Assembly (NCBI GenBank): GCA_003215295.1
Contig: QCKN01000001.1
Location: forward strand, 1-64,000
Reading direction: 5' to 3'
Length of the DNA: 64,000 nt
Source of the DNA: Prochlorococcus sp. AG-409-P03
GTDB lineage: Bacteria > Cyanobacteriota > Cyanobacteriia > PCC-6307 > Cyanobiaceae
Shown: piece by piece, positions 1 to 64,000 of the stretch
How positions within the stretch are numbered: the first letter of the stretch is position 1
How the letters are laid out: every line of letters starts with the position of its first letter
Made by a program: the position numbers and the translations under genes
Notes under the pieces: model-generated
Database searches by the model: none
Told to the model about the DNA's origin: nothing
What the model saw: the letters and a program-made list of their open reading frames with translations, nothing else

Positions 1-544
1 AACTTCGTTGAATAAATGCCATCTTGATAGGAATCTGCAAAGCCTCATCTAAAGCAGAGAAATCAACTCGAGAATCTTTTCCAAGAGACAGCTCTTGATA
101 TAAAACCCCAAACTCACTGAGAGAGCCCTGTCCCGTCCCTCTTAAACCTATTACTTCTTCAAGTGTGTCATAGGGCCTACCAGTTATTGATACCAGCCGA
201 TCTCCTGGACGCAATGCCCCAAATAAAGCCGCGCTAATAGCATGCGTTCCGCTTACAAATTGGGGTCGAACTATCGCCCTTTCAGCTCCGAAAACTTTTG
301 CAAAAATACGATCTATAACCTCTCTCCCCTGATCACCATGTCCATAACCTGTCATTGATGCAAAATGGTGACTACCTAATCGTTCTGCTGCAAACGCATT
401 TAAAACTTTTTCTAACCTGGGCATTATTTCTTGCGCATGTTTTTCCCAAGAAGGCTTTAAGCGACTGGCCACACAAGCCACTTGCGCCCTAGCCCAGTTC
501 TGAAGTAATGCTTCATCAATTCCTCCTGATCGGGGTCTAGCCAC
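1..544 (-). CDS. PLP-dependent methionine gamma-lyase family protein (aluminium resistance family), N-terminal part
   Basis: A reading frame open from a GTG at 544 down to the left window edge gives 181 N-terminal residues; an in-frame stop lies shortly upstream and no ATG intervenes. The peptide carries the block T-G-Y-G-H-G-D-Q-G-R-E at about residues 65-75, followed by V-R-P-Q-F-V-S-G-T-H-A, characteristic of the Met_gamma_lyase/aluminium resistance family (fold type I PLP enzymes). The PLP lysine would lie beyond the window. The family's substrate is poorly defined in cyanobacteria, so only the family is claimed. The gene is truncated by the window, not by mutation. It is divergent from the desaturase at 673. 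Confidence 0.85.
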   Translation of the reverse strand, partial: MARPRSGGIDEALLQNWARAQVACVASRLKPSWEKHAQEIMPRLEKVLNAFAAERLGSHHFASMTGYGHGDQGREVIDRIFAKVFGAERAIVRPQFVSGTHAISAALFGALRPGDRLVSITGRPYDTLEEVIGLRGTGQGSLSEFGVLYQELSLGKDSRVDFSALDEALQIPIKMAFIQRS

Positions 545-619
545 AAGAAATACCTGATGAGGTTTACAGTTCCTTTAGATTTTGAAGCTGTTTTTTCATT
601 TCGCCCACTGTTCCATCCA

Positions 620-644
620 CGTCTATCCCAATTCTGTATAGACG
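620..644. repeat. Perfect 7-bp inverted repeat ahead of the first desaturase
   Basis: CGTCTAT (620-626) and ATAGACG (638-644) are exact inverted copies separated by 11 bases, 28 bases before the TTG start at 673. It lies between two divergent genes and could be an operator or a 5' leader hairpin. A G-rich then T-rich stretch follows directly. No function is shown. Confidence 0.4.
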
Positions 645-672
645 GGGTTTTCGCTAAACGCGGGAGTGCATT

Positions 673-1593
673 TTGGTTTCGACTGTTCCTTCAAATACTG
701 CTAGCTCCAGGGAGTTGCGCCTAAGGGCAGGCATTCGTGCCCCTCGGGATCCCCTCCCACCCAGACAAAAGCGTATTCGATGGGGTACAACGATTTTCAT
801 GCTCGTGATGCATGTAGGAGCAACTTTTGCACTATTACCTCGTTATTGGAGTTGGCAAGGTATTGCAGCATTTGGTGTTCTCTACTGGATAACAGTTCTA
901 GGGGTGACCTTGGGATTGCACCGTCTGGTGGCACACCGCAGCTTTATCGCTCCTCGCTGGGTTGAAAGAGTACTAGTAGTGATGGGAACCCTTGCCTGCC
1001 AAAGTGGACCTATCGAATGGGTGTCACTCCACAGGCACCATCACAAGTTCTCGGATCAACCAAACGACCATCACGATGCGGGGCGAGGCTTTTGGTGGAG
1101 CCATAGCGAGTGGATGTTGCATGAAATCCCTGCTTTAAAACATAGTCAAGCACTGGCAGGAGATCTCACCAGTGATCCATTCTTTTGTTGGCTAGATCAT
1201 TGGTTTCTTCTTTTACAAATACCTATTTTCCTCATGCTCTACTGGTTTGGAGAAATGACTGAAGTCCATGGAGGAGGAATAGGTTTAGCTCTCTGGGGAA
1301 TACCACTTCGTCTTGTTGTTGTTTATCACGTCACTTGGCTAGTCAATTCCGCAACTCACACCTTTGGATATAGAAACTTTGACAGCCCTGACTTATCAAG
1401 GAATTGCTGGTGGGTGGCTGTTCTTTCTTTTGGAGAAGGTTGGCACAACAATCATCATGCCCACCCTCAAAGCGCCCGACACGGTCTTAGATGGTTTGAG
1501 TTCGATATAACCTGGCAACACATCAAGCTCTTACGAAAATTTGGACTTGCTCGCCAAGTTCGTCAGGCAAAGCTTTCACAAACAACTTCCTAA
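673..1593 (+). CDS. desC: Acyl-lipid/acyl-CoA delta-9-type fatty acid desaturase
   Basis: The 306-residue protein has the three histidine clusters of membrane di-iron desaturases: H83-R-L-V-A-H88, H120-R-H-H-H124 and H258-N-N-H-H262. Hydrophobic segments lie at about residues 40-57, 62-80 and 175-222, fitting an integral membrane enzyme that inserts a double bond into acyl chains of membrane lipids using ferredoxin electrons. The start is a TTG at 673; no better in-frame start is evident. A second, diverged paralogue lies at 2389, with an unrelated minus-strand gene between them. Its stop overlaps the stop of that convergent gene by 4 bases. The family is clear; the exact bond position (delta-9 type) is inferred from the DesC-like length and motifs. 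Confidence 0.92.
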   Translation: MVSTVPSNTASSRELRLRAGIRAPRDPLPPRQKRIRWGTTIFMLVMHVGATFALLPRYWSWQGIAAFGVLYWITVLGVTLGLHRLVAHRSFIAPRWVERVLVVMGTLACQSGPIEWVSLHRHHHKFSDQPNDHHDAGRGFWWSHSEWMLHEIPALKHSQALAGDLTSDPFFCWLDHWFLLLQIPIFLMLYWFGEMTEVHGGGIGLALWGIPLRLVVVYHVTWLVNSATHTFGYRNFDSPDLSRNCWWVAVLSFGEGWHNNHHAHPQSARHGLRWFEFDITWQHIKLLRKFGLARQVRQAKLSQTTS

Positions 1594-2330
1594 TCTCTGA
1601 ATCTTGAAGCCCTAACGCGTAAGTCTTCCAAAAAACCCTGCGCACCTCTACGTGAGGGCTCTCCACCAAGTGCTAGGTGTGTGGAATACAAATCCAACAA
1701 TTCACCATCTAATTGCTCAGCGGAGTAATCCCTCATACCTGACATGACTTCTGCAAATCGCTCTCTTCGCATGGATTTCTTGATTGGATAAACCTTTAAA
1801 ACCTCATCACGACACTGTCGCCAAGTTCGACCATTGCATAAATAGTCGGCAAGGGCAGCACTTAAACATGCAGCCTCATCTTCCTCAATAAACCAATCAA
1901 AGCAAGTAGGTAGAGGCGATAACCCCAAAAAAATCTCAAGGAATTGACCAGCCCCCAAAGGAACTTCATCATCTCCAACGACAGCAATAGCAGACTCAGA
2001 CAGAACCTTTAACAGCTCTGGGTGTGCCTGCGCCAATTCATGACGAATAGGTTCAATACCTACATGCAATAAATGATTTGCTTGAGCTAAAGCAAGAAAA
2101 ACTTCGGGGCCAGGTGAAGCAAGCTTGGCATTACGAAGGTTCGAAATTTGTGAGCTATGAAGCCTTCCTAAATCAAGGCATTCTGCCAAAGCAGGCAAAA
2201 CTTTATGGGACCACCCATTCCTTTCATGCCATACATGTATGAGATGAGCCATAGCTCGCCGCCCATTGAATAACCGCTCGCGAAAACCAATAGTCACAAA
2301 ATCAGAATTCAGATCGCAACATAAACTCAA
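1590..2330 (-). CDS. Conserved hypothetical protein with possible helix-turn-helix segment
   Basis: A 246-residue soluble protein that I do not recognise. Residues about 40-95 (H-S-S-Q-I-S-N-L-R-N-A-K within an alpha-helical, leucine- and alanine-rich context) resemble a Xre-like helix-turn-helix, which would suggest DNA binding, but this is weak. The rest is acidic and helical with no transmembrane segment or Cys motif. It sits convergent between two desaturase genes, overlapping the first by 4 bases at the stops. That placement invites a role in lipid desaturation control, but nothing in the sequence proves it. The open frame in a gene-dense region supports a real gene. An alternative start is the methionine near residue 27. 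Confidence 0.65.
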   Translation of the reverse strand: MSLCCDLNSDFVTIGFRERLFNGRRAMAHLIHVWHERNGWSHKVLPALAECLDLGRLHSSQISNLRNAKLASPGPEVFLALAQANHLLHVGIEPIRHELAQAHPELLKVLSESAIAVVGDDEVPLGAGQFLEIFLGLSPLPTCFDWFIEEDEAACLSAALADYLCNGRTWRQCRDEVLKVYPIKKSMRRERFAEVMSGMRDYSAEQLDGELLDLYSTHLALGGEPSRRGAQGFLEDLRVRASRFRD

Positions 2331-2388
2331 TAATTAGTCTTATCATCCATGGTCACAGTGTAATTTCTTATCAGTCATAGAGTCTGTC

Positions 2389-3309
2389 TTGGCAACTGCT
2401 TTCGCGCCCCAGTGCAAACCAATACCTTCGCATAAAGCAGTTGAAGTTGCATCAAGACTTCAGAGTCCAACCAAATCAACCTCAAAATATCAAAAAAAAG
2501 AGCAAAAGCGCTGGGGAACGATCGGATTCATGATCACAATTCACCTCTTAACCGTAGTCGCACTAATGCCCCAATATTGGTCCTGGCAAGCTTTATCAGT
2601 CCTTCTGATTCTTTATTGGATAACTGCATGTCTTGGAGTGACTCTTGGCTACCACAGACTTCTCTCCCATCGCTCCTTTCGAGTTCCTAGATGGCTAGAA
2701 CGTTTTTTTGCAACTTGCGGAGCTCTAAGTTGCCAACATGGACCAATTGACTGGATTGGTTTACATCGACACCACCACACATTTTCTGACACAACAGCAG
2801 ATCACCACAACAGCAAGAAGGGATTTTGGTGGAGCCATATGGGCTGGATGTTTCAACCAATTCCTGCGATGAATGCTGTAGCGCGCCTCAGTGGTGATTT
2901 ATACAGAGATCCTTATTATCGCTGGCTAAACAAATACTTCCTTCTGCTTCAAATTCCATTAGCTGGTTTACTTTTTTATCTTGGGACTATTACTAGTGCA
3001 AATGGATGGTCGCTAGTGCTATGGGGCATACCAATGCGTTTAGTTCTCGTTTACCACGTAACTTGGTTGGTTAATTCCGCGACTCACTGCTGGGGGACTA
3101 CTGACTATGACAGCGGGGATAATTCTCGCAACAATGCCTGGGTCGCAGCACTAACTTTTGGAGAAGGTTGGCACAACAATCACCATGCCTTTCCTAACTC
3201 TGCCCGTCAGGGCCTCAAGCCAGAGCAAATAGATATAACTTGGGAACACATCCGTCTTTTGAAGGCTTGCGGCCTTGCAAGCAAGGTGAGGCTGCCTGCC
3301 ACGTATTAG
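2389..3309 (+). CDS. desC: Second acyl-lipid/acyl-CoA delta-9-type fatty acid desaturase
   Basis: 306 residues with the same three histidine clusters as the gene at 673: H89-R-L-L-S-H94, H126-R-H-H-H130 and H262-N-N-H-H266. The two proteins align over their full core but differ at many positions and at the N-terminus, so they are diverged paralogues rather than a recent duplicate. Membrane segments lie around residues 45-60, 68-88 and 182-230. The start is a TTG at 2389. It ends 39 bases before rplI. The pair probably acts on different acyl chains or lipid positions, as known for multiple DesC classes in marine cyanobacteria; which class each belongs to needs a tree. Confidence 0.92.
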   Translation: MATAFAPQCKPIPSHKAVEVASRLQSPTKSTSKYQKKEQKRWGTIGFMITIHLLTVVALMPQYWSWQALSVLLILYWITACLGVTLGYHRLLSHRSFRVPRWLERFFATCGALSCQHGPIDWIGLHRHHHTFSDTTADHHNSKKGFWWSHMGWMFQPIPAMNAVARLSGDLYRDPYYRWLNKYFLLLQIPLAGLLFYLGTITSANGWSLVLWGIPMRLVLVYHVTWLVNSATHCWGTTDYDSGDNSRNNAWVAALTFGEGWHNNHHAFPNSARQGLKPEQIDITWEHIRLLKACGLASKVRLPATY

Positions 3310-3348
3310 GGTTATTGATCATCTCAAGTCCTTTGTCTGTTAATTGCC

Positions 3349-3807
3349 ATGGCCAAGCGCGTACAAGTCGTTCTCAGTGAGGACGTCCTTAGCCTAGGTA
3401 AGGATGGAGATCTAGTAGAAGTTGCCCCAGGATATGCTCGTAACTTCTTGCTTCCTTATGGCAAGGCTCTACCAGTGACTCCAGCGGTTCTAAAGCAAGT
3501 AGAGCACCGCAGAGCGAAACAAGCTGAACATGAAGCAGCCTTAAAACAAGAAGCCATAGACTTCCAAACTGCTCTTGTAACAATTGGACGCTTCACCGTT
3601 AAAAAACAAGTAGGTGAAGATCAGGTGCTGTTTGGAACAGTAACCAATGGAGACGTTGCTGAAGCGATTCAAAACGCGACAGAAAAAGAAGTGGATCGTA
3701 GAAATATCACTGTCCCAGAAATTCATAGCACTGGCAAATATAAGGTTCAAGTCAAACTGCACAGTGAAGTGACAGCCGAAATTAACCTGGAAGTAATTAG
3801 CTACTAA
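3349..3807 (+). CDS. rplI: 50S ribosomal protein bL9
   Basis: 152 residues, the usual length. The N-terminal domain shows the bL9 block around [14 protein letters not shown], then [12 protein letters not shown] at about residues 26-37. A charged central connecting helix (residues 48-75) and the C-terminal rRNA-binding domain follow. The protein binds 23S rRNA near the L1 stalk. ATG start. It is followed 60 bases later by dnaB, a common pairing in bacteria, and the two may share a transcript. Confidence 0.97.
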
Positions 3808-3867
3808 GTTTCTTGTAGTCTTGGCATCCCCTGCCAAAAAAGTCTTCTTGAAAAGTAGTCTTGATTC

Positions 3868-5292
3868 ATGGTAAGCGTCCCCCTGCCAAATAATGGAGAT
3901 GCCTCCAATCAGGGGGCTCAGACTTATGCGAAAACAAACAAGTCAAGAGAACCTAATTTTGAAGCACCACCTGACTCTGTTCCACCACAAAATCTTGAAG
4001 CAGAAGAAGCAGTACTAGGAGGAATACTGTTAGACCCTGATGCAATTAGTCGCGTAGCAGATTTACTTCAACCAGAAGCTTTTTATTTAAATGCACATCG
4101 AGAAATATTTCGCACAGCCTTAATGCTGTATAGCCAGGGCAAACCAACTGATCTCACGGCAATGAGCGCTTGGCTTGCTGACACAGGATCACTCGACAAA
4201 ATAGGTGGGAATAGTCGATTAGTTGAACTTGTAGAGAGAGTGGCCTCCACTGCCTCAATTGAACAAGTAGCAAAGCTGATAATGGATAAATTTCTCAGAC
4301 GCCAATTAATTCGATCTGGGAACGAAGTAATCCAACTAGGTTTTGATCAAAACCTGCCAATGGAAGAAGTTCTGGACAAAGCAGAGCAGAAAATCTTCGC
4401 AATCAGTCAGGAAAAACCCTCCAAAGGCCTTACCCCAGCAGCAGAAATCCTCACTAGCACCTTTAACGAAATAGAAAGTCGTTCATTAGGTACATCAGTA
4501 GCTGGAATACCAGTGAACTTCTATGACCTTGATGCAATGACTCAAGGTCTCCAACGTAGTGACTTAATTATTGTTGCAGGTCGCCCAGCTATGGGGAAAA
4601 CATCAATCGTGCTCAATCTTGCAAAAAATGTTGCGCAATTACATGACTTACCTGTTTGCGTTTTCAGTCTAGAAATGAGCAAAGAACAATTAACTTACCG
4701 CCTACTTTCCATGGAAGTAGGTATAGAAAATGGAAGACTCAGAACTGGACGATTACAACAAGATGAATGGCCTTTATTAGGGCAAGGAATTAACACTCTT
4801 GGACAACTACCAATTTTTATTGATGACAAACCAAATTTAAGTGTGCTTGAAATGCGATCACTTTGTAGACGTTTGATTGCAGAGCAAGGAAAAGAGCTCG
4901 GGCTGGTTGTGATTGACTACCTACAGCTCATGGAAGGGTCAACTCCAGATAATCGAGTACAAGAACTGTCACGAATCACACGAGGACTAAAAGCAATGGC
5001 AAGAGAACTAAAGGTACCTGTTGTCGCCCTATCTCAACTAAGCAGAGGTGTGGAATCACGTACCAACAAACGACCCATGCTGAGTGATCTTCGTGAATCA
5101 GGCTCAATAGAGCAAGATGCAGATTTAGTGTTAATGATCTACAGAGATGAGTACTACAATCCCGAAACAAGTGACAGAGGAATAACTGAAGTAATAGTTA
5201 CGAAGCATCGCAACGGGCCAGTTGGAACAGTGAAGTTACTCTTCGAGCCACAATTCACGCGTTTCAGAAACTTAGCTGCATTAGGGCAATAA
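3868..5292 (+). CDS. dnaB: Replicative DNA helicase DnaB
   Basis: 474 residues. The N-terminal DnaB domain occupies about residues 38-145 (starts P-P-Q-N-L-E-A-E-E-A-V-L-G). The RecA-like ATPase domain from about 205 has a Walker A at residues 238-246 (G-R-P-A-M-G-K-T-S) and a Walker B-like V-V-I-D-Y-L-Q-L near residue 350. It then has L-S-Q-L-S-R-G-V-E-R-type motif H4 and D-L-R-E-S-G-S-I-E-Q-D-A-D. It unwinds DNA at the replication fork as a hexamer. The ATPase domain is uninterrupted, so no intein is present, unlike some cyanobacterial DnaBs. It follows rplI and precedes mnmG on the same strand. Confidence 0.97.
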   Translation: MVSVPLPNNGDASNQGAQTYAKTNKSREPNFEAPPDSVPPQNLEAEEAVLGGILLDPDAISRVADLLQPEAFYLNAHREIFRTALMLYSQGKPTDLTAMSAWLADTGSLDKIGGNSRLVELVERVASTASIEQVAKLIMDKFLRRQLIRSGNEVIQLGFDQNLPMEEVLDKAEQKIFAISQEKPSKGLTPAAEILTSTFNEIESRSLGTSVAGIPVNFYDLDAMTQGLQRSDLIIVAGRPAMGKTSIVLNLAKNVAQLHDLPVCVFSLEMSKEQLTYRLLSMEVGIENGRLRTGRLQQDEWPLLGQGINTLGQLPIFIDDKPNLSVLEMRSLCRRLIAEQGKELGLVVIDYLQLMEGSTPDNRVQELSRITRGLKAMARELKVPVVALSQLSRGVESRTNKRPMLSDLRESGSIEQDADLVLMIYRDEYYNPETSDRGITEVIVTKHRNGPVGTVKLLFEPQFTRFRNLAALGQ

Positions 5293-5324
5293 CACTGATA
5301 TGAAAATCCACGAGCGATGACTTA

Positions 5325-7286
5325 ATGAGTGAGAAAGTCAATCCAAGCGAATCTTTCGACGTAATAGTTGTGGGAGGAGGTCACGCAGGTTGTGAAGCAG
5401 CTATCACAACTGCTCGCCTAGGACTCTCAACCGCATTATTTACTCTGAATCTCGATCGTATTGCTTGGCAACCCTGCAACCCTGCAGTCGGAGGACCTGC
5501 AAAAAGCCAACTAGTGCATGAAGTGGATGCACTTGGTGGTGTGATTGGAAGGTTGGCAGATGCAACAGCACTACAAAAAAGAGTCCTTAATGCCAGTCGG
5601 GGTCCAGCTGTTTGGGCATTAAGAGCGCAAACAGATAAACGGCTTTACTCAAGGGAAATGTTACGACTCCTAGAGGAAACAGAACACCTAGCTCTACGAG
5701 AAGCGATGGTCACTGGCATCGAAATCAACGAAATAACTGATAAAAATTTCTCTTTCCCAAACCAAGACGACGAGCGTGTTGGTCAAATCACAGGTGTTAG
5801 AACCTATTTCGGAAGTGTTTTTCAAGCCAAGACTGTCATCCTTACTACAGGAACTTTTTTAGGAGGAAAAATCTGGGTAGGCAATCAATCAATGGCTGCT
5901 GGACGTTCCGGGGAACAAGCAGCTGAAGGATTGACTGAAGCGTTGCAAAAACTAGGCTTCCAGACGAGTCGGCTCAAAACAGGTACACCTGCAAGGGTCG
6001 ATCGACGCAGTATTCGCCTTGACGCCTTAGAAGAACAACCTAGTGATGCATATGACCGTTTCTTCTCGTTCGATCCTGAAGCATGGGTTAGCGGGAAGCA
6101 AATGAGTTGTCACATCACACGCACGACAAAAGCCACTCACCAATTAATAAAAGATAATCTTCACTTAACACCAATCTACGGTGGTTTTATAGATAGCAAA
6201 GGGCCACGCTACTGTCCCTCGATAGAAGATAAGATTGTGAGGTTTGCTGATAAGGAATCTCATCAAATCTTTCTGGAGCCAGAAGGTAGAGATACTCCAG
6301 AAATCTATTTACAAGGCTTTTCTACAGGTCTTCCTGAAAACCTACAACTTGAGTTATTACGAACCCTCCCAGGTCTCGAAAATTGTGTAATGCTCAGGCC
6401 CGCCTATGCAGTGGAGTACGACTACCTTCCAGCTACCCAACTACATGCCACATTAGAAACAAAAAAAATAATGGGTTTATTCACTGCAGGGCAACTGAAT
6501 GGCACAACAGGCTACGAAGAAGCTGCTGCGCAAGGATTAGTGGCAGGGCTAAATGCAGCCCGACTAATCCTCAAGAAAGAAGCTATCTACTTCCAACGTG
6601 AAGATAGTTACATAGGGACAATGATTGATGATCTAGTCAGCAAGGATCTAAAAGAGCCATATCGAGTATTAACAAGCCGTAGCGAATATCGCCTTGTCTT
6701 GCGGGGAGACAATGCTGATCGACGTCTCACCCCTCTTGGGTACAAACTTGGTTTAATTGATGAACGTCGCTGGCAACTCTATAAGACTAAACAAAAAGCC
6801 CTGGAAGAAGAAAAATATCGCTTAGAACATCAACGTCTCAAAGCAAGTGATTCTATTGCAGCTTCTGTTGAACAAGAAACGGGAGCAGCAATCAAAGGAT
6901 CCATAACTCTCGCTGACTTACTACGTCGCCCAGGCGTACATAATAGCGATCTCATTAGATACAAGCTAGTCAACCCTGAACTACCGTTAGCGGTACGAGA
7001 AGGAGCAGAGATTGACATTAAATACAGCGGCTATCTAGAACGTCAAAAAGCTCAGATCAATCAATTTAAAAAGCAAAGTGGTCGCCTTTTACCTCAAAAC
7101 ATTGACTACCAAACCATTAAAACAATTTCTCAGGAAGCACGTGAACGATTAAATGCCGCCCGTCCTAGAAGCCTGGGACATGCTGCTGACCTGCCAGGAG
7201 TGAGCAAAGCAGACTTAACAGCCCTTCTTGTATGGCTCAAAATACAGACCCCTCAAGCAAATAGGACTGCTATCCACAATGATTAA
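5325..7286 (+). CDS. mnmG: tRNA uridine-5-carboxymethylaminomethyl modification enzyme MnmG (GidA)
   Basis: 653 residues, close to the family's usual length. A Rossmann FAD site lies at residues 17-25 (G-G-G-H-A-G-C-E-A). The MnmG blocks [12 protein letters not shown] and L-N-A-S-R-G-P-A-V follow, with a second dinucleotide-binding block near residue 390 ([16 protein letters not shown]). The C-terminal helical domain, which contacts MnmE, ends with [14 protein letters not shown]. With MnmE it installs carboxymethylaminomethyl groups on wobble U34 of certain tRNAs. ATG start 32 bases after dnaB. No mnmE is present in the window. Confidence 0.97.
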
Positions 7287-7334
7287 CATAAGAGAGACAA
7301 TTAGCAAGAATAGCCGCAATCTTGGAGGTATCTT

Positions 7335-7925
7335 CTGAATTATTCACTACTAAAGTCACCTGATACTCTCTGGGAAGCACCAACAGAAGCAGTGCTTTCT
7401 GGGAAAGGGCCACAGCAGCTCCCCGGGCCATGGCAGATCATGCTCCTTGGAGATGGCAGTCCAACGCGACATCTCCGTCTTCTGACTGGTCACGAGGTGG
7501 AAGTTAAGTTGATTGCAATGGAAACAGAAGTTATACCCAATTATCAAGCACCTATCGAAGTCAAAGAGTTAAAGCCACCACTCCTGCGGCGACAAGTGTG
7601 GCTTACCTGTAATACACAAACATTGGCATGGGCAGAAAGCTGGTGGAATAACACAGAAGCAAATTTACATCTTAAGAACAAGGAGCAACCAATATGGAAA
7701 AGCCTGACACAAGGGCGCTCTGAGTTGTTTCGAGAAGTAGATGGACTCGCGTTAGTTAATGCTAAATGGCTAGAAACTGAATTCGATGAAAAAGGTCCTT
7801 TCTGGAGTCGACACTATCGCTTTTTTAGAAATAACAAGGAACTAACCGTGATCAGAGAAGTTTTCAACCCAAAGCTAGAACTCTGGCTAGGGTCTACTCC
7901 ACGCGTGGATCCGGAAATCAGCTAG
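7335..7925 (+). CDS. Chorismate lyase-like protein (DUF98/Ycf21 family), probable CTG start
   Basis: The core matches the cyanobacterial and plastid Ycf21/DUF98 family related to chorismate lyase: L-L-G-D-G-S-P-T-R-H-L, R-R-Q-V-W-L, S-E-L-F-R-E and W-S-R-H-Y-R-F-F. In cyanobacteria such proteins release 4-hydroxybenzoate from chorismate for plastoquinone synthesis. The first conventional in-frame start is GTG 7392 (177 residues). However, the frame is open upstream to a stop at 7311, and a perfect GGAGG (7324-7328) stands 6 bases before an in-frame CTG at 7335. The added residues (S-P-D-T-L-W-E-A-P) look like the family's N-terminus. I therefore place the start at 7335 (196 residues), with GTG 7392 as the alternative. 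Confidence 0.75.
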   Translation: MNYSLLKSPDTLWEAPTEAVLSGKGPQQLPGPWQIMLLGDGSPTRHLRLLTGHEVEVKLIAMETEVIPNYQAPIEVKELKPPLLRRQVWLTCNTQTLAWAESWWNNTEANLHLKNKEQPIWKSLTQGRSELFREVDGLALVNAKWLETEFDEKGPFWSRHYRFFRNNKELTVIREVFNPKLELWLGSTPRVDPEIS

Positions 7926-8012
7926 TCAATAAATTTCAAATTCAAGGGAAATGTCATTAAGAACTTGCCAACTTTCATCGTTGCTGGACTATAGGTTAGT
8001 CGTTACTCACTA

Positions 8013-8480
8013 ATGACAACCTCGCCGACCTGGTTAAACCTCACTGATCTAGGAAACATATACGGAATTTCCCCAATTAAATGTGGACGCACTCTTGAAG
8101 AGAATGGTTGGCGTGATCAGCATGGACGTCCAACTCAAGGAGCCCTACTAGCTGGTGCGGTTTCCACTGAAAAAACACAAAAACTTACAGACACAACCCT
8201 TTGGCATGCCGACATCTGCAAAGCATTATTAGAACGGAATGGATTCATACCGGTCAGTCGAGCAAGTCGCATCGCGCAATGGACACAATTACTGGAAGCT
8301 CTGGAAGAGGGATCTCCATCTATTAATACAACTGCAGAACAAATGGCTGAAGAGTTACCTAAAGAACTAATCCAGGAAGTGAATGCACAATTAGCCGAAA
8401 GAGGATGTCATTTCCGAGTCAAAGACAACTCGCGCACCCATGCATCAACCTCTAAGGCAAATAACAGTTACTGCCTATAA
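8013..8480 (+). CDS. Conserved hypothetical protein
   Basis: 155 residues, soluble, no signal peptide. The N-terminal half (L-T-D-L-G-N-I-Y-G-I-S-P-I-K-C-G-R-T-L-E-E-N-G-W-type pattern) looks like a small winged- or MerR-like helical DNA-binding fold, with G-R-P-T following; this is only a resemblance. The C-terminus is short, polar and variable. It is the last gene of the plus-strand run starting with rplI and is convergent with the minus-strand gene ending at 8513. I cannot assign a function. Confidence 0.65.
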   Translation: MTTSPTWLNLTDLGNIYGISPIKCGRTLEENGWRDQHGRPTQGALLAGAVSTEKTQKLTDTTLWHADICKALLERNGFIPVSRASRIAQWTQLLEALEEGSPSINTTAEQMAEELPKELIQEVNAQLAERGCHFRVKDNSRTHASTSKANNSYCL

Positions 8481-8512
8481 GTAACACTCAATCTAACGAG
8501 GAAGCCAAAATA

Positions 8513-9046
8513 CTAGAAAGCGCGCTTACGACTTGATCTCGGCAACAAACGACGTTGTGAACGCAATGATTGTCTATTAATTGAACTTGAAAGACGTTCA
8601 GCTGAATTAGTGCCTTCGGCAAGAGGGCGTTGCCATCGATTTAACCGAAAAGAAGATTCATCAGGCCATTCCTCCTCAACACATTTATCTTCTAGAGAAC
8701 TGATAGACAGTTCTTTTCGCTTCGAGCTATTAGATCCTCGACGCGAGATTGCCTTTAGAGGCTTCTTGTTTCTAGAGGTTTGCTGTACATCTGAAGATTG
8801 CCAAGATTCCACCCAATCATCCTCATCCTCTAACAGCCATTCAACCTTGTCACCAACCCATCGTCCAACTCTTTCTATGCTCCCAGCTGAGAACCGAGAC
8901 AAATTGCCATTCTTCCTTTGTCCTGGCCGTGCACCTGAGACACCATCTACAAACTGACGACCAGTGGCAATAAACTGATCTAATCCACGATCAAAAGCCT
9001 GAGAAAGTGTGGAACGCTTGAAGTGATGTGAACGATTAAAAGCCAT
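8513..9046 (-). CDS. Hypothetical basic, low-complexity protein
   Basis: 177 residues rich in Arg, Ser and Lys. A conserved-looking N-terminus (A-F-D-R-G-L-D-Q-F-I-A-T-G-R-Q-F-V-D-G-V) is followed by W-V-G-D-K-V-E-W-L-L-E-D-E-D-D-W. The C-terminal half is serine/arginine-rich and probably disordered, ending in R-S-S-R-K-R-A-F. Such composition suits nucleic-acid binding, but no domain is recognised. It lies 9 bases downstream of a small membrane ORF, which overlaps the SprT-like gene, so the three probably form one minus-strand transcript. Confidence 0.6.
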   Translation of the reverse strand: MAFNRSHHFKRSTLSQAFDRGLDQFIATGRQFVDGVSGARPGQRKNGNLSRFSAGSIERVGRWVGDKVEWLLEDEDDWVESWQSSDVQQTSRNKKPLKAISRRGSNSSKRKELSISSLEDKCVEEEWPDESSFRLNRWQRPLAEGTNSAERLSSSINRQSLRSQRRLLPRSSRKRAF

Positions 9047-9055
9047 CTATAGAAT

Positions 9056-9178
9056 TTACTTAAGCTTTCCATCAAGCCAATACTCTCTGTGCCACCCAAT
9101 TAGAGCAATGGCCAAACCAGAAACCTGAAGAACAAGGAAAAACACATCCAAGTCAAACTCCCTTTTCAACAGGCTCAT
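9056..9178 (-). CDS. Small single-span membrane protein overlapping the SprT-like gene
   Basis: A 40-residue ORF starting at ATG 9178, inside the last 26 bases of the SprT-like gene in another frame. One hydrophobic segment (about residues 11-25, V-F-F-L-V-L-Q-V-S-G-L-A-I-A-L) is followed by a charged tail with W-H-R-E-Y-W. The frame is open further upstream (to a start at 9283), but that part is antisense-free overlap with sprT coding and looks like chance. No good ribosome binding site is seen, which fits translational coupling from the upstream gene. Function unknown. Confidence 0.45.
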   Translation of the reverse strand: MSLLKREFDLDVFFLVLQVSGLAIALIGWHREYWLDGKLK

Positions 9179-9701
9179 AAAGCAAAACACAGCTTGCATT
9201 CCACCTGCCTCCATAGTGTGCATCACAACACTTTCTACATGCTGCACCACGAACAAGACGCTTATAAGGAGAACGTAACCCACAATTCGGGCATATTGCC
9301 CACCATTTCGGAAGTGATGGTGGAACAGGGAACTGGTGACGCACGGTTACCTGAAATCCATTCTGAACAGCATTAATGAGTGCCATACGTTTACAAAAGT
9401 TATGCCCATGCCCCTCGCGAACATCCAACACAAGATCAATCCAGGCATGAATCATCTCATGACACAAAGTGCTTTCAGTTGCAGATCCTGGTAGCGGGGT
9501 TAAGAGCGGTCTAGACAAAACAATCTCACACCCTTTATCACCAACCACACCTGGCCCCCGCCGATAAAAGCCAGCTGTCCGTCGTAAGCGTTTATCACTC
9601 CACCGCAAAGACATCAATGGCTGACTACCATTAGACAGTGATCCATCGAAATATTTTCGATTGAACGCATGAAACAACGGCAAGAGGGGAGTCAGCGACA
9701 T
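9153..9701 (-). CDS. SprT-like zinc metallopeptidase family protein
   Basis: 182 residues. The gluzincin motif H81-E-M-I-H85 is followed by G-H-G-H-N-F at 98-103, which supplies the third zinc ligand. A C-terminal zinc ribbon has C137-P-N-C140 and C155-R-K-C158. This is the SprT/Spartan-like SprT domain plus zinc ribbon seen in bacterial SprT proteins. Eukaryotic Spartan degrades DNA-protein crosslinks; the bacterial role is less clear, so only the family is claimed. ATG start; the gene is divergent from the small membrane-anchored protein at 9822. Confidence 0.85.
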   Translation of the reverse strand: MSLTPLLPLFHAFNRKYFDGSLSNGSQPLMSLRWSDKRLRRTAGFYRRGPGVVGDKGCEIVLSRPLLTPLPGSATESTLCHEMIHAWIDLVLDVREGHGHNFCKRMALINAVQNGFQVTVRHQFPVPPSLPKWWAICPNCGLRSPYKRLVRGAACRKCCDAHYGGRWNASCVLLYEPVEKGV

Positions 9702-9821
9702 TCAGACAATCGCAAAGACCTAACCTGTGACTTTGCCAGTATGCCCAAAATTAACGTTGCATGAAAAACTCCTGTTTTTTGAAGCAATGAGGCAGAATCT
9801 CTACTCAACTGCATTCCGCTG

Positions 9822-10250
9822 ATGGATAGTGTCTTAGTAAAGGAAATAGGAACGAAGGCACTGCTGCTTGGAGCAGGAACACTTCTGACGTTCTGGATCG
9901 TCAATGCCATCCGGCTGGTTGTACAAGCAAGAGGTATCCAACCCTTGCTGAAGCAGTTTTTTAACCAATTGTTCTCAGGACGCATCCAATCAGCCTATCT
10001 ACTCACAACAAAAAACTACAGGCAGCATGTCAAAGTACAAGACTTCCAAAATTTCCTTTTCAAAGAACTACGACTTCCTCTATATAGGAATATGAAAGCA
10101 GGTGGGAGGCCGCGTATAGATAATGATCAGATTACACTAACTGTAACCCTAAAAACAGAAGATAAAAAGCAAGAATTACCCTTAGATTTTACATTTAATA
10201 AAGTAAATAAAGAGTGGAGAATAGATCGCATTGCGCGAGCTGGAAACTAA
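9822..10250 (+). CDS. Hypothetical membrane-anchored protein, cystatin/NTF2-like C-terminal domain
   Basis: 142 residues. One N-terminal membrane segment (about residues 12-35, L-L-L-G-A-G-T-L-L-T-F-W-I-V) precedes a soluble domain with F-F-N-Q-L-F-S-G-R-I-Q-S-A-Y near 48-60 and a beta-rich second half ending in E-W-R-I-D-R. That pattern (helix, Q-x-x-A-Y-x-L, beta strands, W-x-I) is typical of DUF4864-like or NTF2-like domains that often act as small extracytoplasmic modules. I infer the fold from the pattern only. It lies 22 bases upstream of ligA on the same strand. Confidence 0.65.
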   Translation: MDSVLVKEIGTKALLLGAGTLLTFWIVNAIRLVVQARGIQPLLKQFFNQLFSGRIQSAYLLTTKNYRQHVKVQDFQNFLFKELRLPLYRNMKAGGRPRIDNDQITLTVTLKTEDKKQELPLDFTFNKVNKEWRIDRIARAGN

Positions 10251-10269
10251 ATATTTATTCAACGATTAA

Positions 10270-12393
<2,124 letters not shown>

Positions 12394-12559
12394 CATCCGA
12401 AAGTCGACAAAAGATCTACTCATGGATTAAAACTCCCTGCGGGCGGGCGAAATATGCCGAACTGTCTGCGAAAACTGGTTTCTATGCACGAATTAGACTT
12501 ATTTGGTTTATCTGCATTGCTACTATTAGAGATTGGAATTATAAAAACTCTGATCAAGT

Positions 12560-13177
12560 TCAAGATTCAAAATCTTGATCAAGAGCCCGTCTAATGGCAC
12601 GCGTTACTAACCACGCAACAGCAAGAGTAGAGATTAAGCCTATGATTTTTAGTGTTAACGATACTAGATCAGTTTTATCCAAAAGGGTCTCGTCAAATGA
12701 TGCTATATCTCCAGCCAATGCACCTAAACCACAAAAAAATACTGTGCCAGGTAATATGCCAAGGAGTCCAATGGTGTAATCACGAATACTTACTTGACTT
12801 AAACCATAAACAAAATTAAGCAAGCTAAAGGGAAATATAGGTGAAAGGCGTGTCAGTAAAACCAACTTTAGACCTTCTCGACTTACTGCTTTTTCTATAA
12901 TTTGAAGTTTGGGAACCGCTGCCATTCGTTTCCGAGTCCACTCTCTCAAAAATGTACGTCCCAGTAGAAAAGCAACTTCTGCGCCAAGAGAAGCACCGAT
13001 AAACACTAAAAGCGTGCCCATCCATGTTCCATACAAAACTCCTGCAAGCATTGATGCCCATACACCAGGTAAAAGCAAAGTCACCCATAAGGCATAAAGA
13101 GGGACAAAAATGATTGCTCCTAAGGAGGATTCAAGAAATGGCAAAAACTTATCTACCAATAAAGAGTAATCGATCAT
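12560..13177 (-). CDS. TVP38/TMEM64 (DedA-like) family membrane protein
   Basis: 205 residues with five or more hydrophobic stretches. The central family signature is present: P-L-Y-A-L-W-V-T-L-L-L-P-G-V, then G-x-x-Y-G-T-W-M-G-T-L-L-V-F-I-G-A-S-L-G-A, and R-L-S-P-I-F-P-F-S-L-L-N-F-V-Y-G-L. The G-x-x-x-G re-entrant pattern and F-x-R-x-x-P/R-L-S-P motif mark the VTT/SNARE-associated domain. Members are membrane proteins linked to lipid scrambling or transport, but the substrate here is unknown. It follows valS (16-base gap) on the minus strand and is probably cotranscribed. Its end is convergent with ligA. Confidence 0.88.
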   Translation of the reverse strand: MIDYSLLVDKFLPFLESSLGAIIFVPLYALWVTLLLPGVWASMLAGVLYGTWMGTLLVFIGASLGAEVAFLLGRTFLREWTRKRMAAVPKLQIIEKAVSREGLKLVLLTRLSPIFPFSLLNFVYGLSQVSIRDYTIGLLGILPGTVFFCGLGALAGDIASFDETLLDKTDLVSLTLKIIGLISTLAVAWLVTRAIRRALDQDFES

Positions 13178-13193
13178 TAGAAAGATAAATACT

Positions 13194-15998
13194 TCAAACT
13201 AAGTTCAATAAACGCTTGCGAGCCAAAGCCGCTTGAGATTCCACCTCGGCTAATTTCAATCGACAATCACTCACAATATCTACAGGTGCCTTGTCGACAA
13301 AATCAGAATTTTCTAAACGTCGAGACAATCCCGCAATCTCCTTTTCAGCCTTCACAAGATCCTTCTTAAGGCGACTTCGTAAATCATCTAAATCAACAAG
13401 TCCTTCGATAGGCAACAGCACCTCTAATTGTCCACTCACACCTGCCAATGCCTTAACCGAAGGATTTTGGTGCGCTTCCACAGGGTCAAGAACCTCTAAA
13501 TGATTTGTTCTAGTAAGAGCTTCAATATCCCTCTTGGCACTTTTCAAAATAATTGCTAAATCCCTCTTGGCTGTGACAAAACGGACAGGAACTTCTTGAC
13601 TCGGTTTTAAACCTGCCACAGCACGTAAATTGCGCACCAAACGAATTGAAGCAAAGAGTTCTGAGAATGCATTCTCCAAATCATCATCCAAACAATTGGG
13701 AATAAGCGATGGCCAAGGTTGGAGAGCTAAAAAGCTCTCCTCTGAAGCACCTGTAAGTCCATGCCAAAGCTCCTCAGTTAAATGTGGCATTAAAGGATGC
13801 ATCATCACCAATAGTTCACTCAATACTTTCACAAGCACTTGTCGAGCAATTTGCTGATCCTTTACCTCAGCTTCTGTTGGTCTATCAGATAAGTTGAGCC
13901 GAGGCTTGATCAACTCTAAATACCAATCACAGAAGTCATTCCAAGCAAATTCATATAAACCCTTCGCAGCCTCTCCAAGGCCATAATTTTCATAACGCTG
14001 AAGTGAGTCACGATTCACCCTAGTCAAACGAGAAAGAATCCAACGGTCTGATAATTGCAAAGTAGAAGGGTCAAGCTTAACAACTGTCTCGGATTTAGTA
14101 GAGGTTCCAAGATTAATCAGCGCAAATCTCGTGGCATTCCAAAGCTTATTAGCGAAATTTCGTGAAGCTTCAACCGTTGAGGAAGTCTGCTTTTTACGGT
14201 CATAATCAAGTCGAATATCTTGACCAGCACCTGTGACCTCACGGACTAATGCAAATCTCAGAGCATCAGTGCCATAACGATCAATAAGCAAAAGCGGATC
14301 GATCCCATTTCCTGCACTCTTACTCATCTTCCGATTTTGCTCGTCCCTCACCAAGCCATGAATATAAACATCGCCAAATGGCATCTGTCCAGTAAAGGCT
14401 CCTGCCATCATTGTCATTCTGGCAACCCAAAAAAAGATAATGTCAAACCCTGTAATCAATGTGCTAGTTGGGTACCAGCAATTGAAATCTGAATGAGACT
14501 CATCAGGCCAACCTAAAGTTGAAAAGGGCCAAAGAGCACTCGAGAACCAAGTATCCAAAACATCCTCATCCTGTTGAATTTCAGCAGAATCTCCAAATTG
14601 ATCACGAGCTTGAACAAGCGCTTCCTCCTGGGAGCGAGCCACTACATAGGGAGTCGAATCATCAATCTGCCCATCAGTCTCACTAATAACAAACCATGCA
14701 GGGATACGGTGTCCCCACCACAACTGTCTACTAACACACCAGTCACGAAGATCAGTCAACCAATCGCTATAAACCTTAGTCCACCTCTCTGGTACAAAAC
14801 GTGGCTCTCCCTTAGCTAAATGTGCCCTGCAACGAGAAGCCATCGAATCCATGCGAACAAACCATTGAGTTGATAACAATGGCTCAACTGGAACCTTCCC
14901 CCTATCTGAGAATGGAACACTATGACGATATGGCTCGACTTTGACTAATAAACCCTTCGCCTTTAAGGCATCCACTACTGCCTTGCGCGCCTCAAAGCGA
15001 TCAAGACCTTGAAAAGGACCGGCATGACTATTCATAGTCCCGTCTTTGTTCATGACAGTAATCTGAGGCAAAGCATGTCTTTGACCAATCGCAAAATCAT
15101 TAGGGTCATGTGCTGGGGTGACCTTCACACATCCGGTTCCAAAGTCTTGATCAACATGTTCGTCAGCAATAACAGGTATTTCTCTCTCCACAAAAGGCAG
15201 GATCAGTAATTCACCAATTAAGTGTCGATAACGTTCATCATCAGGGTTCACAGCTACCGCAACATCCCCCATCATCGTTTCGGGACGAGTTGTAGCCACT
15301 TCAAGATACGTAGTTCCTTCATCTGAAGCCGCTTTTGTTATGACGGGATATCGAAAATGCCAAAGATAACCATCGATTTCTTTCATCTCTACCTCTAAGT
15401 CACTCACAGCAGATCCCGATGCAGGGCACCAATTAACGAGATACTCCCCTCTATAAATCAATCCTTGTTGGTGTAAGCGAATAAATGCCTCCGATACCGC
15501 GTCACTGAGTCCTTTATCCAAAGTGAACCTCTCTCTTTGCCAATCAACTGAAAAACCCAAACGACGAAGCTGCTCAACAATCCGTCCCCCACTTTCTGAC
15601 TTCCACTTCCAAGCTCGTTTCAGGAATGCTGCGCGGCCTAATTCATGCAATGTGATGCCTTCTGCTTGCAATTGTTTCTCAAGAATCGTCTGCACAGCAA
15701 TTGAGGCATGGTCAGTTCCTGGCAAACAAAGAACATTCTTCCCCTGCAAGCGTTGAAATCTGACGATGGTATCAATCAAAGAAGTATTAAATGCATGCCC
15801 CATATGCAGACTCCCAGTGACATTGGGTGGAGGAATGACCACCGCAAATGGTTCTCCTGCAATACTTGGATCTGGATGGAAAACAGCCTTTTTTTCCCAT
15901 GCACGCTGCCACTTGCGCTCTGTCCCTGCAGGGTCATAAGTCTTAGGCAAGGATGAGGCTGCGTGCTGGAAGCCTCCACTTTTGGACAGCTCAGTCAC
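13194..15998 (-). CDS. valS: Valyl-tRNA synthetase
   Basis: 934 residues, class I. The HIGH motif appears as H65-M-G-H68 after P-P-P-N-V-T-G-S-L, and the KMSKS motif near residue 560 (R-K-M-S-K-S-A-G-N). The editing domain includes [17 protein letters not shown] and [15 protein letters not shown]. The C-terminal coiled-coil arm (about 865-934) is rich in Lys/Glu/Leu and typical of ValRS. It charges tRNA-Val and edits mischarged threonine. The start is GTG 15998. A tRNA-Val gene lies 1.4 kb away, which is probably coincidental. Confidence 0.97.
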
Positions 15999-16060
15999 GG
16001 CAAATTCAAATATTTGCTATCCATGCTCGCAAAAGATAGGCGGAATAGGTTCATAAAGAG

Positions 16061-16528
16061 TCAGCTGTCAGTGTCTAAAGATTGCCAAGGAATCGCAACC
16101 ATTGCATTTAAGACTTCCCATTGACTCATATCGGTAATAACCCTTTCGCTTAATTCAGCTTGCTCTAATGCTTTCCAAGCATCCTGACAAGTTAAGGATC
16201 CACCACCACTTAATGGCATAACCAAGACCAGAGGCTCTGCCGGATCAGCCAAAACATACAAAGACAACTTATCCATTTGTCTTTCAAAAAAAATTTTTCG
16301 CATCCGACTAGTTAATGGAGGCCCCAAGCCTTGAGCAAATAACTCCAAACTGGATCGCTCTCCAGATAAGCCACAGTTCAAAGTCATCCATATTAAAAAT
16401 TTCACCCAACTATCAACAGTCCACAGTGGACGGAAGCTATCGCGATGCTGACGAACAAGCTCAGTCAAGGCAAAGTCAAAAACTTTTGCTTGAATAGTGC
16501 TGTGAGTTGAGTTTTCACCAGAAGACAT
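16061..16528 (-). CDS. Conserved hypothetical protein
   Basis: 155 residues, soluble. The sequence has an aromatic-rich middle (W-T-V-D-S-W-V-K-F-L-I-W-M-T-L-N-C-G-L), then a beta-rich part (L-S-L-Y-V-L-A-D-P-A-E-P-L-V-L-V-M-P-L) and a polar end. No catalytic motif is recognised. It lies 62 bases upstream of valS on the same strand. A GGAGGAGA-like purine run (about 16531-16537 on the minus strand) precedes the ATG at 16528, supporting the start. The pattern suggests a cyanobacterial protein of unknown function. Confidence 0.65.
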   Translation of the reverse strand: MSSGENSTHSTIQAKVFDFALTELVRQHRDSFRPLWTVDSWVKFLIWMTLNCGLSGERSSLELFAQGLGPPLTSRMRKIFFERQMDKLSLYVLADPAEPLVLVMPLSGGGSLTCQDAWKALEQAELSERVITDMSQWEVLNAMVAIPWQSLDTDS

Positions 16529-16576
16529 CTTCTCCTCCTTCAGTCAGACTGTTATCGCCTTGAAGCGGCACTTACA

Positions 16577-16834
16577 ATGATTATGGATCTAAATAACCCA
16601 GAATTAGAGTTTTCTGATCTGGTTTACGCCTACCAAAGCTGGGTTATGGCCATTATTAATGATGAAAAACTTGATGGCGAAGCAAAGCTTCTCACAGATG
16701 ACATTGCAGATGATGCACTAAATGCAATGCGTTTCCTACCGGGTGAAGTCACAAGTGCTATCGAAACAAGCCTTGCACGTGTTTATGACGTGGATGCTGA
16801 TGAGTTGGCCTCATTACTCTTTCCAGAAGAATAA
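16577..16834 (+). CDS. Small acidic conserved hypothetical protein
   Basis: 85 residues, strongly acidic, predicted mostly helical (F-S-D-L-V-Y-A-Y-Q-S-W-V-M-A-I-I-N-D near the start, A-D-D-A-L-N-A-M-R-F-L in the middle). No Cys or metal motif. ATG start at 16577 or 16583. It is divergent from the gene at 16528 with only 48 bases between starts, so the two promoters overlap. No function can be assigned. Confidence 0.65.
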   Translation: MIMDLNNPELEFSDLVYAYQSWVMAIINDEKLDGEAKLLTDDIADDALNAMRFLPGEVTSAIETSLARVYDVDADELASLLFPEE

Positions 16835-16998
16835 AATTTCAACCCAAACATAAAAGACTTGAAATCCATATAAACCTCTCCTGATCACTCAGGGTAGTCC
16901 CAAGCGACTCTTAAATAGTAAAGAAAAGCCAATAAATATACTGAAATTTCGTAATCAAGAACACGAGAGTTACCAAGCTAGATAAGTAAGTTTCTAAC

Positions 16999-17349
16999 TT
17001 AATTAGTTCCCACTAAATATCTAAAGCCTGCTCCACAAGCACAACATTCGGCACCCTCTGGAGGAGTAATCAAAAACCCTCCCCCACTTAAGTCACCGTA
17101 ATAGTTCAATCTTAAACCTTGCAGCAAGTTGAGTTGATCTGCAGGAACAAATAACGTTGCTCCATCAGTTCGAGCAATTGGCACGCCATTGTGATGACCA
17201 GCCCTCAATCGAATGTGAAGCCAGCCTTCTCCACAACTATCTTGAACTAAATCAAGATACATTTCGCCTGGGGTGCCTGCAAAAGCAGCTTGCCTGCAAA
17301 GCTCAGCAGCAGCGCTTGGCGTAATCGTGAGGCTTTGACCCTTGTGCAT
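16999..17349 (-). CDS. IscA/HesB-like iron-sulfur cluster assembly family protein
   Basis: 116 residues from ATG 17349. The pattern matches the A-type carrier (HesB/IscA) fold: D-S-C-G-E-G-W-L-H-I-R-L corresponds to the first cysteine loop, and G-G-G-F-L-I-T-P-P-E-G-A-E-C-C-A-C-G-A-G-F to the C-terminal C-x-C-G motif. These proteins bind iron or [2Fe-2S] clusters and deliver them to apo-proteins. The sequence is divergent from canonical IscA (C-G-C-G-S-S-F), so its exact role is uncertain. The frame is open upstream through the tRNA gene, but that extension is a shadow of the tRNA. The tRNA lies 26 bases upstream on the same strand. Confidence 0.8.
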   Translation of the reverse strand: MHKGQSLTITPSAAAELCRQAAFAGTPGEMYLDLVQDSCGEGWLHIRLRAGHHNGVPIARTDGATLFVPADQLNLLQGLRLNYYGDLSGGGFLITPPEGAECCACGAGFRYLVGTN

Positions 17350-17375
17350 AAAGGGAAAAGTACTGAAAATTGAAG

Positions 17376-17447
<72 letters not shown>

Positions 17448-17502
17448 ATTTACACAATTCTGCCTTACCGACACAGGCTAGAGAATCTAACTCTGCTAAA
17501 CA

Positions 17503-17994
17503 ATGGCATTAGGCAAAGACCATGATAAAGCTACCCAGTTGTGGAGTGTGCCATTCGGACTAATCGTAGGCATTTTTTTAGGTATGCAAAGTGGCCTAAT
17601 CAGCGGACTGAGTTTTGGGTTAGGTGGCTTTTGGCTTTCTCCAGACTTAGATACACACTCTAATGCCAGTAGAAGATGGGGAGTATTACAAAGTTTGTGG
17701 TGCCCTTACAGAAAAATCTTTCCCCATCGATCACTGTTTTCTCATGGCCCTTTTATAGGAACTACGATAAGAATCATTTACCTAATAAGCATAGTTACCT
17801 GCTTTTCCGCACTCTCTTCAGTTATCGGGCTCTCAAGCTCAGCAATCTCCATCGAAAAGATCTTTGACTTAATTAATAGCTATCCTCAACAAACATTGGC
17901 AATCATGCTGGGCTTAGAAGGCAGCGCTTGGCTACATCTAATACAAGACCGGGATCCAATGCCAGCTGAATGGCATAGATGGAAGCAAAAGTGA
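17503..17994 (+). CDS. Membrane protein, DUF2227 (YdjM-like, putative metal-binding)
   Basis: 163 residues. Hydrophobic segments lie at about 16-44, 88-108 and 128-142. Conserved polar residues cluster as in the YdjM/DUF2227 family: W-L-S-P-D-L-D-T-H-S near 45-54, H-R-S-L-F-S-H-G-P near 76-84, and H-L-I-Q-D-R-D-P near 148-155. These Asp and His residues fit a metal-dependent membrane hydrolase, but no activity is established for cyanobacterial members. ATG start. It runs directly into mazG. Confidence 0.75.
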   Translation: MALGKDHDKATQLWSVPFGLIVGIFLGMQSGLISGLSFGLGGFWLSPDLDTHSNASRRWGVLQSLWCPYRKIFPHRSLFSHGPFIGTTIRIIYLISIVTCFSALSSVIGLSSSAISIEKIFDLINSYPQQTLAIMLGLEGSAWLHLIQDRDPMPAEWHRWKQK

Positions 17995-18025
17995 GAAAGT
18001 GTATGCGAAGAACTCCTTGACGATT

Positions 18026-18877
18026 ATGAATATCAAAGAAGAAAGTACTCCATCACAAGCGCTTACCGAGCTTCTACAAATCGTCGCAGAATTGCGCAAC
18101 CCAAACACTGGGTGCCCATGGGACATCAAACAAAGTCACGATTCACTGATTCCTTTTGTACTAGAAGAAGCACATGAAGTCGCTGATGCTATTCGCCATG
18201 GAGACGATGCAGACCTTAAGGAAGAATTAGGAGATTTACTCCTACAAGTCATCCTTCACTCACAGATAGCAAGCGAAAAAAAACATTTTGATTTTACAGA
18301 TGTTGTAAAAAACCTAAGCAATAAATTAATCCGCAGGCACCCACATGTATTCCAAAAGGATTACGTTGAGAACAACCAAAATAATGCAACGGCGTGGGAC
18401 GAAATCAAAATCGCAGAACAACCTTTAGCTAACTCTAGAAACCCTTTCAGTGAGCGTCTCAAAAGAAAGGCACGCTCCCAATCAGGAATAAATGGAGCCT
18501 TAGTGATATCAAAGAAAGTCAGAGAAATTGGTCTAGAATGGGAAAGCATTGACCTAATTTGGTCAAAAGTTGACGAAGAGATTAACGAGTTGAAACAAGA
18601 ATTGTCACATGAGAATCTAATCAATGCGCAAGAGGAGCTAGGGGATCTTTTGTTTACACTAATCAATCTGGCACATTGGTATGGCCTAAGTCCAGAGGAA
18701 GGATTACAGAGCACTAATAAAAAATTTATTGATAGAGTTTCATATATAGAAATAGCGTTAAAGAGTGATTTTATTGGTGCAAGCAGACAACAGATCAAAA
18801 AGTTATGGCATGCTGCAAAGCACTATTTTAGTCAAGAGAAAACTGAATATAGGCATACATTCAAGTCTATTAATTAG
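18026..18877 (+). CDS. mazG: Nucleoside triphosphate pyrophosphohydrolase MazG
   Basis: 283 residues with two MazG repeats. The first has the metal-binding E47-E-x-x-E51 and E-E-L-G-D at 66-70. The second has D-E-E-I-N-E-L then E-E-L-G-D-L-L-F-T-L. The block N-P-x-x-G-C-P-W-D at about residues 25-33 is typical. MazG hydrolyses NTPs to NMPs and PPi, clearing non-canonical nucleotides and affecting ppGpp. I chose ATG 18026; a GTG at 17999 would add nine residues and place the start 4 bases after the previous stop. The gene is chromosomal and differs from the short phage MazG. Confidence 0.93.
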   Translation: MNIKEESTPSQALTELLQIVAELRNPNTGCPWDIKQSHDSLIPFVLEEAHEVADAIRHGDDADLKEELGDLLLQVILHSQIASEKKHFDFTDVVKNLSNKLIRRHPHVFQKDYVENNQNNATAWDEIKIAEQPLANSRNPFSERLKRKARSQSGINGALVISKKVREIGLEWESIDLIWSKVDEEINELKQELSHENLINAQEELGDLLFTLINLAHWYGLSPEEGLQSTNKKFIDRVSYIEIALKSDFIGASRQQIKKLWHAAKHYFSQEKTEYRHTFKSIN

Positions 18878-19117
18878 ACTAATTAATATCTTTAAGCAGG
18901 ACAATAGAATTATTAAATGCACACTAAAATTACCTAGTAAATCCAACTCGAAAATAGTCAGATTCATCAATCTAGGGGAATGCAAAAGAGTATCAAGAAA
19001 GCCATCAAGACAATAAAAGCTAAAAAAATCTTTTCAATCTAATGTAATTAGATCATATGAGCAGATCTATTGCCAAAATCGTCTTAAGAGCCTTACTCAA
19101 GGGGTAACCCTAGAACA

Positions 19118-19987
19118 GTGGAGATGAACAACAAGCCAGCCCCTGCTATTAGCTGGGTTGATGAGGAACATCAAGGAGTTCGTTATGGGCTTCAAGGAAG
19201 AGTCCTAATCGAAGAAAAAAGCAAGTACCAGAAAATTACTGTTATTGATAGTGTCCGCTATGGGAAGGGACTTCTATTAGATGGCTGCTGGATGGTTGCT
19301 GAACACCAAGAAAAGCAATATCACGAATGTCTCGTTCACCCTGCTTTGTCGAGCGCAGAAAAATTAAGTAAGATATTAATAATCGGTGGTGGAGATGGAG
19401 GCACTGCAAGAGAATGTCTTCGTTATAGTGAAGTCCACCATATAGACATGATTGAAATAGATAAACGAGTCGTCGAATTATCTCAACAACACCTACCTAG
19501 TATTGGAGGCAAGGCATGGGACGACCCGCGTTTACACTTAACAATCCAAGATGGAACTAGTTGGATTAAAAATACAACTACAAACTCCTATGATGTTGTC
19601 ATAGTAGATGGTGCAGATCCTCTAGGCCCAGCAGAAGGCTTATTTAATTCCGACTTTTTCAGTAACTGTCAACGCATACTTAAACCAGGCGGAATCTTCG
19701 CTACCCAAAGTGAATCTCCAGAAGCGTTTCGTGCAATTCATATTGACACTGTATTACTAATTAGAAAGATCTTTGACTATGCAGACCCTCTCTATGGCTG
19801 GGTTCCTATGTATCCCAGTGGATGGTGGAGCTGGACTTTCGCATCAAATGAACAGCCTCGCTACAAGCATCCCATTCCTGAGCGAATTGTAGAAGTGTCT
19901 AAGAAGTGTGAATTCTGGAGTCCTCGGTGGCAGAAAGGAGCATTTGACGCAATTCCCGCTTTTGTAGAAAGGAGAATAAATAAATAA
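19118..19987 (+). CDS. speE: Spermidine synthase
   Basis: 289 residues. The nucleotide/SAM fold has [14 protein letters not shown] at about residues 88-101. The putrescine aminopropyltransferase marks are Y-H-E-C-L-V-H-P near 69-76, V-D-G-A-D-P-x-G-P-A near 163-172 and C-x-x-x-L-K-P-G-G. It transfers an aminopropyl group from decarboxylated SAM to putrescine. The start is GTG 19118, or ATG 19124 two codons later. It abuts speB (next codon after the stop), so the pair forms a polyamine operon in which SpeB would make the putrescine used by SpeE. Confidence 0.95.
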
Positions 19988-20872
19988 ATGTCAAAGAATT
20001 TGTATCCCTACTTTAATACCGAAGGTGCAATCTTTATGGGTGCCAAACGAACCTTGAAAAATTGCGCCGCATGTATTTTTGGAGTTCCCTATGACGGCAC
20101 AACTTCATTTCGCCCAGGGGCACGTTTTGGCCCAACAGAAATCAGAGAAGTCAGCAATAGTCTTGAAAGTTTTTGCCCTCAATTGAACCTTGATCTTGAA
20201 AAGTTGAACTTTGCAGATATTGGCTCACTTCAAATACCATTCGGCGCACCAGAACCAGTTATAAAATTAGTAACACAAGCTGTACAACACATCCTTTCAG
20301 CAAAAGTCAAACCCTTAATGCTTGGAGGTGAGCACTCAATCAGTTCAGGCGCTGTGGAAGCCGCCGCAACAAAATACCCAAACTTAGTCCTTTTACAACT
20401 TGATGCACATGCTGATCTACGCGAAGAGTGGCTAGGAAATCGCCATAGTCATGCATGTGCCATGCGACGCTGCCTTGATGTGCTTCCTAGTCAAAAACTC
20501 CTTCAATTGGCCATAAGAAGCGGAACACAAGCAGAATTTGAAGAAATCAATCAAAAAGAATGGTTTGTCCCCCATTCAGCAAGAAAACCAGCAAATGCGC
20601 TTAGACAAGCACTGGCTCCACACCTAGGTAAACCAATCTATTTGAGCATTGATCTCGACTGGTTTGACCCAAGCGTCATGCCAGGTACTGGAACACCCGA
20701 ACCTGGAGGGTTTCTATGGGAAGACTTTGCAGCAGTAATAGATGTACTGAAAGTGCATAACCTCATAGCAGCTGACATAGTTGAATTAGCACCTCAACTA
20801 GACCCTTCTGGCATAAGTAGCATCCTTGCTGCGAAAGTCACAAGGAGCTTGCTAATACTTCTCTGCAGATAA
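19988..20872 (+). CDS. speB: Agmatinase (ureohydrolase family)
   Basis: 294 residues. The binuclear manganese centre of the arginase/agmatinase family is complete: G-G-E-H116-S, D139-A-H-A-D143-L-R and S-I-D222-L-D224-W-F-D-P. Agmatinase hydrolyses agmatine to putrescine and urea. The family also contains guanidinases and guanidinobutyrases in cyanobacteria, so substrate assignment rests on the adjacent speE. Start ATG 19988 follows the speE stop directly. Function is likely but biochemically unproven from sequence. Confidence 0.88.
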   Translation: MSKNLYPYFNTEGAIFMGAKRTLKNCAACIFGVPYDGTTSFRPGARFGPTEIREVSNSLESFCPQLNLDLEKLNFADIGSLQIPFGAPEPVIKLVTQAVQHILSAKVKPLMLGGEHSISSGAVEAAATKYPNLVLLQLDAHADLREEWLGNRHSHACAMRRCLDVLPSQKLLQLAIRSGTQAEFEEINQKEWFVPHSARKPANALRQALAPHLGKPIYLSIDLDWFDPSVMPGTGTPEPGGFLWEDFAAVIDVLKVHNLIAADIVELAPQLDPSGISSILAAKVTRSLLILLCR

Positions 20873-20888
20873 AACTGAAATAGCTTAG

Positions 20889-21122
20889 CTATTCAGAAAC
20901 TGCAAAAGCTCTTTCAAAGTCAAGTTGTTTATCTGCCAACCCAGCCTTTGGTTTTTCTGCGAGCATCGGCAAGGATGGTTCTCTTCTGGTCCAATGATGA
21001 CAACAAGCCATTAACGCAACTTCAGGATGAACAACAATCTTCCTTAAACGACACAACCCACCCAAACCTGACTGTCCATGCACACAATGCTTGCAAGTTC
21101 CACAGCATTCTGTCGTGGACAT
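20889..21122 (-). CDS. Small cysteine-rich conserved hypothetical protein
   Basis: 77 residues. The N-terminal half carries a metal-binding-like pattern: C-C-G-T-C-K-H-C at 6-13, then G-G-L-C-R near 21-25, and A-C-C-H-H-W near 39-44. Four or more Cys and several His suggest a zinc or iron-sulfur site. The C-terminus is polar. It is convergent with speB (16-base gap) and divergent from gcvT. Such small Cys-rich proteins are common in marine picocyanobacteria; no function is known to me. Confidence 0.7.
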   Translation of the reverse strand: MSTTECCGTCKHCVHGQSGLGGLCRLRKIVVHPEVALMACCHHWTRREPSLPMLAEKPKAGLADKQLDFERAFAVSE

Positions 21123-21238
21123 ACCTAAGCCCCGAAGAAGCTTACGTTAGTGACGAATGACAAATCAGACCATTTAATTTCAAAATCTACGCGTTTCCTT
21201 CAAGTTCTCAAGACAAATCTCAATCTCCTAGGTCTCCT

Positions 21239-22354
21239 ATGAACATGAAACACACCCCTCTATACAAACTTTGTCTCGACCATGGTTGCAAGATGGCCTC
21301 ATTCTCAGGCTGGGAACTCCCTATGCAATTCTCTGGAGTTCTTAAGGAACATGAGGCAGTAAGACAAAACGCAGGATTGTTCGATATCTCGCACATGGGC
21401 GTTCTGTATTTAGAGGGTAATAACCCAAAAGATTTGTTGCAACAACTAGTACCCACTGATCTAAATCGAATCGGATCTGGAGAAGCTTGCTACAGCGTTT
21501 TACTCAATGAGCAAGGAGGCATCATTGATGATCTCATTATCTATGACATAGAAACAAAGGAGAATCAAAAAGAATGTCTACTAATTGTAATTAATGCTGC
21601 GTGTGCAGAAAGTGATACCTTACTACTTAAGAGAAAACTAGAGCCCAAAGGGATCAAAATAACTGATGCGAAAGACAATGGAGTTCTACTGGCTTTACAA
21701 GGGCCTAAGTCACAACAAATTCTTGAAAATCTCTGTGAAACATCTTTCTCAGGACTACCACGTTTTGGACATCGTTATCTAAAAATTCAACCCAAAGGTT
21801 TTGAAAGCTCAAGTTCAATTTTTGTTTCACGAACTGGCTATACCGGAGAAGAGGGATTTGAACTCCTACTTACCGCAGAGGCAGGAAAAGCGGTCTGGAG
21901 CCAACTCATCATGGATGGTGTTACACCCTGTGGGCTAGGAGCAAGAGATTCACTTCGTTTGGAAGCGGGGATGCATCTTTACGGAAATGATATGAACGAA
22001 ACCACTAGTCCATTCGAAGCTGGTCTGGGATGGCTAGTCCACCTAGAAATGCAAACGCAATTTTGTGGGCGAGAAGTACTTGAGCAACAAGCCAAAGAAG
22101 GCATTAAAAAGCGCCTTATAGGGCTAAAACTACTGGAACGTGGGATCGCTCGAAAAGGTTACCCAGTGCTCCATCAAGGGGCAGTTATAGGAGAAATAAC
22201 TAGTGGAGCCTGGTCTCCAACGCTAAAAGAGCCCATCGCCTTAGCTTATGTTCCAAGCAAATTCACCAAAAATGGAACAGTTTTAAGCGTTGAGATTCGC
22301 GAGAAGAAACATTCAGCAAAGGTTGTCAAAAAACCTTTTTACCGCAGAAATTAA
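21239..22354 (+). CDS. gcvT: Glycine cleavage system aminomethyltransferase (T protein)
   Basis: 371 residues, usual for the family. The folate-binding fold shows M-A[11 protein letters not shown] near 18-31, F-D-I-S-H-M-G near 47-53, and the catalytic-region block [20 protein letters not shown] near 236-255. It transfers the methylene group from the aminomethyl-lipoyl H protein to tetrahydrofolate, releasing ammonia, in photorespiratory glycine breakdown. gcvP and gcvH are not in the window. ATG start (21239 or 21245). It is followed 77 bases later by aspS. Confidence 0.95.
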
Positions 22355-22431
22355 CAGGCCCAAACGGCTTCGTAAGAAGCAATCCAAATAGCCCCTTATG
22401 GGAAACTCAATTTACGTACAAAATCCTCTCT

Positions 22432-24252
22432 ATGCGCAGCAACGGGTGTGGCGACCTGCGCACTAAGCACATTGCCTCTGATGTTCAACTGTGTGGTTGG
22501 GTAGACCGCTATCGAGATCATGGTGGAGTGATCTTCATCGATCTCAGAGACAGCAGTGGAACCATCCAAGTAACTGTCGATCCTGATCAAGGTTCTGAAC
22601 TGTTTAAAACTGCGGAAAGCATCCGCAATGAAACAGTCTTGCAAATTAGCGGAACTGTTAGATCAAGACCCGCAGAAGCAATGAATCAGAAACTAGCTAC
22701 AGGAGAGATTGAGGTTCTGGCTAACAACTTAGAAATTCTCAATCATGTCCAAGGTATCCTTCCCTTCACAATCTCTATTCACGATGAAGAAACTGTTAAG
22801 GAAGAGCTAAGACTGCGATATCGCTATTTAGATCTTCGACGAGAAAGCATGAATAGAAACCTGCGCCTAAGGCACAGGACAAGTCAAACTGCAAGACAGT
22901 TCTTAGAAAACGAAGGTTTTATTGAAATAGAAACTCCAATACTTACAAAATCAACACCCGAGGGAGCTCGAGACTATCTTGTCCCATCAAGAGTATGTGA
23001 AGGCGAGTGGTTTGCGCTGCCGCAATCCCCCCAACTATTCAAGCAATTACTCATGGTTGGAGGAATTGAGCGCTATTACCAAATTGCACGTTGCTTTAGA
23101 GATGAAGACTTACGCTCTGATAGACAACCAGAATTTACACAGCTAGATATCGAAATGAGCTTCATGAGTCAAGAGCAAATTCTTGACATTAATGAAAGGC
23201 TCATAGCCTCAATTTGGAAAGCAGTGAAAGGAGTCGATCTCACTCTTCCTTTCCAAAGAATGACATGGCAAGAAGCAATGGCGCGGTTCGGAACTGACAG
23301 ACCTGATACACGCTATGGCATGGAATTAGTTGATGTAAGTGAAATAGTCAAGAATATAGGGTTCAAAATCTTCTCAAATGCAGTCAAAGGAGGAGGATCT
23401 GTAAAGTGCATCACTGTTAAAAATGGAAACAATGCAATCAGCAATGTGCGTATCAAACCAGGAGGAGATGTGTTTTCTGAAGCTCAAAAAGCTGGTTCTG
23501 GAGGGCTAGCATTCATAAGAGTTAGAGAACAAAAGGAAATTGATACCATTGGAGCAATTAAAGATAGCCTCAGTGACGAACAAAAAAAACAACTTCTAAA
23601 GCAAACAGGAGCTGAAGAAGGTGATCTAATACTGTTCGGGGCAGGAGAAACTTCGATTGTAAATAAGGCTCTAGATCGGGTTAGACAATTTCTTGCAAAC
23701 GAACTACAGCTCATTCCGACTAATCAAGAAAGTAACAAATGGAATTTTCTTTGGATTGTGGATTTTCCGATGTTTGAATTCAATAGAGAAGAGAAGCGCC
23801 TTGAGGCACTCCACCATCCCTTTTGTGCACCTAACAGAGAAGATCTTGGCACAGATCCACAACAATGGTGCAAGACCCTTCCAAATGCACGAGCGCAAGC
23901 CTATGACCTTGTCTTAAACGGTCTCGAGCTTGGGGGAGGTTCACTTCGTATCCATAATGCAGAGCTTCAAAAAGAAGTCTTTAAAGCTATTGGACTGCCC
24001 CAACAAGCAGCAAAAGAGCAATTTGGCTTTCTCATAAATGCTCTACAAATGGGAGCACCTCCCCACGGAGGAATCGCCTTTGGCTTGGACAGAATCGTTA
24101 TGCTTTTAGCTGGTGAAGAGTCAATCAGAGATACGATCGCTTTCCCAAAAACACAACAAGCAAGATGCCTGATGACACAAGCCCCATCAAATATAAATAA
24201 GACTCAATTAGAAGAGCTTCACGTTACTTCAACTTGGAAAGAGCCCGATTAA
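22432..24252 (+). CDS. aspS: Aspartyl-tRNA synthetase
   Basis: 606 residues, bacterial-type class II enzyme. An N-terminal OB fold ([19 protein letters not shown]) binds the anticodon. The catalytic core has motif 2 (F-R-D-E-D-L-R[11 protein letters not shown]) and motif 3 (G-I-A-F-G-L-D-R). A bacterial GAD insertion lies at about 300-420. It charges tRNA-Asp; without a separate AsnRS it can be non-discriminating, which cannot be settled here. The ATG start is at 22432, right before the conserved core; ATG 22398 is in another frame. Confidence 0.96.
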
Positions 24253-24267
24253 ATCGCAAATTTACAC

Positions 24268-24396
24268 ATGCGGAGAAAGAGAGTTCTCTATAGCAATTCA
24301 AGTGTCTCCATGAGTGTATTTACTCCTCAAGAAGATCTTCAAAGAAGCAGACGTACACACAACCCTATAGCAGTAAACGAAAAGCTAGATTTTTAA
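24268..24396 (+). CDS. Possible 42-residue small protein between aspS and pyrG
   Basis: An ATG-to-TAA frame gives a basic peptide with an inner methionine at residue 15 (M-S-V-F-T-P-Q-E-D-L-Q-R-S-R-R-T). There is no clear ribosome binding site, hydrophobic stretch or homology known to me. It is reported because it fills most of an otherwise empty 219-base gap; it may be chance. Confidence 0.25.
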   Translation: MRRKRVLYSNSSVSMSVFTPQEDLQRSRRTHNPIAVNEKLDF

Positions 24397-24471
24397 TGCT
24401 GCAAAAAATTAGTGAAATTTTCCTTCGCCTAATCAACGATCGCGGTACCGTAAGGAATCACCTAGAGCTAA

Positions 24472-26138
<1,667 letters not shown>

Positions 26139-26139
<1 letters not shown>

Positions 26140-26819
26140 TGGCCTCCAACTTGCCAGTAGTGGAAAGATTTCACTCGCTTCAAGGAGAAGGGGCACATAG
26201 TGGCCGCAGTGCTTTTTTTATCCGATTAGCTGGTTGCACTGTTGGGTGTCCATGGTGTGACACAAAAGACTCTTGGGCAACACGTCTTCATCCATCAGCA
26301 ACAGTCTTAGAGCTTTCAAAAGAAGTGGAAGTAGCCCGCGCTAAAGGAGCTGCATTTGTAGTGATTACAGGAGGTGAACCGCTACATCACAATTTAAATT
26401 TCCTATGTGATGCAATTCAAAAAACAACCTCCTCCCAAGCCAGTGATTCCATACCAATACACATAGAAACGAGTGGTGTAGATAAACTGACAGGAACTCC
26501 CAACTGGATAACACTCTCCCCAAAAAGACATGCTCCACCACGTGCAGAGTTACTAGCAGCATGTCATGAAATCAAAGTAGTGATTAATGAGGAAAGCGAT
26601 GTATTCTTTGCTGAAGAAATAGCGAAACAAGCCAATAATTTGAAATCAAACTCATCCATTGAGTTCAATCCGAGGTTTAAAAATTCGACAAAGGCACTAC
26701 TCTTTCTTCAGCCAGCTTGGAATAGTCCAGAAGGAACAAAATTAGCAGTTGACTATGTTAAACAAAATGCGGCTTGGACTCTGAGTGTGCAAACTCACAA
26801 ATGGTTAGATATCTTATAA
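26139..26819 (+). CDS. queE: 7-carboxy-7-deazaguanine synthase QueE
   Basis: 226 residues, radical SAM. The cluster motif is C33-x3-C37-x2-C40, followed by D-T-K-D-S-W. Early residues show F-H-S-L-Q-G-E-G, conserved in QueE, and a G-G-E-P motif near 79-82. It converts 6-carboxytetrahydropterin to 7-carboxy-7-deazaguanine in queuosine/preQ1 biosynthesis. The ATG overlaps the pyrG stop codon by one base. queC follows on the same strand 107 bases later; together they give two consecutive steps of the pathway. Confidence 0.92.
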
Positions 26820-26926
26820 AGAGAAGCTAACCTCATGCTGTAAGCAATCTAAGTGAATAACTAAAAAAAGTTGTAATCACAAAAACTCATACTTCAAGTC
26901 CACAAATTCAAGGCAAAATATAAATT

Positions 26927-27607
26927 ATGGCAAATTGCACAGCTATTGCGCTTCTATCTGGAGGCTTAGATTCCGCCACGGCAGCGGCAATGGCCAAAGA
27001 AGCAGGCCATAAAGTAATAGGCCTCTCATTTGACTATGGGCAAAGACATCGACGAGAATTAAAGGCCGCCAGTGAATTAGCTAATTACTTAGGGTTGGTC
27101 GAGCATCAAGTAATCAACATAAATTTAGCCCAATGGGGGGGGTCTTCACTAACTGATCTCAACCAAGTCATACCTAGTCAAGGAGTCAAAAAAGGGGTAA
27201 TTCCTAACACTTATGTGCCAGGAAGAAATACCGTATTTATTGCTATAGGTTTAAGTCTGGCAGAAGCTCGTGGAGCGAAGTATCTTGTCCTAGGAATTAA
27301 TGCTATGGACTATTCAGGCTACCCAGACTGCAGAGAAGACTACCTTAAAGCATATCAAAGTCTTGCAAACCTCTCTAGTAAAGCCGGACGAGAAGGCCAT
27401 GGAATAAACCTATGGGCACCTCTTATCAAATGGCAAAAAATCGATATTGTCAAAGAAGCTATGCGGCTAGCAATTCCTATTGAACGTACCTGGAGCTGCT
27501 ACAGCGGTAAAGAAGAGCCGTGTGGGGTATGTGATAGCTGTCGTATACGCAATGAAGCTCTAAAAAAAGCTAATAGAAGCGACCTTTGTAGTAGTCAATA
27601 CTTGTGA
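26927..27607 (+). CDS. queC: 7-cyano-7-deazaguanine (preQ0) synthase QueC
   Basis: 226 residues, PP-loop ATPase family. The loop S11-G-G-L-D-S16 binds ATP. The C-terminal zinc site is formed by cysteines in [17 protein letters not shown] (about 193-208). It turns 7-carboxy-7-deazaguanine into preQ0 with ammonia and ATP. ATG start at 26927. Its stop overlaps the pabB GTG start by 4 bases, placing tRNA-modification and folate genes on one likely transcript. Confidence 0.95.
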
Positions 27608-28944
27608 TAACTCCTATTCGTCAACAATGCCATTGGCAACCTCCCTCCACCATCGCCAAGGAATTAATCAACACATGGGGAGAGGATGGATTAATTTGGC
27701 TCAATGGTGATGGGAGCAAGCTAGGAAGATGGGTCACTTTGGCAGTAGACCCGGTTAAAGAAGTATGTTGCCAAGGACTGCCGCAGGATCCTCGCGCCAC
27801 TAATCCTTTCCAAGCTCTACGGAGATTAACTCCAGGACATTGGACAGGGTGGTTAAGTTATGAAGCAGGCGCTTGGATCGAACCAAACAATCCATGGAAA
27901 GCAGACACAATGGCCACTCTATGGCTTGGCTGTCATGACCCGATACTCCGCTTTGATCTAAAACAACGCAAACTGTGGATCGAAGGGTTAAACCAAAAAC
28001 GTATACACCAACTTATTCAATGGCTAGAGGAACTGCCTTCACGAAAAAAAGAAAAAAACAATCAATACAATGGCGGCACAAATCAAAATAATCTGAGTAT
28101 TCCCCTGAGTTCATGGCAATGGCTAACAACTCAGAATGACTTTGCTCGTAATGTAGAACTCATCAAAGCCTGGATAAAAAAAGGAGATATTTTTCAAGCA
28201 AATCTGACGGCAAGCTGTAGTGCAGAAGTACCTATGGGTCTTTCTGCAATTGATATCTTTGAAAAGCTACGTGTAAATTGCCCGTCACCATTTTCGGGAA
28301 TAATTATCGGTAAAGGGTTTGCAGCAAATCAAGCAGTAATTTCTGCATCACCTGAACGTTTCTTATGCGTAACAGAAGAAGGTGTTGTAGAAACACGACC
28401 TATAAAAGGAACAAGGCCTCGAGAAACCAACCCAATTGAAGATGCCAATATGGCAGCTGAGTTGATATGTAGTGAAAAAGACAGAGCTGAAAATATAATG
28501 ATCGTCGATTTATTACGTAATGACCTTGGAAGAGTCTGTAAGCCAGGATCAATCTCGGTCTCACAGTTACTTGAATTAGAAAGTTATCAGCATGTACATC
28601 ACCTTACGTCTGTTATTCATGGCTCATTACAGTCCAACAAAAACTGGGTAGACCTTCTCGAAGCTTGCTGGCCTGGCGGGTCTATCTCTGGGGCACCTAA
28701 ATTACGGGCCTGCAAACGTCTTTATGAATTAGAGCCAAAGGCGAGAGGGCCATATTGCGGCTCAATCATTAACCTTGACTGGAATGGCAGATTCGATAGC
28801 AACATTTTAATTCGTTCTCTACTGCTGCATGGAAAAACTCTTCGTGCTAATGCCGGCTGCGGCATCGTGGCAGATTCTGATGCACAAAATGAAGCTGAAG
28901 AAATGAACTGGAAGTTAATACCCCTTCTAGAAGCATTGCAATGA
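27604..28944 (+). CDS. pabB: Aminodeoxychorismate synthase component I
   Basis: 446 residues, chorismate-binding family. The C-terminal catalytic domain shows K[10 protein letters not shown], [21 protein letters not shown] near residue 270, E-L[20 protein letters not shown] and G-G-S-I-S-G-A-P-K. The N-terminal half is weaker, as usual for PabB. TrpE is excluded mainly by context: pabC follows with a 4-base overlap. It makes 4-amino-4-deoxychorismate for folate. The start is GTG, overlapping queC. Confidence 0.92.
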
Positions 28945-29771
28945 ATAAAGAGGAACAAGACTTAGGCTGGTTCGATGGACAATGGGCTCCAACAAATCAA
29001 CTCAGAATTCCGCTCAATGATCGTGGCTTAAAACTCAGTGATGGAATCTTTGAAACTCTCTTAGTTTTGCAAGGGCAAGTAAAACTGCTAACAGATCATC
29101 TAAGCCGTTGGCATCAAAGTGCATCTTTACTAGGACTCTCTCCACCACCATCACAACTATGGTTATCACCTCTAATTCAAGAAATAATTGAACGCGCGGG
29201 CTTAAATTCAGGGAATGGAAGACTACGCCTAAACTGGAGTAGAGGGAGTCAATCTGATCAGGGAATTCAGCTAGCCAAACATAATCAATACTCAAATCAT
29301 CGTTTTTGGATGGAAATCAAAGCAGAAGATCCATCTTTTCATTCTTTAACAGCAATGGTTAGTAGACATGAGAGACGTAATGAATACAGCCAACTGAGCT
29401 TCTGTAAAACATTTGCCTACGGGCAATCAATTAAGGCGCGGCAGGAAGCAAAGGCTTCTGGATTTGATGAAGCCTTACTACTCAACACCAAGGGAGAGTT
29501 ATGCTGCGGAACAGCCGCCAATCTCCTGATAAAAAGACATGGTCAGTGGATCACTCCACACTTAAATAGTGGGTGTCTACCAGGAGTGATGAGGCAGAAA
29601 GGAATAGAGATAGGCTTAATCAAAGAAGCAAAGATTCAACAATCACCTGAAACGGGAGATGAATGGCTACTGATTAATAGTCTAGGTTGCTGGCCAATAA
29701 AAAAACTAATGACTCTAGAATTAAAGACAACGTCTAACCCAAAAGATTTATGGCTCTCATTATTAAAGTAA
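28941..29771 (+). CDS. pabC: Aminodeoxychorismate lyase / class IV aminotransferase
   Basis: 276 residues of the fold type IV PLP family. N-terminal P-L-N-D-R-G-L-K-L-S-D-G-I-F-E-T-L is diagnostic, followed by K-T-F-A-Y (PLP lysine about residue 154) and E-A-L-L-L-N-T-K-G-E-L-C-C-G-T-A-A-N-L. It would split aminodeoxychorismate to p-aminobenzoate and pyruvate. The 4-base overlap with pabB supports that role over a branched-chain aminotransferase. It is convergent with cobA, with a 39-base gap and no clear terminator. Confidence 0.88.
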   Translation: MNKEEQDLGWFDGQWAPTNQLRIPLNDRGLKLSDGIFETLLVLQGQVKLLTDHLSRWHQSASLLGLSPPPSQLWLSPLIQEIIERAGLNSGNGRLRLNWSRGSQSDQGIQLAKHNQYSNHRFWMEIKAEDPSFHSLTAMVSRHERRNEYSQLSFCKTFAYGQSIKARQEAKASGFDEALLLNTKGELCCGTAANLLIKRHGQWITPHLNSGCLPGVMRQKGIEIGLIKEAKIQQSPETGDEWLLINSLGCWPIKKLMTLELKTTSNPKDLWLSLLK

Positions 29772-29810
29772 ATGCATCAATGAATGAATCTAAAGGTTCA
29801 CCAGTAATTA

Positions 29811-30596
29811 TCAACTTGGAATTGGCATTGTGACATAAGCCGGAGTAGGTGCACATGACTCCACTTGAAAATCAACAACTGATCCAATAATGACTATGGA
29901 AGGAGAAAAAATCTTCTGGGACTTTGTTACATTCACCAAGCTATTTAAAGGAGATTTGATACAACGCTGCCCAACAACTGTTCCTTGTTGAATGACAGCT
30001 GATGCAATCAAAGGATCAATTCCTCCAGCTATCAACTCATCGACTATAAAACTGAGATTATGAACACCCATATAAATGACCAATCCATCACTTGCCTTTG
30101 CAAGTGCACGCCAGTCAACTGTGGGGCGTCGCTTATCAATCCCCTCATGCCCCGTGACAAATGTCACAGAAGATCCTGCAAGTCTATGTGTAACAGGAAT
30201 ACCCACATAAGCAGGAACAGCTAGCCCAGCAGTTATCCCTGGCACGATCTCAACTGGGACGCCATGACTATCTAAATATGCAGCTTCTTCAGCTCCTCGA
30301 CCAAATAGAAAAGGATCCCCACCCTTAAGCCGAACAACGAGCGTATAACGTCTCGCCATTTCCAACAGAACATTATTAGTCTTACTTTGCGAGATGGAGT
30401 GATGACCTCTCCGCTTCCCCACAAACTGACACTCACAACTTTCTGGTACCAAGTCCAATAACTCTTGAGGTACTAATGAGTCATACACAAGTGCTTCGCA
30501 CCGTTCTAATAAACGATTTGCCTTTACTGTTAAGAGATCAGGGTCGCCAGGCCCAGCACCCACCAAATAAACCTTGCCATATTGAGGCTTATTCAT
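29811..30596 (-). CDS. cobA: Uroporphyrinogen-III C-methyltransferase
   Basis: 261 residues, SAM-dependent tetrapyrrole methylase. Motifs: V-Y-L-V-G-A-G-P-G-D-P-D-L-L-T at 9-23, V-V-R-L-K-G-G-D-P-F-L-F-G-R-G near 91-105, and V-P-G-I-T-A-G near 121-127. It makes precorrin-2, the branch point to cobalamin and siroheme. It sits beside nirA, whose enzyme needs siroheme, and faces away from it, so joint control is likely. Its ATG overlaps the stop of a minus-strand ORF upstream (ATGA), which suggests translational coupling if that ORF is real. No CysG-type dehydrogenase domain is fused. Confidence 0.94.
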   Translation of the reverse strand: MNKPQYGKVYLVGAGPGDPDLLTVKANRLLERCEALVYDSLVPQELLDLVPESCECQFVGKRRGHHSISQSKTNNVLLEMARRYTLVVRLKGGDPFLFGRGAEEAAYLDSHGVPVEIVPGITAGLAVPAYVGIPVTHRLAGSSVTFVTGHEGIDKRRPTVDWRALAKASDGLVIYMGVHNLSFIVDELIAGGIDPLIASAVIQQGTVVGQRCIKSPLNSLVNVTKSQKIFSPSIVIIGSVVDFQVESCAPTPAYVTMPIPS

Positions 30597-30931
30597 GGGG
30601 AAAGCCTCAAAAGCTCCAATAAACCCAAAGGTAAAAATTGCATTTCAAATAATAATGAGACCTTTCTCTGATTTCTCAAAGGTTGTGTATGTCGACTAAG
30701 AACTAGAACAAAAGAAGTAAATGAATCAATTGGGTTGGCATGTAAACAGCACTCAGGCCGATGACTCAATGAAAAAAAAGGAATTGATAATCGTTTGGAC
30801 AAAGTCAGGAAATAAGATTGGCCTAAAGCAAAACCTAAGAGATCATTCTTGAAAGCAGAAGATCCAAAATAAGAATCTTTTTGGATAAAATCGTGAATCA
30901 TTAACACCCATGTAGGACAAGAAATAAGCAA
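30593..30931 (-). CDS. Hypothetical ORF overlapping the cobA start
   Basis: 112 residues, rich in Leu, Ser and Phe, without a recognisable domain. Its stop overlaps the cobA start as ATGA, the arrangement of coupled genes. Composition is unlike most neighbours (many Ser/His/Cys), so it may be a decayed or chance frame in a leader. It starts at 30931, 43 bases after the 26-residue membrane ORF at 30975. If real it lies in the same minus-strand unit as cobA. Confidence 0.3.
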   Translation of the reverse strand: MLISCPTWVLMIHDFIQKDSYFGSSAFKNDLLGFALGQSYFLTLSKRLSIPFFSLSHRPECCLHANPIDSFTSFVLVLSRHTQPLRNQRKVSLLFEMQFLPLGLLELLRLSP

Positions 30932-30974
30932 AAGAATTAACTATGAGTTAATACCTTGCCAATAGAGTCGTTCT

Positions 30975-31055
30975 CTAATCATAGGAATATCTTTTCCCCC
31001 ATGTCATCCTGCTAGCAAGAACGAGAACACAGATCAAGAGAAAAGCTACTGGCAT
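30975..31055 (-). CDS. 26-residue hydrophobic peptide with strong ribosome binding site
   Basis: ATG 31055 to TAG 30975 encodes a single hydrophobic segment (M-P-V-A-F-L-L-I-C-V-L-V-L-A) followed by a basic, polar tail (S-R-M-T-W-G-K-R-Y-S-Y-D). An AAGGAG sequence lies 5 bases before the ATG, the best ribosome site in this region. It resembles in form the tiny one-span photosynthetic or transport subunits of cyanobacteria, but I cannot match it to a known one. It lies between cobA and nirA. Confidence 0.5.
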   Translation of the reverse strand: MPVAFLLICVLVLASRMTWGKRYSYD

Positions 31056-31522
31056 AAAAGCTCCTTTTTCAATTCAAGCTGTCTCACGAAGGACTGAAAA
31101 AGCAGGGAAGACCTGGCGCTTACAAAGGCATGAATGACTAGGTGGATAACAAAAGGAATCTGATCGAAATTTGATTTTCGTAACAATAGCCACGGATCAA
31201 TGGCTACTTGCAATGGTGAACTAACTTGCATCCTTCGACGTTTTAAAAAGTGACTAGGCAGAATTCCTATACAACCTCCCCAAGATTCCATAGAACTAGG
31301 CAGAGACAGCAAAATCTCAAATTCAAAGCATTCAATACAGACAAGAAAAACCAAAATGCTCTCAAAAGAGATGTTCTTGCAATGCAAGTTGTTTTTGAAA
31401 TGCTCAAAAAAGGTGCTATCAGCTGGTTTGGAGAGGTTGGGAGACAATATTGAGAAATAAAATTGATATGGCTTCCAATAAATCAAGTAATGAGGCCTAA
31501 TTGATGTATTGAAAGTAACCAA
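31046..31522 (-). CDS. Hypothetical ORF upstream of the cobA unit
   Basis: 158 codons open on the minus strand, stopping 10 bases inside the 26-residue ORF. The first half is Phe/Ser/His-rich and antisense to a plausible plus-strand frame (31250-31453), while the second half (V-S-S-P-L-Q-V-A-I-D-P-W-L-L-L-R-K) looks more protein-like. No domain is recognised. A frame this long is unlikely by chance, but decay of a former gene or a transcribed leader is possible. It begins 31 bases from the NtcA-like palindrome. Confidence 0.3.
   Translation of the reverse strand: MVTFNTSIRPHYLIYWKPYQFYFSILSPNLSKPADSTFFEHFKNNLHCKNISFESILVFLVCIECFEFEILLSLPSSMESWGGCIGILPSHFLKRRRMQVSSPLQVAIDPWLLLRKSNFDQIPFVIHLVIHAFVSARSSLLFQSFVRQLELKKELLCQ
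31250..31453 (+). CDS. Possible small ORF antisense to the cobA-side ORF
   Basis: A plus-strand frame of 67 codons whose C-terminal part (from about 31320) reads as an ordinary lysine-rich, helical peptide ending K-K-G-A-I-S-W-F-G-E-V-G-R-Q-Y. An inner ATG gives a shorter 23-residue form. It is antisense to the 158-codon frame; at most one of the two is likely to be real. No ribosome site is obvious. Confidence 0.2.
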   Translation: MTRQNSYTTSPRFHRTRQRQQNLKFKAFNTDKKNQNALKRDVLAMQVVFEMLKKGAISWFGEVGRQY

Positions 31523-31552
31523 ATTTTAAATAGGGTACGAATTCCGAAAAAT

Positions 31553-31572
31553 GTGATATCCGCTACGGATAT
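31553..31572. promoter_or_regulatory. NtcA-like site inside a perfect palindrome between cobA unit and nirA
   Basis: GTG-N8-TAC at 31553-31566 differs from the NtcA consensus GTA-N8-TAC at one base. It overlaps a perfect 17-base inverted repeat, ATATCCG-CTA-CGGATAT at 31556-31572. NtcA activates nitrogen-assimilation genes in cyanobacteria. TATAAC lies 16 bases downstream on the plus strand (shorter than the usual 20-24). On the minus strand TATTTA lies 20 bases from the site, fitting a divergent promoter. Binding is inferred. Confidence 0.5.
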
Positions 31573-31694
31573 AAACACACCCTATAACCGTTAATAGTCG
31601 GAAATTCATCGCAGATTCTGACCGCTCTTAATCGAGAGCTAACGAATATTGCCTAAACCGATTTATCAATCAAGACAAGTCTTAAAACCCAAAG

Positions 31695-33317
31695 ATGACT
31701 ACCACGACGCCATTACAGTCTTATCTACAAGGAAAGAAGCTAAACAAGATAGAAAAGAACAAAGCTGCTAAAGATGGCCTAGAAATTGGAAGTGAACTAG
31801 AAAACTTTGCTAAATTTGGATGGGAAGAAATGGATAAAGTGGATCTCGAGCTTCGCCTAAAATGGTATGGAGTATTTTGGAGACCAAAAACACCCGGAAA
31901 ATTTATGTTGCGTTTAAGGATTCCCAATGGAATCCTATCTGCAAAACAATTGGAAATAATCGCCTCTATTGTTGCCAGATATGGTGAAGATGGTTCATGT
32001 GATATTACGACAAGACAAAATCTTCAACTGAGAGGAATCTTAATTGGTGACTTGCCAGAGATTCTCAATAGACTAAAAAAAGCAGATTTACGAAGCATTC
32101 AATCAGGTTTTGACAACCCTAGAAATGTTACTGGAAATCCTATTGCAGGAATAGATCCAAAAGAAATTATAGATACAAGGGAATACACAAAAGAGCTGGA
32201 GGATTTCCTAACAAGTAAAGGAGCAGGTAACAAGGAGTTCTCGAATCTGCCACGCAAATGGAATACCGCTGTAGCAGGTTCAAAAGATAATTTTCTATTA
32301 CATAATGATCTTATTTTTCACCCCGTAGAAAAAGATGGAGAAATAGGTTTTAGTGTTTGGGTAGGTGGCATATTATCTTCACAGCTCAATGACTACGCAG
32401 TACCTCTAAATGTATGGATCAAACGTACTGATATGTGTCGATTGACATCATCTATACTCTGCATTTGGCGAGACAATGGAGAACGTAATAAACGCCAAAT
32501 GGGCCGTTTTAGACTCTATTTGAATAATATTGGAATTGAAAATTTTCGAGACCTGGTTGAAGAAAAATTTGGAAAGTTAATTCCTGATCCTGGTTCAAAA
32601 TTTACTGATAAGCCAAGATCTTTATATGGTATCCATAAACAGAAGCAACTGGGTAAATATTATGCTGGATTACATGTTCCCGTAGGGCGACTAACAGCTG
32701 AAGATCTGCAAGACCTGGCAAAAATTAGTCAAGAATATGGCAATGAAGAAATTCGTTTGACCGAAGATCAAAATGTAATCATTACAGGGATAAACGAGAA
32801 CAATATCAAAAATTTTAGAGAAGATAAGTTGTTAAAGAAATTTAGTTTAGATCCAAAACTACTCGCTGCTGGTACAGTTTCATGTACGGGAAATACTTAT
32901 TGTAGCTTTGCACTAACAAACACAAAGGATCAAGCACTTAGAATTTCCAAAGAATTAGATGAAGAGCTTGAACTAGCAGAAGAACTTAAATTACATTGGA
33001 CAGGGTGTCCAAATAGTTGCGGTCAAGCTTACATGGGTGGGATAGGGTTAACAGGGAAAAAGGCAAGAGATTCTGAAGGCAAAGCTGTAGAAGCATATGA
33101 CATATGTGTGGGTGGTTCTCAAGGCCAAAATCATAAGATTGCGAAACTAAGCCATAAGTCAATTACGAAAGATGAACTTAAAAATGTGCTTAAAAATATA
33201 CTGATAGAAAACTATTCAGCAAAGCCTAAAAAGAATTTTCGAAATCATTCATTAAACCTATTATCTAATTTATTGAATAGGTTTCGTGCATTAGGAAGAA
33301 CCAGCGACACTACTTGA
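31695..33317 (+). CDS. nirA: Ferredoxin-nitrite reductase
   Basis: 540 residues of the nitrite/sulfite reductase family. The [4Fe-4S]/siroheme ligands are C397, C403 (S-C-T-G-N-T-Y-C) and C438, C442 (T-G-C-P-N-S-C-G). Other family blocks are C-D-I-T-T-R-Q-N-L-Q-L-R-G, E-I-R-L-T-E-D-Q-N-V and G-C-P-N-S-C-G-Q-A-Y-M-G-G-I-G. It reduces nitrite to ammonium with six electrons from ferredoxin. Assignment over sulfite reductase rests on focA downstream and the NtcA-like site upstream. A cobA gene supplying siroheme precursor lies on the other side. ATG start 31695. No nitrate reductase is in the window. Confidence 0.95.
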   Translation: MTTTTPLQSYLQGKKLNKIEKNKAAKDGLEIGSELENFAKFGWEEMDKVDLELRLKWYGVFWRPKTPGKFMLRLRIPNGILSAKQLEIIASIVARYGEDGSCDITTRQNLQLRGILIGDLPEILNRLKKADLRSIQSGFDNPRNVTGNPIAGIDPKEIIDTREYTKELEDFLTSKGAGNKEFSNLPRKWNTAVAGSKDNFLLHNDLIFHPVEKDGEIGFSVWVGGILSSQLNDYAVPLNVWIKRTDMCRLTSSILCIWRDNGERNKRQMGRFRLYLNNIGIENFRDLVEEKFGKLIPDPGSKFTDKPRSLYGIHKQKQLGKYYAGLHVPVGRLTAEDLQDLAKISQEYGNEEIRLTEDQNVIITGINENNIKNFREDKLLKKFSLDPKLLAAGTVSCTGNTYCSFALTNTKDQALRISKELDEELELAEELKLHWTGCPNSCGQAYMGGIGLTGKKARDSEGKAVEAYDICVGGSQGQNHKIAKLSHKSITKDELKNVLKNILIENYSAKPKKNFRNHSLNLLSNLLNRFRALGRTSDTT

Positions 33318-33358
33318 ACTGCTGGTAATCCAAACAACTTTTTTAATCACAATTAACA

Positions 33359-33502
33359 ATGGATTCTAAATCTAAAGCAAACGACTTTTTCTCGCGGTTT
33401 GTCAATTGGTTCAGTGCTATTGGCAACGAAAAAGAATCAACTAATAGAGATGGAGGAGGTCAAGATCCATTCTCTAGATTAATGAATCGAATTAGTGAAT
33501 AA
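33359..33502 (+). CDS. 47-residue small protein between nirA and focA
   Basis: ATG 33359 to TAA 33502. The peptide starts polar (M-D-S-K-S-K-A-N-D), has an amphipathic aromatic helix (F-F-S-R-F-V-N-W-F-S-A-I-G) and ends in D-P-F-S-R-L-M-N-R-I-S-E. It is complete, codon use matches the neighbours, and it fits between nirA and focA without overlap, so it is probably real and cotranscribed. The amphipathic helix could dock on a membrane or on a partner protein. No homologue is known to me. Confidence 0.55.
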   Translation: MDSKSKANDFFSRFVNWFSAIGNEKESTNRDGGGQDPFSRLMNRISE

Positions 33503-33537
33503 ATTCAACCTTACTCAAAGTATTTTTCTTTTGAACA

Positions 33538-34452
33538 ATGATTGATCAAACTGCTTCACAAATGGACTACGTCCTACCTAATGAATTAGTCGATGGAATG
33601 ATCTCTGCAGGTGGAAAGAAATCGACTGTCAGCCTAAAAAACCTCCTTGTTCGAGGTTTTTATTCTGGAGCAATACTTGGTTTGGCAACTTGTCTAGCAA
33701 TCACAGTAGGTATTCAATCAGGAATGCCGTTTCTAGGCTCAGTTATTTTTCCATTTGGATTTGCAAGTATCGTTCTCTTTGGTATGGAACTTGTTACCGG
33801 CAATTTTGCCTTATTACCAATGGCAACTTGGGCAGGGAAAAGCTCTTGGAGAGCAACATTTAGAAACTGGAGTTGGGTGTGGATAGGTAATTTCCTAGGA
33901 ACAGCACTCGTAGCTATTTTAATTTCTATTAGCTTAACTAGTGGAGGAACTGTTGAGCCACTCTCAGCAGCTGATGGAGGACAAGGTTGGGCTGTTATAG
34001 CAGCAAAAATAATAGCAATCAACAAAACCAATGTTCTAGTCAAATATCAATCATTAGGTAGTACAGGTTTTTTTCTTGCGTTTCTTCGAGGAATAATTGC
34101 TAACTGGTTAGTTTGTCTAGGCGTAACAATGGCGTTAGTAAGTAAAAGTGTTCCAGGAAAAATACTAGCCTGCTGGCTACCTATAACAGCATTCCAAACC
34201 ATGGGAATGGAACATATCGTAGTCAACATGTTTCTCCACACTGCAGGGCCTTTATTAGGATCTGGAGTATCTTTCTGGACAATTATCTTTTGGAACTTCT
34301 TACCTGTAACTCTAGGAAATATTGTTGGTGGGATGGTGTTTATTGGTATGCTTTTCTACAGCACCCATAGAACCAAAGTGAGTAATGTCTTGCCAACAAT
34401 TCATGACGAGAAACTGGAAAGAGAACTTGCAGCGGAATTAGGTGCACGTTAA
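33538..34452 (+). CDS. focA: Formate/nitrite transporter family channel, probable nitrite importer
   Basis: 304 residues with about six membrane segments. The FNT signatures are present: R-G-F-Y-S-G-A-I-L-G near 42-51, G-M-E-L-V-T-G-N-F-A near 82-91, and N-W-L-V-C-L-G-V near 188-195, plus M-E-H-I-V-V-N-M near 224-231. The N-terminal and C-terminal tails are cytoplasmic. FNT proteins form pentameric channels for small anions; beside nirA the substrate is almost surely nitrite. ATG start 33538, 35 bases after the small ORF. Confidence 0.93.
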   Translation: MIDQTASQMDYVLPNELVDGMISAGGKKSTVSLKNLLVRGFYSGAILGLATCLAITVGIQSGMPFLGSVIFPFGFASIVLFGMELVTGNFALLPMATWAGKSSWRATFRNWSWVWIGNFLGTALVAILISISLTSGGTVEPLSAADGGQGWAVIAAKIIAINKTNVLVKYQSLGSTGFFLAFLRGIIANWLVCLGVTMALVSKSVPGKILACWLPITAFQTMGMEHIVVNMFLHTAGPLLGSGVSFWTIIFWNFLPVTLGNIVGGMVFIGMLFYSTHRTKVSNVLPTIHDEKLERELAAELGAR

Positions 34453-34495
34453 TACTTTTTTTCAATAATGACTTGCGTATTCGCTTATTAAGCCA

Positions 34496-34822
34496 TTACA
34501 AATTACTTTGATTTGATTTAACTGAAAATTGATATGCCTCATAAGAAAGATCAACATCTAGCATGGCTTGATCATTTTGATGAAAAGTACACCCATACAT
34601 CAAATTAATTATTCGCTCCATATCTAGGTTCCTATCAGCGACATCTTGCCATAATCGATTAGTAAGCTCTTGGTCAGCAAGCTCAAATTGTGCATGCACC
34701 AGCTCCCTAACTATTGCGAAAACTGCCTGTCGGTCATTGCGAACCCGGGCTTCCGCAAATTCGATATTAGAAGTTTTAGGTAGCCTTTTATCCTGAGACA
34801 GAGGAAAAGATTTCTTGATCAT
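34496..34822 (-). CDS. Conserved hypothetical protein
   Basis: 108 residues, soluble, helical, with F-A-E-A-R-V-R-N-D-R-Q-A-V-F-A-I-V-R-E-L-V-H-A-Q in the middle and an acidic helix Q-E-L-T-N-R-L-W-Q-D-V-A-D. No motif known to me. It lies in the nitrite cluster, convergent with focA (43-base gap) and divergent from the HEAT-repeat gene, sharing the 129-base promoter region with the NtcA-like site at 34863. Placement suggests a nitrogen-related role, but this is inference. Confidence 0.6.
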   Translation of the reverse strand: MIKKSFPLSQDKRLPKTSNIEFAEARVRNDRQAVFAIVRELVHAQFELADQELTNRLWQDVADRNLDMERIINLMYGCTFHQNDQAMLDVDLSYEAYQFSVKSNQSNL

Positions 34823-34862
34823 TATTAAAACGAGGTTAACCTTACTTTTAATTCATAAGCTT

Positions 34863-34902
34863 GTAACGACAAAAACTGTTTGAATTTAAGAAAAACTAAA
34901 TT
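34863..34902 (+). promoter_or_regulatory. Candidate NtcA-activated promoter of the HEAT-repeat gene
   Basis: GTA-N8-AAC at 34863-34876 differs from GTA-N8-TAC in one base. It is followed after exactly 20 bases by TAAATT (34897-34902), which fits the TA-N3-T -10 element at the distance usual for NtcA-activated promoters. A start near 34909 would leave about 43 bases to the ATG at 34952. Confidence 0.45.
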
Positions 34903-34951
34903 ATTTATTATTAATTTAGAGCAAGAGTCAAACTGCATTCTCTTCAATTCT

Positions 34952-35695
34952 ATGAACTCTCATGAGGATCTCATTTGGGAACAACTAAACAAGTCCAAGA
35001 AAAATCGACCAACCCCTCAATGGTTAGCAAATACCTATTCACCAGAGCTATCGAATGATCTGCGAATGGCCCTAGCTGAAGAGCTCGGACAACTCTCTCA
35101 GGAGGGATGGATAATCATCAAAACTCTAATTGACACTCATGGACCTCAAGTAGATCTCATCCATGCAGCGGGTCTATGTCATCAAGCTGCTGCCCGAGAA
35201 TGGTTAATGCACCATTTAGAAGAGGGGGATCAATTCAATATCCACATCCTCAAAGCATTGGCTTGCTGGGGAGCCTTCTTGCCAAAGGAGTTATTAGTAC
35301 AAATTCTAGGAGAGCCCGAAGAAGCTACAAGACTCGCAGGCCTAGAGTTATTAAAATTCAAAGCACATCAACTGAACAATAGCGATCTTTTAAAAATAAC
35401 AAAAGAAATTTTGACTGATATACGCGACCCAGTAGTAATTGCCGCAATACGAATTCTTCAACGTCGAGAAGGAGTAGATATATGCAATAGAATCGCCGAA
35501 GTAGCGAAAAATGGATCCGACTCTACAGCCAAAGTTGCTTTAATGGCTTTGGGGTCTATTGCGACATCAGATAGTGAAGCCACGCTAATCATGCTATGTA
35601 AAAATCTAACAATTGAATCTCGGCGTGACTTAGCTAGGAAGCAACTAGAGCATCACCACAGAACATCTTCGATGTCGCGCAAAGATAATCATTAA
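34952..35695 (+). CDS. HEAT-repeat protein of the phycobilin lyase/NblB-like type, nitrite cluster
   Basis: 247 residues made of repeated antiparallel helices (for example L-A-E-E-L-G-Q-L-S-Q-E-G-W, V-A-L-M-A-L-G-S-I-A-T-S-D-S-E-A-T). This is the HEAT-like superhelix shared with CpcE/NblB proteins. HEAT proteins of this type occur near nir genes in other cyanobacteria and have been tied to nitrite reductase level or nir expression. A phycobilin lyase role is unlikely because no phycobiliprotein gene is near. I start at ATG 34952; a TTG at 34880 would add 24 residues unlike the rest, and would leave the NtcA-like -10 inside the coding region. Confidence 0.75.
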   Translation: MNSHEDLIWEQLNKSKKNRPTPQWLANTYSPELSNDLRMALAEELGQLSQEGWIIIKTLIDTHGPQVDLIHAAGLCHQAAAREWLMHHLEEGDQFNIHILKALACWGAFLPKELLVQILGEPEEATRLAGLELLKFKAHQLNNSDLLKITKEILTDIRDPVVIAAIRILQRREGVDICNRIAEVAKNGSDSTAKVALMALGSIATSDSEATLIMLCKNLTIESRRDLARKQLEHHHRTSSMSRKDNH

Positions 35696-35800
35696 GACTC
35701 ATAATCAATCTTAAATCTCTAGCTTTGGCTCAAAAGGAGTGTTGGCACTAAGTAGCATTAGACCCTTCAGATACAAAAATATTGTTAAGCACTCTGTCTC

Positions 35801-36889
35801 ATGACGCAAGATTATCTACACGTGTCGACTGGCAAGGAACAGTTCAAAGCCTATCTCCGAAAAATAGGAAGTGGCGAAAGAACCAGTCGTGGCCTGAGCC
35901 GTGAAGAAGCAGCCAATGCCATGCAATTAATTCTCACCAATCAGGCATCTCCGGCTCAAATTGGGGCCTTCATGATTGCTCACCGCATACGCCGGCCTGA
36001 GCCACAAGAACTTGCTGGAATGATAGACACATACATACGATTAGGGCCCACCCTTAAATCGAAGAAAGGACAGCGATCTCCAGTATGTTTTGGCATGCCG
36101 TTCGACGGAAGAAATAGAACAGCCCCTATCTATCCACTAACAGCCCTCACACTGTTGAGTGCAGGACAACCAGTTGTTCTCCAAGGCGGTAGACGCATGC
36201 CAATCAAATACGGTGTAACAACTGCGGAGCTCTTCTCAACACTGGACTTGCACCTAACAGGACTCTCTAGAGAAAAATTGCAATGCTGCTTCGAAGAGAA
36301 TGGCTTCGCACTAGTTCATCAACCAGATCACTTCCCCTTAGCTGAAAGACTAATCAGCATCCGAGATGAGCTGGGGAAACGTCCTCCATTAGCAAGTATG
36401 GAACTCCTTTGGACAGCACACCAAGGAGAGCATCTTCATGTCAGTGGATTTGTGCATCCGCCTACTGAAGACAGAGCATGGACAACTCTCCGACAACTGG
36501 GTGAAACTAATTTCATTTCAGTTAAAGGACTGGAAGGTGGCATAGACCTTCCCACCAGTCGTGCGTGCATCACAGCTCAAACCAAGCAAAATAAAACAAA
36601 TCGACTCATTTTCCATCCTCGCGAACATAACTGCTCTGGAATAGACATTCCCATCCAAAGTCTCAACGAATGGAAAACTAACGCCTTGGAAGCACTGCAA
36701 AATAGAGGGCCTCTAGCACAATCATTGAGGTGGAATGCAGGTTTGTACTTTTGTTTTACAGAAATTGCGAGTTCTCTTGAAGAAGGTATAGCGAAAGCAG
36801 AAGAGTGTCTTCAATCCGGATCAACGCAGGAGACTCTAATGAACCTAATTAAATGGAAAGACAATCTTGACTCATATAATAATGAATAA
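35801..36889 (+). CDS. TrpD-like (anthranilate phosphoribosyltransferase family) protein, CnaT-like
   Basis: 362 residues. N-terminal helical domain (L-S-R-E-E-A-A-N-A-M-Q-L-I-L) and glycosyltransferase family 3 core (V-V-L-Q-G-G-R, E-L-L-W-T-A-H-Q-G-E-H). The classical TrpD substrate motifs (K-H-G-N and G-T-G-G-D) are replaced, here by P-F-D-G-R-N-R and G-G-R-R-M-P, so tryptophan synthesis is unlikely. In Anabaena, CnaT, a protein of this family, is needed for nir operon expression. Position beside nirA, focA and a HEAT protein suggests the same kind of role. ATG start. It is convergent with the GNAT gene. Confidence 0.75.
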   Translation: MTQDYLHVSTGKEQFKAYLRKIGSGERTSRGLSREEAANAMQLILTNQASPAQIGAFMIAHRIRRPEPQELAGMIDTYIRLGPTLKSKKGQRSPVCFGMPFDGRNRTAPIYPLTALTLLSAGQPVVLQGGRRMPIKYGVTTAELFSTLDLHLTGLSREKLQCCFEENGFALVHQPDHFPLAERLISIRDELGKRPPLASMELLWTAHQGEHLHVSGFVHPPTEDRAWTTLRQLGETNFISVKGLEGGIDLPTSRACITAQTKQNKTNRLIFHPREHNCSGIDIPIQSLNEWKTNALEALQNRGPLAQSLRWNAGLYFCFTEIASSLEEGIAKAEECLQSGSTQETLMNLIKWKDNLDSYNNE

Positions 36890-36941
36890 ACACAAACTAA
36901 GCTTTGTTCAATCGAGATCAAAAAATATATTTTTGTGCTTC

Positions 36942-37421
36942 TCATTGCAAGTTTTTTTCCATACAATAACGATCAAAAGCTACCCCTCCTATTTTGATCT
37001 TTTCTAGATACTGAAGATCCCAGCCAGACCTCAATAACAACGGATAACTGAAAAAACTAGCTTCTGCTCTCAAGTGGACTTGTCCTTCTTCACGTGCATC
37101 TAACTCAACCCGCTCAAGCAAAGCCGTTGCATGGCCTCTACGCGTAGAACGACCACGACAATAAAGCAAAGCAAGGCGATCAAAAGGATATCGCACTGCA
37201 AAAGCTTCTAGCTTCTCCATATCGAAACTGAGCCAACCCTTACCTTCTAATAGAGGTCGATCTAGGCAACCTGGCAACCACGCCAAAGAAGACCAAGCTC
37301 GAACTTGTTCTTTGGTATAAAAAGCTTGGCCTTGAGACTCAATCGCGTCCGCGTAAACTTCCCGAACACTAGAGTGAAACTCACCACTCATTGGTCTAAG
37401 CTGAAAATAAGGTTCCATCAT
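36942..37421 (-). CDS. GNAT-family N-acetyltransferase
   Basis: 159 residues. It begins with F-Q-L-R-P-M and has A-I-E-S-Q-G-Q-A-F-Y-T-K-E-Q, then L-A-L-L-Y-C-R-G-R-S-T-R-R-G-H-A-T-A-L-L-E-R near 85-106, which contains the acetyl-CoA pyrophosphate-binding R-x-x-G-x-A/G-like loop. The C-terminal A-E-A-S-F-F-S-Y-P-L-L-L-R-S-G-W motif is typical. It probably acetylates a small molecule or protein N-terminus; substrate unknown. It sits at the right edge of the nitrite region; divergent from the MFS gene. Confidence 0.8.
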   Translation of the reverse strand: MMEPYFQLRPMSGEFHSSVREVYADAIESQGQAFYTKEQVRAWSSLAWLPGCLDRPLLEGKGWLSFDMEKLEAFAVRYPFDRLALLYCRGRSTRRGHATALLERVELDAREEGQVHLRAEASFFSYPLLLRSGWDLQYLEKIKIGGVAFDRYCMEKNLQ

Positions 37422-37490
37422 TGCGAATCTTTTGAAAGCAATTGACCAGTCCCCTATGAGATGGTGTCAACACCACTGAACAATCATTAA

Positions 37491-38774
37491 GTGCGTCTAT
37501 CTAAAATTGGAATTCTATTTTGTGCCTTTGTCACACTTCTGAATGATCGGCTAGGTGAAACAATATTATTACCATTGTTTCCAAAATTAAAAACTACCTT
37601 TGGTATAAGTGCATCCACTTTAGGTCTACTAGCAGGAACATATGCACTCTCCCAGTTTGCAGTAGCTCCTTTAATCGGAGTTTTAAGTGATAGGTACGGA
37701 AGAAAACCTATTATCATCATATGTGTAGCCGGTTCAGTCATTGGATTAGGTTTGTTTGCATTTACAATTGGAATTTGGAACTCAAACTTGCCTGATTGGA
37801 AAGGCGGAACTCCTATCATTTTAGGCTTACTTTTTGCTGCTAGAATTATCGATGGAGCCAGTGGAGGAACAGCTGCAAGTGCAACAGCTGTACTCGCAGA
37901 CATATCAACACCAGACCAAAGAGCTAAAGCATTTGGTTTGATCGGAGCAGCTTTTGGTCTAGGTTTTATAATCGGGCCATTTCTTGGTGGTATTTTAACG
38001 GCTACAAATTTAAATTTGCCTGGTTTAATCGCAACCACATTTGCGATTTTTAATTTAATTATTGTTGCTCTTATACTACCTGAAACCTACAAAGTAAAAA
38101 AAGGACTTGACTCATTAAAAAAGAGAAGACTTAATCCAATTATTCAGCTGGTCAATATCTTTACTAATCCATTAATTAGCCGTCTTTCTTTTGCATTCTT
38201 TCTTTTCTTTGTGGCTTTTAGTGGGCTAACAGCATTTCTACTTCTGTATTTAGAAGAAGTTTTTCACTGGATTGGAAACGAGCCAGTCATCTTCTGGGTC
38301 ACTAAAGGCTTACTTCCGGCCATAAGCCTTGGGTGGGTTGGAATAGTCGCAATAGTGGTTCAAGGAGGGTTAATTGGTAAGCTAGTAAGGAACTTTGGGG
38401 AATGGCGCCTGACACTGAGTGGCGTGGGGTTCATTATTGCTGGATGTCTACTATTAGTGATAGCAAATGAACAAAATGCTATACCCGTAGTATTTACAGC
38501 CTGCACATTTCTTGCAGTAGGTTCAGGCTTGGTAGTTCCAGCCCTTAGGGCAATTATCTCCAGAAAACTTACTTCTTCAGGTCAGGGTGCGATTCTTGGG
38601 AACTTACAAGGACTGCAAAGTCTAGGATCTTTTTTAGGGATTTACGGAGCAGGTTTAGCATACAAAGAGCTTGGACCAAGCAGTCCATTCTGGCTTGGAA
38701 TGCTAATACTTTTTGCCGTTAGCGTCCTTATTGCAGGTTGCCCACCCAACAAAAATAAAAAGCTTGCAATTTAA
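37491..38774 (+). CDS. MFS transporter (DHA1/TetA-like)
   Basis: 427 residues with about 12 hydrophobic segments. The loop 2-3 signature is G-V-L-S-D-R-Y-G-R-K-P near 63-73, diagnostic of the MFS, and the drug/H+ antiporter motif G-P-F-L-G-G-I lies near 163-169. It is most like TetA-type exporters. The substrate cannot be told from sequence, and there is no indication that it carries nitrite or nitrate, although it lies next to the nitrite cluster. GTG start at 37491. ppk follows 41 bases later. Confidence 0.85.
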   Translation: MRLSKIGILFCAFVTLLNDRLGETILLPLFPKLKTTFGISASTLGLLAGTYALSQFAVAPLIGVLSDRYGRKPIIIICVAGSVIGLGLFAFTIGIWNSNLPDWKGGTPIILGLLFAARIIDGASGGTAASATAVLADISTPDQRAKAFGLIGAAFGLGFIIGPFLGGILTATNLNLPGLIATTFAIFNLIIVALILPETYKVKKGLDSLKKRRLNPIIQLVNIFTNPLISRLSFAFFLFFVAFSGLTAFLLLYLEEVFHWIGNEPVIFWVTKGLLPAISLGWVGIVAIVVQGGLIGKLVRNFGEWRLTLSGVGFIIAGCLLLVIANEQNAIPVVFTACTFLAVGSGLVVPALRAIISRKLTSSGQGAILGNLQGLQSLGSFLGIYGAGLAYKELGPSSPFWLGMLILFAVSVLIAGCPPNKNKKLAI

Positions 38775-38815
38775 TTGCTGCTTTAAACAAATATCAAATA
38801 TAAATACCTCTTCCA

Positions 38816-40942
38816 ATGACTAAACACACCTTGCCAACCAAAAACTACATCAACAGAGAAGTTAGTTGGATCCAGTTCAATGAACGAGTACTTAGTCATG
38901 CGATAGACCCAAATACCCCACTACTAGAGCAAGCCAAATTTAGTGCAATTTTTAGTAATAATCTGGATGAGTTTTTTATGGTTCGTGTTGCGTCTCTTAA
39001 ATCCCAAGTAGAAGCTGGAATTACAGATAAAAGTGAGGATGGTCTCACTCCTGAGCAACAGCTGCATAGAATTCGGACACAAGTGCTTCCTTTATTAGAA
39101 AAGCAACAAAGTCACTACAAATACGAATTAAAGCGAAAACTTGAAAGGGAAAATATTTATATCCTCGACTATCAACAACTAAATGCCCGAGAACGGTTTT
39201 GGATAGAGAACTATTTCCAAACAGCTATCTTCCCAATTCTCACACCACTAGCAGTAGATCCTGCACACCCATTTCCTTTTATAAGCAATCTAAGTTTAAA
39301 TGTAGCAGCTTTAATAATTGATCCAGAAACAGGTAGAGAACAATTTGCTCGTGTCAAAATTCCTCAAAGAACAATTCCCAGATTTTTAAACATTCCCAAT
39401 GATTTAAGTTCAAGAACAAACAAGCCCTTATACACAACAATACCATTAGAACAAATAGTTGCAGCAAACTTAAAAACTCTTTTCCCTGGTATGGAGGTAA
39501 AAGACTATTCATTATTTCGTGTCACAAGAGATGCTGATTTAGAACTACGAGATATTGAAGCAGATGATTTAATGATCGCAATTGAACAGGGACTGAGAAA
39601 ACGCCGCATAGGAGGAGAAGTCGTGAGATTAGAAGTATCTAAAAATATGCCAGACAAAATTCTGCAGCTTTTAATCGAAGGGATGAAAGTAGAAGAAGAT
39701 GACCTATTTCATGTTGATGGGTTAATCGCTTCTGATGAATTAATCAGCCTGATGGATTTAAAGGTACCAAACCTAAAATATAAACAGCATTTTGGAGAAA
39801 CCCACACTCAACTAAAAAATAGTCAACAAAAAACCACTGAGAACAACACAGTTAAGCAAGAGGAATTCCAAAGTATTTTTTCAATAATTAGAAAAGAAGA
39901 CATCTTGCTTCATCACCCTTTTGATTTATTCTCAACTTCTGTAGAGGAGTTTATTAATCAAGCAGCAGATGACCCACTTGTAATGGGGATCAAGATGACT
40001 CTGTACCGTATCTCTAAAGATTCATCAATTATTGCTGCACTGATTCGTGCCGCTGAAAATGGAAAACAAGTAATGGCTCTAGTGGAACTTAAAGCGCGTT
40101 TTGATGAAGACAACAATATTCAATGGGCAAAATATCTTGAGCAAGCTGGTGTACATGTAGTCTATGGTGTAATAGGCTTAAAAACTCATACAAAGATCGC
40201 TCTGATAATACGCAAGGAAAAAACAAGGCTTCGAAGTTATTTCCATATTGGAACAGGAAATTATAATTCTAAAACATCTAAACAATATACAGATCTTGGA
40301 TTACTATCTGCCCAACCTGAGCTTGCTGAAGACTTAGTAGAGCTATTTAACTACTTAACTGGTTTTTCTAAGCAACAAAGTTTTCGCCAACTACTCGTAG
40401 CACCTGTAACTCTAAGAAAGGGAATTGAAAAGCTGATACGTCGAGAAATCAAAAACTGTGAAAAAGGCAAATCAGGTCATATAAAAGCAAAAATGAATTC
40501 CCTCGTTGACCCAAATATAGTTGCACTCTTATATGAAGCATCCAATGCGGGAGTTCGAATCGAGCTAATAGTAAGAGGTATGTGTTGTCTCTACCCAGGA
40601 AGAAAAGATGTCAGTGAAAATATCACAGTTGTAAGTGTAATTGGCAAATTTCTTGAACATTCTAGAATTTTCTGGTTTGGCAATAATGGCAAGCCAGAAG
40701 TGTATATAGGAAGTGCTGATTGGATGAGAAGGAATCTTGATAGACGAGTAGAAGCCGTAACTCCAATTAATGCACCTCACCTGCAAAAGCGTCTAGAGAA
40801 TCTCCTAGACCTTTACCTACGTGACAATTGCCAATCCTGGACGATGAAAAGTGATGGCAGTTTCGTTAAGCGCCAAACTCAAAAAACGGACAAGATATGT
40901 GCTCAAACTCAATTGAATAAGACATGGAATAAAGGCTGTTAA
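38816..40942 (+). CDS. ppk: Polyphosphate kinase 1
   Basis: 708 residues. The N-terminal domain starts Y-I-N-R-E-V-S-W-I-Q-F-N-E-R-V-L. The phospholipase D-like catalytic half includes the autophosphorylated histidine H477 in F-H-I-G-T-G-N-Y-N, K-T-H-T-K near 460-464 and a second HKD-like region with R-x-x-C-x-L-x-P-G near 590-600. It makes polyphosphate from ATP reversibly, an important phosphorus and energy store for marine cyanobacteria. ATG start. No ppx is adjacent. Confidence 0.96.
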   Translation: MTKHTLPTKNYINREVSWIQFNERVLSHAIDPNTPLLEQAKFSAIFSNNLDEFFMVRVASLKSQVEAGITDKSEDGLTPEQQLHRIRTQVLPLLEKQQSHYKYELKRKLERENIYILDYQQLNARERFWIENYFQTAIFPILTPLAVDPAHPFPFISNLSLNVAALIIDPETGREQFARVKIPQRTIPRFLNIPNDLSSRTNKPLYTTIPLEQIVAANLKTLFPGMEVKDYSLFRVTRDADLELRDIEADDLMIAIEQGLRKRRIGGEVVRLEVSKNMPDKILQLLIEGMKVEEDDLFHVDGLIASDELISLMDLKVPNLKYKQHFGETHTQLKNSQQKTTENNTVKQEEFQSIFSIIRKEDILLHHPFDLFSTSVEEFINQAADDPLVMGIKMTLYRISKDSSIIAALIRAAENGKQVMALVELKARFDEDNNIQWAKYLEQAGVHVVYGVIGLKTHTKIALIIRKEKTRLRSYFHIGTGNYNSKTSKQYTDLGLLSAQPELAEDLVELFNYLTGFSKQQSFRQLLVAPVTLRKGIEKLIRREIKNCEKGKSGHIKAKMNSLVDPNIVALLYEASNAGVRIELIVRGMCCLYPGRKDVSENITVVSVIGKFLEHSRIFWFGNNGKPEVYIGSADWMRRNLDRRVEAVTPINAPHLQKRLENLLDLYLRDNCQSWTMKSDGSFVKRQTQKTDKICAQTQLNKTWNKGC

Positions 40943-41165
40943 AGAGTATAAATGCTTAATGAGCAGCTCTTTGTAAACTATGTAGTAATAGATTTCTTGA
41001 TCATCGAGAACATGTGGCAAACCTTAAGCAGTCAGTATTGGCTAGTGAAGTAAAAGAATCTTCGTAGTAATAAACAAGGACTACTGAAAGATTTTCGTTT
41101 CATTGCAACTAGTTTGGCTCATAAGTGCTAAATTCCGGCCAAATCTAATTTAGGAGGCCAGGGTG

Positions 41166-42191
41166 ATGGGGATCCCTCTGGAATCTGCAAAGGGTAATTC
41201 TGGTACTCATCCAGAATCACTCATGTTGCCGAACACTGCAAAACGTCGAACAGAAAAAGGTAATAGGAACGGGAACGGCTCTCGCAACCAGCAACGTAAT
41301 GGGGGCAGGCTAGGGACAGATGCGATTGGTTTCTACCTCAGCAGTATTGGAAGAGTTCCACTACTTACACCAGCTGAAGAAATTGAATTAGCACATCATG
41401 TGCAAACAATGAAAGAGTTGGAGCAATTGCACTCAGAAGAGCGAACAGCTCGCCAAAGGCATCAAATTCGAATGGGCAAACGTGCGCGTGATCGCATGAT
41501 GGCAGCCAACCTTCGCCTTGTAGTCAGTGTTGCCAAAAAATATCAAAATCAAGGGCTTGAACTGCTTGATTTAGTTCAAGAGGGAGCTATTGGTCTGGAA
41601 CGCGCAGTAGATAAATTTGATCCAGCAATGGGATATAAGTTTTCAACCTATGCTTACTGGTGGATTCGCCAAGGGATGACTAGAGCAATTGACAATAGTG
41701 CTCGAACTATTCGTCTTCCAATTCATATCAGTGAAAAGCTGTCGAAAATGAGACGAATCTCCAGAGAACTGTCCCATCGCTTTGGACGCCAACCAAACCG
41801 CCTTGAAATAGCTCATGCAATGGGTATTGAGCCACAAGATCTTGAAGATCTCATCTCACAGAGTGCACCATGCGCATCACTAGATGCACATGCTCGTGGA
41901 GAAGAAGATCGCAGCACGCTAGGTGAATTAATACCAGATCCAAATTTCAATGAGCCAATGGAAGGAATGGATCGGAGTATCCAAAAGGAGCACTTAGGAG
42001 GATGGTTATCTCAATTAAATGAAAGAGAACAAAAAATCTTACGCCTGAGGTTTGGTTTAGACGGTGCGGAACCTCTTACCCTGGCTGAAATAGGGAGGCA
42101 AATCAATGTATCTAGAGAACGCGTAAGACAACTAGAAGCAAAAGCGATTCTTAAGTTAAGGGTGATGACTACACACCAACAGGCCGCTTAA
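41166..42191 (+). CDS. RNA polymerase sigma factor, RpoD-like group 2
   Basis: 341 residues from ATG 41166 (a GTG one codon earlier at 41163 is equally possible); AGGAGG stands at 41152-41157. Region 1.2 begins D-A-I-G-F-Y-L-S-S-I-G-R. Region 2 has A-N-L-R-L-V-V-S-V-A-K-K-Y and D-L-V-Q-E-G-x-I-G-L, F-S-T-Y-A-Y-W-W-I-R-Q-x-M-T-R. Region 4 has L-R-x-R-F-G-L-D-G and L-A-E-I-G-R-Q-x-N-V-S-R-E-R-V-R-Q-L-E. It lacks the long region 1.1 of the principal factor, so it is an alternative (group 2) sigma for stress or light responses. Confidence 0.93.
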   Translation: MGIPLESAKGNSGTHPESLMLPNTAKRRTEKGNRNGNGSRNQQRNGGRLGTDAIGFYLSSIGRVPLLTPAEEIELAHHVQTMKELEQLHSEERTARQRHQIRMGKRARDRMMAANLRLVVSVAKKYQNQGLELLDLVQEGAIGLERAVDKFDPAMGYKFSTYAYWWIRQGMTRAIDNSARTIRLPIHISEKLSKMRRISRELSHRFGRQPNRLEIAHAMGIEPQDLEDLISQSAPCASLDAHARGEEDRSTLGELIPDPNFNEPMEGMDRSIQKEHLGGWLSQLNEREQKILRLRFGLDGAEPLTLAEIGRQINVSRERVRQLEAKAILKLRVMTTHQQAA

Positions 42192-42198
42192 TAAGCAT

Positions 42199-42852
42199 TT
42201 GTCAATCGTCCATTCATTGCTAATTATTGCCTCATGGATAGTAGGAATACTTTGTATAGGTTTGTTTTGCAAAAAAATATTTCCTACAGAAAAAGAGCTA
42301 ACTCGTAAAGTTATCCATGTAGGCACGGGACCTATAGTCCCTTTAGCATGGTGGCTTGAAATACCTAAAGAAATTGCTGTTCCATTTGCAATAATAATTA
42401 CTATTTTATTAATTATCAATTACCAACTACGTATTTTACCCGGCATAGAAGAAGTTAATCGCCATAGCTATGGGACGATTGCATATGGGATCAGTATAAG
42501 TCTACTACTAATATTATTTTGGCCAACCAACCCATCAGCTGCCGCAGCTGGTGTTCTAATTATGGCTTTTGGAGATGGACTTGCAGGCTTAATTGGTCGG
42601 AAAATTCAATCACCAAGCTGGATAGTTTTAGGTCAAAGGAAATCAGTCATGGGTACATTAACGATGTGGATAGTATCAGGATTGATCCTCTTAGTAACTT
42701 CCTTGATCTCAGAAAATCCATTAAATCCATTTCAAATTATCCTAATTTCAACCCTTGCAACCTCCTTAGAGCAAATTGGGCCCTGGGGAGTAGATAACCT
42801 TACAGTTCCAATAGGAATTGCATATAGTTGGATATGGGTAAATAATATATAA
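42199..42852 (+). CDS. Phytol kinase/phosphatidate cytidylyltransferase-like membrane protein
   Basis: 217 residues with about six membrane segments. Conserved positions of the VTE5/dolichol kinase/CdsA-like group include R-K-V-I-H-V-G-T-G near 33-41, G-D-G-L-A-G-L-I-G near 122-130, K-S-V-M-G-T near 146-151 and a final D-N-L-T-V-P near 200-205. These fit CTP-dependent phosphorylation of phytol, salvaged from chlorophyll breakdown for tocopherol or phylloquinone synthesis. A dolichol-type lipid substrate is possible. The TTG start at 42199 lies 7 bases after the sigma factor stop. Confidence 0.82.
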   Translation: MSIVHSLLIIASWIVGILCIGLFCKKIFPTEKELTRKVIHVGTGPIVPLAWWLEIPKEIAVPFAIIITILLIINYQLRILPGIEEVNRHSYGTIAYGISISLLLILFWPTNPSAAAAGVLIMAFGDGLAGLIGRKIQSPSWIVLGQRKSVMGTLTMWIVSGLILLVTSLISENPLNPFQIILISTLATSLEQIGPWGVDNLTVPIGIAYSWIWVNNI

Positions 42853-42870
42853 ACTGTAGTGACTTTCTAG

Positions 42871-43929
42871 CTAGAATGATTGTTTTGTAGTTACAGCAAT
42901 AGATAGCTCATCAAGGAGAAGTTCCGTTGTCTTTATATCAATGCATGCATCTGTAATACTCTGTCCATAAATAAGGGAGGACAAATCAGAGGTAAGTTTC
43001 TGATTACCTTCAACTAGGTGACTCTCAAGCATAACACCCATCAAATGAGCAGAACCCTGTTTAACCTGGTTAACAACTTCATACAAAACATCACGCTGTT
43101 TCCGAAAATCTTTATTCGAATTATCATGACTACAATCAACCATCACTCTAGCTGCCAATCCAGATTTCGATAATTCACTAGCAACTAAATTAACTTCTTT
43201 CTGATGATAATTAGGACCTCTTTTACCACCTCGCAACACAAGGTGTCCATCGGGGTTGCCAGTTGTACTAATTATGGAAGCATGACCCTGCCTATTAATT
43301 CCTAAAAAGTGGTGGGGCTTCGAAGCAGCCTGCATAGCATGAATAGCAATTGTGGCCGTTCCATCCGTGCCATTCTTATAACCAATAGGCATAGACAATC
43401 CAGAAGCCATTTCCCGGTGAGTTTGGCTTTCTGTAGTCCTAGCACCAATAGCAGTCCAACTAATAAGATCAGCTATGTACTGAGGCACAACTGGATCAAG
43501 CAATTCAGTAGCTGCTGGCATACCCTCTCGAGCTAAATCCAGCAATAATGAGCGAGCTCGTCGCAAACCAGTATTGATGTCATATGACCCATCTAGATGA
43601 GGATCATTAATCAAACCTTTCCATCCAACCGTTGTACGTGGTTTTTCAAAGTAAACCCGCATAACCACTTCAAGTTGCTCTGAGTACTTCTGCCTCAAAG
43701 GATGAAGCTGTCGTGCATACTCCTTAGCTGCATCAACATCATGGACTGAACAGGGCCCAACGATTACCAATAGGCGCGAATCATGGCCCCTCAAAATGGT
43801 CTGAATGCGATTACGAGTAGTTGCAACAGTTTTGGCCGACAGATCATCAATAGACAAATCTTGATGAAGCAAATAAGGCGGAACCAATGGTCTGGTGTCC
43901 ACCACATGTAAATCTGAAGTGGTGGTCAT
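42871..43929 (-). CDS. 3-deoxy-7-phosphoheptulonate synthase (class I)
   Basis: 352 residues from ATG 43929 (a frame start at 43947 adds six residues not like the family). Class I AroF/AroG/AroH type: L-L-V-I-V-G-P-C-S-V-H-D, M-R-V-Y-F-E-K-P-R-T-T-V-G-W-K-G-L-I-N-D-P, E-L-L-D-P-V-V-P-Q-Y-I-A-D-L-I-S-W-x-A-I-G-A-R-T-T-E-S-Q, and D-C-S-H-D-N-S. It condenses phosphoenolpyruvate and erythrose-4-phosphate at the entry of the shikimate pathway. Which aromatic amino acid feeds back cannot be told. It is divergent from acnB. Confidence 0.93.
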   Translation of the reverse strand: MTTTSDLHVVDTRPLVPPYLLHQDLSIDDLSAKTVATTRNRIQTILRGHDSRLLVIVGPCSVHDVDAAKEYARQLHPLRQKYSEQLEVVMRVYFEKPRTTVGWKGLINDPHLDGSYDINTGLRRARSLLLDLAREGMPAATELLDPVVPQYIADLISWTAIGARTTESQTHREMASGLSMPIGYKNGTDGTATIAIHAMQAASKPHHFLGINRQGHASIISTTGNPDGHLVLRGGKRGPNYHQKEVNLVASELSKSGLAARVMVDCSHDNSNKDFRKQRDVLYEVVNQVKQGSAHLMGVMLESHLVEGNQKLTSDLSSLIYGQSITDACIDIKTTELLLDELSIAVTTKQSF

Positions 43930-44078
43930 TGCACCTTTGCCACACAATCAAGAGTAAAGAACCTACAAGCAGAAAACACCTCTAACTTGCATTTCCGCAT
44001 GGATTTCCACTCTACGTGGGAAGGTATGAAAGAGAAGTGCACCTGTTCACTAATGATGAAGATTCAGGAGACACCAAA

Positions 44079-46673
44079 ATGCTGAGGGCTTATCAAGAAC
44101 ACGCAGCCAAGCGCAAGGAACAAGGCATCCCACCACTTCCTTTAAGTGCTGAGCAAACACATGCCCTAACACTACTTTTAGAAGCAACTCCCAAAGAGAA
44201 TGCCGAGGAACTACTAGAACTTTTCTCTAATAGAGTGCCGCCTGGAGTGGATCAAGCTGCATACATCAAAGCGACCTGGCTAAGCGCAGTAGCTCATGGA
44301 AAGACTAAAAGTCCATTAATTAGCCCTCTAAAAGCAACAAAGTTACTGGGAACAATGATTGGTGGGTATAACGTTTCCGCTCTGATCGAAATACTTCAAA
44401 GCCAAAATGAATCACTTGCTATTTGTGCTACAAAATGTCTAAGCAAAACATTATTAATCTACGATGCATTCAATGATATATTAGCACTTTCGACAACAAA
44501 TAGCTTTGCAAAACAAATTATCAATAGCTGGGCAAACGCTGAATGGTTTACATCTAAAGAACCCTTATCAGAAGAAATAACAGTAACGATACTCAAAATT
44601 CCAGGAGAAACTAATACAGATGACCTGTCGCCAGCAACTCATGCAACAACTAGGCCAGACATACCATTACATGCACTAGCAATGCTAGAAAGTAGAGAAC
44701 CAGATGCTTTAGAAAAAATTAAAAAATTAAAGAAAATAGGTCATTCAATTGCTTATGTAGGGGATGTTGTAGGTACTGGTAGTTCTCGAAAGTCAGCAAT
44801 AAATTCAGTTCTTTGGCACATAGGTAACAATATACCTTATGTCCCAAATAAAAAAGGTGGTGGTGTAATTCTCGGAGCAAAGATAGCACCTATCTTCTTC
44901 AATACTGCCGAAGACTCTGGAGCATTACCAATCGAATGTGATGTTAGCAAAATGAATACTGGTGATGTCATCACTATCTACCCATATAAAGGAATTATTC
45001 TGCGCGGAACTGGAGAGTCAAAGACGAAGGAGGTAATTAGTGAATTCGAACTCAAACCCAAGACAATTATTGATGAAGTTCGTGCGGGAGGAAGAATTCC
45101 ACTAATGATTGGGAGAGCATTAACTGACAAAGTGCGAGCAACAATGGGTTTAGCACCTTCTGATGTATTCATTCGCCCAGACATTCCAAAAGAAGCCAAT
45201 TCTGGTTTCACTCAGGCACAAAAAATAGTTGGGCGAGCATGTGGTCTGCAAGGAGTCCGCCCAGGGACAAGTTGTGAGCCGCTAATAACAACAGTTGGCA
45301 GTCAAGACACCACAGGACCCATGACACGAGATGAAATGAAAGAACTAGCCTGTTTAGGTTTCTCCGCAGATCTAGTCTTACAAAGCTTCTGCCACACTGC
45401 CGCTTACCCAAAACCCATAGATATAGAAACACAGCAAGAATTACCTGACTTCTTTGCAGAGAGAGGAGGCGTAGCCCTTCGCCCCGGAGATGGAATCATT
45501 CATAGCTGGCTAAATCGAACATTACTGCCCGATACAGTTGGTACTGGAGGTGATAGCCATACACGCTTCCCTTTGGGGATTTCATTCCCAGGAGGCTCTG
45601 GAGTCGTGGCTTTTGCAGCAGCAATAGGCTCAATGCCTTTAGATATGCCTGAATCAGTCTTAGTTCGATTTCACGGGTCATTACAACCAGGAATAACTCT
45701 TCGAGATGTAGTAAACGCCATACCATGGATGGCTATTCAAAAAGGTTTGCTAACAATAGATAAATCAAACAAGAAAAATATATTTAATGGCAAAATAATG
45801 GAAATAGAAGGTTTACCCGATCTCAAACTTGAGCAAGCATTCGAACTAACCGATGCTAGCGCTGAAAGATCCTGCGCAGGTTGCACAATTAAACTATCTC
45901 AGTCAACGGTAAGTGAATACCTTCAAAGCAACATTTCACTTCTAAAGCATATGATCTTCAAAGGATATCAAGATCAAAAAACACTTAAGAGACGAATCCA
46001 GGCAATGGAAGAATGGCTAGCCAAACCAGAACTGATTAGCGCCGATTCAAACGCAGAATATAATGAGATATTAGAAATCAACCTTGATGATCTAACTGAA
46101 CCTGTATTGGCCTGTCCAAATGACCCAGACAATGTGAAATTACTCAGCGAAGTGGCAGGTGATTCAATTCAAGAAGTTTTTATAGGCTCATGCATGACAA
46201 ATATTGGCCATTACCGAGCAGCAGCAAGAATTCTAGAAGGAATTGAAATTAACAAAGCAAGGTTATGGGTTTGCCCCCCAACACGTATGGATGAAGAAAT
46301 GCTCAAGAAGGAAGGTTATTATGCCATTTTTGAAAAAGCTGGCAGTCGAATGGAAATGCCAGGATGTTCATTATGCATGGGAAACCAAGCGCGTGTTGCA
46401 GACAACACAACTGTCTTCTCAACCAGTACTCGCAACTTCAACAACCGACTTGGGAAAGGAGCTCAAGTTTACCTAGGCAGTGCTGAGTTAGCTGCTGTAT
46501 GTGCACGTTTAGGGCGTATTCCAACAGCCCAGGAATACCAAGAAATTGCAAAAGAAAAAATCGCACCATTTTCTAATGACATATATCAATACTTAAACTT
46601 TAATAAGATACCCAACTTCGAAAAGAAAAATATTCTTGATAATCAGTCAATTGAGTCATTATCTCCTTCTTAG
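44079..46673 (+). CDS. acnB: Aconitate hydratase B
   Basis: 864 residues from ATG 44079, which is preceded by GGAG at 44067-44070 and gives the standard AcnB N-terminus (M-L-x-x-Y-x-x-H-x-x-x-R). An ORF start 63 bases upstream adds residues that lack homology in the family. The N-terminal HEAT-like and swivel domains are followed by the [4Fe-4S] ligands (C-A-G-C near 609-612 and C-S-L-C-M-G-N-Q near 767-774 by frame) and G-G-D-S-H-T-R-F-P. It interconverts citrate and isocitrate. It is the B type, as usual in cyanobacteria. Confidence 0.95.
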
Positions 46674-46679
46674 CAATCA

Positions 46680-48137
46680 ATGAATCAGGGTACTAACTCA
46701 AAAGCAAAACAACCCAATCTTGTCTCAAGTAAAAGTATTCGAAAATTGCTTAAAAGACGATGGTTCATAGTAACTATTGCTCTCATTCTTACCGGATTTG
46801 GAGCAGCCATAACAGGGGTATTATTTAAATTTGGTGTTCATATAGTTGATGATTGGCGATTAGAACTTTTAAAAGACATACCTGCCTGGATAGTTCTGCC
46901 GGGTCTTGGAGGAATCGGTGGACTTGTTTCAGGGTATTTAATTGCAAGACTAGCCCCAGCCGCTGGAGGCTCAGGTGTGACTCACATCATGGCTTTTCTT
47001 CGACACCGATCAGTGCCGATGGGCCTCCGCGTAGGCCTAGTAAAGCTTCTAGCAGGCATTATTGCCATTGGGAGTGGTTTCCCTCTTGGACCAGAAGGAC
47101 CATCAGTGCAAATGGGTGGATCTGTTGCATGGCAAATGGCACGCTGGCTTAAGGCACCAATCGCTTTTCGACGCGTCATCGTTGCAGCAGGAGGAGGAGC
47201 AGGTATAGCAGCAATCTTTAGCGCACCTATTGGAGGATTTATCTATGCAATTGAAGAGCTTCTAAATTCAGCGAGGCCAGTAGTACTACTGCTAGTTGTG
47301 GTAACAACCTTTTGGGCAGACACTTGGGCAGATGTACTTCAAGAACTAGGTCTAGATCCAAGTGCAGGAGGCTTTGATAGCAACTTGGGCTTTCAATTAC
47401 AACGTGAATACACACCCTTAGTGCGTTTTCTTCCAATTGACCTTGGATACCTAATTGGACTGGGAATCATCGTTGGCCTCTTAGCAGAGCTTTACTGCAG
47501 ATACGTACTAACAATGCAACGGAAGGGAAATATTTGGTTCAATAATCGACTAATACTGCGCATGGCTTTAAGTGGAACCATCCTTGGCGGGATGTATGCA
47601 AGCCTTCCAAAAACATTTCACCATGTAGGTGATCTACAAAATGTGATCGCCGAGGGTAGTGCCGACATCTCTATGGCATTAGGCATCTTCGTTGTCTTGT
47701 TTATCAGCACAGGACTAGCTGCCGCATCAGGAGCCCCAGGTGGACTTTTCTATCCAATGTTGACTCTTGGGGGAGCAATTGGGTTGGCGTGTGGAACTTG
47801 GGTCGAAGCATTAACAGGACATGTTCCTAGCACTTATATTTTTGCTGGAATGGGTGCTTTTGTAGCCGCATGTTCAAGAACTCCGATAACAGCAATGTTT
47901 CTAGCCTTCGCACTTACTAAAGATCTCCTAATTTTAAAACCACTGCTCGTCGCTTGTATAACAAGTTTTCTGGTTGCCAGACTTTTCAACGAAGAATCAA
48001 TTTATGAGCGACAAATCAACATAGAGCTGTCGTCTGGAACTATAAACAATAAACAATTAGACTCTAATGAAGAAGGAAACAATTTCTTGAATGAGCAACC
48101 TGGCTTACCAAACTTCCCATCGAATAACAAGCTCTGA
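46680..48137 (+). CDS. clcA: ClC-type chloride channel/H+ antiporter
   Basis: 485 residues. About ten to twelve membrane segments. The ion-path motifs are G-G-S-G-V-T-H (instead of G-S-G-I-P), P-L-G-P-E-G-P-S-V-Q containing the gating glutamate, and G-A-P-G-G-L-F-Y-P. The proton glutamate pair is present in Y-A-I-E-E-L, so it is likely a Cl-/H+ exchanger rather than a channel. The C-terminal tail is polar. It starts 6 bases after acnB and ends overlapping the probable CTG start of the radical SAM gene. Confidence 0.9.
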   Translation: MNQGTNSKAKQPNLVSSKSIRKLLKRRWFIVTIALILTGFGAAITGVLFKFGVHIVDDWRLELLKDIPAWIVLPGLGGIGGLVSGYLIARLAPAAGGSGVTHIMAFLRHRSVPMGLRVGLVKLLAGIIAIGSGFPLGPEGPSVQMGGSVAWQMARWLKAPIAFRRVIVAAGGGAGIAAIFSAPIGGFIYAIEELLNSARPVVLLLVVVTTFWADTWADVLQELGLDPSAGGFDSNLGFQLQREYTPLVRFLPIDLGYLIGLGIIVGLLAELYCRYVLTMQRKGNIWFNNRLILRMALSGTILGGMYASLPKTFHHVGDLQNVIAEGSADISMALGIFVVLFISTGLAAASGAPGGLFYPMLTLGGAIGLACGTWVEALTGHVPSTYIFAGMGAFVAACSRTPITAMFLAFALTKDLLILKPLLVACITSFLVARLFNEESIYERQINIELSSGTINNKQLDSNEEGNNFLNEQPGLPNFPSNNKL

Positions 48138-49771
48138 ATAACGAAACCCTCCTCTTTACCCAAAGTGCCCCAGAGTCAAATGCTCTGAAAGCTATCTTGG
48201 CTTTCCCGAGCACTTACTCGGTAGGAATAACCAGTCTGGGTTATCAACTTATCTGGGCCACACTTGCAGAGCGAGAAGATGTAGACATTCGACGTATGTT
48301 CACAGATCAAGAAGAGAAGCCTCACAAAAATATTGATCTATTTGGTCTATCTTTGAGCTGGGAGCTAGATGGACCAGTCTTACTCAACTTTCTAGAAAAA
48401 CAAAAAATTCCTCTTTGGAGTCACCAACGCAATAACAATGATCCAATAGTTTTTGGTGGCGGACCAGTCTTAACAGCCAATCCTGAACCATTCGCTCCCT
48501 TCTTTGACGTCATACTCATGGGAGATGGCGAAAGCTTATTACCAAAATTCATAGAAACCCTCAAACAAGTTAAGCAAGAAAATAGATCTAATCGGTTAAT
48601 CACTCTGGCCAAAGTCGATGGTATTTATGTGCCAGGTCTTTATGTACCGAAATACTCTGCAGATGGACAGCTAGAAACTTTAGAAGCAACAACTTCTGAA
48701 CTTCCTAAAACAATTAGAAAACAGACTTGGCAAGGAGAAACACTTAGTTATTCAAAAGTTATTACACCAGAATCTGTCTGGCCGAATATTCATATGGTTG
48801 AAGTAGTGAGGAGTTGCCCAGAATTATGTAGATTTTGTCTTGCAAGTTATCTAACACTTCCTTTTCGAAGTGCCCCTCTCAGAGAAGGACTTATTCCTGC
48901 TGTCGAAAAAGGTCTAAAGGTCACCAATCGCATTGGACTGCTTGGAGCCTCTGTCACACAACATCCTGAATTTTTAGAATTACTTGAGTGGCTAAATCAA
49001 GATCAGTTTAACCACATACGTCTAAGCCTGAGTTCTGTCCGGGCAGCCACAGTCACTAAAAAGATGATAGAAATTCTCCAGCATCGTGGCTGTAAATCAA
49101 TAACAATGGCAATTGAAAGTGGTAGTGAAAGAATGCGCGCAGTAATAAACAAGAAGTTATCAGAAGAAGAAATTTTCAACGCTGCTAAATACACTCTTGA
49201 AGGAGGTTTAAAAGGTATAAAGCTATATGGGATGGTAGGCCTACCAACAGAGCAAGAGGAGGACTTAGATCAAACAATAGAGTTAATGCTGAAATTAAAA
49301 AAAGAAAATCAAGGGCTTCGTATAACTTTTGGAGTCAGTACTTTTGTCCCAAAAGCGCATACGCCATTCCAGTGGTATGGATTACGAATTGATGCCAAAA
49401 AGCAACTAAAACTATTAAATAAAAAACTCAAATCAAATGGTGTAGTGGTACGCCCAGAAAGTTTCAATGGAAGCATTGTACAAACACTAATATCAAGAAG
49501 TGATCGTCGTCTTGCACCAGTAATCGAAGCAATCCGTAAATCACACAACAACTTAAGTCAGTGGAAATATGCTTATAAAGCCAATCAAGAAAAAGGGGAT
49601 AGCTCACAAGAAAAGCAACCTTTTCCAATGCCTAAATTACCAGCATGGGAAGAGGTGGTTCACGAGAACTGGGACTTATCCAGAGCCTTACCTTGGTCTC
49701 ATCTTCAGGGGCCTGTCTCCAAAGAAGTACTGCTTCAACATCAAGAACAAGCCATCAGAAAGGCACTTTAA
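48134..49771 (+). CDS. B12-binding-type radical SAM protein, probable CTG start
   Basis: The conventional start TTG 48197 gives 524 residues. The [4Fe-4S] motif is C207-P-E-L-C211-R-F-C214 (numbered from TTG) and the N-terminal part has a cobalamin-binding-like fold with L-F-G-L-S-L-S-W-E. The frame is open upstream to a stop at 48125, and the CTG at 48134-48136 overlaps the clcA stop as CTGA. The extra 21 residues (L-L-F-T-Q-S-A-P-E-S-N-A-L-K-A-I) resemble the family's N-terminus. I therefore start at 48134, with TTG 48197 as the alternative. The family is widespread in cyanobacteria; substrate unknown. It overlaps the convergent gene by 17 bases. Confidence 0.75.
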   Translation: MNNETLLFTQSAPESNALKAILAFPSTYSVGITSLGYQLIWATLAEREDVDIRRMFTDQEEKPHKNIDLFGLSLSWELDGPVLLNFLEKQKIPLWSHQRNNNDPIVFGGGPVLTANPEPFAPFFDVILMGDGESLLPKFIETLKQVKQENRSNRLITLAKVDGIYVPGLYVPKYSADGQLETLEATTSELPKTIRKQTWQGETLSYSKVITPESVWPNIHMVEVVRSCPELCRFCLASYLTLPFRSAPLREGLIPAVEKGLKVTNRIGLLGASVTQHPEFLELLEWLNQDQFNHIRLSLSSVRAATVTKKMIEILQHRGCKSITMAIESGSERMRAVINKKLSEEEIFNAAKYTLEGGLKGIKLYGMVGLPTEQEEDLDQTIELMLKLKKENQGLRITFGVSTFVPKAHTPFQWYGLRIDAKKQLKLLNKKLKSNGVVVRPESFNGSIVQTLISRSDRRLAPVIEAIRKSHNNLSQWKYAYKANQEKGDSSQEKQPFPMPKLPAWEEVVHENWDLSRALPWSHLQGPVSKEVLLQHQEQAIRKAL

Positions 49772-51089
49772 TAGGATCAGCAGAAAGTCTCATACAACGA
49801 AGCCCCGCCAAAAGAATCCATCCAGCAATGTTTAAGCGACTATCAAAAAAAGGCATATCTGATCCATGTAAGAAAAGAAGTGTAAAGCTTGCTGCCCACC
49901 AAGCTCTATCAAAAATAGTGCTAAAAAAATAGTTTCCAGTTTTACTGCCCCCCCCATGCAATAAGCCATTGGCCAAAGTAATAAATAATAATCCAACTAC
50001 TGTCCCAACTATTAACAAAGCAACTATGAAACCATGGCTTACAGCCAGCTCAAGTGGAAGATTGTGAGCATGACCGTGCCATAAACCTGTGCGCAAAGGA
50101 TAGAGCAGTGAAAAAGCTGCAGCACCCCAACCAATTAAGGGTCTCTCTGCTATCAACTGAATTGCTACTTGCCATTGATTTAAACGCGTAGCTTCTAACG
50201 GTCTTACATCCGCAAATCTCATATCATTTAATCGTGACCAAATGCTTTCTGGAACTACTCCACGTGCCCATTGCTGGATCTCAACAGCAATATTAGGAAG
50301 TACCGCCAGGCCAACCGGTATCAAAAACAAAGTCATCAGAGGAATTAACCAATTCCATTGCGCGGCACCTAACACAAAAGGAATAGCCAAAATCAAACCA
50401 GCCCAAGCATTTCGAGAGTCTGTAAGTATTAATGCAGCAACTATCCCTATCGAAATCAACAAAACAAAACTCCTAGAAAAACGATTTAAAGAAGGCTGCA
50501 GCAAACTGGCCAAAGCAAAAGGCCAAACGATTGCCAACCAAGAACCAGCAACATTTGCGTAATCAAAAAGACCAGAAAGACGGCCCTCTGGTTGGCCACC
50601 TAAATCAACAAACCAAACAATTAACCCATTGAACAAATGCCAAGGCCCTTCCCATCCCAACCAAAGCTGACCAAAGCCCGTTATCAGAACGGGAATAGTC
50701 CCAGACACAAAGCAAAAGGCAGCACGTTTTCTTTCTTCAGCAGTTAACAAATAAGTCTGAAAACTCCAAAAAAACCAAAAAAATGGCAACCAATTTGCAA
50801 GTCCGACCCAAGCAAGCCATCCCGAATAAGAAAAAAAACAACCGACAAGCATCAAGCATCCGGCAACTAACAAGGGATAGTTCCAGGGATCTCGCAAATA
50901 TGGCAGAGGACCTCTAAATCGTGTCCGGCATAAAGCAAACAACAAAAATAGAGCAGCCACAAATGCGGACGAAGGTAAGAAAAAAAGACCTAATTGGAAA
51001 CAATTCCAGCCTAAAGAGTCCGGTAAAGAGGGTTGAGCATTATCCATCAGAACAAAGAGGATCACTAAAAAAACAACATTGAGGCTCAA
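49755..51089 (-). CDS. O-antigen ligase/IctB-like membrane protein
   Basis: 444 residues with about ten membrane segments. The Wzy_C/O-antigen ligase pattern includes D-S-R-N-A-W-A-G near 228-235 and, after a large external loop near 283-325, R-P-L-I-G-W-G-A-A-A-F near 310-320 and A-H-N-L-P-L-E-L near 340-347. IctB, once proposed as a cyanobacterial bicarbonate transporter, belongs to this family, but ligase-like polymer export is as likely. ATG start at 51089. It is divergent from the FAD oxidoreductase. Confidence 0.8.
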   Translation of the reverse strand: MSLNVVFLVILFVLMDNAQPSLPDSLGWNCFQLGLFFLPSSAFVAALFLLFALCRTRFRGPLPYLRDPWNYPLLVAGCLMLVGCFFSYSGWLAWVGLANWLPFFWFFWSFQTYLLTAEERKRAAFCFVSGTIPVLITGFGQLWLGWEGPWHLFNGLIVWFVDLGGQPEGRLSGLFDYANVAGSWLAIVWPFALASLLQPSLNRFSRSFVLLISIGIVAALILTDSRNAWAGLILAIPFVLGAAQWNWLIPLMTLFLIPVGLAVLPNIAVEIQQWARGVVPESIWSRLNDMRFADVRPLEATRLNQWQVAIQLIAERPLIGWGAAAFSLLYPLRTGLWHGHAHNLPLELAVSHGFIVALLIVGTVVGLLFITLANGLLHGGGSKTGNYFFSTIFDRAWWAASFTLLFLHGSDMPFFDSRLNIAGWILLAGLRCMRLSADPIKVPF

Positions 51090-51371
51090 GACATACGGAA
51101 GTCATATCAGGCGTAATCCAAATGGGCTTAAAAACACCATACGTTAATTTCAATTCCATTTACAATCAAAACAACTCTGACCCAAAAGAATTGGTTAGGC
51201 AATATATTATTCTAAATTAGTTGTTAATATGAAATGTAATGGAGGTAATGAAAAGTAAACCTAAGCGAATCAATATTTTCTTCTAAAAAAATTTCAAATT
51301 AACGGATCTAAAATCTATGAAAAATAAATTTTTTATGCTACTTAAATCATTATTCAATAATCAGGCAAAAC

Positions 51372-52478
51372 ATGACTAAAGAAAACAAAAAAATTACTGT
51401 TATTGGTGGGGGTGTAATAGGTAGTGCAACAGCATGGCATTTAGCAGATCTTGGATACAATGTACAGATTATTGATCCACAATTTGATCAAGTAGTTAAT
51501 CGGTCAGGAGGACTAAATGGCAGCCAAGCTTCACTTGGAATACTTATGGGTTATGTATTCACAAAAAACAAAGGAAGAGCCTGGCAGCTAAGAAAACGCA
51601 GCATGGAGCTATGGCCAACATGGATTTGTAAACTTGATTCTACCGAAACTCCTCTCAAATTAGCTAAGCCACTCATAAAACTCGCTTCGTCATCCATAGA
51701 AGCAGCACAAATGGAAGACCTAATAAAACAACGGCCGCACTCAGGCTTAGAGCTCTTAAAAGAAAAATACTCATCCAAAGTAATTAGTCATCCTTGGCCT
51801 GAGAGTAATTACGGAGGAATCATCTCTCATGGAGATGGTTACATTAATCCACTCAAACTTCTCCTCAATCTACAAAATAAGCTAACAAAATTAAAAGTTC
51901 AAAAAATAGCAAGTTCTGTATGTTCTATCGCCAGGGGAAGCACAAAAACAAATCTAAAATGGGAACTTTATCTATCTAATGGTTTGACAATAAATACAAA
52001 TAATTTAGTGATATGTACCGCAATAGGTACATCCAAACTATTAAAAAATTTAGGTTATGACATTTTGATGGAGCCAATTCTTGGTCAGGCGCTAGAAGTA
52101 GAATTACAATCCTCGAACAAAGACTGGAACGGTTGGCCTGCTGTACTTATGAGTCAAGGAGTAAACTTTATTCCTCATAAAAAGAATCGAATAATAATAG
52201 GTGCAACACTTGAGCCAGGGCACAAAGCAAATATAAACTGTTTACAAGCAATGCTCAAACTAAATGGGGTGGCTCCTGATTGGCTACTATCAGCCTCAAT
52301 AATTAATCAATGGGAAGGCGTGCGTGCAAAGCCTGTAGGAAAGCCTGCACCTCTCCTAGAAACCCTTGAGCCTGGCCTAATAATTGCAACTGCTCATTAT
52401 CGAAATGGAATCTTACTAGCTCCTGCAAGTGCAGAATGGGTTGGGCAAGAAGTTAATAAACAGAATAGTGGTAAATGA
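51372..52478 (+). CDS. FAD-dependent amino acid oxidase/dehydrogenase (DAO family)
   Basis: 368 residues. An N-terminal FAD Rossmann motif is V-I-G-G-G-V-I-G-S-A-T-A-W-H-L-A-D-L-G near 10-28. The DAO-family G-D-G-Y-I-N-P near 154-160 and C-terminal G-V-R-A-K-P-V-G-K-P near 315-324 place it with DadA/ThiO/glycine oxidase enzymes. Substrate may be a D-amino acid or glycine (ThiO, for thiamine); no other thi gene is near. ATG start; a 20-codon frame (51317-51379) overlaps its start but looks accidental. Confidence 0.8.
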   Translation: MTKENKKITVIGGGVIGSATAWHLADLGYNVQIIDPQFDQVVNRSGGLNGSQASLGILMGYVFTKNKGRAWQLRKRSMELWPTWICKLDSTETPLKLAKPLIKLASSSIEAAQMEDLIKQRPHSGLELLKEKYSSKVISHPWPESNYGGIISHGDGYINPLKLLLNLQNKLTKLKVQKIASSVCSIARGSTKTNLKWELYLSNGLTINTNNLVICTAIGTSKLLKNLGYDILMEPILGQALEVELQSSNKDWNGWPAVLMSQGVNFIPHKKNRIIIGATLEPGHKANINCLQAMLKLNGVAPDWLLSASIINQWEGVRAKPVGKPAPLLETLEPGLIIATAHYRNGILLAPASAEWVGQEVNKQNSGK

Positions 52479-52555
52479 AGTAAAGAGACTCACTCAGGTG
52501 TCAAGTAATCGCTCAATTTTTAAAGTAACAGGAATCTTTTCAGCATCTAAGAGCT

Positions 52556-54451
52556 TTACTTTGATTCAGTAAACTCTGCATCAATAACATCATCACCAGA
52601 TTCAGTAGATGATTGACTTTCGCCTTCCGGTGAAGGTGTATTTGCAGCTCCAGCTTGTTGATATACCGAGGCCCCTAAAGTATAAAGTTCCTGCTGAAGC
52701 TCAGCCAAAAGGGACTTCATTGTTTCAAAGTCATCTTTTTCAGTCGCCTCTTTTAATTTTATACGCTTATCTTCAACCTTAGCTTTTGCCTCTGAATCAA
52801 CTTTATCGCCTAACTCACCTAATTGCTTTTCAGTCTGATAAACCAGTGTTTCTGCCTGATTCTTAATATCAATACGTTCACGCTTCTCTTTATCAGCTGA
52901 AGCATTAGTTTCAGCATCTTTAACCATCTTATCAACCTCATTTTCAGAAAGAGTAGAAGCTCCTGTAATAGAAATACTTTGCTCTTTACCACTTCCTTTA
53001 TCTTTGGCCGTAACACTTAAAATGCCATTTGCATCTATATCAAAAGTGACCTCTATTTGAGGGACACCTCTAGGAGCCGGTGGAATACCATCTAAGCGAA
53101 AAGTTCCTAAACTCTTATTGTCAGATGCCATTTCACGTTCGCCTTGAAGAACGTGTATTTCAACATTTGTTTGACCATCTACTGCAGTTGAATAAGTTTC
53201 GGCCTTTTTAGTAGGCACAGTTGTATTACGAGTAATCATCTTAGTCATAACTCCACCAAGTGTTTCCACGCCTAACGAAAGTGGTGTGACATCTAACAGC
53301 AAAATATCTTTCACTTCACCAGCCAATACGCCACCTTGAATGGCAGCACCTACTGCAACGACTTCATCTGGATTAACAGTTTGATTAGGGTCTTTGCCAG
53401 TAACTCGTTTTACTAGCTCCTGAACAGAAGGCATGCGGGTTGAACCGCCCACCATCACAATCTCATCAAGTTCACCAGAAGATAGCTTTGCATCCTTCAA
53501 AGCCTGTTCTACAGGAACGCGACAGCGGTCAATCAAATTAGACGCCAACTCCTCAAATTTAGCTCTAGTAAGAGTTAAATCCAAATGCTTAGGCCCTTCT
53601 GGTGTAGCAGTAATAAAAGGAAGATTTATCTCACTTTGAGTAGCGTTAGAAAGCTCAATTTTGGCCTTCTCAGCTGCCTCAGTAAGGCGTTGTAATGCCT
53701 GTTTATCTTGTCTCAAATCAATCCCTTCATTACTTTTAAATGCTTCAGCAAGATGGTCAACGATCACTTTGTCGAAATCATCCCCTCCAAGGTGGGTATC
53801 ACCAGAAGTAGAAAGCACTTCAAAAACACCATCTCCTACCTCAAGTACAGAGACATCAAAGGTTCCTCCTCCTAAGTCAAAAACTAAAATTCTCTCATTA
53901 CTCTTCTTATCAAGTCCATAAGCAAGAGCAGCCGCTGTTGGCTCATTAATTATTCTGAGAACCTCAAGTCCTGCGATCTTCCCTGCATCCTTTGTGGCTT
54001 GACGCTGAGAATCATTGAAATAAGCAGGAACAGTAATCACTGCTTGTGTGACATTTTCTCCTAGATATTTACCCGCATCCTCAGATAACTTACGCAACAC
54101 TTGTGCGCTCATCTCCTCCGGAGAAAACTGTTTGTCAAGTATGGGACACTTCAATTTCACACTGGATCCTGATTTCTCAACTCCATAGCTCACTTCCTTT
54201 GACTCTTCATTCACCTCATCAACCCGCCGACCTACAAATCTTTTTGCAGAATAAAAAGTATTCTCAGGGTTCATGACTGCTTGGCGTTTAGCAATCTGAC
54301 CAACCAATTGATCCTGATTTTTTGTATAAGCAACAACTGAGGGAGTCGTTCGAAAGCCTTCCGCATTAGCAATGACCGTAGGCTTGCCACCCTCCATCAC
54401 AGCCACACAGCTGTTAGTAGTTCCCAGGTCAATGCCAACAACCTTCCCCAT
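52556..54451 (-). CDS. dnaK: Chaperone protein DnaK
   Basis: 631 residues. ATPase domain starts [15 protein letters not shown] and has [27 protein letters not shown] and [10 protein letters not shown]. The substrate-binding domain (about 390-505) has [11 protein letters not shown]. The acidic C-terminal tail ends [12 protein letters not shown], close to the E-E-V-D-type end of DnaK2. It folds proteins with DnaJ and GrpE, which are elsewhere. The minus-strand start is ATG 54451, divergent from aroE. Confidence 0.97.
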
Positions 54452-54571
54452 GAGTTAAGACTCCTAAAACTGCCTTTCTTGAACAAAGACATCCTCGGCA
54501 GTTAGACCGCTTCGACGCGAGGTGTGGTTCCCGAACAGTTAACAGGGCAATCTGGTCTAGAAACCAAAATT

Positions 54572-55483
54572 ATGAGCATGATTGGAGGAAAAACTAAATT
54601 GATTGGCCTGCTAGGGCAACCGGTAAGTCATTCAATCTCACCTGTCATCCATAATGCAGCTCTAGCAGCAATGGATTTAGACTGGTGCTACATAGGTTTG
54701 CCATGTGACAGGCAAGACCTAAATACTGTTTGTAAAGCCCTTAAAGCTCTTAACTTTCAGGGCTTAAACGTGACCATTCCCCACAAGGAAAAAGCAAGAG
54801 ATATTTGCGATACAACCAGTTCCCTTGCTAAAAGAGTTGGCGCAGTCAATACATTGGTTCCTAACACCCAAGGAGGCTGGCACGGAACCAATACAGACGT
54901 AGAAGGATTCTTATCCCCTCTTAAAGAGAAAAAATTGAAAGGCGAAAATGCAGTTGTATTGGGTTCCGGCGGTAGCGCAAGAGCAGTAGTAGCAGGGTTA
55001 CAAGATCTCAATCTCCAACAAATATGTATTGTTAGTCGTAATAAGAAAAAATTACAAAGCCTTATAGAACAATTAAACCAGCAACCATTAAATAACTCAA
55101 ACTCTAAGAGAACAACTTTAAAAGGAGCCTTGGAAAACAATATTGAGCTACATGAACTAATCAACAATGCAGGCCTAATTATTAATACAACACCTGTAGG
55201 GATGAACACAAACCCACAACCAACCAATATTGCTGACTTAATTCCTTTTGGGGAAAAAATCTGGAACGAGAGTCTTACCCCATCCACAATTCTTTATGAC
55301 CTAATTTATACACCAAGACCAACTGAATGGCTCAAATTAGGTGCCAAGGTTGGCTGCCAGCAGATTGATGGTCTAGAAATGCTTATCCAGCAAGGAGCTG
55401 CGTCATTAAAACTTTGGTGTGGTATTAAAGAAATACCAATCGAAATCATGAGAAGAGCAGCTAAACGCTCTCTATCGATCTAA
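54572..55483 (+). CDS. aroE: Shikimate dehydrogenase
   Basis: 303 residues from ATG 54572 (a GTG at 54524 adds 16 residues without family likeness). N-terminal substrate site: L-G-Q-P-V-S-H-S-I-S-P-V-I-H-N. The catalytic lysine lies in N-V-T-I-P-H-K-E near 69-76, and D-x-E-G-F near 110. The NADP Rossmann motif is V-L-G-S-G-G-S-A-R-A-V near 130-140. It reduces 3-dehydroshikimate to shikimate. The Tic20-like gene follows 24 bases later. Confidence 0.95.
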   Translation: MSMIGGKTKLIGLLGQPVSHSISPVIHNAALAAMDLDWCYIGLPCDRQDLNTVCKALKALNFQGLNVTIPHKEKARDICDTTSSLAKRVGAVNTLVPNTQGGWHGTNTDVEGFLSPLKEKKLKGENAVVLGSGGSARAVVAGLQDLNLQQICIVSRNKKKLQSLIEQLNQQPLNNSNSKRTTLKGALENNIELHELINNAGLIINTTPVGMNTNPQPTNIADLIPFGEKIWNESLTPSTILYDLIYTPRPTEWLKLGAKVGCQQIDGLEMLIQQGAASLKLWCGIKEIPIEIMRRAAKRSLSI

Positions 55484-55507
55484 GGTCAAGTCAATTAATA
55501 AAAAAAG

Positions 55508-55966
55508 ATGACTCCTATATGGCAAAGGGTTGCAGCAATATTCATCTATTTGCTGCCTTGGAGCGATTCAATTCCATTTGGTAGAAATTTGTTTCTAGAG
55601 TTTTCGTTCCTTCAATGGCTTGCAATCCCAGCCTTACCAATAGTTCTTATTGAGCAGGCAATTCCTTTTGGTAGTTTGATCTTGTTTTTTGTTCTTTTCT
55701 TAACCGTCGTTCGCAACCCAAACGTTCCTTACTTCGTACGTTTTAACACTCTGCAAGCCATCCTTCTCGATATTGGTGTAGTAATTATCAGCTACGCATT
55801 TCAGATCATTCTTCAACCTTTTGCAGGAGGAATCATCGTTCGAACCCTATCTAGCACAGTGTTTTTAGGCATTCTGGCAATGGTGGTTTTTTCGATTAGC
55901 GAATGCATTCAAGGAAAAGAACCAGATATTCCCTGGATCAGCGAAGCAGTAAAAATCCAAATTTAA
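55508..55966 (+). CDS. Tic20-like membrane protein (Ycf60 family)
   Basis: 152 residues with four membrane segments. The conserved blocks Y-L-L-P-W-S-D-S-I-P-F-G near 14-25 and F-V-R-F-N-T-L-Q-A-I-L-L-D near 77-89 are typical of the cyanobacterial homologues of the chloroplast inner-envelope translocon component Tic20. The free-living role is unknown. ATG start. It is followed 82 bases later by rpsF. Confidence 0.9.
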   Translation: MTPIWQRVAAIFIYLLPWSDSIPFGRNLFLEFSFLQWLAIPALPIVLIEQAIPFGSLILFFVLFLTVVRNPNVPYFVRFNTLQAILLDIGVVIISYAFQIILQPFAGGIIVRTLSSTVFLGILAMVVFSISECIQGKEPDIPWISEAVKIQI

Positions 55967-56048
55967 TGACCAGAACAACCATAAAGAGATAAGGTAGGGG
56001 CTCCGTCGCTCATTTCACTGAGCCCTAAGTCCCTGTCGGAAAGCCTTC

Positions 56049-56450
56049 ATGACTAACAAGCCCTACTACGAAACGATGTACATCCTCCGTCCGGATATCC
56101 CGGAAGAGGAAGTAGAAAGTCACCTAACAAAATATAGTGAGGTTCTGACTAATACTGGTGCAGAGATTTTAGATAATCAAATGCGCGGAAAAAGAAGGCT
56201 GGCTTATCCAATCTCAAAGCATAAGGAAGGGATTTATGTGCAATTAAGCCATAATGGCGACGGTCAGCAAGTAGCTGTTTTAGAAAAAGCAATGCGTCTT
56301 AGTGAGGATGTCATCCGTTATCTAACAGTTAAGCAAGATGGGCCATTACCAACCCCTCGAGCAACAACAAATAATGATCAAAGTGATAAACAAGAATCGA
56401 AAGAGAATAAAGAAGCTACTTCAGAAGAAGATAGCAAATCAAAAGATTAA
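56049..56450 (+). CDS. rpsF: 30S ribosomal protein bS6
   Basis: 133 residues: the usual S6 core ([11 protein letters not shown] near 6-16, G-K-R-R-L-A-Y-P-I near 47-55, G-x-Y-V-Q-L-S) plus a charged, disordered C-terminal tail of about 35 residues rich in Lys, Glu and Ser, common in marine picocyanobacteria. It binds S18 and 16S rRNA. The TAA stop is inside a 24-base AT hairpin shared with argG. Confidence 0.96.
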
Positions 56451-56472
56451 TTAAAATAGCTGTATTTTAATT
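56449..56472. terminator. AT-rich hairpin overlapping both rpsF and argG stops
   Basis: AATTAAAATA (56449-56458) and TATTTTAATT (56463-56472) are perfect 10-base inverted copies with loop GCTG. It covers the stop of rpsF (56448-56450) and the stop of argG (56467-56469). It may act as a bidirectional terminator, though the stem is A/T only and so weak. Confidence 0.5.
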
Positions 56473-57687
56473 GTCAATATCAAAGGTTTTTCTCGCTGAT
56501 GCCCATAGCCTTGTAGGAAGTCCCCATATATAAATAAATCCTTCGGCTGCTCGATGGTTAAATTGATCATTACAGCCATAAGTTGCCATATCAGGCATAT
56601 AAAGGCTACTGGTATTTGAAGATCGTCCTATAACAGTTGCATTACCTTTATGCAATCGAATTCTCACAAGACCATTAACATAGCCCTGTGTTCGATCAAT
56701 AAAACCATCTAAAGCGTCTTTTAAAGGACTAAACCATAAGCCTTGATAAACCAAATCTGACCATTGCCTCTCTATTTGACTCTTTAAGCGCAATACATCA
56801 GCGGAAAGCGTCAAACTTTCTATTTCTTGATGAGCTCGTATCAGCAGAAGCAAGCCAGGAGTTTCATAAATTTCCCTACTTTTAATGCCTACAACCCTAT
56901 TTTCGATAATATCAATACGACCAAAACCATGCTTCCCAGCAATAGTGTTTGCAAGTCGAATTAAAGAAACTGGATCTAATTCTTTACCATCAATAGCAAC
57001 TGGATTACCCTCTTCAAAAGTTATTTCTATCTCCTGACATTGATCAGGTGCATCATCTATAGATGATGTCATCGCAAATACTTCTTCCAAAGGAGCAACC
57101 ATTGGATCTTCAAGAGGACCTGCTTCAACGCTGCGACCTAATAAATTCAGATCAATCGAATAAGGAGACTTTTTACTAACTGGGGTTGTAATTCCACAAC
57201 CCTCTCCATACGCAATCGTCTCTTCTCTACTCATTCCCCATTCTCGAGCAGGAGTCAAAATTTTTAAATCTGGCGCCAGAGCACCTATAGCCACATCAAA
57301 GCGAACTTGATCATTGCCTTTACCAGTACAACCATGTGCAACCGCATCTGCACCCACCTTCCTTGCAACTGAAACCAATTCACGAGCTATGAGCGGTCTC
57401 GCTAATGCCGTAGACAATGGATATCGACCTTCATAAAGAGCATTCGCACGAATAGCTGGATATGCAAACTCTTTAATGAAGCATTGAACTAAATCACCCA
57501 CCAATGACTGAGTTGCCCCAGCGCGAAGAGCTTTCTTTCGAATTGGCTCTAATTCATCACCTTGTCCAAGATCTGCTGCAAAAGCCACTACCTCGTTTAT
57601 GCCATATTCCTTTTTCAGATACGGAATACAAACGCTGGTGTCGACTCCACCTGAATAAGCCAACACAACACGCTTAGCAAGACCCAT
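56467..57687 (-). CDS. argG: Argininosuccinate synthase
   Basis: 406 residues. The ATP pyrophosphatase motif A-Y-S-G-G-V-D-T-S near 10-18 is followed by [23 protein letters not shown] near 119-131 and K-K-S-P-Y-S-I-D-x-N-L near 189-199. It joins citrulline and aspartate in arginine synthesis. ATG start. It faces the rpsF gene end to end, with a shared hairpin at the stops. Confidence 0.97.
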
Positions 57688-58099
57688 CAGACAGACCCGT
57701 GGAGAAAAACGAAAGAACTTTCATAGTCAATAATATGAGCCTATTAGAAATTTGAATATCCAAAATCAACAAATAACTAGTAGCCTCAAGTCTAGGAAAA
57801 AATACCTACAAGAAATAAGCAGACCAAAAAAATACGCATCAAGCCTTGTCAGTGTTGACTAGTAGAAATTCACAATTTTAATAAAGAAAAACTACTATTC
57901 AAAAAATTATAAATCTATAAATACCAACTGGAGAGCTAATTGACTGCCATCAATTTACAAGAGCAGGCAAGCAAAAAGCTATGCCCTCAAAGGCTTTGAA
58001 CTATAAATGCAAATAAGAAATCGTCTCACTAAAAGTGTTGGTAAAAGCCGAAAACCGAAATCAAGCACATCCACTTAACTGTGAACCAAATAGCTAAAC
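57688..58099. other. Gap upstream of argG without recognised gene
   Basis: An AT-rich stretch holding the argG promoter region on the minus strand. No ORF with a plausible start, no tRNA and no repeat was seen. The right half of the gap is described separately as a candidate RNA. Confidence 0.6.
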
Positions 58100-58440
58100 A
58101 TGGCAATGCGTGTAAAAACCGATTGTCTTCTTCACCTAATGGTAGGAAGCTAAATGCATAGATCACGGAGGCGTCCATGGACGACACGCCACCAGAGACT
58201 GCTTAGAAGCAAGCTGAATTAGGCTCCTGCTCCAACAGTCTTCACCTATATGTGGGCTATTCGTCTGTTTTGGCATTTTCAATTAGTAAGCCAAAACAAT
58301 CGACACTCCTCTGCATCGTCTTAGGTGCCCTTAAAGGAGATCAGCCAAACCCCTGAAACGCTGGCCCCAGGTTGCCAAACCTCAGAAGCTTCAAGGATCT
58401 CTAAATAAAAGACCGCTCTCTGCTAAAGAGGCGGTCTTTT
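58100..58440 (+). ncRNA. Candidate structured RNA ending in a strong terminator
   Basis: No convincing ORF exists here, but there are several hairpins in a row: GGCGT/ACGCC (58170-58190), AGACTG/CAGTCT (58196-58241), a perfect 9-base TGTTTTGGC/GCCAAAACA (58266-58298), GAGATC/GATCTC (58337-58401) enclosing AGGTT-GCCA-AACCT (58369-58382), and a terminator (58408-58439). It does not show the conserved cores of RNase P RNA, tmRNA or SRP RNA. The 5' end is a guess and the strand is inferred from the terminator's T-run, which also exists in the other direction. Confidence 0.4.
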
Positions 58441-58445
58441 ATTTT
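58408..58445. terminator. Strong intrinsic terminator, usable from both sides
   Basis: AAAGACCGC (58408-58416) pairs with GCGGTCTTT (58431-58439), with additional partial pairing inside, followed by TATTTT. The A-run on the left makes it work for minus-strand transcripts too, so it can end the small membrane-protein gene at 58500 as well as a plus-strand RNA. Confidence 0.85.
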
Positions 58446-58499
58446 GCTTTCAATTCAGAACAAGAAGCGAACCATAAATGCATGTAATGCAAACCACTT

Positions 58500-58724
58500 C
58501 TAACTGTCGGTCTGAAAACCTGAAAGAAGAATCCAACACCCCAATAACAATGAAGGGCCTAAAAGCAAACCAAAGACTAGAAGGGGTCTGACATGAAAAG
58601 GTTCAGGGTGATGCACACCCCAAAACCTCAAACCAAAGCTGACGAGCAATGCAAGGAGCCACATCAAAGCCATTAAAGGCAACTTAGAAGTCAAAGGAAA
58701 AATAAAAACTGATACATCATGCAT
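58500..58724 (-). CDS. Small conserved membrane protein
   Basis: 74 residues with two hydrophobic segments (about 13-32 and 46-68) separated by W-G-V-H-H-P-E-P-F-H-V-R-P, a His/Pro-rich turn. ATG start at 58724. No known domain. It is divergent from the DUF3134 gene, with 34 bases between the ATGs, and is followed by the strong terminator at 58408-58445. Function unknown. Confidence 0.65.
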   Translation of the reverse strand: MHDVSVFIFPLTSKLPLMALMWLLALLVSFGLRFWGVHHPEPFHVRPLLVFGLLLGPSLLLGCWILLSGFQTDS

Positions 58725-58758
58725 TATGTTGACTGATTAATTGGTATTAGTCCTACTG

Positions 58759-59040
58759 ATGAGCGACCTCGATAAGGTCAACCTAAGTGCACTGGATGGA
58801 ATTAATCCTGCACTGAAGCGTTACGGACGCAAAGATCCTGCGCCAGTGTTACCACTGCGAGAAGAGCCAGATCTTCTAACCTGGCTTGAAGCAAGCGGAA
58901 GGTTAGTTGCAGATGAAGACTCCAGCTCTCAGGAGGTCAGCACAGTCGAAGAAGAAGAGCTTTCAGCATTAATGGGAGAAAAAGAGGACTACAAAACTGA
59001 TGACGATGATGACCAAACAGAAGAAGACTGGGAAGAATAA
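58759..59040 (+). CDS. DUF3134 family protein
   Basis: 93 residues from ATG 58759 (a TTG at 58741 would add six). The conserved N-terminus N-P-A-L-K-R-Y-G-R-K-D-P-A-P-V-L-P-L-R-E-E-P-D-L-L-T-W-L-E-A-S-G-R-L is that of the small cyanobacterial family DUF3134; the C-terminal half is a highly acidic, disordered tail. No function is known. It precedes mraY by 63 bases. Confidence 0.8.
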   Translation: MSDLDKVNLSALDGINPALKRYGRKDPAPVLPLREEPDLLTWLEASGRLVADEDSSSQEVSTVEEEELSALMGEKEDYKTDDDDDQTEEDWEE

Positions 59041-59103
59041 TCAGAGTATTTTGTAGCCAATCAAAATCTCAAGAAACCTAATGAGCTTTCAAAACAATTT
59101 TGA

Positions 59104-60201
59104 ATGATTCCCAAATTCATGACCGGTTTGAAAAATCAGAATGTTTCTTTAAGTATCTTTTTATTAATTAGCATTGTTCTAGGAACTTGTTCCCTCGCAG
59201 ATAGATACGTAGTAAACAGCATTCTATCTCTTCCCCTCCTCTTAGGAATAGGGCTTTCTACAATAGTCACAAGCTTAGGAATTAAAATAACAAAAAAACT
59301 GAAATTAAATCAAAATATTAGAGAAGAAGGGCCCAAAAAGCACCAACAGAAGTCTGGAACGCCAACCATGGGAGGGCTAGTAATTGTACCCATTGGCTTA
59401 ATAGTTGGGAATGTAATTCAAAAAGAAATTAACCACCAATTAATTTTACTTAGTGTCTTGATAAGTGTAATGATGTTGATTGGAATAATCGATGATTGGA
59501 AAAGCTTGAAAGAAAAAAGAAATGCCGGTCTTAAGCCAAGAGAAAAATTATTACTTCAAGCAACTGCTGGATTACTATTCCTTATGTGCTCTAGTTCACA
59601 AGGCTGGATTCATTCCAATCTGGCCATAATACAAGGAATAAATATTAACGTTGGTATCTTAATTTGGCCTATTTCGATTTTCGTTTTGCTCGCTGAGACT
59701 AATGCCACAAACCTAACAGATGGGTTGGATGGGTTGGCTAGCGGATGTGGAGCTTTAGTCTTTACAGGTCTCGCTTTAGAGTTGGTACTCAGAGGAAGTC
59801 CTAGCGATTCTTCTATGGCAAGCTTTTCCATTGCCCTAGCAGGATCATGGCTAGGTTTTCTAATTCATAATCGAAAGCCAGCAAAAATCTTTATGGGCGA
59901 CACGGGATCACTACCGATGGGAGCAGCTTTAGCTGGAATTGCATTACTTTCAAATAGCCTTTGGACATTATTATTGATGGGTGGAGTTTTTCTCGCGGAA
60001 TCTTTGTCCGTCATCCTGCAGGTATCAATATTTAAGGCAACAAAAAAAATTTATGGAACTGGATATCGAGTTTTGAATATGGCGCCACTCCATCACCACT
60101 ATGAATTAGCTGGCATTAGTGAAGTTGACATAGTACATAGTTTCTGGCTAGCAACCTTTGGCTTAGTACTACTAGGTCTATTACTCCGTCCAACTATTTA
60201 A
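59104..60201 (+). CDS. mraY: Phospho-N-acetylmuramoyl-pentapeptide transferase
   Basis: 365 residues, about ten membrane segments. Motifs: [12 protein letters not shown] near 81-92, D-D-W near 130-132, [10 protein letters not shown] near 201-210, F-M-G-D-T-G-S near 264-270 and P-L-H-H-H-Y-E near 327-333, all essential for Mg-dependent transfer. It makes lipid I for peptidoglycan. ATG start. Confidence 0.95.
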
Positions 60202-60209
60202 AATAACCA

Positions 60210-60452
60210 ATGAGCTACTTCACCTGGAAAGAGGCTGGTCTTACTAGTGACTGCAAAAGTCTAGAAGCTATGGCATCACGCTTTGAAGAATCAGCAAAGC
60301 TAATGCGCCGTATGGCAAGAGAAGGCTTTAATTTGGAAATAAAAAATAAAAGGCAACTCATAACTCACCAAGACGCAAATATTTTCGAAGCTTGGGGTTT
60401 CATCAATGAAGAGCCAGCATCTACACAATTAATATTCATAAAAGAAGAATAG
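60210..60452 (+). CDS. Small conserved hypothetical protein
   Basis: 80 residues, soluble, mainly helical (C-K-S-L-E-A-M-A-S-R-F-E-E-S-A-K-L-M-R-R-M-A-R-E-G-F) with a beta-like end. I do not recognise a family with known function. ATG start 8 bases after mraY; likely cotranscribed with mraY and purT. Confidence 0.7.
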   Translation: MSYFTWKEAGLTSDCKSLEAMASRFEESAKLMRRMAREGFNLEIKNKRQLITHQDANIFEAWGFINEEPASTQLIFIKEE

Positions 60453-60488
60453 AACAGAGCCCAAAAGCTCATCTTGCCAAACCATCAC

Positions 60489-61664
60489 ATGACTATCTAC
60501 CCAAAAACTATCATGCTCCTAGGCAGTGGTGAACTAGGAAAAGAAGTAACAATTGCAGCCAAAAGGATTGGTTGCAAAGTAATTGCCTGTGATAAATACC
60601 CAGAAGCACCGGCAATGCAAGTGGCCGATATTGCAGAAGTATTTGAAATGAGCAATGAAGAAACTCTTCTAAGAATTATTCGACAATACAAACCAGACCT
60701 AGTCGTTCCGGAAATTGAAGCTTTGGCTGTAGATGCACTAGCAAAATTAGAAGCAGAAGGCATTAAAGTTGTACCCACAGCTCGTGCAACGAAAATAACA
60801 ATGAATAGAGACGAGATTAGAAATCTTGCCTCTAAAAAGCTTGGTATTAAAACAGCAAGATTTGCATATGCTTCAAATCTAGATGAATTAAAAAAAGCAG
60901 CCGATCCATTAGGCTGGCCTGTTTTCATAAAGCCAATTATGAGCTCTTCTGGGAAAGGGCAAAGCTTAGTTCACAAGAAAGCAGACCTAGAAGAAGCTTG
61001 GGACATAGCTATGGAAGGTGCCAGAGGTAGCTCTCCTAGAGTAATTATAGAAGAGTTAATAAACTTTGAACTAGAAATAACACTCCTTACAATTGTTCAA
61101 CAAAATGGAAAGACTATATTCTGTGAACCTATTGGTCACGAACAATCGAATGGAGACTATCAATGCAGCTGGCAACCTGCAAACCTAAATCAAGAACAAC
61201 TAGAAGAAGCACGAAGAATCGCTAAGTCCATCACAAATAACCTTGGAGGAGCTGGTTTATTTGGGGTAGAATTTTTCATTTGTAAAGACAAAGTAATCTT
61301 TTCAGAGCTTTCTCCAAGGCCACATGACACAGGCCTAGTAACGTTAACAAGTCAAAACTTAAATGAGTTCGAATTACATTTAAGAGCCATACTTGGAATA
61401 CCAATACCAGAGATAAGAACTATCTCACCTGCTGCAACACGAGTACTCTTAGCTGACAAGTCCTATAAAAATGCTGCATTCACAGGAATAGAAGAATCGA
61501 TGAAAGAAATTGATACTAATCTATTAATTTTTGGGAAAAAAACTGCTAAAAAAGGACGCAGAATGGGTATCACTTTAGCAAAAGGAAAAACCACTTTAGA
61601 GGCAAGGCAAAAAGCAGATTTTGCAGCTTCATGTATTCAAATCATAGAAGATAAAAAAAACTAA
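60489..61664 (+). CDS. purT: Phosphoribosylglycinamide formyltransferase 2 (formate-dependent)
   Basis: 391 residues from ATG 60489 (TTG 60474 is also possible). ATP-grasp enzyme: N-terminal M-L-L-G-S-G-E-L-G-K-E-V near 10-21, P-E-I-E-A-L near 78-83, F-I-K-P-I-M-S-S-S-G-K-G-Q-S near 146-159 and E-L-S-P-R-P-H-D-T-G near 275-284. It formylates GAR using formate and ATP in purine synthesis. Its stop overlaps the convergent sucrose-phosphate synthase stop by 4 bases. Confidence 0.95.
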   Translation: MTIYPKTIMLLGSGELGKEVTIAAKRIGCKVIACDKYPEAPAMQVADIAEVFEMSNEETLLRIIRQYKPDLVVPEIEALAVDALAKLEAEGIKVVPTARATKITMNRDEIRNLASKKLGIKTARFAYASNLDELKKAADPLGWPVFIKPIMSSSGKGQSLVHKKADLEEAWDIAMEGARGSSPRVIIEELINFELEITLLTIVQQNGKTIFCEPIGHEQSNGDYQCSWQPANLNQEQLEEARRIAKSITNNLGGAGLFGVEFFICKDKVIFSELSPRPHDTGLVTLTSQNLNEFELHLRAILGIPIPEIRTISPAATRVLLADKSYKNAAFTGIEESMKEIDTNLLIFGKKTAKKGRRMGITLAKGKTTLEARQKADFAASCIQIIEDKKN

Positions 61665-63790
61665 CGGCTTTGCAAAAATCGATAATGCTTAAGTCCATCT
61701 ACAACACCATTCTTTGATTTTGATGCAAAAAAGACTCTCTGTTGAGATCTCAGTCTTTCTAAAGAAGAGTCATGTTCAGCAGGGACTACCGCTGTAATCA
61801 AACCTCGGAGTAATTCGGCATCACCTTGTTGACTTGCAACAACCAAAACATCCTCCAGAGGTATACCCCACCGAAGAACAAGATGGCGAATGGCTTCAGT
61901 ACGAGAAGCCCGCAAAGGAATAACATCCAAATACCAATGGCAACGAAGATAAGGCAAAGCAGCCTGACCTTGTTGTCTTAGTCGCTTCCTAACTAAAGGC
62001 AAAATGGAGTCGCCAGGTTCCTTTAACAAATAACTAACCTTATAAGGACCTTGCTGATCAGAATCTTGTAACACCAAATGACTCTTTAAAGCGCCTAATG
62101 CAATTTCAACCCCTTGTCGATCCCATTCAACTCCAATAGAAGATTGCCAAAATAGATCTGCTTGCTTTTCATTACCATAATAAATTTCTGTTCCTGCTCT
62201 ACAGATCCATACTCGTGGCTCAGGAAGATGTAACTCCGCGTACCTATAACGAGCAACTTTAATAGAACGTCCTGTAAGTAGTCCTAATCCATTTGATTGT
62301 CCAGATGAAAATGAGCTCAAATACTTTCTAAGTAAAGCCAAGCTATCAGAATCAACATCTTCCAAACTGCTATCTAAATCAAGTAATAAAAGGCGATGGC
62401 CTATAGGGTTTTGTATTGGTTCTGAATCAGTTGAAAATGCACTTGGAAGCTGAGATTTCAGTCTGGTTTGCATTAGCGCAAGATAATTGCAAACATGTGC
62501 ATCCCAACTGAAATGACGACTAACAGCCTCTATCCCATTATCACTCCAACGCATCCATTGATTGTTATCTGATCCAGCCTGTTCAAGAGAATCCTGTAAA
62601 GACTCCAGATCTGTTACATCTGCTAATAAGCCATTCTCACAACGGGCCAAAATATCCCTAGGACCACCATCATCAGTAGCAACCATTGGTAATCCACAGG
62701 CTGCTGCTTCAAGCAAAGTCAATCCAAAAGGTTCAGTTAAAGCAGGATTAACAAATAAACCTCGTCTGGCTGCTGCCCATCTATAGATGGAAGGAATTTG
62801 ATCTCTTCGATGATACTTAGGGTAAGCAACCTGGCCATAAAGATCGTATTTATCTACGAGTTCAAATATCTGCTGAAATACTTCTCTCTGCTGTTTCTCT
62901 AATTGTCGGGGATCGTCTCTTGAACCAAGAACGAGAACTAAATTATGTCGTTGACGAAGAACCGAAGAGCGGCCATAAGCCTCAACTAACGCAGGAATAT
63001 TTTTTCGACGAACAGCTCTTGAAATAGTTAAGAGTGGCTGTAAAGAAGGTTTTCTCAAAAAAGAAGCTAATAAGCCATCAACTGTTTGCAGCTCTTCAGG
63101 CAACTGAATTGGATGAAACCTAGTGGAATCAACCCCAGGAGGAACTACTTGAGCCTTAGATGAAACAAAGTTCCCATAACGAGCATATTGATGCTCAATC
63201 TCCTGGCAGGTACTTGTAATTACTAGGTTCGCATGCGCTAACGCCAGCTCTTCAGCATCAATACGACGACTAATTGAATAAGTATTTTCAATTTGTTCAT
63301 GATCAATGCCCGCTGACAATAATCTCCTTTGCTTCTCCCTACCTAAAGAGTGTCCAGTAAAGACTAAAGGAATGCCTAATCGGCGACTGACCAATGAGCC
63401 TACATATCCAGCATCTGCATAATGGGCATGAATCCAATCAGGAAACTCAGTTGATGATGTAATTTGGCTAACCAACTGATCTGCCAAATCATCTAAGTAC
63501 GGCCATAAAAGTTCTTTGCGTAAATAACGTTTTGGGCCAAAAGGAACTCTGATTATTGAAGCTCCTGGAGCAATATTTTCGTGAGTTTGAGAATAATCAG
63601 AAGAAACTCTGCGATCCTGGATTAATCGAGTTATCAAATCAACCTTATCGACCTCTGCACGAGCGGCTAAGCCTTTGACTAATTCCAAGACATACAGAGT
63701 CTGACCGCCAGTATCAGCATCTCTTCCTAATTCCAGATCCTTACCACGAATTAAACCGTGAAGATTTAAATGAAGTAGCTTGAAACCCAT
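61661..63790 (-). CDS. sps: Sucrose-phosphate synthase with C-terminal HAD (SPP-like) domain
   Basis: 709 residues. GT4 domain: H-L-N-L-H-G-L-I-R-G near 7-16, D-T-G-G-Q-T-L-Y near 26-33, H-A-H-Y-A-D-A-G near 120-127 and N-P-A-L-T-E-P-F-G-L-T-L-L-E-A near 342-356. The C-terminal HAD-like domain (from about 460) keeps L-D-L-D-S-S-L and T-G-R-S, but its late motifs read A-S-R-T-E-A and S-Q-Q-G-D-A-E, as in plant SPS, so it may be regulatory rather than a phosphatase. It makes sucrose-6-phosphate, an osmolyte precursor. A GGGAGGTGAG ribosome site precedes the ATG. Confidence 0.93.
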   Translation of the reverse strand: MGFKLLHLNLHGLIRGKDLELGRDADTGGQTLYVLELVKGLAARAEVDKVDLITRLIQDRRVSSDYSQTHENIAPGASIIRVPFGPKRYLRKELLWPYLDDLADQLVSQITSSTEFPDWIHAHYADAGYVGSLVSRRLGIPLVFTGHSLGREKQRRLLSAGIDHEQIENTYSISRRIDAEELALAHANLVITSTCQEIEHQYARYGNFVSSKAQVVPPGVDSTRFHPIQLPEELQTVDGLLASFLRKPSLQPLLTISRAVRRKNIPALVEAYGRSSVLRQRHNLVLVLGSRDDPRQLEKQQREVFQQIFELVDKYDLYGQVAYPKYHRRDQIPSIYRWAAARRGLFVNPALTEPFGLTLLEAAACGLPMVATDDGGPRDILARCENGLLADVTDLESLQDSLEQAGSDNNQWMRWSDNGIEAVSRHFSWDAHVCNYLALMQTRLKSQLPSAFSTDSEPIQNPIGHRLLLLDLDSSLEDVDSDSLALLRKYLSSFSSGQSNGLGLLTGRSIKVARYRYAELHLPEPRVWICRAGTEIYYGNEKQADLFWQSSIGVEWDRQGVEIALGALKSHLVLQDSDQQGPYKVSYLLKEPGDSILPLVRKRLRQQGQAALPYLRCHWYLDVIPLRASRTEAIRHLVLRWGIPLEDVLVVASQQGDAELLRGLITAVVPAEHDSSLERLRSQQRVFFASKSKNGVVDGLKHYRFLQSR

Positions 63791-64000
63791 CTCACCTCCC
63801 TTGGGAGTTACGGAGATTTAATAGATTTTCGAGTTAGCAAACATAAAGAAAGGCTAATAATATTTCGCGAGATCGTGCATTAATCCTTCATATCAGCTGC
63901 ATAGACAAGGTTTCAGCGAATTCATAGAGAAACCAAAAAATGCAAATCATGGAGAAATGCAAAGAAAATTTAAGCCAAATTAAAAGAAATAGGTTCTGCA

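Follow-up and report, generated by a model that had tools for sequence, protein, structure and literature searches.

The 2016 description of Yfr103 from Red Sea metatranscriptomes presents this RNA as non-coding and of unknown function, with a conserved secondary structure and, at −58 to −29, a palindrome that is imperfect (PMC5069720). Synechococcus CC9605 contains seven Yfr103 paralogues of 290-328 nt, and Yfr103 accounts for 55.2% of the CC9605 reads in a Red Sea sample. Homologues are reported for WH7803, RCC307, SS120, NATL, MIT9303/9313 and others, and the transcript level changes with light and temperature (PMC5069720). For the MED4 RNAs Yfr8, Yfr11 and Yfr16, the published RACE ends are located 9, 8 and 8 nt before GGAGG, respectively, and ORFs are noted in Yfr6 and Yfr9, not in Yfr8, Yfr11 and Yfr16 (PMC2518516). 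The published decay times are more than 20 min for Yfr16, 19.7 min for Yfr8 and 4.8 min for Yfr11, with a median near 2.5 min, and the published expression of Yfr11, and more weakly that of Yfr16, falls in light and rises with DCMU.

Two kinds of described system resemble Yfr103 as it is analyzed here. SgrS/SgrT of E. coli, SR1/SR1P of B. subtilis and RNAIII/delta-haemolysin of S. aureus are likewise structured small RNAs that have their own promoter and terminator and encode a short peptide. However, these peptides are about 26-43 amino acids long, whereas the micro-ORF of Yfr103 has 7-14 codons, is located at the extreme 5' end, is present family-wide and in multiple copies per genome, and belongs to a module that is reused on unrelated bodies. 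Leader-peptide regulators that depend on Pro-Pro stalling and EF-P also contain a short Pro-Pro ORF beside a structure, with the stop codon inside a helix, but differ in that no downstream gene is controlled at the locus analyzed here, where stalling is proposed. We know of no base-pairing target of Yfr103. Yfr103 is already known as an extremely abundant RNA. Its Shine-Dalgarno (SD) sequence and micro-ORF, its link to Yfr8, Yfr11 and Yfr16, and its divergent high-light homologues (for example in MED4) are added here, and were not found described in the literature searched.

The RNA between argG and a membrane gene

The window, which is the whole stretch of 64,000 nucleotides of Prochlorococcus sp. 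AG-409-P03 that was analyzed, contains a gap of 812 bases (57688-58499) between argG (56467-57687, minus strand) and a membrane ORF of 74 codons (58500-58724, minus strand). A sequence-only reading of this DNA had noted the gap, with a size of about 800 bases and the same neighbours, and had placed a structured RNA at 58100-58440. An RNA is indeed encoded there, but 58100-58157 is its promoter, and the RNA itself, about 285 nt long, spans about 58158-58442 on the plus strand. Its 5' end is placed at about 58158 by analogy with the RACE ends of MED4 Yfr8, Yfr11 and Yfr16, and its 3' end is given by the terminator. A covariance model built from 26 homologues found by blastn (R1) matches 58159-58392 with 228 bits. 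Because both flanking genes are on the opposite strand, the RNA of the window is a free-standing transcription unit. For the plus strand of 58158-58445, the folding energy is −96.8 kcal/mol (z = −4.5, with 0 of 200 shuffles as good), in agreement with the stable folding that had been claimed, and a wider stretch gives an equal z.

The RNA ends, again as claimed, in a strong terminator, which is an intrinsic hairpin with a T-run at 58402-58442 (plus strand), recognized from sequence, fold and alignment. In the alignment, most relatives have a terminator hairpin of differing sequence at the equivalent place. The hairpin of the window is nearly symmetric, with an A-run before it and a T-run after it, and therefore may also end the convergent membrane gene. 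The order argG, RNA, membrane ORF, acidic ORF, mraY and purT is kept among low-light-type Prochlorococcus single-cell genomes. The acidic ORF (58759-59040, plus strand) that stands before mraY in this order is small and very acidic, and is 74-87% conserved among low-light-type Prochlorococcus relatives.

When the whole window is searched with Rfam at the gathering threshold, no match is found except one tRNA elsewhere, so that no family at threshold matches the RNA, and relaxed E-values give just terminator-like chance matches at the locus. The weak matches to Thr_leader, Yfr19 and STnc130 stem from the terminator hairpin and were not accepted. Neither Rfam nor ARAGORN gives a match to tmRNA, RNase P RNA or SRP RNA at the locus, where the sequence-only reading had not seen them either.

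By blastn, the RNA is detected in 26 of 60 relatives, all within Cyanobiaceae. Of 272 near-complete genomes of Cyanobiaceae, 258 have a homologue that R1 detects; the copy numbers in these large searches are lower bounds, with eight candidates per genome scored. Outside Cyanobiaceae, R1 gives one marginal match of 24 bits (L107), which lacks an SD-ORF, and neither the Yfr103 pattern in viral contigs nor a blastn query of phage records gives any match. The genome of 2,510,659 bp (G238), which we take to be Synechococcus CC9605 and whose count of seven copies supports this assignment, contains exactly seven full-length R1 matches of 124-184 bits plus one short match; the eighth copy (G238:C1:1172111-1172227) is short as judged by the model matches. 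The genomes of 2,410,873 bp (G093) and 1,751,080 bp (G010), presumably those of Prochlorococcus MIT9313 and SS120, contain one R1 match each, the copy in the former being at 1655933-1656173, and RCC307, WH7803 and MIT 0701 have matches in a pattern scan. By prediction, the RNA measures about 285 nt in the window and about 304 nt in MIT9313, while three CC9605 copies have about 328-333 nt and a fourth has about 363 nt; these approximate lengths correspond roughly to the published 290-328 nt, with some outside this range. The palindrome of the window (58103-58126) is located at −55 to −32 from the inferred transcription start, which fits the −58 to −29 of Yfr103. Strain distribution, the presence of seven copies in CC9605 and one in MIT9313, length and upstream palindrome make it near certain, on sequence grounds, that the RNA of the window is the Prochlorococcus homologue of Yfr103. 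Thus, the suggestion of a new picocyanobacterial small RNA is right in that the RNA is conserved, structured and provided with its own terminator, but the family is not new, because it is Yfr103 (PMC5069720). Covarying stems without an Rfam match had been taken as the mark of a new family; the stems do covary and no Rfam model exists, yet the RNA had already been described.

Yfr103 copies at other loci have different gene neighbourhoods, and the context of argG and the membrane ORF is found only in Prochlorococcus-type loci. The genome of the window contains a second, divergent copy (L095, G000:C7:17246-17528, 42 bits) with an SD sequence and the peptide MEDTPPEF. At another locus (L109, G097:C1:2267700-2269500), three tandem copies with equal scores are spaced by 450 bp.

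The micro-ORF and the secondary structure

The sequence-only reading had seen no ORF in the gap. However, an SD sequence, GGAGG (58167-58171, plus strand), precedes a 9-codon ORF, ATG GAC GAC ACG CCA CCA GAG ACT GCT TAG (58177-58206, plus strand), which encodes MDDTPPETA and is recognized from its SD, start and coding signature; both are kept across the family. The SD of homologues with a complete 5' end is GGAGG, rarely AGAGG, and its GAG core is present in all of them but one. All 111 distinct 5' modules have an SD, a start codon and an ORF of the type M-x-D-T-P-P-E, mostly 7-14 codons long family-wide, and 36 of 56 codon changes among them are synonymous, although these modules were partly chosen by peptide pattern. 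To remove this bias, the coding test was repeated with the R1-selected set, which is chosen regardless of any ORF. In this set, the start codon is located 4-11 nt 3' of the SD in 85 of 85 homologues with a GAG-core SD, and CCNCC keeps to the reading frame in 81 of 83. When the single-base codon changes of the Asp-Thr-Pro-Pro-Glu core are counted along a minimum spanning tree, 27 of 40 prove to be synonymous, against an expected fraction of 0.27 (p = 1.1e-7), while the +1 and +2 frames give 5 of 38 and 1 of 35, respectively; the third codon position takes 34 of 52 changes. As judged by this codon signature, the micro-ORF is under in-frame purifying selection, and it is probably translated.

The peptides of relatives include MTADTPPEQIAEAD, MIDTPPEYQIEAN, MSVDTPPEYPPEVI, MTAETPPEQALEAR, MEDTPPGQMSGVC and MRDDGPTQQNLEAA, each followed by a stop codon, and the substitutions are mostly conservative (D to E or N, T to S, E to Q). 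The ORF partly overlaps the paired positions of P1 and P2, which also restrict change. The peptide is, however, kept where P1 is altered, as in MIDSLPAISE and in DGPT variants such as MRDDGPTQQNLEAA, so that RNA pairing alone is not a sufficient explanation. Beyond codon 7, the ORF length is not conserved and ranges from 7 to 25 codons; of 61 sequences, 51 have the stop codon within the 5' strand of P2 or of P2b, and in 8 the ORF runs past P2b. One paralogue (L214, in G227) has a frameshifted micro-ORF encoding MKDTPLSSR and is, from its sequence, perhaps a decaying copy.

The 5' half of the minimum free energy fold of the single sequence is partly unlike the conserved structure, and therefore the structure was rested on covariation. 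The analysis of covariation, which the sequence-only reading had proposed together with the Rfam scan, was carried out for a 56-pair model; the 61 homologues had been aligned with plain MAFFT, independently of any structure. The stems covary, with changes on both sides in 29 pairs and 143 cells, as compared with 15 pairs and 43 cells in shuffles. Conservation of the paired positions, on which that reading had staked its proposal, is found as well, because 89.6% of cells are paired, as compared with 30-40% when the partners are slid. Its description of a structured RNA therefore holds, with covarying stems, but the RNA is not simply non-coding, since it contains a conserved micro-ORF. Two features of a dual-function small RNA are found in Yfr103, namely an SD, a start codon and in-frame selection on the one hand, and a structure kept by compensatory change on the other.

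The first helix, P1 (58167-58193), is a hairpin in which GGAGGCG pairs with CGCCACC. It is paired in 89.9% of cells and changed on both sides in one of six pairs. This predicted fold buries the SD by pairing it with the Pro-Pro codons, and places the start codon in the loop. The body (58206-58392) has a multibranched core and is closed by P2 (58206-58210 with 58388-58392) and P2b (58214-58217 with 58382-58385), all identified by covariation. The core contains the near-invariant segment CCTGCTCCAACAGTCT (58226-58241), identified from the alignment, and the other near-invariant segments GGCCCCAGG and AGGTGCCC. Helix P7 (58261-58303) is hypervariable, with 10 of 11 pairs changed on both sides, and contains the perfect 9-base stem of the sequence-only reading, which is present as described (TGTTTTGGC, 58266-58274, with GCCAAAACA, 58290-58298). 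P8 (58305-58340, ACTCC with GGAG), in which 5 of 5 pairs are compensated and 70% of cells are paired, encloses the hairpin P9 (58313-58328, GCATC with GGTGC), which is 100% paired and nearly invariant. An alternative pairing of AGGUG (58323-58327) with CACCU (58350-58354; CCCCU in the window) is 97% complementary across relatives but invariant, and shows no covariation. All these elements are on the plus strand. In the high-light Prochlorococcus copies L096-L100, the element ACAAGGATC(A/C)ATGATTTAGGTGCGT stands apart as a hairpin on the 3' side of the core, whereas in the low-light copies L019, L073 and L024 it is located within P7, as if, from the sequences, a domain had moved.

A 5' module common to Yfr103, Yfr8, Yfr11 and Yfr16

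The region upstream of the RNA contains an imperfect 24-bp palindrome, GCAATGCGTGTAAAAACCGATTGT, of the GCAAT-N14-ATTGC type (58103-58126, plus strand), which is recognized from the alignment and from half-site symmetry. It is aligned in all modules except the most divergent, and a comparison of 46 distinct 24-mers gives 76-100% symmetric pairing at the five outer positions of the half-sites. From its conservation and its position at about −55 to −32, it is a probable transcription factor site. The segment GAAGCTAAATGC (58146-58157, plus strand), with conserved A/T positions in the alignment, is the probable −10 region according to the position of the transcription start.

A sequence-only model of 128 nt that extends from the palindrome to the ORF (R2) matches four places in the genome of 1,657,990 bp, which we take to be that of Prochlorococcus MED4 and which agrees with three published coordinates. 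These places are Yfr8, Yfr11, Yfr16 and a divergent Yfr103 encoding MIDSLPAISE. The micro-ORFs of the first three encode MIDSPPEI, MIDSPPENLMRLV and MIDSPPEKFIRLV, respectively. Yfr8, Yfr11 and Yfr16 thus have the palindrome, the transcription start 8-9 nt before GGAGG and the micro-ORF in common with Yfr103, but their bodies differ from that of Yfr103, being a short hairpin or terminator in Yfr11 (149 nt) and Yfr16 (138 nt) and another sequence in Yfr8 (PMC2518516). Body homology between Yfr103 and these RNAs was not found, with R1 reaching only the 5' part of Yfr11. In the Synechococcus loci L112, L113 and L200 (G097 and G034), the module, with a peptide of the type LTDDTPPE..AEAS, serves as leader to a gene whose product, a protein of 99 amino acids, has no Pfam match above the cut-off and no NCBIfam match. 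L114 and L202 are mini-RNAs in which the module, with a peptide of DGPT type (for example MRDDGPTQQNLEAA or MCDDGPTQQALEAA), is followed by a short segment and then by a terminator. R2 gives no match outside Cyanobiaceae.

Possible roles of the micro-ORF and the body

We think it rather probable that Yfr103 is a dual-function RNA whose micro-ORF, through being translated, controls how stable the RNA body is or how it folds; the translation, the pausing, their coupling and the downstream role are what we infer. According to this model, the dedicated promoter with its upstream palindrome would start the RNA 8-9 nt before the strong SD, at which a ribosome would load and translate the 9-codon ORF. 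Because the Pro-Pro codons are the pairing partner of the SD in P1, a ribosome that initiates and translates them would open this hairpin. Because the stop codon is located inside P2 or P2b, a ribosome that reaches it would have to open the body-closing helix, while a ribosome paused at Pro-Pro would leave this helix mostly closed. Pausing at Pro-Pro that is relieved by EF-P is well established, and a ribosome slowed there, as at EF-P-dependent motifs, may protect the 5' end and set the time at which the body folds. The body, as an RNA that is abundant and stable, may then act in trans when cells acclimate to light/redox conditions or to temperature. More tentatively, and with somewhat less than even probability, the module may be a mobile 5' cassette that is placed on different bodies (Yfr103, Yfr8, Yfr11/Yfr16 and some mRNAs) and in which translation tuned by Pro-Pro sets stability or folding. 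Two of the module-bearing RNAs, Yfr16 and Yfr8, are long-lived, in favour of the dual-function model. Points against it are that the module-bearing Yfr11 is not long-lived (4.8 min), that P1 buries the SD, that part of the ORF overlaps paired positions, that the ORF varies in length past codon 7 and that one paralogue has lost the frame.

The micro-ORF might instead be a mere 5' stabilizer or docking site, at which a Pro-Pro-paused ribosome blocks decay from the 5' end, with the peptide and any control of folding being irrelevant. The presence of the module at the head of unrelated bodies (Yfr8, Yfr11/Yfr16 and the leader of the 99-amino-acid protein gene), the long half-lives of Yfr16 and Yfr8, and the varying ORF length past codon 7 are consistent with this explanation. 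We consider it unlikely, because Asp-Thr-Pro-Pro-Glu and the DGPT variant are kept at the amino acid level, which is more than docking needs, and because Yfr11 decays in 4.8 min. That the peptide itself is the product, so that these RNAs are minimal mRNAs for a peptide of 7-14 residues and the Yfr103 body is a later addition or a regulator of translation, is less likely still. Selection is in frame, and Yfr11, Yfr16, L114 and L202 contain little beyond an SD, an ORF and a terminator, but the peptides vary outside D-T-P-P-E, and the Yfr103 body covaries and is conserved at least as well as the ORF, which suggests that the body has a role of its own. It is even more doubtful that Yfr103 is purely non-coding, with the SD, the ATG and the frame as by-products of the constraints on P1 and P2. 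P1 does pair GGAGG with CCNCC, and the Glu-Ala codons do coincide with P2. However, such constraints do not account for third-position variation and a synonymous excess in one frame only, for a properly spaced start codon in 85 of 85 homologues, for a start codon that has no pairing role in P1, or for an ORF that persists in RNAs with other bodies and in copies with a changed P1.

Two further explanations concern the locus as a whole. One is that the RNA acts in cis on a neighbouring gene, as a leader or attenuator. At a few loci of Synechococcus (L112, L113 and L200) the module does stand before a protein gene, but such a role is highly improbable here, because both neighbours are on the other strand, the RNA has its own terminator and the copies elsewhere have other gene neighbourhoods. 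The sequence-only reading had also offered 6S RNA, which is likewise an abundant bacterial regulatory RNA of a similar size class, and the size and multi-stem fold would suit 6S RNA or another housekeeping RNA of Rfam. This identification has a negligible probability. The locus has no match to 6S RNA (RF00013) or to any other Rfam family, the same genome has a separate, proper 6S gene (G000:C11:3987-4172, 70.7 bits, above the cut-off), and neither the multibranched architecture nor the presence of up to seven or more paralogues per genome is that of such an RNA.

The conserved micro-ORF joins four separately named 'ncRNAs' (Yfr103, Yfr8, Yfr11 and Yfr16) into one family, and a family that lacks an Rfam model gains an alignment and a structure. 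It also makes the open question of Yfr103 function testable. If the more tentative reading of a mobile cassette is true, one of the most abundant picocyanobacterial transcripts in the ocean, which has been filed as non-coding, would belong to a family of ribosome-engaged RNAs.
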